DNA of 40,863 bases from the NCBI GenBank assembly GCA_022340665.1, contig JAJDNM010000009.1, positions 1 through 40,863 of the forward strand. Direction: 5' to 3'. Source of the stretch: Acidobacteriota bacterium. Lineage in GTDB: Bacteria > Acidobacteriota > Thermoanaerobaculia > Thermoanaerobaculales > Sulfomarinibacteraceae. Positions 1 to 40,863 of the stretch are shown piece after piece. Every line of letters begins with the position of its first letter. Position 1 is the stretch's first letter. The notes under the pieces are model-generated. The model searched no databases. It saw nothing but the letters and a program-made list of their open reading frames with translations, and was not told where the DNA came from. Both the position numbers and the translations under genes were made by a program.

Positions 1-1347
1 TTGACGCAGCAGTGGTTTGACCCGTTTCAGGTACTCGGCCACGTGCCCCTCCCACGAGAAGTGCCGATCCGTATTGCGGATGCCGGCGCGCGACCGTCGA
101 TTCCACTCGGCCCGATCCGACAACGACTTGAACAGAGCCTCGGCAAGCGCATCTGCGTCGAGCGGATCGATCAGAACCCCGTTGCTACAAATGCGGACGA
201 TCTCTTGTGGGCCACCATCATTGGTGGCCACGATCGGCAGTCCACTGGCCGCAGCTTCAATCAAGGTCAGACCGAACGGCTCGGTCAGGGCAGGATTGAC
301 GAAGACTCCGCGACGGGCAGCGGCCAGGCGGTAGATCTCGGCCACGTCATCCGAGGAGTGCTGCTTTGGATACGCCACCGATCCGTAGAGATCGTAGCGG
401 TCTATGAGGTTCAGCATCTGCTGAAGGACCTTGCGCTGCCCCTTCGGCAACCCGTCGACGTCGTTTCGGGTGCCGATGAGCAACACCAGATTGGCGATCT
501 TCCTGAGGTTTTCACTCTGGCCGAAGGCGCGAATCAGGGTTTCGAGGTTCTTGCGTTCGTCGGGTCGTTGCACGGCCAGGATCATCGGCTTCTTCGGCCT
601 GTCTAAAAAGCGATCGACCACCTGTGCGACCTCGAAGCGTTCGCCCCTTTTCGGCGGTCGGAAGCGGCCGAGGTCAACCCCCGGTGGAATCACGACCATC
701 CGATTGCGGGCATCGACCTTGTACATGCTGTACTGCTCATCTATTTCCTGGAGGGTGCTCGCGACGATCAGATCGGTCAGGCCAAGGACCCGTTCTTCCG
801 CCTCGATCCGGCGACTCATGTGGTACCGCTCCTCGATGACCTCTTCCGAAATGCCCTTCTCGAGTAACCTTTGCATTTTGACCCGGCCGAGCGAGTGGCC
901 TGTGTGCACCAGAGGCGCGGTCACCAACCGTGCCAGCCTCGCCCCCGCGTCGCCGGCATCCGCGTAATGGCTGTGAATCACGTCGGGTACGCGTCCGATT
1001 TCACGAAAATGGACCAGGGCGTTGTCAACGAATTGTGGCAGGTACGGCCACAGGTGCTCCTTGTAGAGGTAGCGGTGCGGTCCGAAGGGAATGCGAACGA
1101 TCCACGCGCTGTCGGCGATCTGTTCGAGATGTTCGCCGTACTCGTAGGCGACGTTGGTCGACAGGATCTGACGGGTCAACAGCTCGACGCGCGCTACCTC
1201 GGGGTGTTCGGAAAGCGCCCGCGCAAGGTCGAGAACGTACAGAATCTGGCCCCCCGTGTCGGCGTCCCTGCCGAGCTCTGGCTCCTCGCCCCGTATAAGC
1301 CCGTGGAGGCTGATCAGCGCGATGTAGAGGCCGCGACTCTCATTCAT
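1..1347 (-). CDS. sps: Sucrose-phosphate synthase (GT4 glycosyltransferase), 3' end cut by window
   Basis: Transfers glucose from a nucleotide sugar to fructose-6-phosphate to give sucrose-6-phosphate in the cytoplasm; sucrose is a common compatible solute. The 449 visible codons begin ATG at 1347 and stay open to base 1. The N-terminus carries SLHGLIRGEEPELGRDADTGGQ-like residues, the glycine-rich sugar-nucleotide loop of sucrose-phosphate and sucrose synthases, followed by a DVIHSHYADAGD segment. The C-terminal half shows the GT-B donor site (VNPALTEPFGLTLIEAAASG, then TNDGGPQEI). Any C-terminal HAD phosphatase domain lies outside the window. Only 3 bp separate it from the upstream fructokinase stop, so the two are co-translated. 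A sucrose synthase assignment is less likely but cannot be excluded without the C-terminus. Confidence 0.9.
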   Translation of the reverse strand, partial: MNESRGLYIALISLHGLIRGEEPELGRDADTGGQILYVLDLARALSEHPEVARVELLTRQILSTNVAYEYGEHLEQIADSAWIVRIPFGPHRYLYKEHLWPYLPQFVDNALVHFREIGRVPDVIHSHYADAGDAGARLARLVTAPLVHTGHSLGRVKMQRLLEKGISEEVIEERYHMSRRIEAEERVLGLTDLIVASTLQEIDEQYSMYKVDARNRMVVIPPGVDLGRFRPPKRGERFEVAQVVDRFLDRPKKPMILAVQRPDERKNLETLIRAFGQSENLRKIANLVLLIGTRNDVDGLPKGQRKVLQQMLNLIDRYDLYGSVAYPKQHSSDDVAEIYRLAAARRGVFVNPALTEPFGLTLIEAAASGLPIVATNDGGPQEIVRICSNGVLIDPLDADALAEALFKSLSDRAEWNRRSRAGIRNTDRHFSWEGHVAEYLKRVKPLLRQ

Positions 1348-1350
1348 CTG

Positions 1351-2238
1351 TTACCACCATCCCCGGCTGCCAAACCTGGAGTAAAAGTCCCGGTCGTTGA
1401 CGGTTGCACCCGGAACCGTACACATCGCCGCAGCGAACTCGAGGGACCGCGCCAGGCTCACCTCCGTCGGCCATCCCATGGTGAGACCCAGGATGAACAC
1501 CGCACTGAAGGCATCGCCCGCGCCGACCGTATCGACAACCTCGATGTCCGACCATGCGGCCGCTTCGATAACCCCGTCGCGATCGACGACGTCCGCGCCT
1601 TTTTTGCCTCTGGTCACAATCACGGTGTCGAGCCCGTGTTTGGATCGAAATGCTTCGGCGCTCGCCGAATCCAGGGCTCCGGCGAGCAACCCGAGCTCCG
1701 CTTCGTTGAGCTTGACCCATCTCGCCCGGCTTACCGACGCCAGGACGTCGACGCGGTTCCACCAGGGGTCTCGCAAGTTGACGTCGACGAAAACTGGTGC
1801 ACTGCAGGTTGTTTCCAGCTCGACGAGCGCTGAACGCGCAGTCTCTGCTCGCAACACCAAGCTTCCGTGGTACGTCAAGGACAACGGCTCCCCGGCCACG
1901 AGCTCCCTCGCCCGGTCGCGATCGATTTGATCGTAGGCCTGGTCGGGAAGAATATGAAATATCGGCTCGCCGTCCGCGAGCTCGACCTGCACCGTTCCGG
2001 TGGGTCGGGCCTGGTCGCGCTGCACGCCGGACGTGTCCATTCCCCAGGACTCCATTGCAGCCACGACCTCGTCGCCCGGCGGATCTATCCCAACCCTCGT
2101 GACCATCAACGGTTGCAACCCGAAAGCCTGGAGGTGCCAAGATACGTTGAAGGGCGCACCGCCGAGCATACGTTCGCCGTCGGGCAAGACGTCGAACAGG
2201 ACCTCACCGACTATCAGTGGTCGCCCCTCCTCGCTCAC
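1351..2238 (-). CDS. Fructokinase, PfkB/ribokinase family
   Basis: Phosphorylates fructose to fructose-6-phosphate, the acceptor used by the sucrose-phosphate synthase encoded immediately downstream. The 295-residue product has the PfkB N-terminal GEVLFDVLPDG and GGAPFNVSWHLQAFG motifs (residues 11-40) and the C-terminal DTVGAGDAF motif with catalytic Asp about residue 242. Length is normal for the family. The start is GTG at 2238 with GGAG about 7 nt upstream; no better in-frame start exists. Pairing of a fructokinase with sps is known in sucrose clusters of halotolerant bacteria, where the kinase salvages fructose from sucrose turnover. Substrate is inferred from the neighbour; other PfkB sugars are possible. 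Confidence 0.88.
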   Translation of the reverse strand: MSEEGRPLIVGEVLFDVLPDGERMLGGAPFNVSWHLQAFGLQPLMVTRVGIDPPGDEVVAAMESWGMDTSGVQRDQARPTGTVQVELADGEPIFHILPDQAYDQIDRDRARELVAGEPLSLTYHGSLVLRAETARSALVELETTCSAPVFVDVNLRDPWWNRVDVLASVSRARWVKLNEAELGLLAGALDSASAEAFRSKHGLDTVIVTRGKKGADVVDRDGVIEAAAWSDIEVVDTVGAGDAFSAVFILGLTMGWPTEVSLARSLEFAAAMCTVPGATVNDRDFYSRFGSRGWW

Positions 2239-2349
2239 CCGTCACTCCGACTTGAAATTCCGTCTCGGATTTGTTGACACGCCATCTCCACATACTGTAC
2301 GACGGAATCCGCACACGATCACGTCCGGTGGCGAGTCATTCTTGGTGGG

Positions 2350-3240
2350 CTAGCGCTGCCGGGATGGCTCCAGCGTCTTGCACCACACGTGCATGTCTTC
2401 GAACTGACCGGAAATGTGGCAGTTGTTAACCAGAGTCCCGGTCATCGTATATCCGCGGTTATAAAACACACGATTCATGCCAAAGGACCGCGCTCGGGCT
2501 ATCGTGTAGAGGTTCGGGTTCGAGCACACGGCCATATCTTCCTCGAGCGCCGCCAGGATGTGCTGGGCGAGTCCCAGCCCGCGCTGGCTCGGCAGAGTCG
2601 CGAAATCGGTCATTTCCGCGTTGTGGTGCCGGCGGCAGGTCTCCGCGGAAGCCGCCGCGACCACAACGCCCTCGGTGTCGCGGACGATACGGTAGACGAC
2701 GTGCGAGTCCATGGTTGATAACAGGTACTCCGGGTCGGTGATCGGAAAAGGATAGCTGTCGAACACGGTTCCGTAGAGCGACGCGAGCTCCTCGAGATCC
2801 GACGCCGTCGCGACGGCCATGCGGTAGCCGTCCGGCAGGTCCGGTACCGAAGCGTCTGGTGGTCGAGAACCGATCGTTTCCAGAATCTCGTCCTGCTCGG
2901 ACTCAAACGGCCGCTCCATGCGGTCATCATTCAGATAGAGCGACATCACGACCGCCGGCTGCCCGGAAAAGTAACCGGTGATCGTAGCTTCGAAGACCAT
3001 CCCAGCATCTTCAAGAGCTTTGCGATCGAAGACTGGCGCCTTCAGAAAAATCTTTCCGTAGCCTCGGTTGCGCGCCTCGGCCACCAGACCCCGAATCATT
3101 GCGCGCGGTTCTCGAGCCTCGTAGTCCAAAATCTGGATACGTCGGTTGAAATCGCTTACGACCATCTGAACCGTGAAGTCGCTGGCCTTGATGCGGTGTT
3201 CGACGCCCATTTCTGACGTGGACTGCGTTCCGACTCCCAT
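2350..3240 (-). CDS. ablB: Beta-lysine N6-acetyltransferase (GNAT)
   Basis: Acetylates beta-lysine on its epsilon amino group to make the osmolyte N-epsilon-acetyl-beta-lysine. The 296-residue protein has a C-terminal GNAT fold (about residues 140-290) with acetyl-CoA binding residues near LPSQRGLGLAQHIL, followed by the AblB-typical IARARSFGMNRVFYNRGY and GTLVNNCHISGQFEDMHVW segments. Its ATG overlaps the ablA stop by one base (TGATG), so translation is coupled and the two enzymes act in sequence. The ablA-ablB pair is established for this osmolyte in methanogens and several bacteria. No other acceptor is suggested by context. Confidence 0.93.
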   Translation of the reverse strand: MGVGTQSTSEMGVEHRIKASDFTVQMVVSDFNRRIQILDYEAREPRAMIRGLVAEARNRGYGKIFLKAPVFDRKALEDAGMVFEATITGYFSGQPAVVMSLYLNDDRMERPFESEQDEILETIGSRPPDASVPDLPDGYRMAVATASDLEELASLYGTVFDSYPFPITDPEYLLSTMDSHVVYRIVRDTEGVVVAAASAETCRRHHNAEMTDFATLPSQRGLGLAQHILAALEEDMAVCSNPNLYTIARARSFGMNRVFYNRGYTMTGTLVNNCHISGQFEDMHVWCKTLEPSRQR

Positions 3241-4586
3241 CAGGCGCTCTTCCCAGATGACACATCGTCATCTTCGGAATCGGCGTTGGCCGTCGTCTCG
3301 GTGGGGATCAGGGCGATGTTCGCGGGATCGTCATCAAACAGACCCGCCACGCCACCGTTCTCCGAACCATCGGACACCACCTCGCGGCAGTACGAACAAG
3401 GCCGGCCCTCGGTGCACATGCCGGTGTACTCCCCGGGCTCCTCGTAAGCGACGATGCGCCCCTCGAAGTTGCGCAGCACGAACTTGTGCTCATGCTGGGT
3501 TACCACATAGTTGGGGTTCACCGGGATCTTGCCGCCACCGCCGGGCGCATCAACCACGAAGGCTGGCACCGCCAAACCGGAAATGTGGCCACGCAGGTGT
3601 TCCATGATCTCTATGCCCTTGGCAACTGTGGTTCGGAAATGCTTCAGCCCTTCCGCCAGATCACACTGGTAAATGTAATAGGGACGCACCCGGTTGGCGG
3701 TGAGCTTGTGCATGAGCTTTCGCATCAGCGCCCAGCAGTCGTTGACACCGGCTAGGAGAACGGTCTGATTACCGAGGGGAATCCCGGCATCCGCCATTCG
3801 TGCGAGAGCGGCCTCGGACTCCTCGGTGAACTCCTTGGGATGATTGAAATGGGTGTTGACGAAGACCGGGTGGTATTTGCGCAAGGTCTCGACGAGACTC
3901 TGAGTGATTCGTTGGGGCATCGTCACCGGCAGACGGGAACCAAAGCGGATAATCTCCACCGACGGCACCTCGCTGCGCAGCCGGCGCAGGATGTTCTCGA
4001 TCCGTTCATCCGATAGCAGAAACGGATCGCCGCCGGAAAGTAGTACGTCGCGCACCTCGCGGTGTGTCTTGAGATACTCGATCCCCGCATCGAGGTCTTC
4101 ATCAGTCACGCCAGCCAGGGGCTTTCCGACTTTCCGCTTGCGGGTACAGTGTCGGCACAGCATGGCGCACTCGTGCATGATCACCCACAGCACGCGATCC
4201 GGATAACGATGCGTCATCCCCGGAGCAACCGCATCGCCCTCCTCGTTGAGGGGGTCCTTGATGTCGAAATCGCCCAGAGTCAGCTCACCGTCGCCGGGGA
4301 CAGACTGCAGGCGAATCGGACACTCCGGGTCATCCGCGTCGATCAACGATGCGTAATAGGGTGGGATCGCGAACCGGAAGCGGTCGAGCGCGCGTTCAAT
4401 CGTGCGCTGCTCCCGCGGCGTGATCGAAATGACCCGCGCCAGCTCCTCGGGCGACGTGATCCGATTTCGCATCTGCCAGTGCCAATCCTGCCAGGTGTTG
4501 AGAGGAAGATCTCGCCAAACCGACCGCATCTTGTGTTCCGGCTGCACGTCTCTCTCGGCCCGATGCTGGACAGAAAGTGAGTTCAT
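3240..4586 (-). CDS. ablA: Lysine 2,3-aminomutase (radical SAM, PLP)
   Basis: Converts L-lysine to L-beta-lysine, the first step of N-epsilon-acetyl-beta-lysine synthesis. The 448-residue protein has the radical-SAM cluster motif CxxxCxxC (Cys140, Cys144, Cys147), the PLP-binding PGGGGK motif (Lys353), acidic residues matching the lysine-binding aspartates (Asp309 in YQCDLAEGLKHF and Asp346 just before PGGGGK), and a C-terminal cysteine cluster (Cys391, Cys397, Cys400) matching the zinc site of clostridial LAM. Length is typical. The start at 4586 has only a weak AAAGG upstream; Met20 is an alternative. Coupling to ablB argues for the osmolyte route rather than lysine fermentation. Confidence 0.95.
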   Translation of the reverse strand: MNSLSVQHRAERDVQPEHKMRSVWRDLPLNTWQDWHWQMRNRITSPEELARVISITPREQRTIERALDRFRFAIPPYYASLIDADDPECPIRLQSVPGDGELTLGDFDIKDPLNEEGDAVAPGMTHRYPDRVLWVIMHECAMLCRHCTRKRKVGKPLAGVTDEDLDAGIEYLKTHREVRDVLLSGGDPFLLSDERIENILRRLRSEVPSVEIIRFGSRLPVTMPQRITQSLVETLRKYHPVFVNTHFNHPKEFTEESEAALARMADAGIPLGNQTVLLAGVNDCWALMRKLMHKLTANRVRPYYIYQCDLAEGLKHFRTTVAKGIEIMEHLRGHISGLAVPAFVVDAPGGGGKIPVNPNYVVTQHEHKFVLRNFEGRIVAYEEPGEYTGMCTEGRPCSYCREVVSDGSENGGVAGLFDDDPANIALIPTETTANADSEDDDVSSGKSA

Positions 4587-4702
4587 TGTTGATGGCCTTT
4601 CAGCTCGGACGATGAGGAATTCAGGCCCGCCGACCTGTTACCAGGCTCGGGCAAGGTGCGAGTTTGGGGAAAAATTCCCTCGAAATTTCCATCGTGTACT
4701 AA

Positions 4703-4731
4703 AGTTTACCATAGAAAATAACTCAAGACAA
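4703..4731 (-). promoter_or_regulatory. Predicted sigma-70 promoter of ablAB
   Basis: On the minus strand TTGTCT (4731-4726) and TAAACT (4708-4703) are separated by exactly 17 nt in an AT-rich stretch unusual for this region. It lies between marR and ablA and would give a leader of roughly 110 nt before ablA. It suggests ablAB can be transcribed apart from marR, with the MarR protein a natural candidate regulator. No convincing palindromic operator was found here. Confidence 0.5.
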
Positions 4732-4772
4732 CTCGTTTTTGAGCCGTGTTGCTGGGCTGGCAGTACAGGGAT

Positions 4773-5345
4773 TCAGTCTTCGCGATCTGGTACCGGAGCG
4801 GTTGTCAGATAAGCTTCGGTTTCTTCTGGAGTCGCATCGAGCGGACCGGTTGTGAGAATTGGCCCGGCCTCCACGTCTGCCGCCTCCATGAGCGCTACGA
4901 TTCTTTGCAACGAGGAAAGAATCTGCGTCTGCTGCCAATCCGGAAGCTGTCGAAAACCGCCGGTGAAATGCTCCTGCAGTAAAGGTGGAGCGTCGGCCAA
5001 AACCCTTTCCGCCTCCGATGTAGGCGAAACCATGACCTTGCGCCGATCGTGTATGTCACGTTCTCTAATTATCATAGACTTCCGTTCGAGACGGTCGAGT
5101 ATTCCAGTGACCGTCGCCTGGCTCAGATTCACCGCCCTCGCGAGTTCGCTCACGCTGCGCGGCGCTCGGGCCACCAGCTCCTTGAGAACCACGAGCTGCG
5201 GGCCGGTGAGACCGTACCGCTGCACCAGGGAGCGGGAGTGGATATCGATCGCACGAATGATTCTCCGCAGCGCCGCCATCACCTCAGAGGTGACCGGCAA
5301 CTCGGTGCTGTTTCCATCGCCAGAAAGGTCTCGAGGAGACGACAC
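4773..5345 (-). CDS. MarR-family transcriptional regulator
   Basis: A 190-residue winged-helix regulator. The DNA-binding core spans about residues 45-115: YGLTGPQLVVLKELV, then ELARAVNLSQATVTGILDRLE as recognition helix, then the wing ERDIHDRRKVMVSPT. The protein is longer than most MarR members, with a tail that reads AGPILTTGPL. The start is GTG at 5345 with GGAG about 7 nt upstream. It directly precedes ablAB and is divergent from infC. MarR-type EctR proteins control ectoine operons in halotolerant methylotrophs; by analogy this one may control beta-lysine synthesis. That role is inference from position; the ligand or signal is not visible. Confidence 0.85.
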   Translation of the reverse strand: MSSPRDLSGDGNSTELPVTSEVMAALRRIIRAIDIHSRSLVQRYGLTGPQLVVLKELVARAPRSVSELARAVNLSQATVTGILDRLERKSMIIRERDIHDRRKVMVSPTSEAERVLADAPPLLQEHFTGGFRQLPDWQQTQILSSLQRIVALMEAADVEAGPILTTGPLDATPEETEAYLTTAPVPDRED

Positions 5346-5414
5346 TCGTTTCTCCGGAAGTGATTCTAACCGAGCGCGACATCACGCTTCAAATAAATCG
5401 GGTCTGCGAAAGGA

Positions 5415-5443
5415 TTGACGTCATCCTGAGAGTTAGATAGTTT
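5415..5443 (+). promoter_or_regulatory. infC: Predicted promoter of infC
   Basis: TTGACG (5415-5420) and TAGTTT (5438-5443) with 17-nt spacing in the 204-bp gap between the divergent marR and infC genes. It would give a leader of about 100 nt in front of the unusual infC start, enough for a folded control region, although no clear hairpin was identified. Confidence 0.45.
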
Positions 5444-5537
5444 GAACACGATGTATCTTTTTGGGGTCTGATTCGGATTGTGACGCCGACTGGGTCCTTC
5501 GGCCCGACTCTGGATCGCCTGCAACTCGTGTAGAAAT

Positions 5538-5552
5538 GGAGGTTTCTTTATC
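5538..5552 (+). promoter_or_regulatory. infC: Shine-Dalgarno and AUC start codon of infC
   Basis: A perfect GGAGGT (5538-5543) is followed after 6 nt by ATC (5550-5552) in the infC frame. The frame opens after a TGA at 5481-5483 and contains no ATG, GTG or TTG before the conserved IF-3 N-terminal sequence, so ATC is the only well-placed start. IF-3 discriminates against non-canonical starts, and AUU or AUC starts on infC are the known basis of its autoregulation. Confidence 0.85.
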
Positions 5553-6101
5553 AGAGGTCGAAAGAGGTTATTTAGAGAGCCACCCCCGGACGCGGAACAT
5601 CGCGTCAACGAAAGAATTCGTTTCACACCAGTCCGGGTCGTCGATGCCGATGGCGAGCAGATCGGCGTTGTCGAAACCGACGAAGCCAGAAGAATTGCGA
5701 GCGAGCGGCGCCTCGATTTGGTCGAAATCGCGCCCAACGCCCGTCCTCCAGTGTGCAAGATCATGGACTACGGCAAGTTCATCTTCGAGCGGGACAAAAA
5801 GGCCAAAGAGTCCAAACGCCGCCAGCATCGAATCGAGACCAAGGAGGTCAAGTTCCGACCCAACATAGGGGACCATGATTTTGAAACGAAGCTTCGTCGA
5901 GCCAAGAGTTTTCTGAATTCCGGCTACCACGTCAAGCTCACCATCATGTTCCGCATGCGAGAGCTCCGTCGCCCCGAAAATGGTTACGATCTGTTGCACA
6001 GAGCCGTCGGAGAATTGGCCGAGGTCGCAGCCATCGAGAGTCCCCCTCCGAAAAAGCTCAATGGTCGAGACCTTTCGATGGTCCTCCGCCCGGTCGGTTG
6101 A
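5550..6101 (+). CDS. infC: Translation initiation factor IF-3 (AUC start)
   Basis: Binds the 30S subunit, prevents subunit re-association and proofreads start codons. The 183-residue product has the N-terminal domain (HRVNERIRF, VVDADGEQIGVV, RRLDLVEIAPNARPPVCKIM) and the C-terminal domain (KEVKFRPNIGDHDFETKLRRA, VKLTIMFR, then NGRDLSMVLRP). Starting at the internal TTG at 5718 would lose most of the N-terminal domain, so the ATC at 5550 is preferred. One deviation is Met where FRGRE is usual (FRMRE). The usual partners rpmI and rplT are not downstream; a symporter gene starts 18 bp later instead. The rest of the protein looks canonical, so it is probably functional; whether it is the only IF-3 in the genome is unknown. 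Confidence 0.93.
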   Translation: MRGRKRLFREPPPDAEHRVNERIRFTPVRVVDADGEQIGVVETDEARRIASERRLDLVEIAPNARPPVCKIMDYGKFIFERDKKAKESKRRQHRIETKEVKFRPNIGDHDFETKLRRAKSFLNSGYHVKLTIMFRMRELRRPENGYDLLHRAVGELAEVAAIESPPPKKLNGRDLSMVLRPVG

Positions 6102-6119
6102 TCCGAGTTCCCCCATCTC

Positions 6120-7520
6120 ATGCAGCTACTGGATTACCTGATTTTGGCCTTCTACTTCGCGGGAATGCTTGCAGTCGGCGTGTACTTCAACCGCCGGCAG
6201 ACCGGTCTGGACGAGTATTTCGTTGGTGGTCGCCAGATGAGCGCCCGTCATATCGGGCTCTCGGTAGTTGCCACCGATGTCGGCGGCGGTTTCTCGATTG
6301 GCCTTGGGGGGCTCGGATTCGTCATGGGTTTGTCCGCATCATGGTTGCTATTCACCGGGTTGATTGGCGCCTGGCTTGCCGCCGTCTTTCTCGTACCACG
6401 GGTCAAGGCCCTGGGTGACACTCACGTTCACCGCTCGTTTCCGGATTTTCTCGCCCACCGCTTCGGCGAACCGACCCGCCTCGTGGCCGCCGTCGTGTCC
6501 GCGGTCGGATACGCCGGATTCACCGGTTCTCAGCTCCTCGCCGGCGGCAAGCTCGCCTCGACCGCATTCGATTTCGATCTCACGACAGCAGTGTTGGTCA
6601 TGTCGGTGGTCATCGTTGCCTACACCGCCCTAGGTGGTCTGCAGGCCGTCGTCTACACAGACACCATGCAATGGGGAATACTTTTCGTCGGCCTCATCGG
6701 TCTCGGAATTCCTCTCGGCTTCCGAGCAGTCGGCGGTGTCCAGGGGCTCACGGAATCCCTGCCGCCCCAGTACTTTTCGCTCGGAAATGTCAGCGGTGTC
6801 GAGTTCATCACCTGGATGGTGACAATCGTTCCCATCTGGTTCGTGGCGATGACCCTGTACCAGCGCATCCACGCCTCGCGCGACGTCGCCACGGCGCGCC
6901 GAGCATGGTTCATGGCGGGTCTTCTCGAGTGGCCCGCGATGGCCTTTATGGGCGCGACCCTTGGAATGTTCGCCCGCGTTCTGTTCCCAGCCGCGGAGCC
7001 AGAGATGGGATTACCACTCCTTGTTCGCGACGTGCTCCCGACCGGTGCCACCGGACTGGTTCTCGCCGCCTATCTCGCGGCCATCATGTCGACCGCTGAC
7101 TCCTGTCTGCTGGCGAGTGTCGGCAACATCATCGATGACATCCTCGGCCACGCCGTCGCGCCGGCCACCACCGAGCGCTCGCTGTTGGTCCTTTCACGCG
7201 TTCTGACCGTGATTGTAGGTATCGGATCCGTGTCCTTCGCCCTCTATGTTCCACGGGTGATCGATTCGATTCTCCTCGCCTATTCGTTCATGGTCGCGGG
7301 TCTCTTCTTCCCGACGCTTGCGGCCCTGTTCTGGAGGCGCGCCAGCGGTATCGCAGCCTTCTGGAGCATCGTTGCCGGCGGAGGCACAACTGTCGTTCTC
7401 ACCGTTTTCAAAATGTCGACCACACTCGACCCCGTCTTTTATGGGCTCTCCGTTTCGGGCGCCATCCTCGTCTTGATGACCATGTGGTTCCCCAGCGGAC
7501 GGGCAACTGTCGACGGTTGA
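6120..7520 (+). CDS. Sodium:solute symporter (SSS family)
   Basis: A 466-residue inner-membrane carrier with about 13 hydrophobic segments and the SSS N-terminal signature: a short first helix, then RRQTGLDEYFVGGRQMSARHIGLSVVATDVGGG. The GGLQAVVYTDTMQWGILFVG segment and the late AAIMSTADSCLLASVGNIIDDI segment are the standard family motifs that line the sodium site. It takes up a solute with sodium ions; the substrate cannot be told from sequence. The ATG is 18 bp after infC without a clear ribosome binding site, suggesting translation from the infC message. The next gene starts 14 bp after its stop. Confidence 0.9.
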   Translation: MQLLDYLILAFYFAGMLAVGVYFNRRQTGLDEYFVGGRQMSARHIGLSVVATDVGGGFSIGLGGLGFVMGLSASWLLFTGLIGAWLAAVFLVPRVKALGDTHVHRSFPDFLAHRFGEPTRLVAAVVSAVGYAGFTGSQLLAGGKLASTAFDFDLTTAVLVMSVVIVAYTALGGLQAVVYTDTMQWGILFVGLIGLGIPLGFRAVGGVQGLTESLPPQYFSLGNVSGVEFITWMVTIVPIWFVAMTLYQRIHASRDVATARRAWFMAGLLEWPAMAFMGATLGMFARVLFPAAEPEMGLPLLVRDVLPTGATGLVLAAYLAAIMSTADSCLLASVGNIIDDILGHAVAPATTERSLLVLSRVLTVIVGIGSVSFALYVPRVIDSILLAYSFMVAGLFFPTLAALFWRRASGIAAFWSIVAGGGTTVVLTVFKMSTTLDPVFYGLSVSGAILVLMTMWFPSGRATVDG

Positions 7521-7534
7521 CGCCGGAACTCTCA

Positions 7535-8290
7535 ATGAACCCTGATCGACACTCTACTCCGACGAGGAATTCTCTCGGCAATCACCTCACCAGACGATCC
7601 GGCACCGACCGGAAAACATCCTGCCTCTCCGCTTTGGCCAGTCTCGCACGCCATACCTCACGAGATACCGTACTGATTGCGTCCGCGAGCACCGGCTCCG
7701 TTCGTCGCGCGAAGCCGACCGCGGGTCATCTGACCAGCACGGATATTGACGGGCTCTCCAGAGTCGTTCAACCCCTCGGGGCTCGAGACCTCGATCTCGT
7801 ACTCCACGGATCGGCGGGGGGATTTATTGCGGCTGCGGAGCTCATCTCCCTCTTGCGCGGACGCTACGATTCGATACGCGCACTGGTCCCGGATACCGCA
7901 CTGGCCGTTCTTTCGTTGATCGCTTTCGCCTGCGACACCGTGATCATGCCCGAGACAGCAGTGTTGGGCGTCAGCGATGATCCACACCAACCAAGAATCA
8001 CATCGGCTCAAGCCGCGACTTGGTTGGTTCGGAATTGCGTACAGACAGACCTTTCCAAACGGATCGAGTTTGCGGCAACGACCTTCGGCGAGGAAGAGGG
8101 ATCTCGGGCTCCGATGACCGCGGCCCACGCCCACGAGCTGGGTTTCCAGGTTCACCTGGTCGGCGACCGGAGTGGGATCGGTGCGGACCTTGCGGCACTG
8201 GGTCCACCGATTGAAGAATCCTTCCGCACCGCCACGCTGGTCAAGTTGATCGAAAACCATCGCGGAACCTTCTACTCCGTCGCAAGCTGA
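7535..8290 (+). CDS. SDH/ClpP-fold protein lacking the family serine
   Basis: A 251-residue protein that resembles the serine dehydrogenase proteinase (SDH, ClpP/crotonase fold) family from about residue 84 to 150: DLDLVLHGSAGG, AAELISLLRGRYDSIRALVPDTAL, then ACDTVIMPETAVLG. In active members the segment after VP reads roughly AMSAGT with the nucleophilic serine; here it reads ALAVLS, so that serine is Ala124. The usual LGPIDPQ motif is also lost (LGVSDDP). It is probably catalytically dead or strongly diverged. I chose ATG at 7535 over an upstream in-frame start at 7484 that would overlap the symporter. It may form a transcription unit with the symporter. Function unknown. Confidence 0.7.
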   Translation: MNPDRHSTPTRNSLGNHLTRRSGTDRKTSCLSALASLARHTSRDTVLIASASTGSVRRAKPTAGHLTSTDIDGLSRVVQPLGARDLDLVLHGSAGGFIAAAELISLLRGRYDSIRALVPDTALAVLSLIAFACDTVIMPETAVLGVSDDPHQPRITSAQAATWLVRNCVQTDLSKRIEFAATTFGEEEGSRAPMTAAHAHELGFQVHLVGDRSGIGADLAALGPPIEESFRTATLVKLIENHRGTFYSVAS

Positions 8291-8337
8291 CGGCTTGGAA
8301 AATCTGTCCGGGCGAACTGACACACCGCGTCCAGAGC

Positions 8338-9321
8338 TTATTTCACCGGATACCACACGAGATCGAGTGATTCCCTGTCAAGCAGGATCAAGTTCTCATC
8401 GTCCGAACCCACCAACATGAATTGCATCGGCAAATCAGCCAGAGGGAGCCAGGCGGAACCATCGGGAGAAAGCCGATAGAGGGCCTGGGACCACGTGTCG
8501 GCGTCGTCCCGGTCGTCGCCCACAGTGAGGAGGGCGAGAACCTCGCCGTTCGACAGGCCGGCCATCCTTGACCTGACCATGTTCTCCGGCGACGGCAGCA
8601 CGAGCCGTTCCTCAACGGCGCCGTCCGGACCGAAGCTGATGATCTCGTTCGCGGCCGAGAGCCACAGTCGAACCTGATGGTGCCCATGGATGAAACCCGA
8701 GTGCAGGCCCTTCCAGGGTTTTTCCGATTCGAAGGTCGATCGCGGCAGCGAGCTGCCGAGCAGATCACCGCTCTCGTCGAATCGATGGACGAGATCGAAG
8801 CCCTCGTGGGCGCGCGCCTTCCTCCCGTCGCCACCCAGGCACCATATGGTGCCCTCATCATCGCCGAACAGGTCCCAGCAGAGCACCGAGCCCGTCTTGA
8901 TCACCCGCACAAGGTCCCCAGATGAGATCTTGTACTCTGCGAGGACCGGCTCGTAGTCGGTGTGCCCGACGGTGGTGGAGACGACCAGCATGTCAGGTGT
9001 TGTCAGGGCGGCGGCGAAAATTCTCCCGTCGGTCATCCCGGGAACATCGATGAACGGGGCGCCCTCGAACAGCGGTCCACCCTCCTGATCAAAGACCGCG
9101 AGTACGTCGTGATCGCAGTCGCCTTCGGCCGGCACACAATCCTTCGCGACTACGACCCTTCCGTGTTCCGGGCTGATCCAACGGTAGTGCTGCGCGCCGC
9201 ACAGGTCGATTTTCATTTTCGAGGAAGCCGTCTCCTCGAACACCGCAGGATTCTCCGAAAATGCGAGCTGACAGATGGTGGATACGAGCAACGCGGCTAA
9301 CACGGAGATCCTCCGCTTCAT
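8338..9321 (-). CDS. Secreted protein, probable beta-propeller, function unknown
   Basis: A 327-residue protein with a clear signal peptide (MKRRISVLAALLVSTICQLAFS, cleavage near residue 22-23). The mature part is rich in short beta-strand segments with repeated patterns such as DEGTIWCLGGDGR, FDESGDLLGS, ANEIISFGPDGAV and LYRLSPDGSAW, the look of a six-bladed propeller of the 6-bladed/NHL type. No catalytic motif or lipobox is visible. It has a GGAGG ribosome binding site just upstream of ATG 9321 and is divergent from the tricorn protease gene. It could be a periplasmic sensor or binding protein; I do not recognise a specific family. Confidence 0.75.
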   Translation of the reverse strand: MKRRISVLAALLVSTICQLAFSENPAVFEETASSKMKIDLCGAQHYRWISPEHGRVVVAKDCVPAEGDCDHDVLAVFDQEGGPLFEGAPFIDVPGMTDGRIFAAALTTPDMLVVSTTVGHTDYEPVLAEYKISSGDLVRVIKTGSVLCWDLFGDDEGTIWCLGGDGRKARAHEGFDLVHRFDESGDLLGSSLPRSTFESEKPWKGLHSGFIHGHHQVRLWLSAANEIISFGPDGAVEERLVLPSPENMVRSRMAGLSNGEVLALLTVGDDRDDADTWSQALYRLSPDGSAWLPLADLPMQFMLVGSDDENLILLDRESLDLVWYPVK

Positions 9322-9547
9322 CGAATTGCCTCCTCTCGCGGTCGGACCGTATCTCGCAACACTTCCTCGCTCGATCGCTGTTGACTCCAGCCAATTTTAC
9401 GGACTGCTTCGGCGGCATGTCTATCGCCGGATTCCCGTGAACCGATCTGGCAGTCCAGGTGCAATCTGAAGGACAAAATACCCCCCGAGAATGGCGTATC
9501 CTTGGCCTGCAGGGCGTTCGACTCCTGTGGAGGAGGGTTGCATCACA

Positions 9548-12500
9548 ATGCGTTTGAAGATCGCCATCACGGTACTGAGTCTGTGCCTCGCCGCCACCAC
9601 GGCATCGGCTGAGGTGGACGCCCGAATGCTCCGCTACCCGGACGTCTCGGCAACCCACATCGCTTTCGTCTACGCGGGTGACATCTGGACGGTCGAGAAG
9701 GGCGGAGGCGTCGCCCATCGCCTGAGCTCGCCCTCCGGCGAGGAGCTGTTTCCGCGGTTCTCACCGGACGGCGCACGCCTCGCCTTCACCGCAAACTACG
9801 ACGGCAACTCTGACGTTTACATCATACCCGCCATGGGCGGTTCCCCGGTGCGCCTCACGCACCATCCGGACGAGGATCTGCTCTCCGATTGGAGTCCCGA
9901 CGGTGAGCGGATCCTTTTCTCCTCGCGCCGCGCGAGCGGCATCCGCAGGCTGAGCCAGTTCTATCTCGTCTCGCCTGACGGAGGATTCCCGACGGAGCTC
10001 CCGGTCCCATACGGAGTCTTCGGCGCGATCGATCCATCGGGGAGGTCCATTGCCTACTCCACCCGCCACCGTGGCTTCCGCACGTGGAAGCGATTCCGTG
10101 GCGGCACCGCGCCCGACATCTGGCACTTCGACCTCGAGACCCTCGAGGCTCGAAACCTGACCGATAGTGCTGCCAACGACGCCTACCCCATGTGGCACGG
10201 TGACACCCTCTACTTCCTCTCCGATCGCGGGCCCGCGTTGCGCTCCAACATCTGGGCTCTCGAGCCCAGCGGCGAGATGCGCCAGGTCACTCATTTCACC
10301 GATTTCGACATCACCTTCCCGGCCATCGGACCTTCGGACATCGTCTTCCAGGCGGGTGGCCGTCTCTACCTGCTCAGCCTCGACGATGAGCAAATCGCCG
10401 AGGTCGAAGTCGAGATCATCACCGATCTCGCGAGTGTTCGCCCGCAGCGTATCAATGCGTCGAGCTATATCGAGAACGCTGACATCTCCCCGCACGGCAA
10501 GCGGGTTGTGATCGAGGCTCGGGGCGAGCTCTTCTCGGTGCCCGCAAAGCACGGGGTGGTTCAAAACCTGAGCCGTACTTCGGGCGCCGCCGAACGTTTT
10601 CCCGCCTGGTCCCCCGACGGCAAGCACATCGCCTACTGGAGCGACGAGAGCGGCGAGTACGAGCTGACCCTGGTCCCGTCTGCCGGCGGCGAGCCGAAGG
10701 TGCTGACCGGCCTCGGTCCGGGTTTCAGATACCGAATCTACTGGTCGCCCGACAGCTCGAAGGTCGCCTTCATCGATCACACCCAGGTGATCCGGGTCTA
10801 CACCCTCCCGACCGACACCTTCTCGGAGGTCGACAAGGGCCTATGGATGCTCCATCCGGGACTGCAGGATTTCGCAATCGACTGGTCATCCGACAGCCGT
10901 TGGATCGCGTATTCGCGGGGATTGGAAACGGGCAACAGCGCGATCTTCCTTTTCGACACCTCGAACGGCACCTGCCATCAGGTGACCTCCGGGTACTTCA
11001 GCGACTCGGGACCCGTCTTCGATCCCGACGGGAAATTCCTCTACTACCTGTCGAACCGCTCCCTCGAACCCATCTACTCGGACATCGACGCCACCTGGAT
11101 TTATCCGAACACCACCCGGATCGTGGCGGCACCGCTTCAGGGCGACGTGCCGTCACCGCTCGCCCCACGCAACGACCAGGAGGCGGTCAAGGACGAGGAC
11201 GAGGCCGACGAAAAGGCTGAAGAAACCGAAGAGAAGTCAAAGCGAGAGAAGGAGGGCAAGAAAACCGACGAGAAGCAAGGGAGCGCAAAGGACGATAAGA
11301 AGCCGAAGCCGGTGAAGATCGACCTCGGAGGCTTCGAAGAACGCATCGTGGTGCTCCCGCCCGAGGCCGGCAACTACGCAAACCTCGCTGCCGTTTCCGG
11401 CAAGGTCATCTTTCACCGGATGCCCCGCTCGGGTTCGGCGGACGAGAACCGGCCGATCGCCTTTTACGACCTCGAGGAACGCGAGGAGGAAACCATCATC
11501 GGCAACGCCATAGACTTCAGCGTCGCGGCCAACGGCAAGAAGATGCTGGTCAGGTCGCGCGATACCTTCGCCATCGTCGACATCAAGCCCGACCAGGAGA
11601 TCGGTGGGAATGGCAACTCCGACAACAGGGTCGACACCTCGAAGCTCGAGATGGTACTCGACCCGCAGGCCGAATGGAGGCAGCTGTTCACCGAAGTCTG
11701 GCGCACCTATCGCGACTACTTTTACGATCCCAACCTGCACGGCCTCGACTGGGACGCGCTGCGGGACCACTATGGCGCCTTGCTCGACGACGCCATCACC
11801 CGCTGGGACGTCAACTTCATCATCGGTGAGCTCATCGGCGAGGTGAACGCCTCCCACACCTACGTCGGCGGCGGGGATCTCGAAAGAGCTCCGCGAAGAC
11901 CTGTCGGCCTGCTCGGCATCGACTGGGCTCTGGAGAACGGTGCCTACCGCGTCGCGCGAATCGTCGGCGGAGCTCCGTGGGATGGCGGGGAGGTTCGATC
12001 ACCGCTCGCCGAGCCCGGAGTCGACATCGCCGAGGGCGATTACATCCTTGCGGTCAACGGCGTGCCGATCGACACCTCGAAGGACCCCTTCGCCGCGTTT
12101 CAGGACCTGGGCGAGCAGACGGTCGCCCTGACCGTCAACTCGAAGCCGTCGGTGGACGGCTCGCGCGAAGTACTCGTCGAGACGCTTGCGAGTGAATCCA
12201 GACTGCGCAACCTGGAGTGGATCGAGCACAACCGGCAACGTGTGCTCGAGGCGTCGGATGGGAGGATCGGCTATATCTACGTTCCCGACACTTCAGTGCC
12301 GGGCCAGACCGAACTCGTGCGTCAGCTCAACAGCCAAATCCGCCTGCCGGGCCTGATCATCGACGAACGCTTCAACGCCGGCGGCCAGCTGCCCGACCGT
12401 TTCATCGAAAAGGTCAACCGGCAGATGGTCTCGCGCATCTTCTTCCGCCACGGCGCCACTCGCACCCACCCGTCGGTCACCCACTACGGTGCCAAGGCCA

Positions 12501-12859
12501 TGCTCATCAACGGCTGGGCCGGATCCGGCGGCGACGCGTTCCCCTGGTTCTTCAAAGAGATGGACGTGGGCCCATTGGTCGGCGAGCGAACTTGGGGCGG
12601 GCTGATCGGGCCTGCAGTCGGCCATCGGCTGATCGACGGCGGGCGCTACACCGCGCCGCCAGGACGCCTTTTCAGTGTCAATGGCGAGTGGTTCCCAGAG
12701 GGTCACGGCGTGGATCCCGACATACCGGTCGTCGACCACCCGACCAAGCTCGCGAAGGGCATCGACCCGCAGCTCGAAGCCGCGATCAGCGCGGTACTCG
12801 AGCTGATCGTGGAGAACCCGCCGGTCTTTGCCAAGCCGCCGGAGTTCGAAGTTCGCTAG
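9548..12859 (+). CDS. Tricorn protease homologue (S41-type peptidase with propeller)
   Basis: A large exported peptidase of 1103 residues that probably trims oligopeptides in the periplasm. A signal peptide (residues 1-20, ending TASA) is followed by WD40-like PD40 blades (for example FPRFSPDGARLAFTANYDG, LLSDWSPDGERILFSS), a second propeller, a lysine/glutamate-rich insert about residues 547-591, the tricorn core helix domain, a PDZ domain (about 860-905) and the S41-type protease domain. Residues matching the archaeal tricorn tetrad are present at near-constant offset: Ser769-His770 (NASHTY), nucleophile Ser993 (GWAGSGGDAFP) and Glu1051 (PEGHGVDPDIP). The residue after the nucleophile is Gly rather than the Asp of archaeal tricorn. 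ATG 9548 is chosen because GGAGGAGGG lies 10 nt upstream and the signal peptide starts there; the frame is open further upstream. Confidence 0.93.
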   Translation: MRLKIAITVLSLCLAATTASAEVDARMLRYPDVSATHIAFVYAGDIWTVEKGGGVAHRLSSPSGEELFPRFSPDGARLAFTANYDGNSDVYIIPAMGGSPVRLTHHPDEDLLSDWSPDGERILFSSRRASGIRRLSQFYLVSPDGGFPTELPVPYGVFGAIDPSGRSIAYSTRHRGFRTWKRFRGGTAPDIWHFDLETLEARNLTDSAANDAYPMWHGDTLYFLSDRGPALRSNIWALEPSGEMRQVTHFTDFDITFPAIGPSDIVFQAGGRLYLLSLDDEQIAEVEVEIITDLASVRPQRINASSYIENADISPHGKRVVIEARGELFSVPAKHGVVQNLSRTSGAAERFPAWSPDGKHIAYWSDESGEYELTLVPSAGGEPKVLTGLGPGFRYRIYWSPDSSKVAFIDHTQVIRVYTLPTDTFSEVDKGLWMLHPGLQDFAIDWSSDSRWIAYSRGLETGNSAIFLFDTSNGTCHQVTSGYFSDSGPVFDPDGKFLYYLSNRSLEPIYSDIDATWIYPNTTRIVAAPLQGDVPSPLAPRNDQEAVKDEDEADEKAEETEEKSKREKEGKKTDEKQGSAKDDKKPKPVKIDLGGFEERIVVLPPEAGNYANLAAVSGKVIFHRMPRSGSADENRPIAFYDLEEREEETIIGNAIDFSVAANGKKMLVRSRDTFAIVDIKPDQEIGGNGNSDNRVDTSKLEMVLDPQAEWRQLFTEVWRTYRDYFYDPNLHGLDWDALRDHYGALLDDAITRWDVNFIIGELIGEVNASHTYVGGGDLERAPRRPVGLLGIDWALENGAYRVARIVGGAPWDGGEVRSPLAEPGVDIAEGDYILAVNGVPIDTSKDPFAAFQDLGEQTVALTVNSKPSVDGSREVLVETLASESRLRNLEWIEHNRQRVLEASDGRIGYIYVPDTSVPGQTELVRQLNSQIRLPGLIIDERFNAGGQLPDRFIEKVNRQMVSRIFFRHGATRTHPSVTHYGAKAMLINGWAGSGGDAFPWFFKEMDVGPLVGERTWGGLIGPAVGHRLIDGGRYTAPPGRLFSVNGEWFPEGHGVDPDIPVVDHPTKLAKGIDPQLEAAISAVLELIVENPPVFAKPPEFEVR

Positions 12860-12887
12860 ATTCAGCGTAATTCAGCTATCGAAGAGA

Positions 12888-12910
12888 GCGCTCGCAGGAG
12901 CGCCTTTCTT
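12888..12910 (+). terminator. Possible terminator after the tricorn gene
   Basis: A GCGCTC/GAGCGC stem (12888-12893 and 12898-12903) with a 4-nt loop is followed by CTTTCTT. It lies 28 bp after the tricorn stop codon. The T tract is interrupted, so it is a moderate-strength candidate. Confidence 0.45.
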
Positions 12911-12915
12911 CAATC

Positions 12916-12950
12916 GATGCTGGATACTGGATGCTGGACTCTCGATCCCC
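12916..12950. repeat. Heptamer tandem repeat, GATGCTG family, 5 units
   Basis: Reads as consecutive 7-bp units GATGCTG, GATACTG, GATGCTG, GACTCTC, GATCCCC. It has the same unit, register and orientation as the larger array at 13557-13626, so the two arrays bracket the IMPACT-family gene. Confidence 0.75.
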
Positions 12951-13170
12951 CCAACCAGCCAAGAAGGCCCGCAGATCGCACAGATGGATGTGTCCTGTAG
13001 ACAGTCTCAGGTGGTCCGGCGGGCCCCACAAGATCAGGATCACCCGGAAATCAGCCATTAGTGATCAGTCGAAAGTGGTCAATGTCTGTCTGTTCGGGCT
13101 GCAGGCCGTAAACATCTGCAAATACGAAAGTTTTGAACACTTATAATTAATCACTGTAAATTACTGATAA

Positions 13171-13548
13171 TTATTTTTCGGCAGATTGGAGGGCCCCCAG
13201 GGCTGCATCGCGGAAGGCGCGGCCGACACCACCCGGGCCGAGCTTGATGCCGCCGAAGATGCGGGACACGACCAACAGTCCTTCGAGATCGCGCTGCCGG
13301 AGCAGCTCGAGCATCTTCATCCCCGGCCTGCCAACCTCGCCATCGTCACGCGCCTGCTCGACCAGACGGCCGTTTTCGTCCCGGACCCGGCAGGCCCAGC
13401 AGTGATGGCGTGCCTTGTGGTACCTCCTCTTGCGCCGGGCAAGCTCTTTCTTGACCGCGTCGAGGGTCGCCGCCGGGACCGCGGCAGCGTGGAAACGCGA
13501 CCGCTGTTCCGTGAGATCGTGCTCGGAGAGGGTCGTGATTCTCGGCAT
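13171..13548 (-). CDS. IMPACT/YigZ-family protein, single short domain
   Basis: A 125-residue protein matching the N-terminal UPF0029/IMPACT domain: SRFHAAAVPAATLDAVKKEL, then HHCWACRVRDENGR, DDGEVGRPGMKMLELL and VVSRIFGGIKLGPGGVGRAFRDAA. The usual bacterial form is about 200 residues with a second C-terminal domain, absent here, and the conserved DDGEPSGTAG loop is shortened to DDGEVGRPG. IMPACT relatives are linked to translation control in eukaryotes; bacterial function is unsettled. No Shine-Dalgarno sequence is visible because a heptamer array ends 8 bp upstream of the ATG. The stop lies in AT-rich sequence. Confidence 0.85.
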   Translation of the reverse strand: MPRITTLSEHDLTEQRSRFHAAAVPAATLDAVKKELARRKRRYHKARHHCWACRVRDENGRLVEQARDDGEVGRPGMKMLELLRQRDLEGLLVVSRIFGGIKLGPGGVGRAFRDAALGALQSAEK

Positions 13549-13556
13549 GATGGAAG

Positions 13557-13626
13557 GATACTCGATGCTGGATGCTTGATGCTGGATGCTTGATCCTGGA
13601 TGTCGGATATTGGATGTTGGATCGAC
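13557..13626. repeat. Heptamer tandem repeat, GATGCTG family, 10 units
   Basis: Ten 7-bp units in strict register: GATACTC, GATGCTG, GATGCTT, GATGCTG, GATGCTT, GATCCTG, GATGTCG, GATATTG, GATGTTG, GATCGAC. The central units are nearly identical and the edges are worn. It sits immediately upstream of the minus-strand IMPACT gene and would lie in its leader. Confidence 0.9.
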
Positions 13627-13720
13627 CCTCCCGCCCGGAGAGCCTGAAGATCATACGGAATCACACGGGGTGTTGAACACCGGGGTCTGTTGGGCGGCGG
13701 CAACTCTGTAGAATCAACCA

Positions 13721-13813
13721 ATGAACATGCGTGCAGGCAGAGGTCAGGGGCGGTTTCAGAGCCTGACCGCAATATTCATCGCGGTTTCTCTTCTTGCGCA
13801 GGCCGGCCTGTGA
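13721..13813 (+). CDS. Possible 30-residue hydrophobic leader peptide
   Basis: A small open frame of 30 codons starting ATG at 13721. It has a basic N-terminus followed by a hydrophobic run ([16 protein letters not shown]), like a signal peptide or single membrane helix. Its TGA overlaps the GTG of the kinase-lyase gene in a GTGA, the usual arrangement for translational coupling. No strong ribosome binding site was seen. It could be a coupled leader, a true micro-protein, or chance. Confidence 0.3.
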   Translation: MNMRAGRGQGRFQSLTAIFIAVSLLAQAGL

Positions 13814-16134
13814 CCGTCGGCGGCACCTTCCCAACACCCGCCGATGCGGAATCTCTGGCTCGCGAGCACTGGGGACTCGTCTGCCGGGCCGAGCCGCTGG
13901 CGGGCGAGGTCGATCGGAACTTCCTCCTGGTGAGCGAAAACGGCGACCGTTGGGTGCTCAAGGTCTCGCGCGAAAACACCGACCCGACCGGCCTCGAGTA
14001 CCAGATCGAAACGATGCGCTTCCTGGAGAACTCGCCGGTCGCACACCTGGTGCAACGGCCGCTCCCGACCGCCGATGGCCGGTTCCTGCTACCGTTCGGC
14101 CCGGGCGAGAGCGGGCGCTGCTGGGTCCGGGCCCTCTCCTTTCTCGGCGGGTCGCCGCTGGTCGATCTCCGCGATCGCCCGCCTGCATTTCTCATAGCGA
14201 TCGGCCAGGCCCTCGCTCGCCTCGATCTGTCCCTGCACGGATTCGACCACCCGGCTGCGCACCGCGACCATCCCTGGAATATCGAGCGTACGGACGACCT
14301 CCTCCGCTTCGCCTCGCACATCCCCGATCCGGCGCGGCGCGAGCTGGTGGAGCGCCACGTGGAGCGCTTCCGTGACGACGCTGTCCCACGGCTCGCCGAA
14401 CTCGAGCGGGGCGTGATTCACAACGATGCCAATGACCACAATCTGCTCGTGCAACGCAACGCACACGGTGAGCCGGCCCTTGCCGGCATCATCGATTTCG
14501 GCGATTCCCGCTTCACCGTCACGGTTGCCGAGCTCGCCATCTCCGCGGCCTACCTCATGCTCGACCGCGAGCACCCCCTGACCACTGCCGCCCTCGTCAC
14601 CTCCGGCTACAACTCGGTCCGACCTCTGTCGACCGACGAGCAGGCGCTCCTCTTCGATCTCATCAAAGCCAGGCTCTGCGCCAGCCTTCTGATGTCGGCG
14701 CGGGGCCTGCACGAAGAACCCGAGAACGAGTACCTGCAGATCTCGGCCGCCCCCGTATGGCGGCTCCTGGAAAGGATGGCCATGATCGACCCCGACGAGG
14801 CGACCCGTGCCTTCGAGGAGGCGTGTGCCGGCTCCCGCACTCCGGTTCGAAGCGCCGAGGAGATCCTCGACGTCAGGCGCACCCATTTCGGCTTCAATCT
14901 CAGCGTCTCCTACTCGAAGCCGCTCAAGATCGTCCGTGGCGAGGGGCAGTACCTTTTCGACGACGCCGGCCGCCGTTACCTCGATCTGGTCAACAACGTC
15001 TGTCACGTCGGCCACTGCCACCCGCAGGTGGTGGCCGCAGCCCAGCGACAGATGGCCGAGCTCAACACCAACACCCGGTACCTGCACGACAATCTGGCGG
15101 AGTACGTCTTGCGGCTCGCCGGGACCTTCCCCAACCCGCTCGAGGTCTGCTTCTTCACCAACTCCGGCACAGAGGCCAACGACCTCGCTCTGCGCCTCGC
15201 GCGCACCCGTACGGGGTCGAAGGAGATCATCGTGCTCGACCACGCATACCACGGGCACTCGCCCTCGCTGGTCGAGATCTCACCCTACAAGTGCGAAGGC
15301 CCGGGAGGTCAGGGCCTGGCCGGGCACGCGCACAAGGTGCCGATGCCCGACACCTACCGTGGACCCCACCGGGGACTGGACGCCGGGATCCGCTACGCCG
15401 GCGAGGTGGGCGCTGCAATTGCCGATATCGCAGACGGGGGCAAGAAGCTCGGCGCCTTCATGGCCGAATCGCTGATCGGATGCGGCGGCCAGGTCATACC
15501 CGCTCCCGGATTCCTGGCGGCCGCCGCGGAGGCCGTGCGGTCGGCCGGCGGGGTGGTCATTGCCGACGAGGTCCAGGTCGGATTCGGAAGGGTCGGAACG
15601 CACCTGTGGGCATTCGAAAGCCAGGACGTCGTCCCCGACATCGTCACCCTCGGCAAGCCGATCGGCAACGGCCACCCGATGGCGGCGGTGGTAACGACCC
15701 GGGAGATCGCCGCCTCCTTCGTCACCGGCATGGAGTACTTCAACACCTTCGGCGGTAATCCCGTCTCGTGCGCGGTCGGCCTGGCGGTGCTCGACGTCAT
15801 CGAGACGCAAGGTCTGCAGCAGCACGCGCTCGAGGTCGGCACCCACATGCTCGACGGCCTGCGCGAGCTTCAGGCTCGCCACTGTCTGATCGGCGACGTT
15901 CGCGGCCTCGGCCTCTTCATCGGCGTCGAGCTGGTCCGTGACCACCAGAGCCTCGAACCCGCCGACACCGAAGCTTCCCGAATCATCGACGAGATGAAGT
16001 CCCGCGGCTTCCTGCTCTCCACCGACGGCCCGTTGCACAATGTGCTCAAGATCAAGCCGCCGATGGTCCTGACCGCGGCCGACGCGGACCAGACCCTCGA
16101 AGCCCTCGACGAGATCCTCGGCGCGTTCGATTGA
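13810..16134 (+). CDS. Fused APH-type kinase and class-III PLP phospho-lyase
   Basis: A 774-residue two-domain enzyme. Residues 1-330 form an aminoglycoside-phosphotransferase fold with the Brenner motif [10 protein letters not shown] (Asp206) and the metal-binding IDFGD (residues 228-232), as in hydroxylysine kinase. Residues 345-774 form a class-III aminotransferase fold with NSGTEAN (451-457), [11 protein letters not shown] (Asp586) and PLP Lys616 in [11 protein letters not shown]. The C-terminal half closely resembles animal ethanolamine-phosphate and 5-phosphohydroxylysine phospho-lyases, including [20 protein letters not shown] and VLKIKPPM. The likely reaction is phosphorylation of a hydroxy-amine, then elimination of phosphate and ammonia to an aldehyde. 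5-Hydroxylysine is the substrate best fitting the neighbours; ethanolamine is the alternative. GTG 13810 matches the onset of homology but lacks an SD. Confidence 0.88.
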
Positions 16135-16150
16135 TCGTGCCACGGGCGGA

Positions 16151-16199
16151 AACGTGAAACGTTAAACGTTGAACGTTGAACGTTGAACGTCGAACGTTC
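16151..16199. repeat. Heptamer tandem repeat, AACGTTG family, 7 units
   Basis: Seven 7-bp units in register: AACGTGA, AACGTTA, three identical AACGTTG, AACGTCG, AACGTTC. It fills most of the 76-bp gap between two convergent genes. AACGTT is itself a palindrome, so either strand can form small hairpins. Confidence 0.9.
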
Positions 16200-16210
16200 G
16201 CCCGGCATTT

Positions 16211-17599
16211 TCACCGGGTTTGGTGACGAGGGTGGCGCCGCCACCAAAGGTAGGCCGGCACTCCCGTCGCGATGAAGACGAGGCCGATAATCGATTCAAC
16301 CGGTTTCTCGAGAAGCGTGTTGCCGACCAGCAGGACCGAGGCCAGGATAAAGAGGATAGGAACCCATGGATAACCAAAGACCCTGTACGGCCGCTCGACC
16401 TCCGGCCTTTTCCGGCGAAGAACGATGACGGCGCCCGCCGTCCCCACGTGGAAGAGCAGGGCGGCGAAGACCACGTAGGTGTAGATCTGCTCGTAGGTCC
16501 CCGAGAGTGCCAGCAGCACGGCCCACAGGCTCTGGGCCCAGAGGCTTCGTGCCGGCGTTCGATAGCGCGAGTGCACCTCTCCAAGACTGCGGAAGAACAC
16601 GCCATCTCGGGCCATCGCGAGGTAGATGCGGGGACTGAAGAGGATGGTGGCCGCGAGGCAGCCGAAGGTTGACAGCAGGATGGCGAAGGACATCAGCCTG
16701 CCGCCACCGGCTCCGAAGAGTGCCGCCGCGGCGGTCTCACCGACTCTCGGCGTCGCCGCTATCTCTTCGAGCGGGAGGGCTATGAAGTAGACGATGTTGA
16801 GCAGGGCGTAGAGCACCATGACGATCACCGTGCCCCAGACGAGTCCGAACGGGAGGGTGCGCTGAGGGTCGCGCATCTCCCCGGCCGAGAAGGTCGCGCC
16901 GTACCAACCGTCGTAGGTCCATAACGCCGCGATCATGCCGATGCCGACTGCCGCCCACAGGTTGGTCTCTGGCAAATGCTTGAAGAGCGACACCCTGTCC
17001 GGAGCATCAACCAGGAACGCCAGCGCCACGAAGACCAGAATCGAGCCGATGCGAAAGACCGTCAGGAAGTTCTGCACGCCCGCCCCTTCGCGCAGGCCCA
17101 CGTGATTGACTGCGGTGAGCAGAAGAATCGCCAACGAGGCTGCGATCTGCCCTCCGGAAACCGACCAGGTCCAGCTTCCGATCGGCACCGAGAGCAGGAC
17201 GTTGGCGGTCGAGAACACGGGGATGAAGCTGCCCAGGTACTCCCCGAACGCCACCGCCAGAGCGGCGATGCCACCGGACATGATGACCAGGAAGCAGGCC
17301 CAGCCGTAGAGAAAGCCCCAGAAGGTGCCGTAGGCCTCTTTCAGGTAGTGGTACATGCCGCCGGCGCGCGGGAAAAGCGCACCGAGCTCGGCATAGGTGA
17401 GGGCACCGGCCAGGGTCAGGAATCCCCCGAGAACCCACACCAGGAGGATCATCCCCTGGTGCGGCAGCACCCGGGCGATGTCGGCAGTCGTGATGAAGAT
17501 GCCGGTGCCGATGACCGAGCCGACCGTGAGCAGGGTCGCGTCCCAGCGCCCGAGCCCCCGGACGAGGCATTCCGAGGTTGGTTGTTCCTCAGTGCGCAC
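16211..17599 (-). CDS. Amino acid permease, APC superfamily (LAT-like)
   Basis: A 462-residue inner-membrane carrier with about 12 hydrophobic segments. The N-terminal TVGSVIGTGIFITTADIA is the unwound TM1 substrate motif of APC transporters, followed by AGALTYAELGALFPRAGGMYHYLKEAYG, the standard TM2-TM3 signature, and later ALWTYDGWYGATFSAGEMRDPQRTLP in TM6. Exchanges or imports amino acids; the exact substrate is not readable. It lies convergent with the kinase-lyase gene and near the aminotransferase and OCD genes, so uptake of the amino acid they degrade is a reasonable inference. Length and motifs are intact. Confidence 0.9.
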   Translation of the reverse strand: MRTEEQPTSECLVRGLGRWDATLLTVGSVIGTGIFITTADIARVLPHQGMILLVWVLGGFLTLAGALTYAELGALFPRAGGMYHYLKEAYGTFWGFLYGWACFLVIMSGGIAALAVAFGEYLGSFIPVFSTANVLLSVPIGSWTWSVSGGQIAASLAILLLTAVNHVGLREGAGVQNFLTVFRIGSILVFVALAFLVDAPDRVSLFKHLPETNLWAAVGIGMIAALWTYDGWYGATFSAGEMRDPQRTLPFGLVWGTVIVMVLYALLNIVYFIALPLEEIAATPRVGETAAAALFGAGGGRLMSFAILLSTFGCLAATILFSPRIYLAMARDGVFFRSLGEVHSRYRTPARSLWAQSLWAVLLALSGTYEQIYTYVVFAALLFHVGTAGAVIVLRRKRPEVERPYRVFGYPWVPILFILASVLLVGNTLLEKPVESIIGLVFIATGVPAYLWWRRHPRHQTR

Positions 17600-18005
17600 C
17601 GCACCTCACCGTACGGTATCTCCCTGAAAATAGCCCCGGCGGCCCGAGGCGAACGCGATCAACTCGGGCGCAGCCCTGCTCGAACCCTCGATCGACAGAC
17701 AACGGTACGCCCTCTGACCTCATGGACACGATGGGTTCCCAAGGCATTTCAACCCGACAGAAACTACCACGATCAGATCATTGAAATCGCCTGCGACCCG
17801 ACCCGACTCGTCTATTTCATGGTCAACGGCGATGCCGGTCCGGCATGGTCTTCGAGATGGAGGGGTGAGAACGGCGCCACCCGCGGGTCCATCGACGTCC
17901 CAATCGAGAGCCTGATTGGACTCAGGTTAGTATTGTCGAATCAGCGACAGGTCCTCCCCCGAAGGGCTCGGGTGGAGGACCCGGTCAAGTGAGGACGAGA
18001 GCACC
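17600..18005. other. Gene-free stretch between permease and aminotransferase
   Basis: About 400 bp between two divergent genes. It must hold both promoters, but no confident -35/-10 pair was found. Frames that cross it show no recognisable domain. The aminotransferase ribosome binding site (GAGGACGAGAG) lies at its right end. Nothing else is visible. Confidence 0.5.
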
Positions 18006-19112
18006 ATGAAGATCGAAGTCTTCGAAATGGAACGAATGCAGTCGACCTGGGAAAACCTGGTCGAATTCGACCTGAGCGAGAGCGGTGTGCTCCCGGTGTC
18101 ACTCCGCGAACTTTCCGAAATGGGATTCGACCTGGAGTGGGCACTGGATACGCCGCTGACCTACAGTCAGTCCAACGGCACCCCGGAGCTGAGAGAGGCA
18201 TTGTCTCAGATCTACCCCGGCACGACCATCGACAACTTCGAGGTCACCAATGGGACCTCGGAGGCCAACTACCTGGTTCCACTGAGCCTGTTGCAGGAAG
18301 GGGACGGGTTCGCCCTCGAAGTGCCGAACTATATGCAGCTCTGGGGAGTGCCCCGAAGCATGGGCGCCGAAGTGAACATCTTCCGGCTGTTGCAGGATGA
18401 AGACTGGGAACCCGACTGGGCGGAATTCGAACGGGCCGTCACCCCCCGCACCCGCCTGGTCTACGTCTCCAACCCCAACAACCCCACCGGGTCGGTGCTG
18501 TCCAGACGCTCCATGGAAAGAATCGTCGCGCGTTGCGAGGAAATGGACGCCTATTTGCTCGCCGACGAGGTTTACCTGGGGGCGGAGATCGACGGCCCCC
18601 GCACTTCGAGTTTCTGGGGCTTGAGTGACCGGGTCATTGTCACCAGCGGTCTGTCCAAGGCGTTTGGCATACCGGGAGTCCGAATCGGCTGGATCGTCGG
18701 CCCGAAGGATCTGGTTCACGAGTGTTGGACGCAGCACGATTCGGTGACGATCTGTCCGAACAAGCTGTCCGATGCGGTGGCCCGCATCGCGGTGCAAAAG
18801 GAAAACCGGGAGAGGCTGTACGAACGGGGCCGCGCTCTTCTCCAGAGGAATCGGAAGATCTTCAGCGAGTGGGTCGCCGGACTGGGCGAAGGGTTCTCCT
18901 TCATCTCCCCGCAAGCCGGGGCCATGGCCTTTTTGAAGTACTCGTCGCCGACGCCGAGCCTCGAGCTCGCCGAACGGGTTCGCAACAACCAGAGCACACT
19001 CATCGTTCCCGGGATTCACCTGGGCCTCGAGGGCTACCTACGCATCTGGCTGGGGGGAGAGCAGGCCTATCTCGAGGAGGGTTTGCGCCGGATCGCAGCG
19101 GAGCTCGTCTGA
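18006..19112 (+). CDS. PLP-dependent aminotransferase, class I/II
   Basis: A 368-residue fold-type I PLP enzyme. Visible motifs are TNGTSEANYL (81-90, cofactor phosphate loop), SNPNNPTG (155-162), LADEVY (185-190, Asp187 to the pyridine nitrogen), and SGLSKAFGIPGVRIGW (214-229, Schiff-base Lys218), plus a C-terminal LRIWLG with the carboxylate-binding Arg. The N-terminal LSESGVLPVSLREL is shared with a branch near capreomycidine-synthase-like enzymes. It would transaminate an amino acid to its oxo acid; the substrate is unknown. It converges with the OCD genes (2-bp gap between stop codons), and a diamino acid such as lysine or ornithine would fit them. Confidence 0.88.
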   Translation: MKIEVFEMERMQSTWENLVEFDLSESGVLPVSLRELSEMGFDLEWALDTPLTYSQSNGTPELREALSQIYPGTTIDNFEVTNGTSEANYLVPLSLLQEGDGFALEVPNYMQLWGVPRSMGAEVNIFRLLQDEDWEPDWAEFERAVTPRTRLVYVSNPNNPTGSVLSRRSMERIVARCEEMDAYLLADEVYLGAEIDGPRTSSFWGLSDRVIVTSGLSKAFGIPGVRIGWIVGPKDLVHECWTQHDSVTICPNKLSDAVARIAVQKENRERLYERGRALLQRNRKIFSEWVAGLGEGFSFISPQAGAMAFLKYSSPTPSLELAERVRNNQSTLIVPGIHLGLEGYLRIWLGGEQAYLEEGLRRIAAELV

Positions 19113-19114
19113 CC

Positions 19115-20068
19115 TCATTTTGAGGTCAAAATCTCGTACACCGCCTTCGAGATCTGGATATCCTGAACGGCGACCCCGGTGAGGTCGGCAACAGTGATCT
19201 GGGAATCGTCATTCCTCCGATGCGCCGGATCGACAATCACATCCCCGAGTTCGACAACATCTCCGTCCCGCAACACACCGGCCTCGAATGCATGGTAGAT
19301 CTCACCCCGAACCCGGCTCTGCTCGATGCTGTCGGCAACCAACAAATCGGCCTTCGCCAGAATGCCCGGGTCGAGCTCGTTTTTCTCCCGGGTGTCCGAC
19401 CCCATGGCTGTGATGTGCGTTCCTTGCCGGATCTGTTCGGCCCGTAGAAGAGGGGTGCGCGACGGGGTCGCGGTGACAATCAGGTTGCAGGTTGCGGCTA
19501 TCTCATCGCCGATCAGGGTGGTCTCGACCGCGAGCCCGCGGCCCTCCATCACCTCCCGGTAGGCGTCGAGCTCCTCCTCGCCGGTCCCCCAGACTACGAC
19601 ATCGCGACACTTGACGATCGGCAGCAGCGCCTCGACCTGCATCCTGCCCTGGACTCCGGCCCCGAAAACCCCGATTCGCTTGACCCGGCTCGGCGCCAGA
19701 TACTTGGCAACGACAGCGCCGGCCGCCGCTGTGCGCACATTGGTCAGATGACACTCGTCGAGCAGCACACACTCGAGCTGCGCAGTCTTCTGACTGAAGA
19801 CCAGCATGAGACCGTCGGCTGCCGGCAGCCCGAGCGTCACGTTGTTGTAGAAGCCGGAGGCGACCTTGATGACGAAAAAATCGTCGTCCTTGATGTAGCC
19901 GTACTTGATATGGACGTCGCCGGGCGGGTCCTCGAAGACCAGCTCGCCGACAGGCGGCACCACGACCTTCCCCTGGGAGTAGGCGACGAACCCCTCTTCG
20001 ATGGCCTTTGTTACATCGACCTTTTGCAGTGCATCCTCGATCTCGGTTCGGTTGAAGATCTCGGGCAT
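19115..20068 (-). CDS. Ornithine cyclodeaminase/mu-crystallin family protein 1
   Basis: A 317-residue NAD(P)-dependent enzyme of the OCD/mu-crystallin family. It shows KVASGFYNNVTLGLPAADG (catalytic-lysine region), CHLTNVRTAAAGAVVAKYLA (substrate-carboxylate Arg112), the nucleotide-binding VFGAGVQGRMQ (GAGVQG at 136-141), and the family C-terminus with a GD-rich turn (DGDVVELGDVI). Members deaminate and cyclise ornithine to proline or reduce cyclic ketimines such as piperideine-2-carboxylate. Sequence alone does not choose between these. It is the last gene of a probable trxC-OCD2-OCD1 unit, 108 bp after OCD2. Confidence 0.88.
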   Translation of the reverse strand: MPEIFNRTEIEDALQKVDVTKAIEEGFVAYSQGKVVVPPVGELVFEDPPGDVHIKYGYIKDDDFFVIKVASGFYNNVTLGLPAADGLMLVFSQKTAQLECVLLDECHLTNVRTAAAGAVVAKYLAPSRVKRIGVFGAGVQGRMQVEALLPIVKCRDVVVWGTGEEELDAYREVMEGRGLAVETTLIGDEIAATCNLIVTATPSRTPLLRAEQIRQGTHITAMGSDTREKNELDPGILAKADLLVADSIEQSRVRGEIYHAFEAGVLRDGDVVELGDVIVDPAHRRNDDSQITVADLTGVAVQDIQISKAVYEILTSK

Positions 20069-20176
20069 ATGCTCTCCTCACGGCTCCCTCTGGTGGGGTG
20101 ACGAGGTTAGCATGCAGGTTAACGCCGTTACCGGAGAAAAACACCACCGCAGAGGATGCCCGGCGAGAACACCGTG

Positions 20177-21160
20177 CTAGCCACCGAAATCGGTCTTCGT
20201 GCCCAGTCCCCGCTCCAGAGCCCGCCGGTAAACCAGCGTTGCCGAGGCGATGTCCTCGACCGCCAGTCCGAGCGAACGGAAGAGCGTGATCTCGGTCTCG
20301 GAGGTGCGGCCGGGGTGGTCGCCGTTGAGCACCTCGCCAAGCTCGGGGACCACCAGGCCGCGCTCGAAAATCCCCTCTTGGATGGCGCTGATGTACTCCC
20401 CCGCCTCGTTGTCAAGCGACTCCCTCCGGTCGGTGAAGAGTGACACCATCGGCAACACCCCAGGGTGAATCTCCCGCCACGAAGGTATGGACGCCCCCAC
20501 CGCATTGATGTGCTGTCCCGGTTCGAGCATTTCGGCGAAGAGGATCGGCTCGCGGGCGGAGGTTGTCGTGCAGACGATGTCGGCACCATCGATAGCCGCG
20601 CCCGCGTCGAGTGCCGGTTCGATCGGCACGCCGTGACGATCGGCCTGCTCCTCGACGAAGGACCCGACCTTTTCGGCATCCCTGCTCCATACCCGGATCT
20701 GCGATATCGGACGTACCTCGAGCATCGCGTCAACGTGCGAGCGGGCCTGGGTCCCGGAGCCGAGAACGGCGAGGATCGAGGCGTCCTGGCGCGCCAGACG
20801 ATCGGTCGCGAGCGCCGACACCGCCGCGGTACGAATTGCGGTGATCGCACCCGCCTCACACAGCGCCAGCGGCGCGCCGCCAGCGGGGTCGAAGATGAGG
20901 ACCGCTCCCTGGTGGGAGTCGACGCCGAGCTCGCCAGGGTCGTCGACCACGCTCAAGACCTTGACGCCGAAGGGCTGCCCGGTGGCCAGCGATCCCGGCA
21001 TCCAGGCCAGAACTCCCTGACGATCCGGACGCAGGAAGCCGTCCCTGAGCGGCTGCACGCCCTGCCCTCGCGCGAGATCGGCGAGGGCCCTCCCCACGAC
21101 CTCCATGCAGTCGCTAATCGACAGCAGCTCGCGAACCTGAGAATGGTTGATGATCAGCAC
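20177..21160 (-). CDS. Ornithine cyclodeaminase/mu-crystallin family protein 2
   Basis: A second, clearly divergent 327-residue paralogue. Motifs: PFGVKVLSV (Lys67), CEAGAITAIRTAAVSALATDRLA (Arg110), VLGSGTQARSHVDAM (nucleotide loop 134-140) and a C-terminal SETEITLFRSLGLAVEDIASA, which is common in the EutC/OCD branch. Start is GTG at 21160 with GGGAG upstream; the frame is open about 270 nt further, but that part overlaps trxC and is not family-like. Two non-identical OCD proteins side by side suggest two substrates or two steps. Possible roles are ketimine reductase, OCD, or an accessory role like EutC in hydroxyectoine breakdown. Confidence 0.87.
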   Translation of the reverse strand: MLIINHSQVRELLSISDCMEVVGRALADLARGQGVQPLRDGFLRPDRQGVLAWMPGSLATGQPFGVKVLSVVDDPGELGVDSHQGAVLIFDPAGGAPLALCEAGAITAIRTAAVSALATDRLARQDASILAVLGSGTQARSHVDAMLEVRPISQIRVWSRDAEKVGSFVEEQADRHGVPIEPALDAGAAIDGADIVCTTTSAREPILFAEMLEPGQHINAVGASIPSWREIHPGVLPMVSLFTDRRESLDNEAGEYISAIQEGIFERGLVVPELGEVLNGDHPGRTSETEITLFRSLGLAVEDIASATLVYRRALERGLGTKTDFGG

Positions 21161-21192
21161 GCCGTCCGCTCTCCCTCTGTTCTCTGCAATAT

Positions 21193-21639
21193 TCAGCCGA
21201 CGTAGGGGCGCAGCCACTGCATCAGCTGTCCACGATCCATGGCACCCGGCTGGCGCGCCACCTCGCGCCCCTCGCGAAACACCATCGTTGTCGGAATGCT
21301 GCGGATGTCGAAGCGGGCGGCGATTGACTGCGCCTCTTCGGTATTCAACTTGGCCAGTCTGACTCGCGGTTCGAGCTCGCCCGCCGCCTGCTCGAAGGCG
21401 GGCGCCATCATCCTGCAAGGGCCACACCACGGCGCCCAGAAATCAACCACCACGGGGATGTCGTTGCGCGAGGTCTGCCTGTCGAAATTGGCCTCGTCGA
21501 GGTTTACCGGTTTGCCGTCGAAGAGCTGGCCCTTGCATTTGCCGCAGCGGGGACCATCCTCGATTCGAGACTCGAGAACCCGGTTCACCGAATTACAGTG
21601 GGGACAGACGATATTGAGCGTTTCCGACGGTGGATTCAT
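21193..21639 (-). CDS. trxC: Thioredoxin 2 with N-terminal zinc ribbon
   Basis: A 148-residue cytoplasmic thiol reductase. Two CxxC pairs at the N-terminus (Cys12/Cys15 and Cys32/Cys35) form a zinc ribbon, and the thioredoxin domain carries VVDFWAPWCGPC (Cys72/Cys75) and the cis-proline IRSIPTTMVF. Size and layout match TrxC. It is the first gene of a run with the two OCD genes (32-bp gap to OCD2) and is divergent from asnB. A link between TrxC and OCD function is not known; shared transcription may be incidental. Confidence 0.93.
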   Translation of the reverse strand: MNPPSETLNIVCPHCNSVNRVLESRIEDGPRCGKCKGQLFDGKPVNLDEANFDRQTSRNDIPVVVDFWAPWCGPCRMMAPAFEQAAGELEPRVRLAKLNTEEAQSIAARFDIRSIPTTMVFREGREVARQPGAMDRGQLMQWLRPYVG

Positions 21640-21817
21640 TTCGCGACCTCCTCTGACTCCGAACCTCCGGCGGTCCGGGATACCTTCCCCTCCTGGAAGA
21701 ATGGGTCATTGTACCGTGCACCTGTGGGTCCGCCTTCCGCTCGTCCAGGACCGTCTCGCCACAGGCAATCTGCGATAGAATCCTGGATCCGCTGAGGATC
21801 GAGATCGGCAGGTCATC

Positions 21818-23761
21818 ATGTGTGGGTTGGTCGGAATTCTGGGGTGCGAGGGACCCGACGAGGAGCGTCGGCAGCTTGTCCACGCGATGGCCGAAACCAT
21901 GGTCCATCGCGGGCCCGACGGCGAGGGTTATGTGGCGCGTGAGGACTGTGCACTCGGATTTCGGCGGCTCGCGATCATCGATGTCGAAGCCGAATCACCT
22001 CCGTTCCCCAACGAGGATCGGTCATTGTGGTCTATCTGCAACGGGCAGATCTACAACGCCCCGGACCTCTTCGAGAATCTCCGCAGCAAGGGCCACACCT
22101 TTCGCACCGAAACCGACACCGAAGCGATCCCCCATTTGTACGAGGAGTACGGCGCCGACCTTGCCGAGCACCTCAACGGCATGTTCGCATTCGCGGTCTG
22201 GGACGAGCCGCGCCAACGCCTTTTGCTGGCCCGTGATCGTGCCGGAGAGAAACCCCTCTTCTACTGGACCAACGGTCGCGAGCTCGTCTTCGCGTCTGAT
22301 CTGCGCGCCTTTCTGGTCCACCCGCGGATCAGCGTGGCGATCGACCCGGTTGGCCTCCGCCGCTACCTGACCCACGACTATTTCCCCGCTCCACTCAGCC
22401 CGTTGCAGGGCATCCGCAAGCTGCCAGCCGGGCACCTGCTGATCGCAGAAGATTGCGGAATCTCGGTCCGGCAGTACTGGGATCTCGCTGACCACTTCGT
22501 GCAGCCCGAGCTGGCCCGCCGAAGTGCCAACGACCTTGCCGACGAGCTCGACTGCCTCATCGGCCAGGCCGTGCGCCGCCGCAGCCGCTCCGACGTTCCC
22601 TTCGGGCTCTTCCTGTCCGGCGGCGTCGACTCGTCGACTGTGCTCGCACATCTTGCAGAGCAGCAGGGTGACGGCGTGCCCGTCTTCTCGATCGGCCATA
22701 CCGACCAGGACTTTGACGAGGCGAGCATGGCCGAGGTCACAGCTCGTCATTTCAAAGCCGACTTCAACCAGCTCATCCTCGACGAGAGGCAGCTGGCCGA
22801 TGGGCTGCGGAGGATCGGTCCGGGCCTCGGCGAACCCCTCGGCGACGCCTCGACAATCCCCAGCCACCTCCTGGCCCTCTTCGCGCGGGAAAAGGTGAAG
22901 GTTATCCTGTCCGGAGAGGGCGCCGACGAGCTCTTCGCGGGCTACCCCACCTACATCGGCAACAAGGTGGCCGAGATTTACAACCGCATCCCGCGGCCGA
23001 TCACGGATCTCGCGGTCAAGATCGCGCTCAAGGTGACGCCGGTGTCGATGGGCAACGTGAGCTTCGACTACCTCCTGAGCCGCTTCGTGTCCGCAGCCGA
23101 GCAGGACCTCGTCGAACGCCACCACACCTGGTTCGGCAGCCTTTCTCCGGAGATGCAGCGGGACGTCCTCGCACCTCGGGTCCTCGAGAAACTCGATGGT
23201 GACGACCCGTTCGGCTCGGCGCGATCGCGCCTCGAAGGCAAAGACTTCCCCGACAGTCTCTCCAGGCTCCTCTACATGGACTTCACCATGTATCTCCAGG
23301 ACGATCTCCTGACCAAGGTCGACCGCGCGACCATGCTCGCCTCGCTCGAAGCACGGGCGCCGTTCCTCGATCACGACCTCTCGGAGTTTGCCGCGGGCCT
23401 GCCGTCGAGCCTCAAGCTGAAGGGCAAAAGCACCAAGGACATACTCAAGAAGGCCGTCAGCAAACGCCTCCCACCGGAGATCATCAAGCGCCGCAAGCGT
23501 GGTTTCAACATTCCATTTTCGAAGTGGCTGCTGCACGGGCTTGGCAGAGAGCTCGAGGAGAGATTCTCCACCGAACGCGTCGAGACACGCGGCCTCTTCA
23601 ACCCCACGGGCATCAACGCTCTTCTCGATGAGCACCTGTCGGAGCAGGCTGACCACCGAAAACCGCTCTTCACCCTGCTGGCCTTCGATCTGTGGTGCGA
23701 TGCCACCTTCGGTGAGGGCACCCGCATACCGCTCGGCGATACCGGGGAGGCCACCTCGTGA
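21818..23761 (+). CDS. asnB: Asparagine synthetase, glutamine-hydrolysing
   Basis: Makes asparagine from aspartate, ATP and glutamine in the cytoplasm. The 647-residue protein begins MCGLVGILG, with Cys2 as the N-terminal nucleophile of the glutaminase domain (to about residue 205), followed by HRGPDGEG, SICNGQIYN and the synthetase domain with pyrophosphate loop FLSGGVDSSTV (SGGVDSS, 267-273), SGEGADELFAGY and DDLLTKVDRATM. A GGCAGGT ribosome binding site precedes ATG 21818. The related AsnB-like amidotransferases of exopolysaccharide clusters modify envelope sugars or peptides. Overlap of its stop with a membrane glycosyltransferase gene suggests a possible cell-envelope job rather than housekeeping. 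Confidence 0.92.
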   Translation: MCGLVGILGCEGPDEERRQLVHAMAETMVHRGPDGEGYVAREDCALGFRRLAIIDVEAESPPFPNEDRSLWSICNGQIYNAPDLFENLRSKGHTFRTETDTEAIPHLYEEYGADLAEHLNGMFAFAVWDEPRQRLLLARDRAGEKPLFYWTNGRELVFASDLRAFLVHPRISVAIDPVGLRRYLTHDYFPAPLSPLQGIRKLPAGHLLIAEDCGISVRQYWDLADHFVQPELARRSANDLADELDCLIGQAVRRRSRSDVPFGLFLSGGVDSSTVLAHLAEQQGDGVPVFSIGHTDQDFDEASMAEVTARHFKADFNQLILDERQLADGLRRIGPGLGEPLGDASTIPSHLLALFAREKVKVILSGEGADELFAGYPTYIGNKVAEIYNRIPRPITDLAVKIALKVTPVSMGNVSFDYLLSRFVSAAEQDLVERHHTWFGSLSPEMQRDVLAPRVLEKLDGDDPFGSARSRLEGKDFPDSLSRLLYMDFTMYLQDDLLTKVDRATMLASLEARAPFLDHDLSEFAAGLPSSLKLKGKSTKDILKKAVSKRLPPEIIKRRKRGFNIPFSKWLLHGLGRELEERFSTERVETRGLFNPTGINALLDEHLSEQADHRKPLFTLLAFDLWCDATFGEGTRIPLGDTGEATS

Positions 23762-25371
23762 AGGCTTCGCGCCTGGTTCTGCTGCTGGCCGCGGTACTCT
23801 TCATCTGCAACATCTGGGGCTACGATCTGTGGGCTCCTGACGAGCCGTTCTTCGGCGAAGGCGCCCGTGAAATGCTGGTCGACGGCCACTGGCTGGTGAC
23901 CTACGTCAACGGCAAGGTCAACACCCACAAGCCTCCGTTCTTCTTTTGGTTGATCGCGCTCCTGTCTCTGCCCCTTGGCAGGGTCACGTCCTTCACCGCC
24001 CGCCTGCCGTCCGCCCTCGCCTCCCTCGGCACCGTGGCGCTGGTCCTCCGCCTCGGTCGACGATCGGCATCCGAGCGTACAGCGGTCCTCGGGGCGTTCA
24101 TGCTCACGACCACCTATCTCTTCTGGGACAAGGCGCGCTCGGTGCAGATCGATGCCGTCATGTGCTGCCTCATCTGGGTCGCCCTATCAGTTTTCGATTC
24201 GTGGCGCTCGGGTGACCTCGAAGGCCGCCGCGCCGGTTGGATGTTCTGGGCGGCCGCGGCTCTTGCGGTGCTTGCCAAAGGACCGGTTGGCCTCCTGCTT
24301 CCGCTCGGAGTCGCCCTCACGACGCTCGCTTTCGACCGCGAGATTGGCCGCTGGCGCGATTTCGCGCCCTTCACCGGGCCCATGCTCTTCGCCGCGATCT
24401 GCGGCGTGTGGGTGGTAGCGACCATGTTGTGGGGGCCGGCCGAGTACTCGGTGTGGGGAGCGCTCAAAGAGCATTTCGTCGACCGGGGAATCCACGGAAT
24501 GCACCACGCCCAGCCGTGGTGGTACTACGCCAAGGTCCTGCCTCCCCAGCTTCTGCCCTGGACCTTCCTCGTCCCAGGCGCGATGGTTTATGCCTGGCGC
24601 CGGCGCGACCGTACCGATCGCTTCCTTTTGACCACCGTCATATTCGTCGTCCTCTTCTTCTCCATCTCGACCGAGAAGCGAACCCTCTACGTGCTGCCCG
24701 CCTTCCCGGCATTCGCCCTGATGACGGCTCGCTTCGTGGGCGCGGTGCTCGGGTGGGAGGAAGGCCCTGCGATGTCGCGACGGTGGGTCACCGCAGGGCA
24801 GTCATTTCTCGCCGGCCTGCTGATCCTCCTGGGCTTGGTCGCACCGTTCGCTGCGCAGAGAATCGATGAGGTGCCATCGTGGGTCTTCTTCGTGCTGTCC
24901 GGCCTCCTCCTCGCGGCCGGCGTGGCGACGCTCTGGGCGGTCGTCAAACGACACGACCTCGGTGCAGCAGTGGCTCCGGGAATCGCCTTCGCGGTCGCCT
25001 ATCTCTTCGTCTCAGTCACCGTGTATCCAATGGTGAACACCTTCAAATCTGGACGCGAGTTTGCCGAAATCATCGCCGAGGAAACAGCCGCCTCGCGAGC
25101 GGCAGGCCACGAGGTACTGGCCTTCGATCTCGGTAATCTGCCGATCCACTACGCCTTCTACACGGACGGCGTCTACACCATCGAGACAAATGATGCTGGT
25201 GATCTGGCGCGCCATCTCGACTCGGATGACCGGGTGTTGGGCATCGCCAATGCCGATCGGCTCGATGAGTTGCCGCAGGAGATCCAGGATCACCTGCAGA
25301 TCATCGCCACAACCAGCGCCAGCCGGCGAAACGTGGCGCTGATCGCCAATCGCCCTCCCAGCCCAAGTTGA
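23758..25371 (+). CDS. ArnT/PMT-like membrane glycosyltransferase
   Basis: A 537-residue integral membrane enzyme of the GT39/GT83 (PMT/ArnT) superfamily that transfers a sugar from a polyprenyl-phosphate donor outside the inner membrane. The N-terminal helix is followed by the diagnostic acidic loop WAPDEPFFGEGAREML (catalytic Asp-Glu pair) and THKPPFFFWL, then about ten more hydrophobic segments and a soluble tail of about 115 residues. GTG 23758 overlaps the asnB stop as GTGA, so the genes are translationally coupled. Acceptor could be lipid A, a glycan or a protein; not readable. The stop codon lies inside a heptamer repeat. Confidence 0.88.
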   Translation: MKASRLVLLLAAVLFICNIWGYDLWAPDEPFFGEGAREMLVDGHWLVTYVNGKVNTHKPPFFFWLIALLSLPLGRVTSFTARLPSALASLGTVALVLRLGRRSASERTAVLGAFMLTTTYLFWDKARSVQIDAVMCCLIWVALSVFDSWRSGDLEGRRAGWMFWAAAALAVLAKGPVGLLLPLGVALTTLAFDREIGRWRDFAPFTGPMLFAAICGVWVVATMLWGPAEYSVWGALKEHFVDRGIHGMHHAQPWWYYAKVLPPQLLPWTFLVPGAMVYAWRRRDRTDRFLLTTVIFVVLFFSISTEKRTLYVLPAFPAFALMTARFVGAVLGWEEGPAMSRRWVTAGQSFLAGLLILLGLVAPFAAQRIDEVPSWVFFVLSGLLLAAGVATLWAVVKRHDLGAAVAPGIAFAVAYLFVSVTVYPMVNTFKSGREFAEIIAEETAASRAAGHEVLAFDLGNLPIHYAFYTDGVYTIETNDAGDLARHLDSDDRVLGIANADRLDELPQEIQDHLQIIATTSASRRNVALIANRPPSPS

Positions 25372-25393
25372 GAGTTGAGAATCGAGAGTTCTC
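25366..25393. repeat. Heptamer repeat, AGTTGAG family, 4 units
   Basis: Units AGTTGAG, AGTTGAG, AATCGAG, AGTTCTC in register. The first unit contains the TGA stop of the glycosyltransferase. It is the left arm of an inverted pair with the array at 25430-25464. Confidence 0.8.
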
Positions 25394-25429
25394 CACATCC
25401 CACCCATGGAGTCCGCGAGGGCGGTCGGG

Positions 25430-25464
25430 AACTCTAAACTCTCAACTCTTCACTCTCAACTCAA
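25430..25464. repeat. Heptamer repeat, AGTTGAG family inverted, 5 units
   Basis: Units AACTCTA, AACTCTC, AACTCTT, CACTCTC, AACTCAA, the reverse complement of the AGTTGAG family. The array covers the stop codon of the DUF302 gene. Together with 25366-25393 it can form an imperfect long hairpin around a 36-nt loop, which could end transcription from both sides. Confidence 0.8.
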
Positions 25465-25854
25465 TTTGTCGAGCACCCTCCGCAGGCGATCCTCGACCTG
25501 CTCGGCGATTGGCGCGACGCTGGGGTTGTCGACCAGCGAGAAACCCGCGGTTGGTTTGAACGCAGACACGATCGACCCGCCGCCCTCGCGCTCCATCACA
25601 ACAACGTTGCAGGGAAGAAGGACACCGATGAACGGTTCGCCGCTCATTGCCTGATGAGCGAACTCCGGGTTGCAGGCGCCGAGGATCACATAGCGTTTGA
25701 AATCGACGTCGAGTTTTTTCTTGAGGGTCGCCTTGACATCGATCTCGGTGAGAACGCCGAATCCCTCATCGGCCAGCAACTCGGTGGTCTTTTCGACCGC
25801 GGCATCGTACCCGAGGTCCGGAAGCTCCTTGACCAGCGCGTAACGGATTTCCAT
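25456..25854 (-). CDS. DUF302 domain protein
   Basis: A 132-residue protein matching the DUF302 fold throughout: an N-terminal strand, a helix AAVEKTTELLADEGFGVLTEIDVKATLKKKLDVDFKRYVILGACNPEFAHQAM pattern, then IGVLLPCNVVVME and a C-terminal helix. The single cysteines in GACNP and LPCNV are the most conserved positions of the family. No signal peptide is present. Function of DUF302 proteins is not established; they often occur near redox or sulfur genes, which is not the case here. It reads convergent to the glycosyltransferase. Confidence 0.87.
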   Translation of the reverse strand: MEIRYALVKELPDLGYDAAVEKTTELLADEGFGVLTEIDVKATLKKKLDVDFKRYVILGACNPEFAHQAMSGEPFIGVLLPCNVVVMEREGGGSIVSAFKPTAGFSLVDNPSVAPIAEQVEDRLRRVLDKLS

Positions 25855-25958
25855 TGGTCACACCCTTTCCAAAATCGACTATCGATTCATCGGTCTCACA
25901 AATCATCGTCAACATACCAGATCGCGCCCCGAGGTTCTGCGATACTCGACCAACGACG

Positions 25959-26930
25959 ATGTGGCGAAAAGGCTGGGTCCTGATCCTCACCCTGGCACTC
26001 TCACCCTACGGAGCGGGTGCTCAGGAAGGCGGCAAATACTCGAACCGACCGCTGGCGGAAGCTCTTACCAATCTGCAGGCAGAAGGCCTGCGGATCGTCT
26101 TCAGCACCGCGCTGGTTCGACCCTCGATGATGATTCGAGAGGAACCCCACGGCGACGACCCACGAGAGATCCTGGATCAGCTGCTCGAACCCCACGGACT
26201 CCGCGCTGAGGACTCTTCCGGCGGGACCATCCTCATCGTCCCTGCCCGAACGGGCAGCCCCGAGGCGACGCCCGGCAGCATCCGCGGGATCGTAACCGTA
26301 GGCGGCGAGCGGGTGCGCGTGGTCGACCTCGTGATTGCCGTCGAAGGAACCGGGCTGCAGACCACGACCCTCGACAACGGCCGGTTCGTGATCGACGGAG
26401 TCTTGCCCGGTCGCTACACCGTCTCCGCCACCTCGTCAGCATTCACGCCGCAGAGCATTCGTGAGGTCGAAGTCCGGCCGGGAAGAGTCTCGCGTCTCCG
26501 CTTCGATCTGGTGCCGGTGTCCGTCTTTCTCAGTGAGGTCATCGTCACTCCGAGCCACTTCCGCCTGCTCGACGAGAGACCCGAGAGTCGGCAGTCATTC
26601 GACCGTGAGGAGGTCCGCCAGATGCCTCATGTGGCCGACACGAAGGCGCCTGGCTGGCCGGCGTCGACGGCGCCAAGGCAGGCATCATCATGCCGGGCAC
26701 GGTCTTGCTGGGCGCGAGGTACTACCGACGTGGCCCTGGACCGGGCGGAGCACATGGCGATGGACGCCACTGCCGAGACCGAGGCCGGCACCTTCGAGGA
26801 CTGCCTCGAGGTGTGGGAGACGACGCCGCTTGCGCCGGACGATCTCAGCATCAAGGTCTACGCACCGGGCGTTGGCCTGGTCGTCGATGATGTCACCGAG
26901 CTCGTGGGGTATACCGATCCTGACTCTTGA
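25959..26930 (+). pseudogene. Chimeric remnant: TonB-dependent receptor head joined to another gene's tail
   Basis: One open frame of 323 codons made of two unrelated pieces. Residues 1-22 are a signal peptide, 28-94 an STN domain, 107-185 a carboxypeptidase regulatory-like domain and 190-226 the very start of a TonB receptor plug (SEVIVTPSHF, then SFDREEVRQMPHVAD). The plug and barrel are missing. From about 26637 the homology jumps to the tail of a different secreted protein: HEGAWLAGVDGAKAGIIMPG and ARYY in the +2 frame up to about 26732, then DVALDRAE and AGTFEDCLEV to TTPLAPDDLSIKVYAPGVGL back in the main frame. So the second piece also has a short, non-triplet deletion. A strong terminator follows. 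The product is almost certainly not a working receptor. Confidence 0.75.
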
Positions 26931-26954
26931 TGAAACCTGGAGATTTCTGCCCGA

Positions 26955-26982
26955 GGGCGCCGATTCGGCGCCCTATTTTTTT
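26955..26982 (+). terminator. Rho-independent terminator
   Basis: An 8-bp GC stem (GGGCGCCG at 26955-26962, CGGCGCCC at 26966-26973) with a 3-nt loop, followed by TATTTTTTT. It lies 24 bp after the chimeric frame's stop and isolates it from the promoter of the GntR operon. Confidence 0.9.
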
Positions 26983-26993
26983 GCCTCCGCCGC

Positions 26994-27022
26994 TTGACAC
27001 GGCGGGTTTTGAAACCTATCTT
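26994..27022 (+). promoter_or_regulatory. Promoter of the GntR-ABC operon
   Basis: Consensus TTGACA (26994-26999), 17-nt spacer, TATCTT (27017-27022). It is the best sigma-70 match in the window. The predicted start site, about 27029, lies inside the left arm of the adjacent inverted repeat. Confidence 0.8.
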
Positions 27023-27026
27023 GTGT

Positions 27027-27056
27027 CATAGCGTATTACTTCGCTGATACGCTATG
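27027..27056. promoter_or_regulatory. Inverted-repeat operator, likely for the GntR repressor
   Basis: Perfect 10-bp arms CATAGCGTAT (27027-27036) and ATACGCTATG (27047-27056) with a 10-nt spacer, starting 5 bp after the -10 box. The arms are centred two helical turns apart, suiting a dimeric winged-helix repressor. Position over the start site predicts autorepression by the YtrA-type regulator encoded 56 bp downstream. Confidence 0.7.
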
Positions 27057-27111
27057 GCTTATTGAGGATGAACCGAGACAGAGTCTTCACTTCGCGGATG
27101 GAGGGTCGACG

Positions 27112-27498
27112 ATGCTGATCGTGGTCGATCCGTCGAGCGGCGTGCCGGTCTTCCGCCAGGTGATGGACCAGGTTCGGTTTCATATCGCGAGTGGGCTCCT
27201 CCGGGCTGGGGACGAACTGCCCCCCACGCGGACGCTGTCGGCCGAGCTCGGAGTCAACCCGATGACCGTTTCCAAGGCCTACAATCTGCTCGAACGAGAC
27301 GGTGTGCTCGAACGGCGGCCGGGACGGCCGCTCGTTGTGGCACATCTGGACGAAGTCGACCTCGATGTCCAAAAGATCGACCACCTTCGCACCAGCCTCG
27401 CTGATGCTGTACGCGCCGCGCGCCAACTCGGCATCGAAACCGACGACGCAACCCGATTGTTCCGCAATCTCCTCGAAGAAGAAATGAAGGAGGACTGA
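27112..27498 (+). CDS. GntR-family regulator, YtrA subfamily
   Basis: A 128-residue repressor. The winged helix spans about residues 10-78 (GVPVFRQVMDQVRFHIASGLL, PPTRTLSAELGVNPMTVSKAYNLLERDGVLERRPGRP), followed by only a short helical tail of about 45 residues instead of a large ligand domain. That is the YtrA layout, whose members control adjacent ABC transporter genes and respond to cell-envelope stress in Bacillus. GGAGGG lies before ATG 27112. The ABC ATPase gene starts 1 bp after its stop. Regulation by the inverted repeat at 27027-27056 is inferred. Confidence 0.92.
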   Translation: MLIVVDPSSGVPVFRQVMDQVRFHIASGLLRAGDELPPTRTLSAELGVNPMTVSKAYNLLERDGVLERRPGRPLVVAHLDEVDLDVQKIDHLRTSLADAVRAARQLGIETDDATRLFRNLLEEEMKED

Positions 27499-27499
27499 C

Positions 27500-28393
27500 A
27501 TGCATGTCCTCGCCCTCAACGACATTCATCGATCTTTCGAACCCGGCGTACCGGTGCTCGACGGAGTAGACCTCAACGTCCAAGTCGGAGAGGTCGTGGG
27601 GCTCCTCGGCCGCAACGGCGCCGGCAAGACCACCCTCCTGCACATCACCATGGGCATGCTGCGACAGCAAAAGGGCACAGTTGAGGTCTTCGGTTTCGAT
27701 CCACTCCAACAGCCGGTCGAGGTCAAGAGCCGGGTTGGCTTCGTCTCCGAGAACCAGATTCTCCCTACCTTTCTCAAGGTCCGCGAGGTCATCGATCTCC
27801 ACCGAAGCCTCTTCCCTTCGTGGGACGATGACATGGCCGGGCGTCTCGCGGATCGGTTCCGAATCCGGTCGAACGCCCGCATCAAGAACCTCTCCAAGGG
27901 TCAGGCTCGGCAGGTGGCCCTCCTCTGCGCCCTGTGTCACAGGCCCGGACTGCTGCTGCTCGACGAGCCGGCCGGCGGCCTCGACGCCCTCGCCCGGCGC
28001 GAGTTCCTCGAAACCTCCATCCAGGCCCTGAGCGACACCGGGACGACAATCATCTTCTCGTCCCACTACCTGTCGGACGTCGAAAGGCTGGCCGGCAGGG
28101 TGGTCATGCTGCACGACTCGAAGGTGCTGATCGACAACACCCTCGACGAGCTGCACGAGTCGTTCTCGATCTGCCTCGTGCCGCACCGCCCCCAAGGCAC
28201 CAGCGAGGCGCTGCTCACGCTTCCGGAATGCCTCGGCGTGCGAGTCCGGAGCGACGCGGTGCACGCGGTCTTCCGTCTCGATCCCGACGACTCCTGCTCC
28301 CTGATCAAGGACAAGCTCGGGATCACCGACGCCCTCTGCCGGACGGCAGGCCTCGAGGAGATGTTCATCGAGATCGCGGGGGGCGAGCGATGA
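27500..28393 (+). CDS. ABC transporter ATP-binding protein
   Basis: A 297-residue ATPase subunit. Walker A is GRNGAGKT (37-44), the signature is LSKGQ (131-135, in place of LSGGQ), Walker B is LLLLDEP (151-157) and the D-loop GGLDALA follows; the switch histidine is in IIFSSHYLSDVE. A C-terminal extension of about 70 residues is typical of drug and peptide exporters. The ribosome binding site AAGGAGGA lies in the end of the GntR gene. It overlaps the permease start by ATGA. Substrate is unknown; the YtrA-type context suggests an envelope-stress or antimicrobial exporter. Confidence 0.93.
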   Translation: MHVLALNDIHRSFEPGVPVLDGVDLNVQVGEVVGLLGRNGAGKTTLLHITMGMLRQQKGTVEVFGFDPLQQPVEVKSRVGFVSENQILPTFLKVREVIDLHRSLFPSWDDDMAGRLADRFRIRSNARIKNLSKGQARQVALLCALCHRPGLLLLDEPAGGLDALARREFLETSIQALSDTGTTIIFSSHYLSDVERLAGRVVMLHDSKVLIDNTLDELHESFSICLVPHRPQGTSEALLTLPECLGVRVRSDAVHAVFRLDPDDSCSLIKDKLGITDALCRTAGLEEMFIEIAGGER

Positions 28394-30192
28394 GCTCGAC
28401 CGCCGACCTCTTCCGCCAGGATCCTGCACGAGGCGCCCTGGTGCGCGCCGTCCTCACGAGCCTGGCCGTCGGCGTGCTACTCCGGCTCGTTCCCGACGTC
28501 TCCCGAGGAATCACTGCCCTCGATGCCCGCGACCTTCCGGGTGGCTTCCCCTACATGTATCTCGTGCTGACGGGCCTTGTAGTCTCTTTCGTGCTGAGCG
28601 GCAACTCCTGGACCCGGTCGAGCCGCCTCACTCTCGGCCTTCCCGTCCCGGCCCGCACCGCGTGGACGGTGCGCATCACGTCGCTGATCATCATTGCCCT
28701 GGCCTCCGTCGCGGCGCTCGCCATCACTACTGGAATCATGACCGAACCCGACCAGAGCAGCCTGAATTTCAGCCAGGTGGTCCTGCTCTCCGCTGCGCGA
28801 GCAGCGGTAACCAGCGTGCTCATCCTCTTCCTGTTCCAGCTACCACTGTCGCAGCGCGCGAGCATCCCGATAACCGCGCCGTACGTGGTCTACATGCTCT
28901 TCGCCGGCCTTCTCACCCTCGTTGTCTCCGCAGCTGCCGTAACATCGATTGCCGGCACGCTCGTGCTGCTGTTGATGACGATGTCGCTCGGCACATGGCT
29001 CGTCATCCGCGTGCCGCGGACGTTCTCGGTCGGTCCCTCCCTCGAGGAAAGCGAGCACCCGATCCCGGACCACTCCGACGAGATCGCATCCGTCGATTCA
29101 GCCGGCTGGATGGGCGGAACACACGACGTGCCCAGGTGGCACCTCCACTGGGTTCTCTTCAGGGGGCTCAAGAGAAACGTCCTGATCTGGTTCCTGCTCG
29201 GTATCGTCGGCGCATCGTTCGCCGTCGCCACCCTCGAGTTCTTCGACGGAACCAACGCGTTCCTGCCGTTCTTCTTCGTCGTGCTCTACCACCTGCCGCT
29301 GTTTCAGGGGGCGATTGAAAACATGACGCCTTATGATCCTCTGCCGATCTCGCGAACCGTGCTCTGGGCCCACACCGTGGGGCCGATCGCATTTTCGGCA
29401 GCCCTCGGCGTCGTGATCGCCGTTCTGATCTTCGCGGCGAACCCCAAACCCTACACACAGATCCAATTCAGCTCCTGCTGTGTTCAGGTGCCCTGGGACT
29501 ACTGGGAGATCGCTCGCGACGGGCAAGTGCCGACCGTAACGTCGCCGTGGGGAGAAAACCACATGCCCCAGGCTTATTCTCTGTGGCGCGACTCCGCAGC
29601 CTCTCTCTACAACCCTTACGACTCAGGCCCCGAAAGCTCTCCACGCTTCATCGAATACCAGATGCGGCGGGCGGCACGCGCGGTCTATGGCGATCCGCTT
29701 CCGACGGCCTTTTCGGACGCCGGTTACGAGTCGCCGTCGAACATCGTCGGCGGTGCGGAGCGAGGGGCATTCACCATCGACTCCACCCGCGGCCGGAGTT
29801 CGTCGGACCGGATCCGCACGGCGGCCGCCGCCCTGATGATTCTCTGTCTGCTGATCGTCGCTCTGATGCTGCCGGCACTCCTTCAGTACGGCCCGTGGGT
29901 CCGCCGAAAGCTCTTCAAACGAGCTTCAATCGCACTGATTATCCTGCTGGTCGTGGCTGCCGTGGCTCTGTCGACCGCTCGCCTCCTCGGCTGGACCGAG
30001 GTCTGGTACCTGGGGGCTCTGATCTCGATCGGCTGCCGCACTCTCGCCCACTCACTGCCCCTCTCGACCCCGGTCCTGTGGTTCCTGTGTGTAACTTTCT
30101 GGGCTGGTGCGTATCTAATACTAGGGAGAGTTTTTTCGAGCATCGAGTTTCCGTGTGAGAAGACCATGGGTCGTTTCGCCGAGGAATACTGA
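28390..30192 (+). CDS. ABC transporter permease, 600 residues
   Basis: Membrane partner of the preceding ATPase. It has two clusters of hydrophobic segments: about six helices in residues 10-200, a cytoplasmic stretch, three helices about residues 260-355, a polar region of about 130 residues that begins with FSSCCVQVPWDYW, and three C-terminal helices. The start ATG at 28390 overlaps the ATPase stop (ATGA); the frame stays open upstream but that part is antisense-like filler over the ATPase gene. I recognise no named permease family; the segment LPISRTVLWAHTV resembles YtrC/D-like and lantibiotic-export permeases. Confidence 0.85.
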   Translation: MSSTADLFRQDPARGALVRAVLTSLAVGVLLRLVPDVSRGITALDARDLPGGFPYMYLVLTGLVVSFVLSGNSWTRSSRLTLGLPVPARTAWTVRITSLIIIALASVAALAITTGIMTEPDQSSLNFSQVVLLSAARAAVTSVLILFLFQLPLSQRASIPITAPYVVYMLFAGLLTLVVSAAAVTSIAGTLVLLLMTMSLGTWLVIRVPRTFSVGPSLEESEHPIPDHSDEIASVDSAGWMGGTHDVPRWHLHWVLFRGLKRNVLIWFLLGIVGASFAVATLEFFDGTNAFLPFFFVVLYHLPLFQGAIENMTPYDPLPISRTVLWAHTVGPIAFSAALGVVIAVLIFAANPKPYTQIQFSSCCVQVPWDYWEIARDGQVPTVTSPWGENHMPQAYSLWRDSAASLYNPYDSGPESSPRFIEYQMRRAARAVYGDPLPTAFSDAGYESPSNIVGGAERGAFTIDSTRGRSSSDRIRTAAAALMILCLLIVALMLPALLQYGPWVRRKLFKRASIALIILLVVAAVALSTARLLGWTEVWYLGALISIGCRTLAHSLPLSTPVLWFLCVTFWAGAYLILGRVFSSIEFPCEKTMGRFAEEY

Positions 30193-30193
30193 G

Positions 30194-30490
30194 ATGGACA
30201 CCACCACATTGCAGGTCACAGCCACCACGCCATCGTCGCGGCGGCTGTTGGTCGCTGTCGAGGGCTATCTCGACGAGCGTGGCGGCGCGGCTCTCGCCCG
30301 CGAAACCCAGGCCACGCGAGGGCCCGAGTCCACCCGCATTCGGATCGATCTCGGAAACGTCTGTCTCTTCAACTGCTTCGGGGCTCGCCGGCTGATCACG
30401 CTCGTCTCCGACCTGGAACACCAGGGTCACGAGGTCGAACTCGTAGGCGTCCGGCCGCCACTCCAGAGAGTTCTGGATCTACGGGCCTGA
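30194..30490 (+). CDS. Degenerate STAS-domain protein
   Basis: A 98-residue single-domain protein with the STAS pattern: a beta strand (RRLLVAVEGYLDERGG), a helix, then IRIDLGNVCLFNCFGARRLITLVSDLEHQGHEVELVGVRPPLQRVLDL. In anti-sigma-factor antagonists the loop after the central strand reads DSSG with the phosphorylated serine; here it is NCFG (residues 60-63), so serine phospho-switching is lost. It starts 1 bp after the permease stop and is the last gene of the GntR-ABC operon. It may act as a protein-binding partner or be a relic; a lipid-transport MlaB-like role is another option given the ABC context. Confidence 0.7.
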   Translation: MDTTTLQVTATTPSSRRLLVAVEGYLDERGGAALARETQATRGPESTRIRIDLGNVCLFNCFGARRLITLVSDLEHQGHEVELVGVRPPLQRVLDLRA

Positions 30491-30505
30491 CCGGTCCAAC
30501 TCCAG

Positions 30506-30739
30506 TTAATCCGAGAACTCCTTCTTCACCTCTTTGGTTGCCTTCTTGACGTCCTTCTTGACCTCATTCGTCTTCTTTTTGACGTCCTTGGCGGCCTTGT
30601 TTGCGGCGTCCTCCGCCTTGTCGAGCGGACCGGTCGAAGTATGGGCATCGACTACGTCGCCAACGACTCCCATGTCGTCAACCGCCTTGTTGACCGTTTT
30701 TCTCGCCGTGTGTTTCGCCGCACCTTTAACGACTCCCAT
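30506..30739 (-). CDS. Small lysine-rich LEA-like protein, 77 residues
   Basis: A 77-residue protein with an excellent GAGGAGG site before ATG 30739. The C-terminal half is made of 11-residue units: DKAEDAANKAA (40-50), KDVKKKTNEVK (51-61) and KDVKKATKEVK (62-72). Eleven-residue amphipathic repeats rich in Lys, Ala, Glu and Thr are the hallmark of group-3 LEA proteins, which protect against drying and osmotic stress. No cysteine, aromatic core or signal peptide. The frame is open upstream, but that part is antisense to the methyltransferase coding strand reading and carries no family signal. LEA assignment is inference from the repeat; a DNA-binding basic tail is an alternative. Confidence 0.72.
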   Translation of the reverse strand: MGVVKGAAKHTARKTVNKAVDDMGVVGDVVDAHTSTGPLDKAEDAANKAAKDVKKKTNEVKKDVKKATKEVKKEFSD

Positions 30740-30800
30740 CGTTGCCTCCTCTATTCGATAATGAGTTTCGTTACTATAACATATCGCATTCCTCGGCTCG

Positions 30801-31598
30801 TCAGTCGACTCTGCCGCGTACCGCCCACGCGCCGGCGATAAGGCGAATCGAACCGTCAGAATCCCTGGGAAGCGTCTCGTCGAGATGGTTTTGAAGGGCA
30901 GTCCGAGCCTCGCCGTCGAGCGAGGCAACATAAGAGGGTGCCGGCCCCGGACCTCCCAGAAAGGGTTTCCAGTACTCGTCGAAGGAGGCAAAATCCGTCG
31001 CGATATCGAGCGGTTCACAGCGGACTGAACGGAGGCCTGCTTCGCGAAAAAGGCTGGTGAGATCGTTCGGCTCGCATATCGGGAATCGGCTGCCTTCATC
31101 GAGCTCCGCCGCTTTCGGATCGACCCGCAACGCAGCGTCCCAGAACAGACGAAGGAACTCCATGCGGTCCGAATAATCCCAGACGCACGACGAAATCGTC
31201 CCATCGGTCGCAGTTACGTCTTTCATTTCCGAAATTGAACGGTCGGGATCCGGAAAGAAATTGAGCGCAAGCAACGATGTCACGCTTCCGAAACCGCCGT
31301 GACGGCTCGGCAATGAACCGGTTCCGCCGATCTCAAACGAAGCACACTCGCTCGACCAATGAGTTCGAGCATACTGGATGTAGGTCTCCGCTGGGTCGCA
31401 GCCGACGACAGACGCCGGGTTTGCGAGCCCGCAAATCGCGGCCGTCAGGGCGCCGGTCCCGCAGCCGACGTCGAGCCAGTGAGCATCTTCCGGGACTTCG
31501 AGCCATTCAACGAACCTCGGCGCCAGCTCACGGCTCCACCGCCCCATGAAGTCCTCGTACGCTGACCCGTCATTCCACTTATCAGAGACGTTTTCCAT
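30801..31598 (-). CDS. Class I SAM-dependent methyltransferase
   Basis: A 265-residue methyltransferase with motif I WLDVGCGTGALTAAI near residues 42-56, an acidic residue closing the second strand (VVGCDPAE), and LLALNFFPDPDRSISEMKDV for the later motifs. An N-terminal WSRELAPRFVEWL segment resembles UbiE/small-molecule methyltransferases. I place the start at ATG 31598 because GGAGG lies 11 nt upstream; a TTG at 31616 is possible but would sit in that site. Substrate unknown. It follows the copper ATPase gene by 68 bp on the same strand; a functional link is not evident. Confidence 0.85.
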   Translation of the reverse strand: MENVSDKWNDGSAYEDFMGRWSRELAPRFVEWLEVPEDAHWLDVGCGTGALTAAICGLANPASVVGCDPAETYIQYARTHWSSECASFEIGGTGSLPSRHGGFGSVTSLLALNFFPDPDRSISEMKDVTATDGTISSCVWDYSDRMEFLRLFWDAALRVDPKAAELDEGSRFPICEPNDLTSLFREAGLRSVRCEPLDIATDFASFDEYWKPFLGGPGPAPSYVASLDGEARTALQNHLDETLPRDSDGSIRLIAGAWAVRGRVD

Positions 31599-31666
31599 CA
31601 ACCTTCGTACCTCCAATTGCTCGCATTACCGCTTTCGCTGGCCGAAGCCCGTCGTTTGACATATCG

Positions 31667-34096
31667 TCAGATCCTCACCCGTCGCAGGCGCAAGGCGTTG
31701 CCGATCACCGACACCGAGCTGAAGCTCATGGCCGCGGCAGCGATGATCGGGCTCAGGAGCAGCCCGAACGCCGGGTACAGGACTCCCGCGGCGATCGGAA
31801 CCCCGATGCTGTTGTAGACGAAGGCGAAGAAGAGGTTCTGTCTGATATTGCGCATGGTGGCGCTGCTGAGCCTCCTCGCACGAACGATGCCGCGCAGATC
31901 ACCCTTGACCAGCGTGACGTCGGCGGACTCCATCGCGACGTCGGTGCCGGTTCCCATGGCGATACCGACGTCCGCTTGCGCCAGAGCGGGCGCGTCGTTG
32001 ATGCCATCGCCAGCCATCGCAACCACAGAGCCCTCGTCCTGAAGATGGCTCACGACCTCCGCTTTCTTCTCCGGAAGGACCTCGGCATGTAGCTCGTCGA
32101 TGTCGAGCTGGCGGGCAACCGCCTTTGCGGTCGTCCGATTGTCGCCGGTGAGCATCACAACCCTGATTCCCTCGTCGCGGAGTCGCCGAATGGCGTCAGG
32201 GGTGCTTTCCTTGATCGGGTCCGCCACTCCAAGAAGCCCAACGACATTGCCCTCAACTGAAACGAACATGACGGTCTGACCGTCCCCGCGGTATTTCTCG
32301 GCACGCTTCACATCTGATTCGTCGAGGTCCGCACGATCTTCCATGAGGGCTCGGTTGCCGATCGCGACCGAGCGACCACCAATGTTTCCGACCACCCCCT
32401 GGCCCGTTATCGACTTGAAACTGCCGGCTGACTCGAGAGTAACCCCTCGCTCGCGGGCGCCTTCGACGATGGCCGCCGCGAGGGGATGTTCGCTGCCGCG
32501 TTCCAGGCTGGCCGCATCGCGAATAAAGTCTGTCGATGCATTGCCGTTCAGTGCCTCGGCAGTGACCAAACGCGGCTTCCCTTCAGTCAGGGTGCCGGTC
32601 TTGTCGACCACCAGGGTGTCGACCTGGCGCATGACCTCGATCGCCTCGGCGTTCTTGAAGAGGACGCCCGATTCGGCCCCCTTCCCGGTCGCCACCATGA
32701 TCGACATCGGCGTCGCCAGACCGAGGGCGCACGGACAGGCGATGATCAAAACCGCCACAGCGTTGATGAGGGCAAAGGCCATGGCAGGCGCCGGCCCCCA
32801 GATCGCCCACACCACGAACGTGATCACCGCGCTCAAAACAACTGCAGGGACAAAATAGCCTGCAACGACATCCGCCAACTTCTGGACCGGCGCCCTGCTA
32901 CGCTGCGCCTCCGCCACCATCTGCACGATCTGCGACAGCATCGTGTCGGCGCCGACTCGTTCGGCCGTCATCACCAGCGAGCCAGTGCCGTTGACGGTGG
33001 CTCCTATGACGGCGTCACCCGGTCCTTTCTTGACCGGGACCGGCTCTCCGGTGACCATCGATTCATCGACCGAGGTCGAACCGCTCTCCACCGAGCCGTC
33101 GACCGGCATTTTTTCACCCGGTCGTACGCGAAGGTGGTCGCCCACCTGCACCTCGTCGAGCGGCACATCCTCTTCGCTACCGTCGGGGTTGACCCGTCTC
33201 GCCGTTTTCGGCGCGAGCCCGAGCAATGCCTTGATGGCGGCCGAGGTCTCGCTCCGGGCCTTGAGCTCGAGCACCTGGCCGAGCAGCACCAAGGTAGTGA
33301 TCACCGCCGCCGCCTCGAAGTACACCGCCACGTTGCCGGTATCGTCCCGGAAGGAGGCCGGAAAGATCTCCGGCAGCACTGCGGCAATCACACTGTAGAC
33401 ATAGGCCACCCCGACGCCCAGTCCTATCAGGGTGAACATGTTGAGGTTCCAGGTCACGATCGATCGCCAGCCACGCACGAAGAAGGGCCAGGCGCCCCAC
33501 AGGACCACCGGCGTCGCGAGAGCCAACTCGATCAGATGCAGCCTACTGGGCGTCGCCAACCATTCGAACGAAACCCCCGGGATGAGCGCCCCCATGGCAA
33601 CGAAAAGGAGAGGCAGGGACAAACACAGGCTCACCCAGAACCGCCTTCGCATGTCTCGCAGCTCCGGGTTCTCCTCGTCCTCGATGTCCACCGTTCGGGG
33701 CTCGAGCGCCATGCCGCACTTCGGACAGCTTCCTGGATGGTCCTGCACCACCTCAGGGTGCATCGGGCAGGTGTACTCGACGCGAGTGGCGAGTCGGCCC
33801 GGGCTGACTGTTTCCAGGGCCATCCCGCAATCGGGGCAATCGCCCGGGCCGTCCTGCCGCACCTCGGGATGCATCGGGCAGGTGTATCCACTGCGCGCGC
33901 TGGAAGCTGCTGCGTCGTGGCGGTGTACTTCTGCTTCCTGCTCCTTCGTATCCACGCCGAGGTACCTCGCAGGATGTTGAGTGAATCGCTCCTTGCAGCT
34001 TTCCGAGCAGAAGTGATAGGTCGTCCCTCGGTGCTTGACGGAAGGCTTTCTGGCTTCCGGATCGACTTCCATTCCGCAGACCGGGTCGGTAGCCAT
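31667..34096 (-). CDS. copA: Copper-exporting P1B-type ATPase with YHS and two HMBD domains
   Basis: An 809-residue ATP-driven exporter of Cu(I) (or Ag) from the cytoplasm. The N-terminus has a YHS domain ([18 protein letters not shown], residues 1-47) and two heavy-metal-binding modules of the form YTCPMHPEV...CPxCGMAL (71-93 and 108-131) instead of the usual GMxCxxC fold. Then follow eight transmembrane segments with CPC (454-456), phosphorylation motif DKTGTLT (Asp498), HP (537-538) and GDGIND. The last two helices carry YNSIGVP and MSFSS, matching the P1B-1 copper signature (YN-x4-P and M-x2-SS). It is the last ATPase of the cus-type operon. SilP-like silver export is also possible. Confidence 0.95.
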
Positions 34097-34166
34097 GATG
34101 TCATCCCTTCCTAGAATTCACGTGATCCGCCAGGTGGTGCACAGTCGTCAATCGCACTTCGTGAGT

Positions 34167-34526
34167 TCACGACGAGCCCGCACTGGCCTGAAGGGCGCGT
34201 GAGTCCTCGTCTCCCGTGCGGATCTTCACAGCGCGCTCCACCGGTGTGGTGAACACAATGCCGTCACCGGGGTCGCCTGTACGTGCAACCTGAACGATGA
34301 CCTCGGCGGCGTGGTCAGCGCAATCCTCCTCACAGACGACCTCTAGCTTGGCCACCTCCGCCGTCTTCTTCAGCTCGCTCGGCGCCAGGGTGAAGAGGTA
34401 TGGTTCATACCCGTAGCCGACGCCGTGGACCCGGGTCACAGTAATCCCGGGCGCCCCTGCTTTGCGAAGTGTACGGATGACGTCGTCGACCTTCGAAACT
34501 CGAATGTACGCTTTGATTTCTCTCAT
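34167..34526 (-). CDS. PII-like regulator coupled to cusA
   Basis: A 119-residue PII-superfamily protein: MREIKAYIRVSKVDDVIRTLRKAGAPGITV at the N-terminus, a T-loop region with GYGYEPYLFTLAP, then a KLEVVCEEDCADHAAEVIVQVARTGDPGDGIVFTTPVERAVKIRTG C-terminus. The GDGIVF and final IRTG segments are PII-like, but the T-loop lacks the GlnB uridylylation context. Its ATG overlaps the cusA stop (ATGA). A divergent PII group found next to heavy-metal RND pumps has been described; this fits it. Two extra cysteines sit in KLEVVCEEDC and could bind metal. Function is unproven; a metal- or nucleotide-sensing role is inferred. Confidence 0.88.
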   Translation of the reverse strand: MREIKAYIRVSKVDDVIRTLRKAGAPGITVTRVHGVGYGYEPYLFTLAPSELKKTAEVAKLEVVCEEDCADHAAEVIVQVARTGDPGDGIVFTTPVERAVKIRTGDEDSRALQASAGSS

Positions 34527-37500
34527 TGTTCGTCCCTTACAGCCACAGCTGAGCCCGCCTCGCTGTCGGTGTGAGGAAACAGCGGTGTACGGGTGAGTTT
34601 GACCGAACGCCAGATGAAATAGATCGCCGGAAAGACGATGAGCTCCGCGATGAACGACGTGATCACGCCCCCGACCATCGGTGCCGCGATGCGTCGCATG
34701 ACGTCGGCTCCGGCGCCCGCGGCCCAGAGCACCGGGCCCAGCGAGAACAGAATCGTCATCACGGTCATCATCTTCGGGCGGATTCTCTTGACCGCCCCGT
34801 GGTCGACGGCGTCCGCAAGGTCGGCGTAACTCGCCATCTTCCCTTCGGTCGACCACCGCTCGAAGGCGATGTCGAGATACAGCAGCATCACGACACCCGT
34901 CTCTGCCGACAGCCCGGCGAGAGCGATCAACCCGACCCAGACGGCGATCGACCAGTTGTAGTGGAGGAAGTAAAGAAGCCACATTGAACCGACAACCGAA
35001 AACGGTATCGCCGACAGCACGATCGCGGTCTTGATAATCGATTTCGTGTTCAGGTAGAGGATGAGAAAGGTCAGAAACAACGTGATCGGGACGATGATGA
35101 CCAGCCGCTGCTTGGCCCGCTGCATGTACTCGTACTGGCCGGACCAGAAGATTGTGTAGCCGGAGGGCAGCTCGACATTCTCCGCGACCACTTGCTTGGC
35201 CCGTTTGACCCACGTCCCGACGTCGATGCCGCGAAGGTCGACATACACCCAGGCGTTGGGGCGTGCATTCTCGGACTTGATCGCGGGCGGACCCTGATGG
35301 ACGCGGATCGTGGCGAGCTGGGTCAGCGGGATCTGAGCACCGTTCGGGGTCGGCACCAGTACGTCGCCAAGTGCCGCAACGTTGTCCCGCAACTCGCGCG
35401 GGTAGCGGAGGTTGATCGGGTAGCGCTCGAGCCCTTCGACGGTCATGGACACGTTCATACCGCCGACAGCGGACATGATCACATCTTGAACATCGCCGAC
35501 CGTCAGGCCGTAGCGCGCCGCGGCCTCGCGGTCGATGTCGAAGTCGAGGTAGTTGCCGCCCATTACGCGCTCCGCGTACGCCGAAAGCGTGCCCTCGAGC
35601 GGCTTGACGACTGCTTCCACCTCCTTACCGATGCGCTCGAGCTCCGACAGATCCGGCCCGGCGATCTTGATGCCGACCGGGGTCTTGATCCCGGTTGAAA
35701 GCATGTCGATGCGAGTTTTGATCGGCATCGTCCAGGCGTTGGTCAGACCCGGGAACTGGATCGCGCGGTCGAGCTCCTCGACGAGCTCGTCCTTGGTCAT
35801 TCCGGTTCGCCATTCGGAGGGATCTTTGAGAACGATGGTGGTCTCGATCATCGACAGTGGCGCCGGGTCGGTTGCAGTCTCGGCGCGGCCGATCTTGCCC
35901 AACACCGACTCCACCTCGGGGAACGTCGCGATGATCTTGTCGGTCTGCTGGAGGAGCTCCTTGGCCTTGGTGATGGAGATGCCGGGAAAGGTCGTTGGCA
36001 TGTAGAGGAGGTCGCCCTCCCACAGAGGCGGCATGAACTCCGAGCCCATCTTCTGCATCGGAATCCAGGTGACCGCAACGACGATAATGGAAACGATCAC
36101 CACGGCCCACCGCCAGCGGAGGGCCAGGTTGAGGAACGGTGTGTACACGCGCTGCAGGATCCGAGAGACCGGATGATTCTCCTCCGAGTGGATCTTGCCG
36201 CGAACGAACCAGTACATCAGGACCGGGATGACGGTTACCGCGACCAGTGAGGCAAGCCCGACCGAGTACGTCTTGGTGAACGCCAGCGGCTTGAAGAGCC
36301 GGCCCTCCTGGGCCTGCAGGGTGAAGATCGGCATGAACGAGACCGTGATGACGAGCAGGCTGAAGAAGAGTGTCGGTCCGACCTCCTGCGCCGAACGTAA
36401 GATGATCTCGAAGTGGGATCTTCGGCCTTGCCACTCCTCAACATGCTTGTGGGCGTTTTCCACCATGATGATGGCCGCGTCCACAAGGACACCAATTGAG
36501 ATCGCGATACCTCCGAGCGACATGATGTTGGCGCCCAAACCCTGGGCCTTCATGACGATGAAGGCGAGAAGGATCGAGATCGGGATCGAGACGATGGCGA
36601 CGAACGCCGAGCGAAAGTGGAAGAGGAAGACGATGCAGACCAACGCGACGATGATCGATTCCTCGATGAGAGTGTGGGTCAAGGTCTCGATCGAGCGGTG
36701 AATGAGCGCAGTACGATCATATGCCACCGAGATCTCGACGTCGTCGGGCAGGCCCTGCTGAAGCTCCGCCAGGCGCTCCTTGACCCGCGCAATCGTCGAC
36801 AGCGTGTCCGAGCCGTAGCGGACTACGACAACGCCACCTACCGTCTCTCCCTCACCGTTCCATTCTGCCAGCCCGCGCCGAATTTCCGGACCGAGAGTTA
36901 TGTTGGCGATGTCCTTGAGCAGTATCGGCGTGCCGCCGGGTCCCGAACCGAGTGGAATCTCCTCGAGGTCCTTGATTTCCTTGACGTAGCCGAGGCCACG
37001 GACCATGTACTCCCGTTCGCCGGTCTCGATCAGGCGACCGCCGACGTCATTGTTGGAGCGCTTGATCGCCATCCTGATCTTGGCAAGTGGAATGTTGTAG
37101 GCACGAAGTTTGACCGGATCGACCTCAACCTGGTACTGGCGGACGAATCCACCAATCGAGGCGACCTCCGAGACTCCCTCCACCGACATGAGTCCGTACT
37201 TCAGGTACCAGTCCTGGTAGGAGCGCAGATCGGCAAGCGACCGTTCGGGCGAGTTGAGGACGTACATAAACGCCCAGCCGACTCCGGTGGCGTCCGGTCC
37301 CAACTGGGGAGCGACCCCGTCCGGAAGTTGACCCGCCATACCGCTCAGATACTCCAGGACTCGGGAGCGGGCCCAGTACATGTCGGTACCGTCCTCGAAA
37401 ATGACGTAGACAAAGCTGAATCCGAAGAAGGAGTATCCGCGAACCACCTTGGCGAACGGAACTGAGAGCATCTTCGACGCGATCGGGTACGTGATCTGAT

Positions 37501-37687
37501 CCTCAACCACCTGTGGCGCCTGGCCCGGGTACTGCGTGTAGATGATGACCTGGACGTCCGAGAGATCGGGAATGGCGTCGAGGCGAATCGACTTCATCGC
37601 CCAAATGCCACCGAGGATGGCAAACACCACACCTATGACGACCATGAACTGGTTTCTGAGCGACCATTCGATGATCCGGTTCAGCAT
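34523..37687 (-). CDS. cusA: CusA-type heavy-metal RND efflux pump
   Basis: A 1054-residue inner-membrane proton-driven transporter that moves Cu(I)/Ag(I) across the envelope with CusB and CusC. Motifs: N-terminal helix MLNRIIEWSLRNQFMVVIG, LDAIPDLSDVQVIIYTQYPGQAPQVVEDQITYP, and TM4 GGIAISIGVLVDAAIIMVENAHKHVEEW, which closely matches Cu/Ag-type pumps rather than CzcA. A second RND half follows with AGLSAETGVVMLLYLD. The start is ATG 37687 with GGGAGG upstream; the frame is open 57 nt further but lacks family residues. It ends with a 4-bp overlap on the PII-like gene. Gene order cusC-B-A matches known copper/silver operons. Confidence 0.95.
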   Translation of the reverse strand: MLNRIIEWSLRNQFMVVIGVVFAILGGIWAMKSIRLDAIPDLSDVQVIIYTQYPGQAPQVVEDQITYPIASKMLSVPFAKVVRGYSFFGFSFVYVIFEDGTDMYWARSRVLEYLSGMAGQLPDGVAPQLGPDATGVGWAFMYVLNSPERSLADLRSYQDWYLKYGLMSVEGVSEVASIGGFVRQYQVEVDPVKLRAYNIPLAKIRMAIKRSNNDVGGRLIETGEREYMVRGLGYVKEIKDLEEIPLGSGPGGTPILLKDIANITLGPEIRRGLAEWNGEGETVGGVVVVRYGSDTLSTIARVKERLAELQQGLPDDVEISVAYDRTALIHRSIETLTHTLIEESIIVALVCIVFLFHFRSAFVAIVSIPISILLAFIVMKAQGLGANIMSLGGIAISIGVLVDAAIIMVENAHKHVEEWQGRRSHFEIILRSAQEVGPTLFFSLLVITVSFMPIFTLQAQEGRLFKPLAFTKTYSVGLASLVAVTVIPVLMYWFVRGKIHSEENHPVSRILQRVYTPFLNLALRWRWAVVIVSIIVVAVTWIPMQKMGSEFMPPLWEGDLLYMPTTFPGISITKAKELLQQTDKIIATFPEVESVLGKIGRAETATDPAPLSMIETTIVLKDPSEWRTGMTKDELVEELDRAIQFPGLTNAWTMPIKTRIDMLSTGIKTPVGIKIAGPDLSELERIGKEVEAVVKPLEGTLSAYAERVMGGNYLDFDIDREAAARYGLTVGDVQDVIMSAVGGMNVSMTVEGLERYPINLRYPRELRDNVAALGDVLVPTPNGAQIPLTQLATIRVHQGPPAIKSENARPNAWVYVDLRGIDVGTWVKRAKQVVAENVELPSGYTIFWSGQYEYMQRAKQRLVIIVPITLFLTFLILYLNTKSIIKTAIVLSAIPFSVVGSMWLLYFLHYNWSIAVWVGLIALAGLSAETGVVMLLYLDIAFERWSTEGKMASYADLADAVDHGAVKRIRPKMMTVMTILFSLGPVLWAAGAGADVMRRIAAPMVGGVITSFIAELIVFPAIYFIWRSVKLTRTPLFPHTDSEAGSAVAVRDEQ

Positions 37688-37733
37688 GGTGGCGCCTCCC
37701 ATTCGTGCACGGACACGGACGTGGGCGCCAGAA

Positions 37734-39302
37734 TCACGACCCACCTCCCGCGCGTTTCTCGGCGATCATCTTCTGGATCGCCTCCTGGAGATTCGATTCA
37801 GAGTCGATCAGGAACTGAGCTGACGTCACGATCTCTTCGCCGTCCGACAGACCGTCGATCACCTGAGTGAAGCCGTCGCCCTCCGGTCCCAACCGCACGT
37901 CGCGCGGTGCGAACTGACCGTCACCAAGCGCGACGATGATCACGTTGCGTTGCCCGGTTCTGAGAACCGCCTGTGACGGAACGGCGATCACATTTCTGGC
38001 GGCCACCGGCTCGAAAAGCACGGTAGCGTACATGCCCACCCGCAGCCTGTTGCGGCTATTGTGGACCTCGAGGGTGAGCTGGACGGTGCGGGTTTTCTCC
38101 GACACCTCCGGTTCGATGTAGCGGACCCGCCCGTGAAACGTCTCGCCCGGGAAATAGGTGAGAGTTATGGTCGCCGTGCTGCCGACATCGAGCCACGGCA
38201 ACTGGTCCTCGAAGATCTCGACCGTCAGCCAGAGGTCGGAAAGGTCAGCGATGTGCAGCAGTTCCATGCCGGGACGAGTCGCCATACCTTCTAGACCCGG
38301 CATCCGTTTCATCACCACACCTCTCGCGGGAGACAGAATCTGCAGGGTTCGGAAGACCTCGCCCGTTTCCTCGAGCCGCCGAATCTGCTCTTCACTGATA
38401 TCCCAATAGGCAAGTCTCTGACGCGCCGCTTCGAGCAGGGCCTCGGCGCGGCGTCTGACGTCTCCCGGTGCATCGGTCAGGCTGGCGGCGTACTGCTTTG
38501 CCGCCAGCAGCTCCTGCTCCGTCTGCACCAGCTCCGGCGCGTAGATCTCGAATAACGGTTCACCCTTCTTCACCGGCTGTCCGATGTAGTTGACATAGGT
38601 CTCCTCGATGAACCCCGGATATTTGGTGGTCACCGAAACCATCTTTTCCTGGTCGTAACCGAGGTATCCGACGGTGCGGATTTGGTGTTTGATATCGCGT
38701 CGCCTCACGACCTCGGTCAGAACATTCATGTTCTGCTGCACTTCCGGATTGATGGTGACGACCGCGCCCCCGGCTGCCGCTGACTGGGCTTCATCGGCGT
38801 AGACCGGAACGTAATCCATTCCCATCTCGTCCTTGCGCGGCACCGGCGACGTGATGGTCGGGTCCATAGGGTTGCGGTAGAAGAGGATGTCGCGCTCAAC
38901 GGCGGGCGGTTTAGCGTCGGGAGCCTCTCCCTCTCGAAGCGGCACCAGATCCATGCCACAGATCGGGCATTGACCCGGCGCATCCTCGATCACCTGCGGA
39001 TGCATCCCGCAGGTCCATAACTCTTCTCCGTGCCCTTCTCCGTCTTCGTGCCCGACGTGCGCGTCTTTCGTCAACCCAAGCCAGTCATCGACCGGGCTGA
39101 TTCCGACCGGATCCACCACCAGCACCAGCATCACCGCCGCCCCAACCAGCACCCATAGAATGGCCTGCAGAATGGCCCTGCCCTGCTCGTTGGAACGGCG
39201 GGCGGCATATATGCCGCCCCTGCAGAAGGCTGATTCCGCAAGGTGGTCGTCGTCGGGGCGGGATATATTCCGCCCGTGGCGCGTTTCGAAGATCTTTTTC
39301 AT
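37734..39302 (-). CDS. cusB: CusB-type membrane-fusion protein with metal-binding modules
   Basis: A 522-residue periplasmic adaptor linking CusA to CusC. After an odd first 42 residues, a membrane anchor (AILQAILWVLVGAAVMLVLVV, 43-63) is followed by a metal-binding module WTCGMHPQVIEDAPGQCPICGMDL (96-119) and a second, degenerate one (YRNPMDPT, KDEMGMDYVPVY, 142-168). Then come the barrel-sandwich and alpha-hairpin (residues 195-330: VTTKYPGFIEETYVNYIGQPVKKGEPLFEIYAPEL) and C-terminal beta domains. The ATG overlaps the cusC stop (ATGA) with GGTGGAG upstream, so this start is secure. Residues 10-35 are encoded by a palindromic element (39200-39275), described separately. Confidence 0.93.
   Translation of the reverse strand: MKKIFETRHGRNISRPDDDHLAESAFCRGGIYAARRSNEQGRAILQAILWVLVGAAVMLVLVVDPVGISPVDDWLGLTKDAHVGHEDGEGHGEELWTCGMHPQVIEDAPGQCPICGMDLVPLREGEAPDAKPPAVERDILFYRNPMDPTITSPVPRKDEMGMDYVPVYADEAQSAAAGGAVVTINPEVQQNMNVLTEVVRRRDIKHQIRTVGYLGYDQEKMVSVTTKYPGFIEETYVNYIGQPVKKGEPLFEIYAPELVQTEQELLAAKQYAASLTDAPGDVRRRAEALLEAARQRLAYWDISEEQIRRLEETGEVFRTLQILSPARGVVMKRMPGLEGMATRPGMELLHIADLSDLWLTVEIFEDQLPWLDVGSTATITLTYFPGETFHGRVRYIEPEVSEKTRTVQLTLEVHNSRNRLRVGMYATVLFEPVAARNVIAVPSQAVLRTGQRNVIIVALGDGQFAPRDVRLGPEGDGFTQVIDGLSDGEEIVTSAQFLIDSESNLQEAIQKMIAEKRAGGGS
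39200..39275. repeat. Pair of 20-bp palindromes inside the cusB start
   Basis: GGGCGGCATATATGCCGCCC (39200-39219) is a perfect palindrome. GGGCGGGATATATTCCGCCC (39256-39275) is a near-copy, differing in one position on each side of the shared ATATAT core. They are 36 nt apart, forming a 76-bp doublet like a REP/BIME unit, read through in frame in cusB. No second copy was found in the window. Confidence 0.85.
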
Positions 39303-40666
39303 TGCTCCACCCCCCGGTGGGATTCGTTCAGTGGCCCTGCGACCACCCCTTCGAGACGTGCGATTGCGACATCGAGATCGGTCCGGACTCGCGCCTCCGC
39401 GATCCGGACCTGGAGCAGGACGCGCTCCGCATCGAGCAAATCGAGGGCGTTCACCGTGCCAGCCGCGTAGGCGGACTCGGCGGACCGCAACGACTGTCCC
39501 GCCTGAACGAACAGAATTTCGTTATAAAGTTTCACCTGTTCAGCCAGGAGAGGGATTCGGTGCACGAGGTCACCGAGCTCGCCGTCGATCGCGGCGGTGA
39601 CTTCGCGACGTCCCTCTTCCGCAGCCAGGCGCTTCTGCACGCCCTCTTCGATCCCGGCCTCGAGGCTGGACCCCCATATCGGTACACTGACTCCCCCAGT
39701 CAGCCCGAGGATGTCCTGGCCATTGTCCTCGGGCGGGTTGAGCCGGCCCGCCTGGTCGCTTCTTCGGTCCACGAATCCGTAGTTGAGGCCAACCACGAGG
39801 CTGGGGCTGTACGCCTTCTTCGAGGCCTCGATGCGATCTGCGGCAGCCTCGACGCGGGCATCGGCCTCCATGATCTCGGGACGATTGGCTATCGCGCGCA
39901 AGCGAAGCTCCTCGAGTCCCGGGGTTGGCGCCGCCTCGTGATCCGGTGCTTCCACCGCGACAGGCGTTGTCTGCGGGCGATCGCGCAGCGCGTTGAGCCT
40001 GGCGACCACCTCCGATCGTCGTTCCGCGATATTCAGCAGACGGGTTTCAGTCCGTGTGATCTCGGCCTGGATCTTGATGACTGCCTGGTCGAGACCGACA
40101 CCTGAGGCGTAGCGGGCCAGCGCGAGCTCGGCGTAGTGCTCGAGGGTCGCCCTGTCCTCTTTCACGACGCGGCTCTCGATGTCGAGAAACTGCAGCTCGT
40201 GATAGTCGGTGCGCGCCTCGGTCACGATCTCGATCCTCGCGGCCTCGAGCCGCGCCCGGCTCGCAACGGCGTCCCACAGGCTGGCCTGCTCATCGATCTT
40301 CAAGGTCCCGAACCACGGCAGACGCTGCATCAGGCTGACGGCAGCACGCTGCGGTCCGACCCGGGTCTGTGGCGACATCACGAACCAGGTCAGCGTCGCA
40401 GTCGGATCGGGCAGAGCTTTGACCTGGGGCGATCGCTGCTCGACGGCAGCCGCCTCGGCTTCCAGCCGGGCCAGTCTCGGGTTGCGGTCGAGGACTTCAG
40501 TGAGAAGCATTCGGAGCTTCGTGTCAGCTACCGAGGCGGTGATTTCGTCCGCCGCCGCCAATCGATCCGTATCCTCATACTCGGCGGCTCCAAAAACGGC
40601 TGCGCCGAGGACGCCGCCCATCGCGAGCGCCACACATGTTTTCGAAAATGCGTGTGTGATTCCCAT
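39299..40666 (-). CDS. cusC: CusC/TolC-type outer-membrane efflux channel
   Basis: A 455-residue outer-membrane protein completing the CusCBA pump. A signal peptide (about residues 1-27) precedes two TolC repeat halves made of long helices: LLTEVLDRNPRLARLEAEAAAVEQRSPQVKALPDP (first) and LEELRLRAIANRPEIMEADARVEAAADRIEASKKAYSPSLVVGLNYG (second), each followed by helix runs and GGVSVPIWG for the strand region. No lipobox cysteine follows the signal, unlike E. coli CusC. AAGGGAT/CAGGA precede ATG 40666. Upstream is a hairpin and the tail of another gene that may open the operon. Confidence 0.92.
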   Translation of the reverse strand: MGITHAFSKTCVALAMGGVLGAAVFGAAEYEDTDRLAAADEITASVADTKLRMLLTEVLDRNPRLARLEAEAAAVEQRSPQVKALPDPTATLTWFVMSPQTRVGPQRAAVSLMQRLPWFGTLKIDEQASLWDAVASRARLEAARIEIVTEARTDYHELQFLDIESRVVKEDRATLEHYAELALARYASGVGLDQAVIKIQAEITRTETRLLNIAERRSEVVARLNALRDRPQTTPVAVEAPDHEAAPTPGLEELRLRAIANRPEIMEADARVEAAADRIEASKKAYSPSLVVGLNYGFVDRRSDQAGRLNPPEDNGQDILGLTGGVSVPIWGSSLEAGIEEGVQKRLAAEEGRREVTAAIDGELGDLVHRIPLLAEQVKLYNEILFVQAGQSLRSAESAYAAGTVNALDLLDAERVLLQVRIAEARVRTDLDVAIARLEGVVAGPLNESHRGVEQ

Positions 40667-40714
40667 TCCTGATCCCTTCGTTCGAGGGGAAAGGACGCAC
40701 CTCTCCCCCAGTCA

Positions 40715-40735
40715 GCGATTCGCCCGGCGAATCGC
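40715..40735. other. Hairpin between the partial gene and cusC
   Basis: GCGATTCGCC and GGCGAATCGC form perfect 10-bp arms around one base, or an 8-bp stem with a 5-nt loop. On the minus strand it directly follows the stop of the partial gene and lacks a T tract, so it could be a processing or attenuation hairpin, or a regulator site, in front of cusC. Confidence 0.6.
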
Positions 40736-40736
40736 C

Positions 40737-40863
40737 CTAGGTCAGGAATGCACAGTCGACGAGGTAGGCAGGTGGAGCCGGTGGAGGCGCCGGCGGGCGG
40801 AAGGAGCGTACCCGCGGCGAGTCGCCCGGAGACCCGGGCCCGAAAGCCGCCAGCGCTGAAACC
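40737..40863 (-). CDS. C-terminal end of a gene upstream of cusC (partial)
   Basis: A minus-strand frame enters from the right edge and ends TAG at 40739-40737. The last 41 residues are proline-rich and end FRPPAPPPAPPAYLVDCAFLT, which looks like the disordered tail of a small exported protein rather than random GC-rich sequence. It ends 70 bp before cusC. Small proteins with such tails often head copper-efflux operons, but I do not recognise the family. Only the tail is visible, so both reality and function are uncertain. Confidence 0.4.
   Translation of the reverse strand, partial: VSALAAFGPGSPGDSPRVRSFRPPAPPPAPPAYLVDCAFLT

Follow-up and report, generated by a model that had tools for sequence, protein, structure and literature searches.

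The BIMEs of enterobacteria are extragenic mosaics of REP units of alternating orientation; the palindromic doublet described here shares this arrangement, although its unit sequences are different. GTAG-type REPs are palindromes with a GTAG tag that form inverted doublets, prefer intergenic positions and are restricted to a genus (PMC3733652; for REPINs, PMC3116915). A minority of GTAG REP dimers was found to lie wholly within ORFs, spanning 20–30 residues, while many REPs at ORF N-termini were suspected to be extragenic, with mis-called start codons (Di Nocera et al. 2013, PMC3733652). REPINs are inverted REP doublets, mostly extragenic, that form one long hairpin when single-stranded (Bertels and Rainey 2011, PMC3116915). 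Among the RPEs of Rickettsia, RPE-4 and RPE-6 are tagged with CGTC, and CGTC repeats are described as having no associated transposase gene (Ogata et al. 2002, as cited in PMC3733652).

The window analysed here (40,863 nucleotides; contig JAJDNM010000009.1 of the acidobacterial assembly GCA_022340665.1) contains a palindromic doublet inside a cusB-like gene. The relevant features are the following.

34523..37744, minus strand: cusA-like RND pump (ACR_tran), downstream gene of the operon (ORF and Pfam)
37734..39302, minus strand: cusB-like periplasmic adaptor (HlyD_D23, HMBD), 522 amino acids (ORF, Pfam and orthologues)
39299..39302, minus strand: ATGA overlap of the cusB start codon and the cusC stop codon
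39299..40666, minus strand: cusC-like outer membrane factor (OEP), upstream gene of the operon (ORF and Pfam)
39200..39219, no strand: REP unit 1, perfect 20-bp palindrome GGGCGGCATATATGCCGCCC
39220..39223, minus strand: spacer-side tag of unit 1 in eroded form, CTGC on the plus and GCAG on the minus strand (matches GTAG/CTAC at 3 of 4 positions)
39224..39251, no strand: spacer between the two tags, 28 nt
39252..39255, plus strand: spacer-side tag of unit 2 in eroded form, GTCG (matches GTAG at 3 of 4 positions)
39256..39275, no strand: REP unit 2, near-perfect 20-bp palindrome GGGCGGGATATATTCCGCCC

Elsewhere in the window, the gene for a copper P-type ATPase includes a tandemly duplicated HMBD segment (33702–33886; 74% identity), and 33-bp repeats are present at 30519–30605 in a reverse-strand ORF (30506–31204).

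The sequence-only reading had reported two 20-bp palindromes 36 nt apart, with a common ATATAT core, translated as CusB residues 10–35 ahead of the membrane anchor. The coordinates, sequences, core and gap were all confirmed, but only the palindrome at 39200–39219 is perfect; in unit 2, positions 7 and 14 (G/T) do not pair, and the unit differs by one base from the family form GGGCGGGATATATCCCGCCC. The reading frame of the cusB ORF agrees with the proposed translation, the doublet corresponding to codons 10–35 (about 26 amino acids, containing the peptide NISRPDDDHLAESAFCR). Unit 1 is identical to both units of another doublet in the same genome (G000:C99:7466/7516). From the outer left to the outer right side, the tag positions match GTAG/CTAC in 0, 3, 3 and 1 of 4 bases; at the base frequencies of the window, the probability of both inner matches arising by chance is about 0.002. 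Folding of the doublet as single-stranded DNA gives a single long hairpin (z = -4.3). Its spacer did not match that of any other copy, and an Rfam search of the window gave no match.

The genome, a 3.95-Mb draft in 153 contigs, was searched by patterns. At least nine further doublets with spacers of 30–33 nt and GTAG...CTAC ends were found, the core search locating them on contigs C62, C77, C94 (two), C99 (two), C104, C95 and C20; degenerate doublets were also present on C49 and C91. The usual layout is GTAG-GGGCGGCATACATGCCGCCC-TTGATCG...(30–33 nt in all)...CGATCAA-GGGCGGGATATATCCCGCCC-CTAC, and in most copies GTAG is followed by GGGCGG..CCGCCC. This search for further copies, proposed in the sequence-only reading, gave far fewer hits with reversed controls: the core pattern (up to three mismatches) matched 48 sites per strand against 14 for the control, the tagged pattern 19 and 16 sites against 0 and 2, and the tagged unit (up to one mismatch) 16 sites against none. 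An 18-nt core with up to two mismatches was found at 19 sites. The other doublets lie in short gaps between genes; the cusB copy is the exception and the only coding one. When the tagged pattern was sought in 40 genomes, tagged units were detected in that of the window and in two of its four congeners, and in none of the 35 genomes from other genera. The majority layout in the window's genome has its tags outward. The cusB copy has the other orientation, with tag remnants on its inner sides, no intact GTAG tag and a 36-nt spacer that is longer than those of the outward type. Inward-facing doublets with perfect tags were found once in each of two congeners (G004:C326 and G002:C97). The copies on C77, C91, C95 and C99 (position 3256) are preceded by a similar segment of 50–60 bp, made up of a GGATTTC-type repeat, a C-run and GTGGAAGCGAAGGATCTGTAGG, which suggests some REP doublets to be part of a larger composite.

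The repeats are therefore palindromes with GTAG at one end, present in multiple similar copies per genome, mainly extragenic and arranged as inverted doublets that fold as one hairpin, as in GTAG REP families. The genome also encodes Y1 transposases. One of them, a 183-aa RAYT (G000:C120:2319-3069; locus L184), is flanked by GTAG-GGGAGGGGTTTATCCCCTCCC and GTAG-GGGCGGGGTTTATCCCCGCCC, GTAG REPs of a sister family whose loop is TTTAT; this locus is a REPtron in an acidobacterial genome. A second RAYT-type gene, on C114 (L029, L186), belongs with a different GTAG family, pairs of GTAG-GCGGGTCGTTTACGGCCCGCC / GTAG-GCGGGTCCTTCAGGGCCCGCC being present on both of its flanks. Given the dispersed copies, their restriction to the genus and the presence of a RAYT gene flanked by sister GTAG REPs, the cusB doublet is a GTAG-type REP doublet (REPIN/BIME-like) in the minority orientation, and not an operator. 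Since none of the RAYT genes found in the genus has the ATATAT-type REP on its flanks (those of the congeners' RAYT-type genes were read), we infer the mobilizing enzyme from the family type: the repeats would have been dispersed as single-stranded hairpins by a RAYT-type transposase (TnpA-REP).

As in the intragenic dimers of Di Nocera et al. (PMC3733652), an inverted GTAG-tagged pair lies wholly inside an ORF while most copies are extragenic. The REP sequence and the host (Acidobacteriota, Thermoanaerobaculia-like) are different, and the start codon and the absence of the segment in relatives, which bear on that paper's main doubt about N-terminal REPs, are documented here. The window's genome resembles those with REPINs (PMC3116915) in that most of its other copies are such inverted doublets, but it has about ten of them rather than hundreds, and the cusB copy lies in a gene with its tags inward-facing and eroded. 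The likeness to Rickettsia RPEs or to a REP doublet that had been proposed holds for the REP doublet, and for the RPEs as an analogy, both being palindromic repeats that have entered functional proteins without breaking the frame (Ogata et al. 2002, as cited in PMC3733652). Membership of an RPE type is ruled out by the tag, which is GTAG and not CGTC; the family described here, moreover, has a single coding copy.

The claim that this segment has no counterpart in normal CusB proteins was borne out by close orthologues. The best named orthologue loci belong to MAGs of Thermoanaerobaculales/Acidobacteriota, which points to the group of the host organism. Homology to the closest orthologues begins at residues 35–38, and the tail preceding the AILW motif, 46 residues long here, has 18 and 30 residues in congeners G004 and G001, respectively; the cusB tails of these two congeners contain no palindromes. 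Distant CusB proteins in the orthologue comparison were checked for the 26 residues conserved as protein despite disrupted palindromes, and no such case was found.

These observations favour the insertion of a GTAG-type REP doublet in frame in the cytoplasmic tail of CusB, where it is translated and tolerated, its tags having since decayed; the probability assigned to this reading is about 0.87. The other copies in the genome, the absence of the segment in close relatives and the conservation of the upstream start codon all support an insertion in frame. An inverted GTAG REP pair, of the kind scattered through the intergenic regions of this Thermoanaerobaculia-like genome and of its congeners, would have entered an unconserved and presumably pre-existing tail upstream of the membrane anchor, and would be read as some 26 extra CusB residues. 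It would be tolerated because the tail has no conserved sequence, and with its tags decayed after insertion the cusB copy is probably no longer mobile. We infer the insertion to be neutral.

Most orthologues have about 10–22 tail residues before the membrane helix, while six, including the CusB of the window, have long tails of about 38–51 residues. In three of the long tails other than that with the REP copy, heptamer repeats are present in frame. The cusB tail of congener G003 (L050) contains a GGATTTC heptamer array, CGATTTCGGATTTCGGATTTCGGATTTCGGATTTT, read as residues RFRISDFGFRI; all five genomes of the genus contain this motif, with between 11 and 274 pattern matches per genome, against none for the reversed control. 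In two related genera, the tails of G009 (L031; CCCTTCACTCTTCACCCTTCAC) and G008 (L032; CCCCTCACGCCTCACCCCTCAC) contain translated heptamer repeats of the CCCTTCA and CCCCTCA types, each motif being present at a few other sites in its own genome. The remaining two long tails (L033, L036) are of unique sequence in their own genomes and were not seen to be repeat insertions; since they lack recognizable repeats, an insertion cannot be concluded from tail length alone. The cusB tail looks like a permissive site repeatedly colonized by genomic repeats. That dispersed repeats land there again and again and become protein, and that the altered tail length has an effect on the metal pump on which selection can act, is a stronger claim and rather doubtful. 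Heptamer arrays are also present outside cusB in the window: inverted ones between genes at 25366–25462 (AGTTGAG.../...AACTCTC), and others at 13556–13622 (GGATGCT) and 16150–16198 (AACGTTG).

The same inserted doublet might instead have been kept for an effect on RNA, its hairpins tuning how the cusCBA mRNA is translated or degraded, and with it the stoichiometry of the pump. It begins 27 nt into the cusB frame and would be co-transcribed with cusC, and REPs are thought often to act as RNA hairpins (PMC3733652). However, the predicted RNA fold at the junction was just mildly better than those of shuffled sequences (z = -1.7; 11 of 200 equally good), and the orthologues lack a hairpin of this kind, which makes such a role improbable.

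The sequence-only reading had offered a hidden promoter or operator as an alternative, in which the doublet would serve cusBA, or cusA alone, from within coding sequence, a dimeric regulator binding both palindromes. Two near-identical palindromes within a metal-efflux operon, with a start-to-start distance of 56 bp that permits looping or paired dimers, would suit this role. The other copies, however, adjoin unrelated housekeeping genes and not metal-efflux genes: those for Usp, Pth (peptidyl-tRNA hydrolase), CysS, MscS, an aminotransferase, an HDAC-like protein, an FAD oxidase, CoaX (type III pantothenate kinase), MgtE and a polyprenyl synthetase. The GTAG/CTAC tags and the distribution within a single genus are REP-like, the orthologues of cusB lack the sites, and the overlap of cusC and cusB means that no internal promoter is needed. 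The gene neighbours and the operon layout speak against this proposal, which is left with very little probability.

It is just as improbable that the doublet is untranslated, the true cusB start lying downstream and the upstream ATG being an annotation artefact. REPs that overlap N-termini are often suspected of reflecting mis-called starts (PMC3733652), and three ORFs of the genus have this look: the predicted N-termini at two C99 copies (L014) and at G004:C326 (L177) begin in a REP doublet and have plausible later starts, so these starts were probably mis-called. In cusB, however, the ATGA overlap with cusC was kept in 15 of the 16 loci inspected (that of the window included), and the codons that separate the doublet from the membrane helix include no ATG, GTG or TTG, the first later start codon in frame being a GTG at codon 51, within the helix. 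Together these two points speak strongly against a mis-called cusB start and, with the two congeners that lack the segment, indicate that the doublet is translated; by the predicted frame, any CusB that includes its anchor has to contain the segment. The cusB copy would thus be an in-gene REP in the strict sense, one that follows the true start codon. Chance palindromes in a GC-rich gene, with nothing but the high G+C content of the region in their favour, are refuted almost beyond doubt by the shuffles (two matches without mismatch in the window against a mean of 0.03, with up to three mismatches allowed) and by the core and tagged-pattern searches, which found identical cores elsewhere in the genome.

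The insertion of a REP doublet in frame in cusB is a rare kind of event that was already described in 2013, of which this case is an unusually clean example, and it leaves the known principles of REPs unchanged. Insertions of REPs in genes are mostly purged, in keeping with the name 'extragenic'. An in-frame copy with a conserved start codon, and with relatives lacking the segment, illustrates how selfish palindromes can become protein. Because unrelated dispersed repeats occupy the same tail in three other relatives, the finding suggests the pre-membrane tails of adaptor proteins to be permissive sites at which repeat DNA may become new coding sequence.
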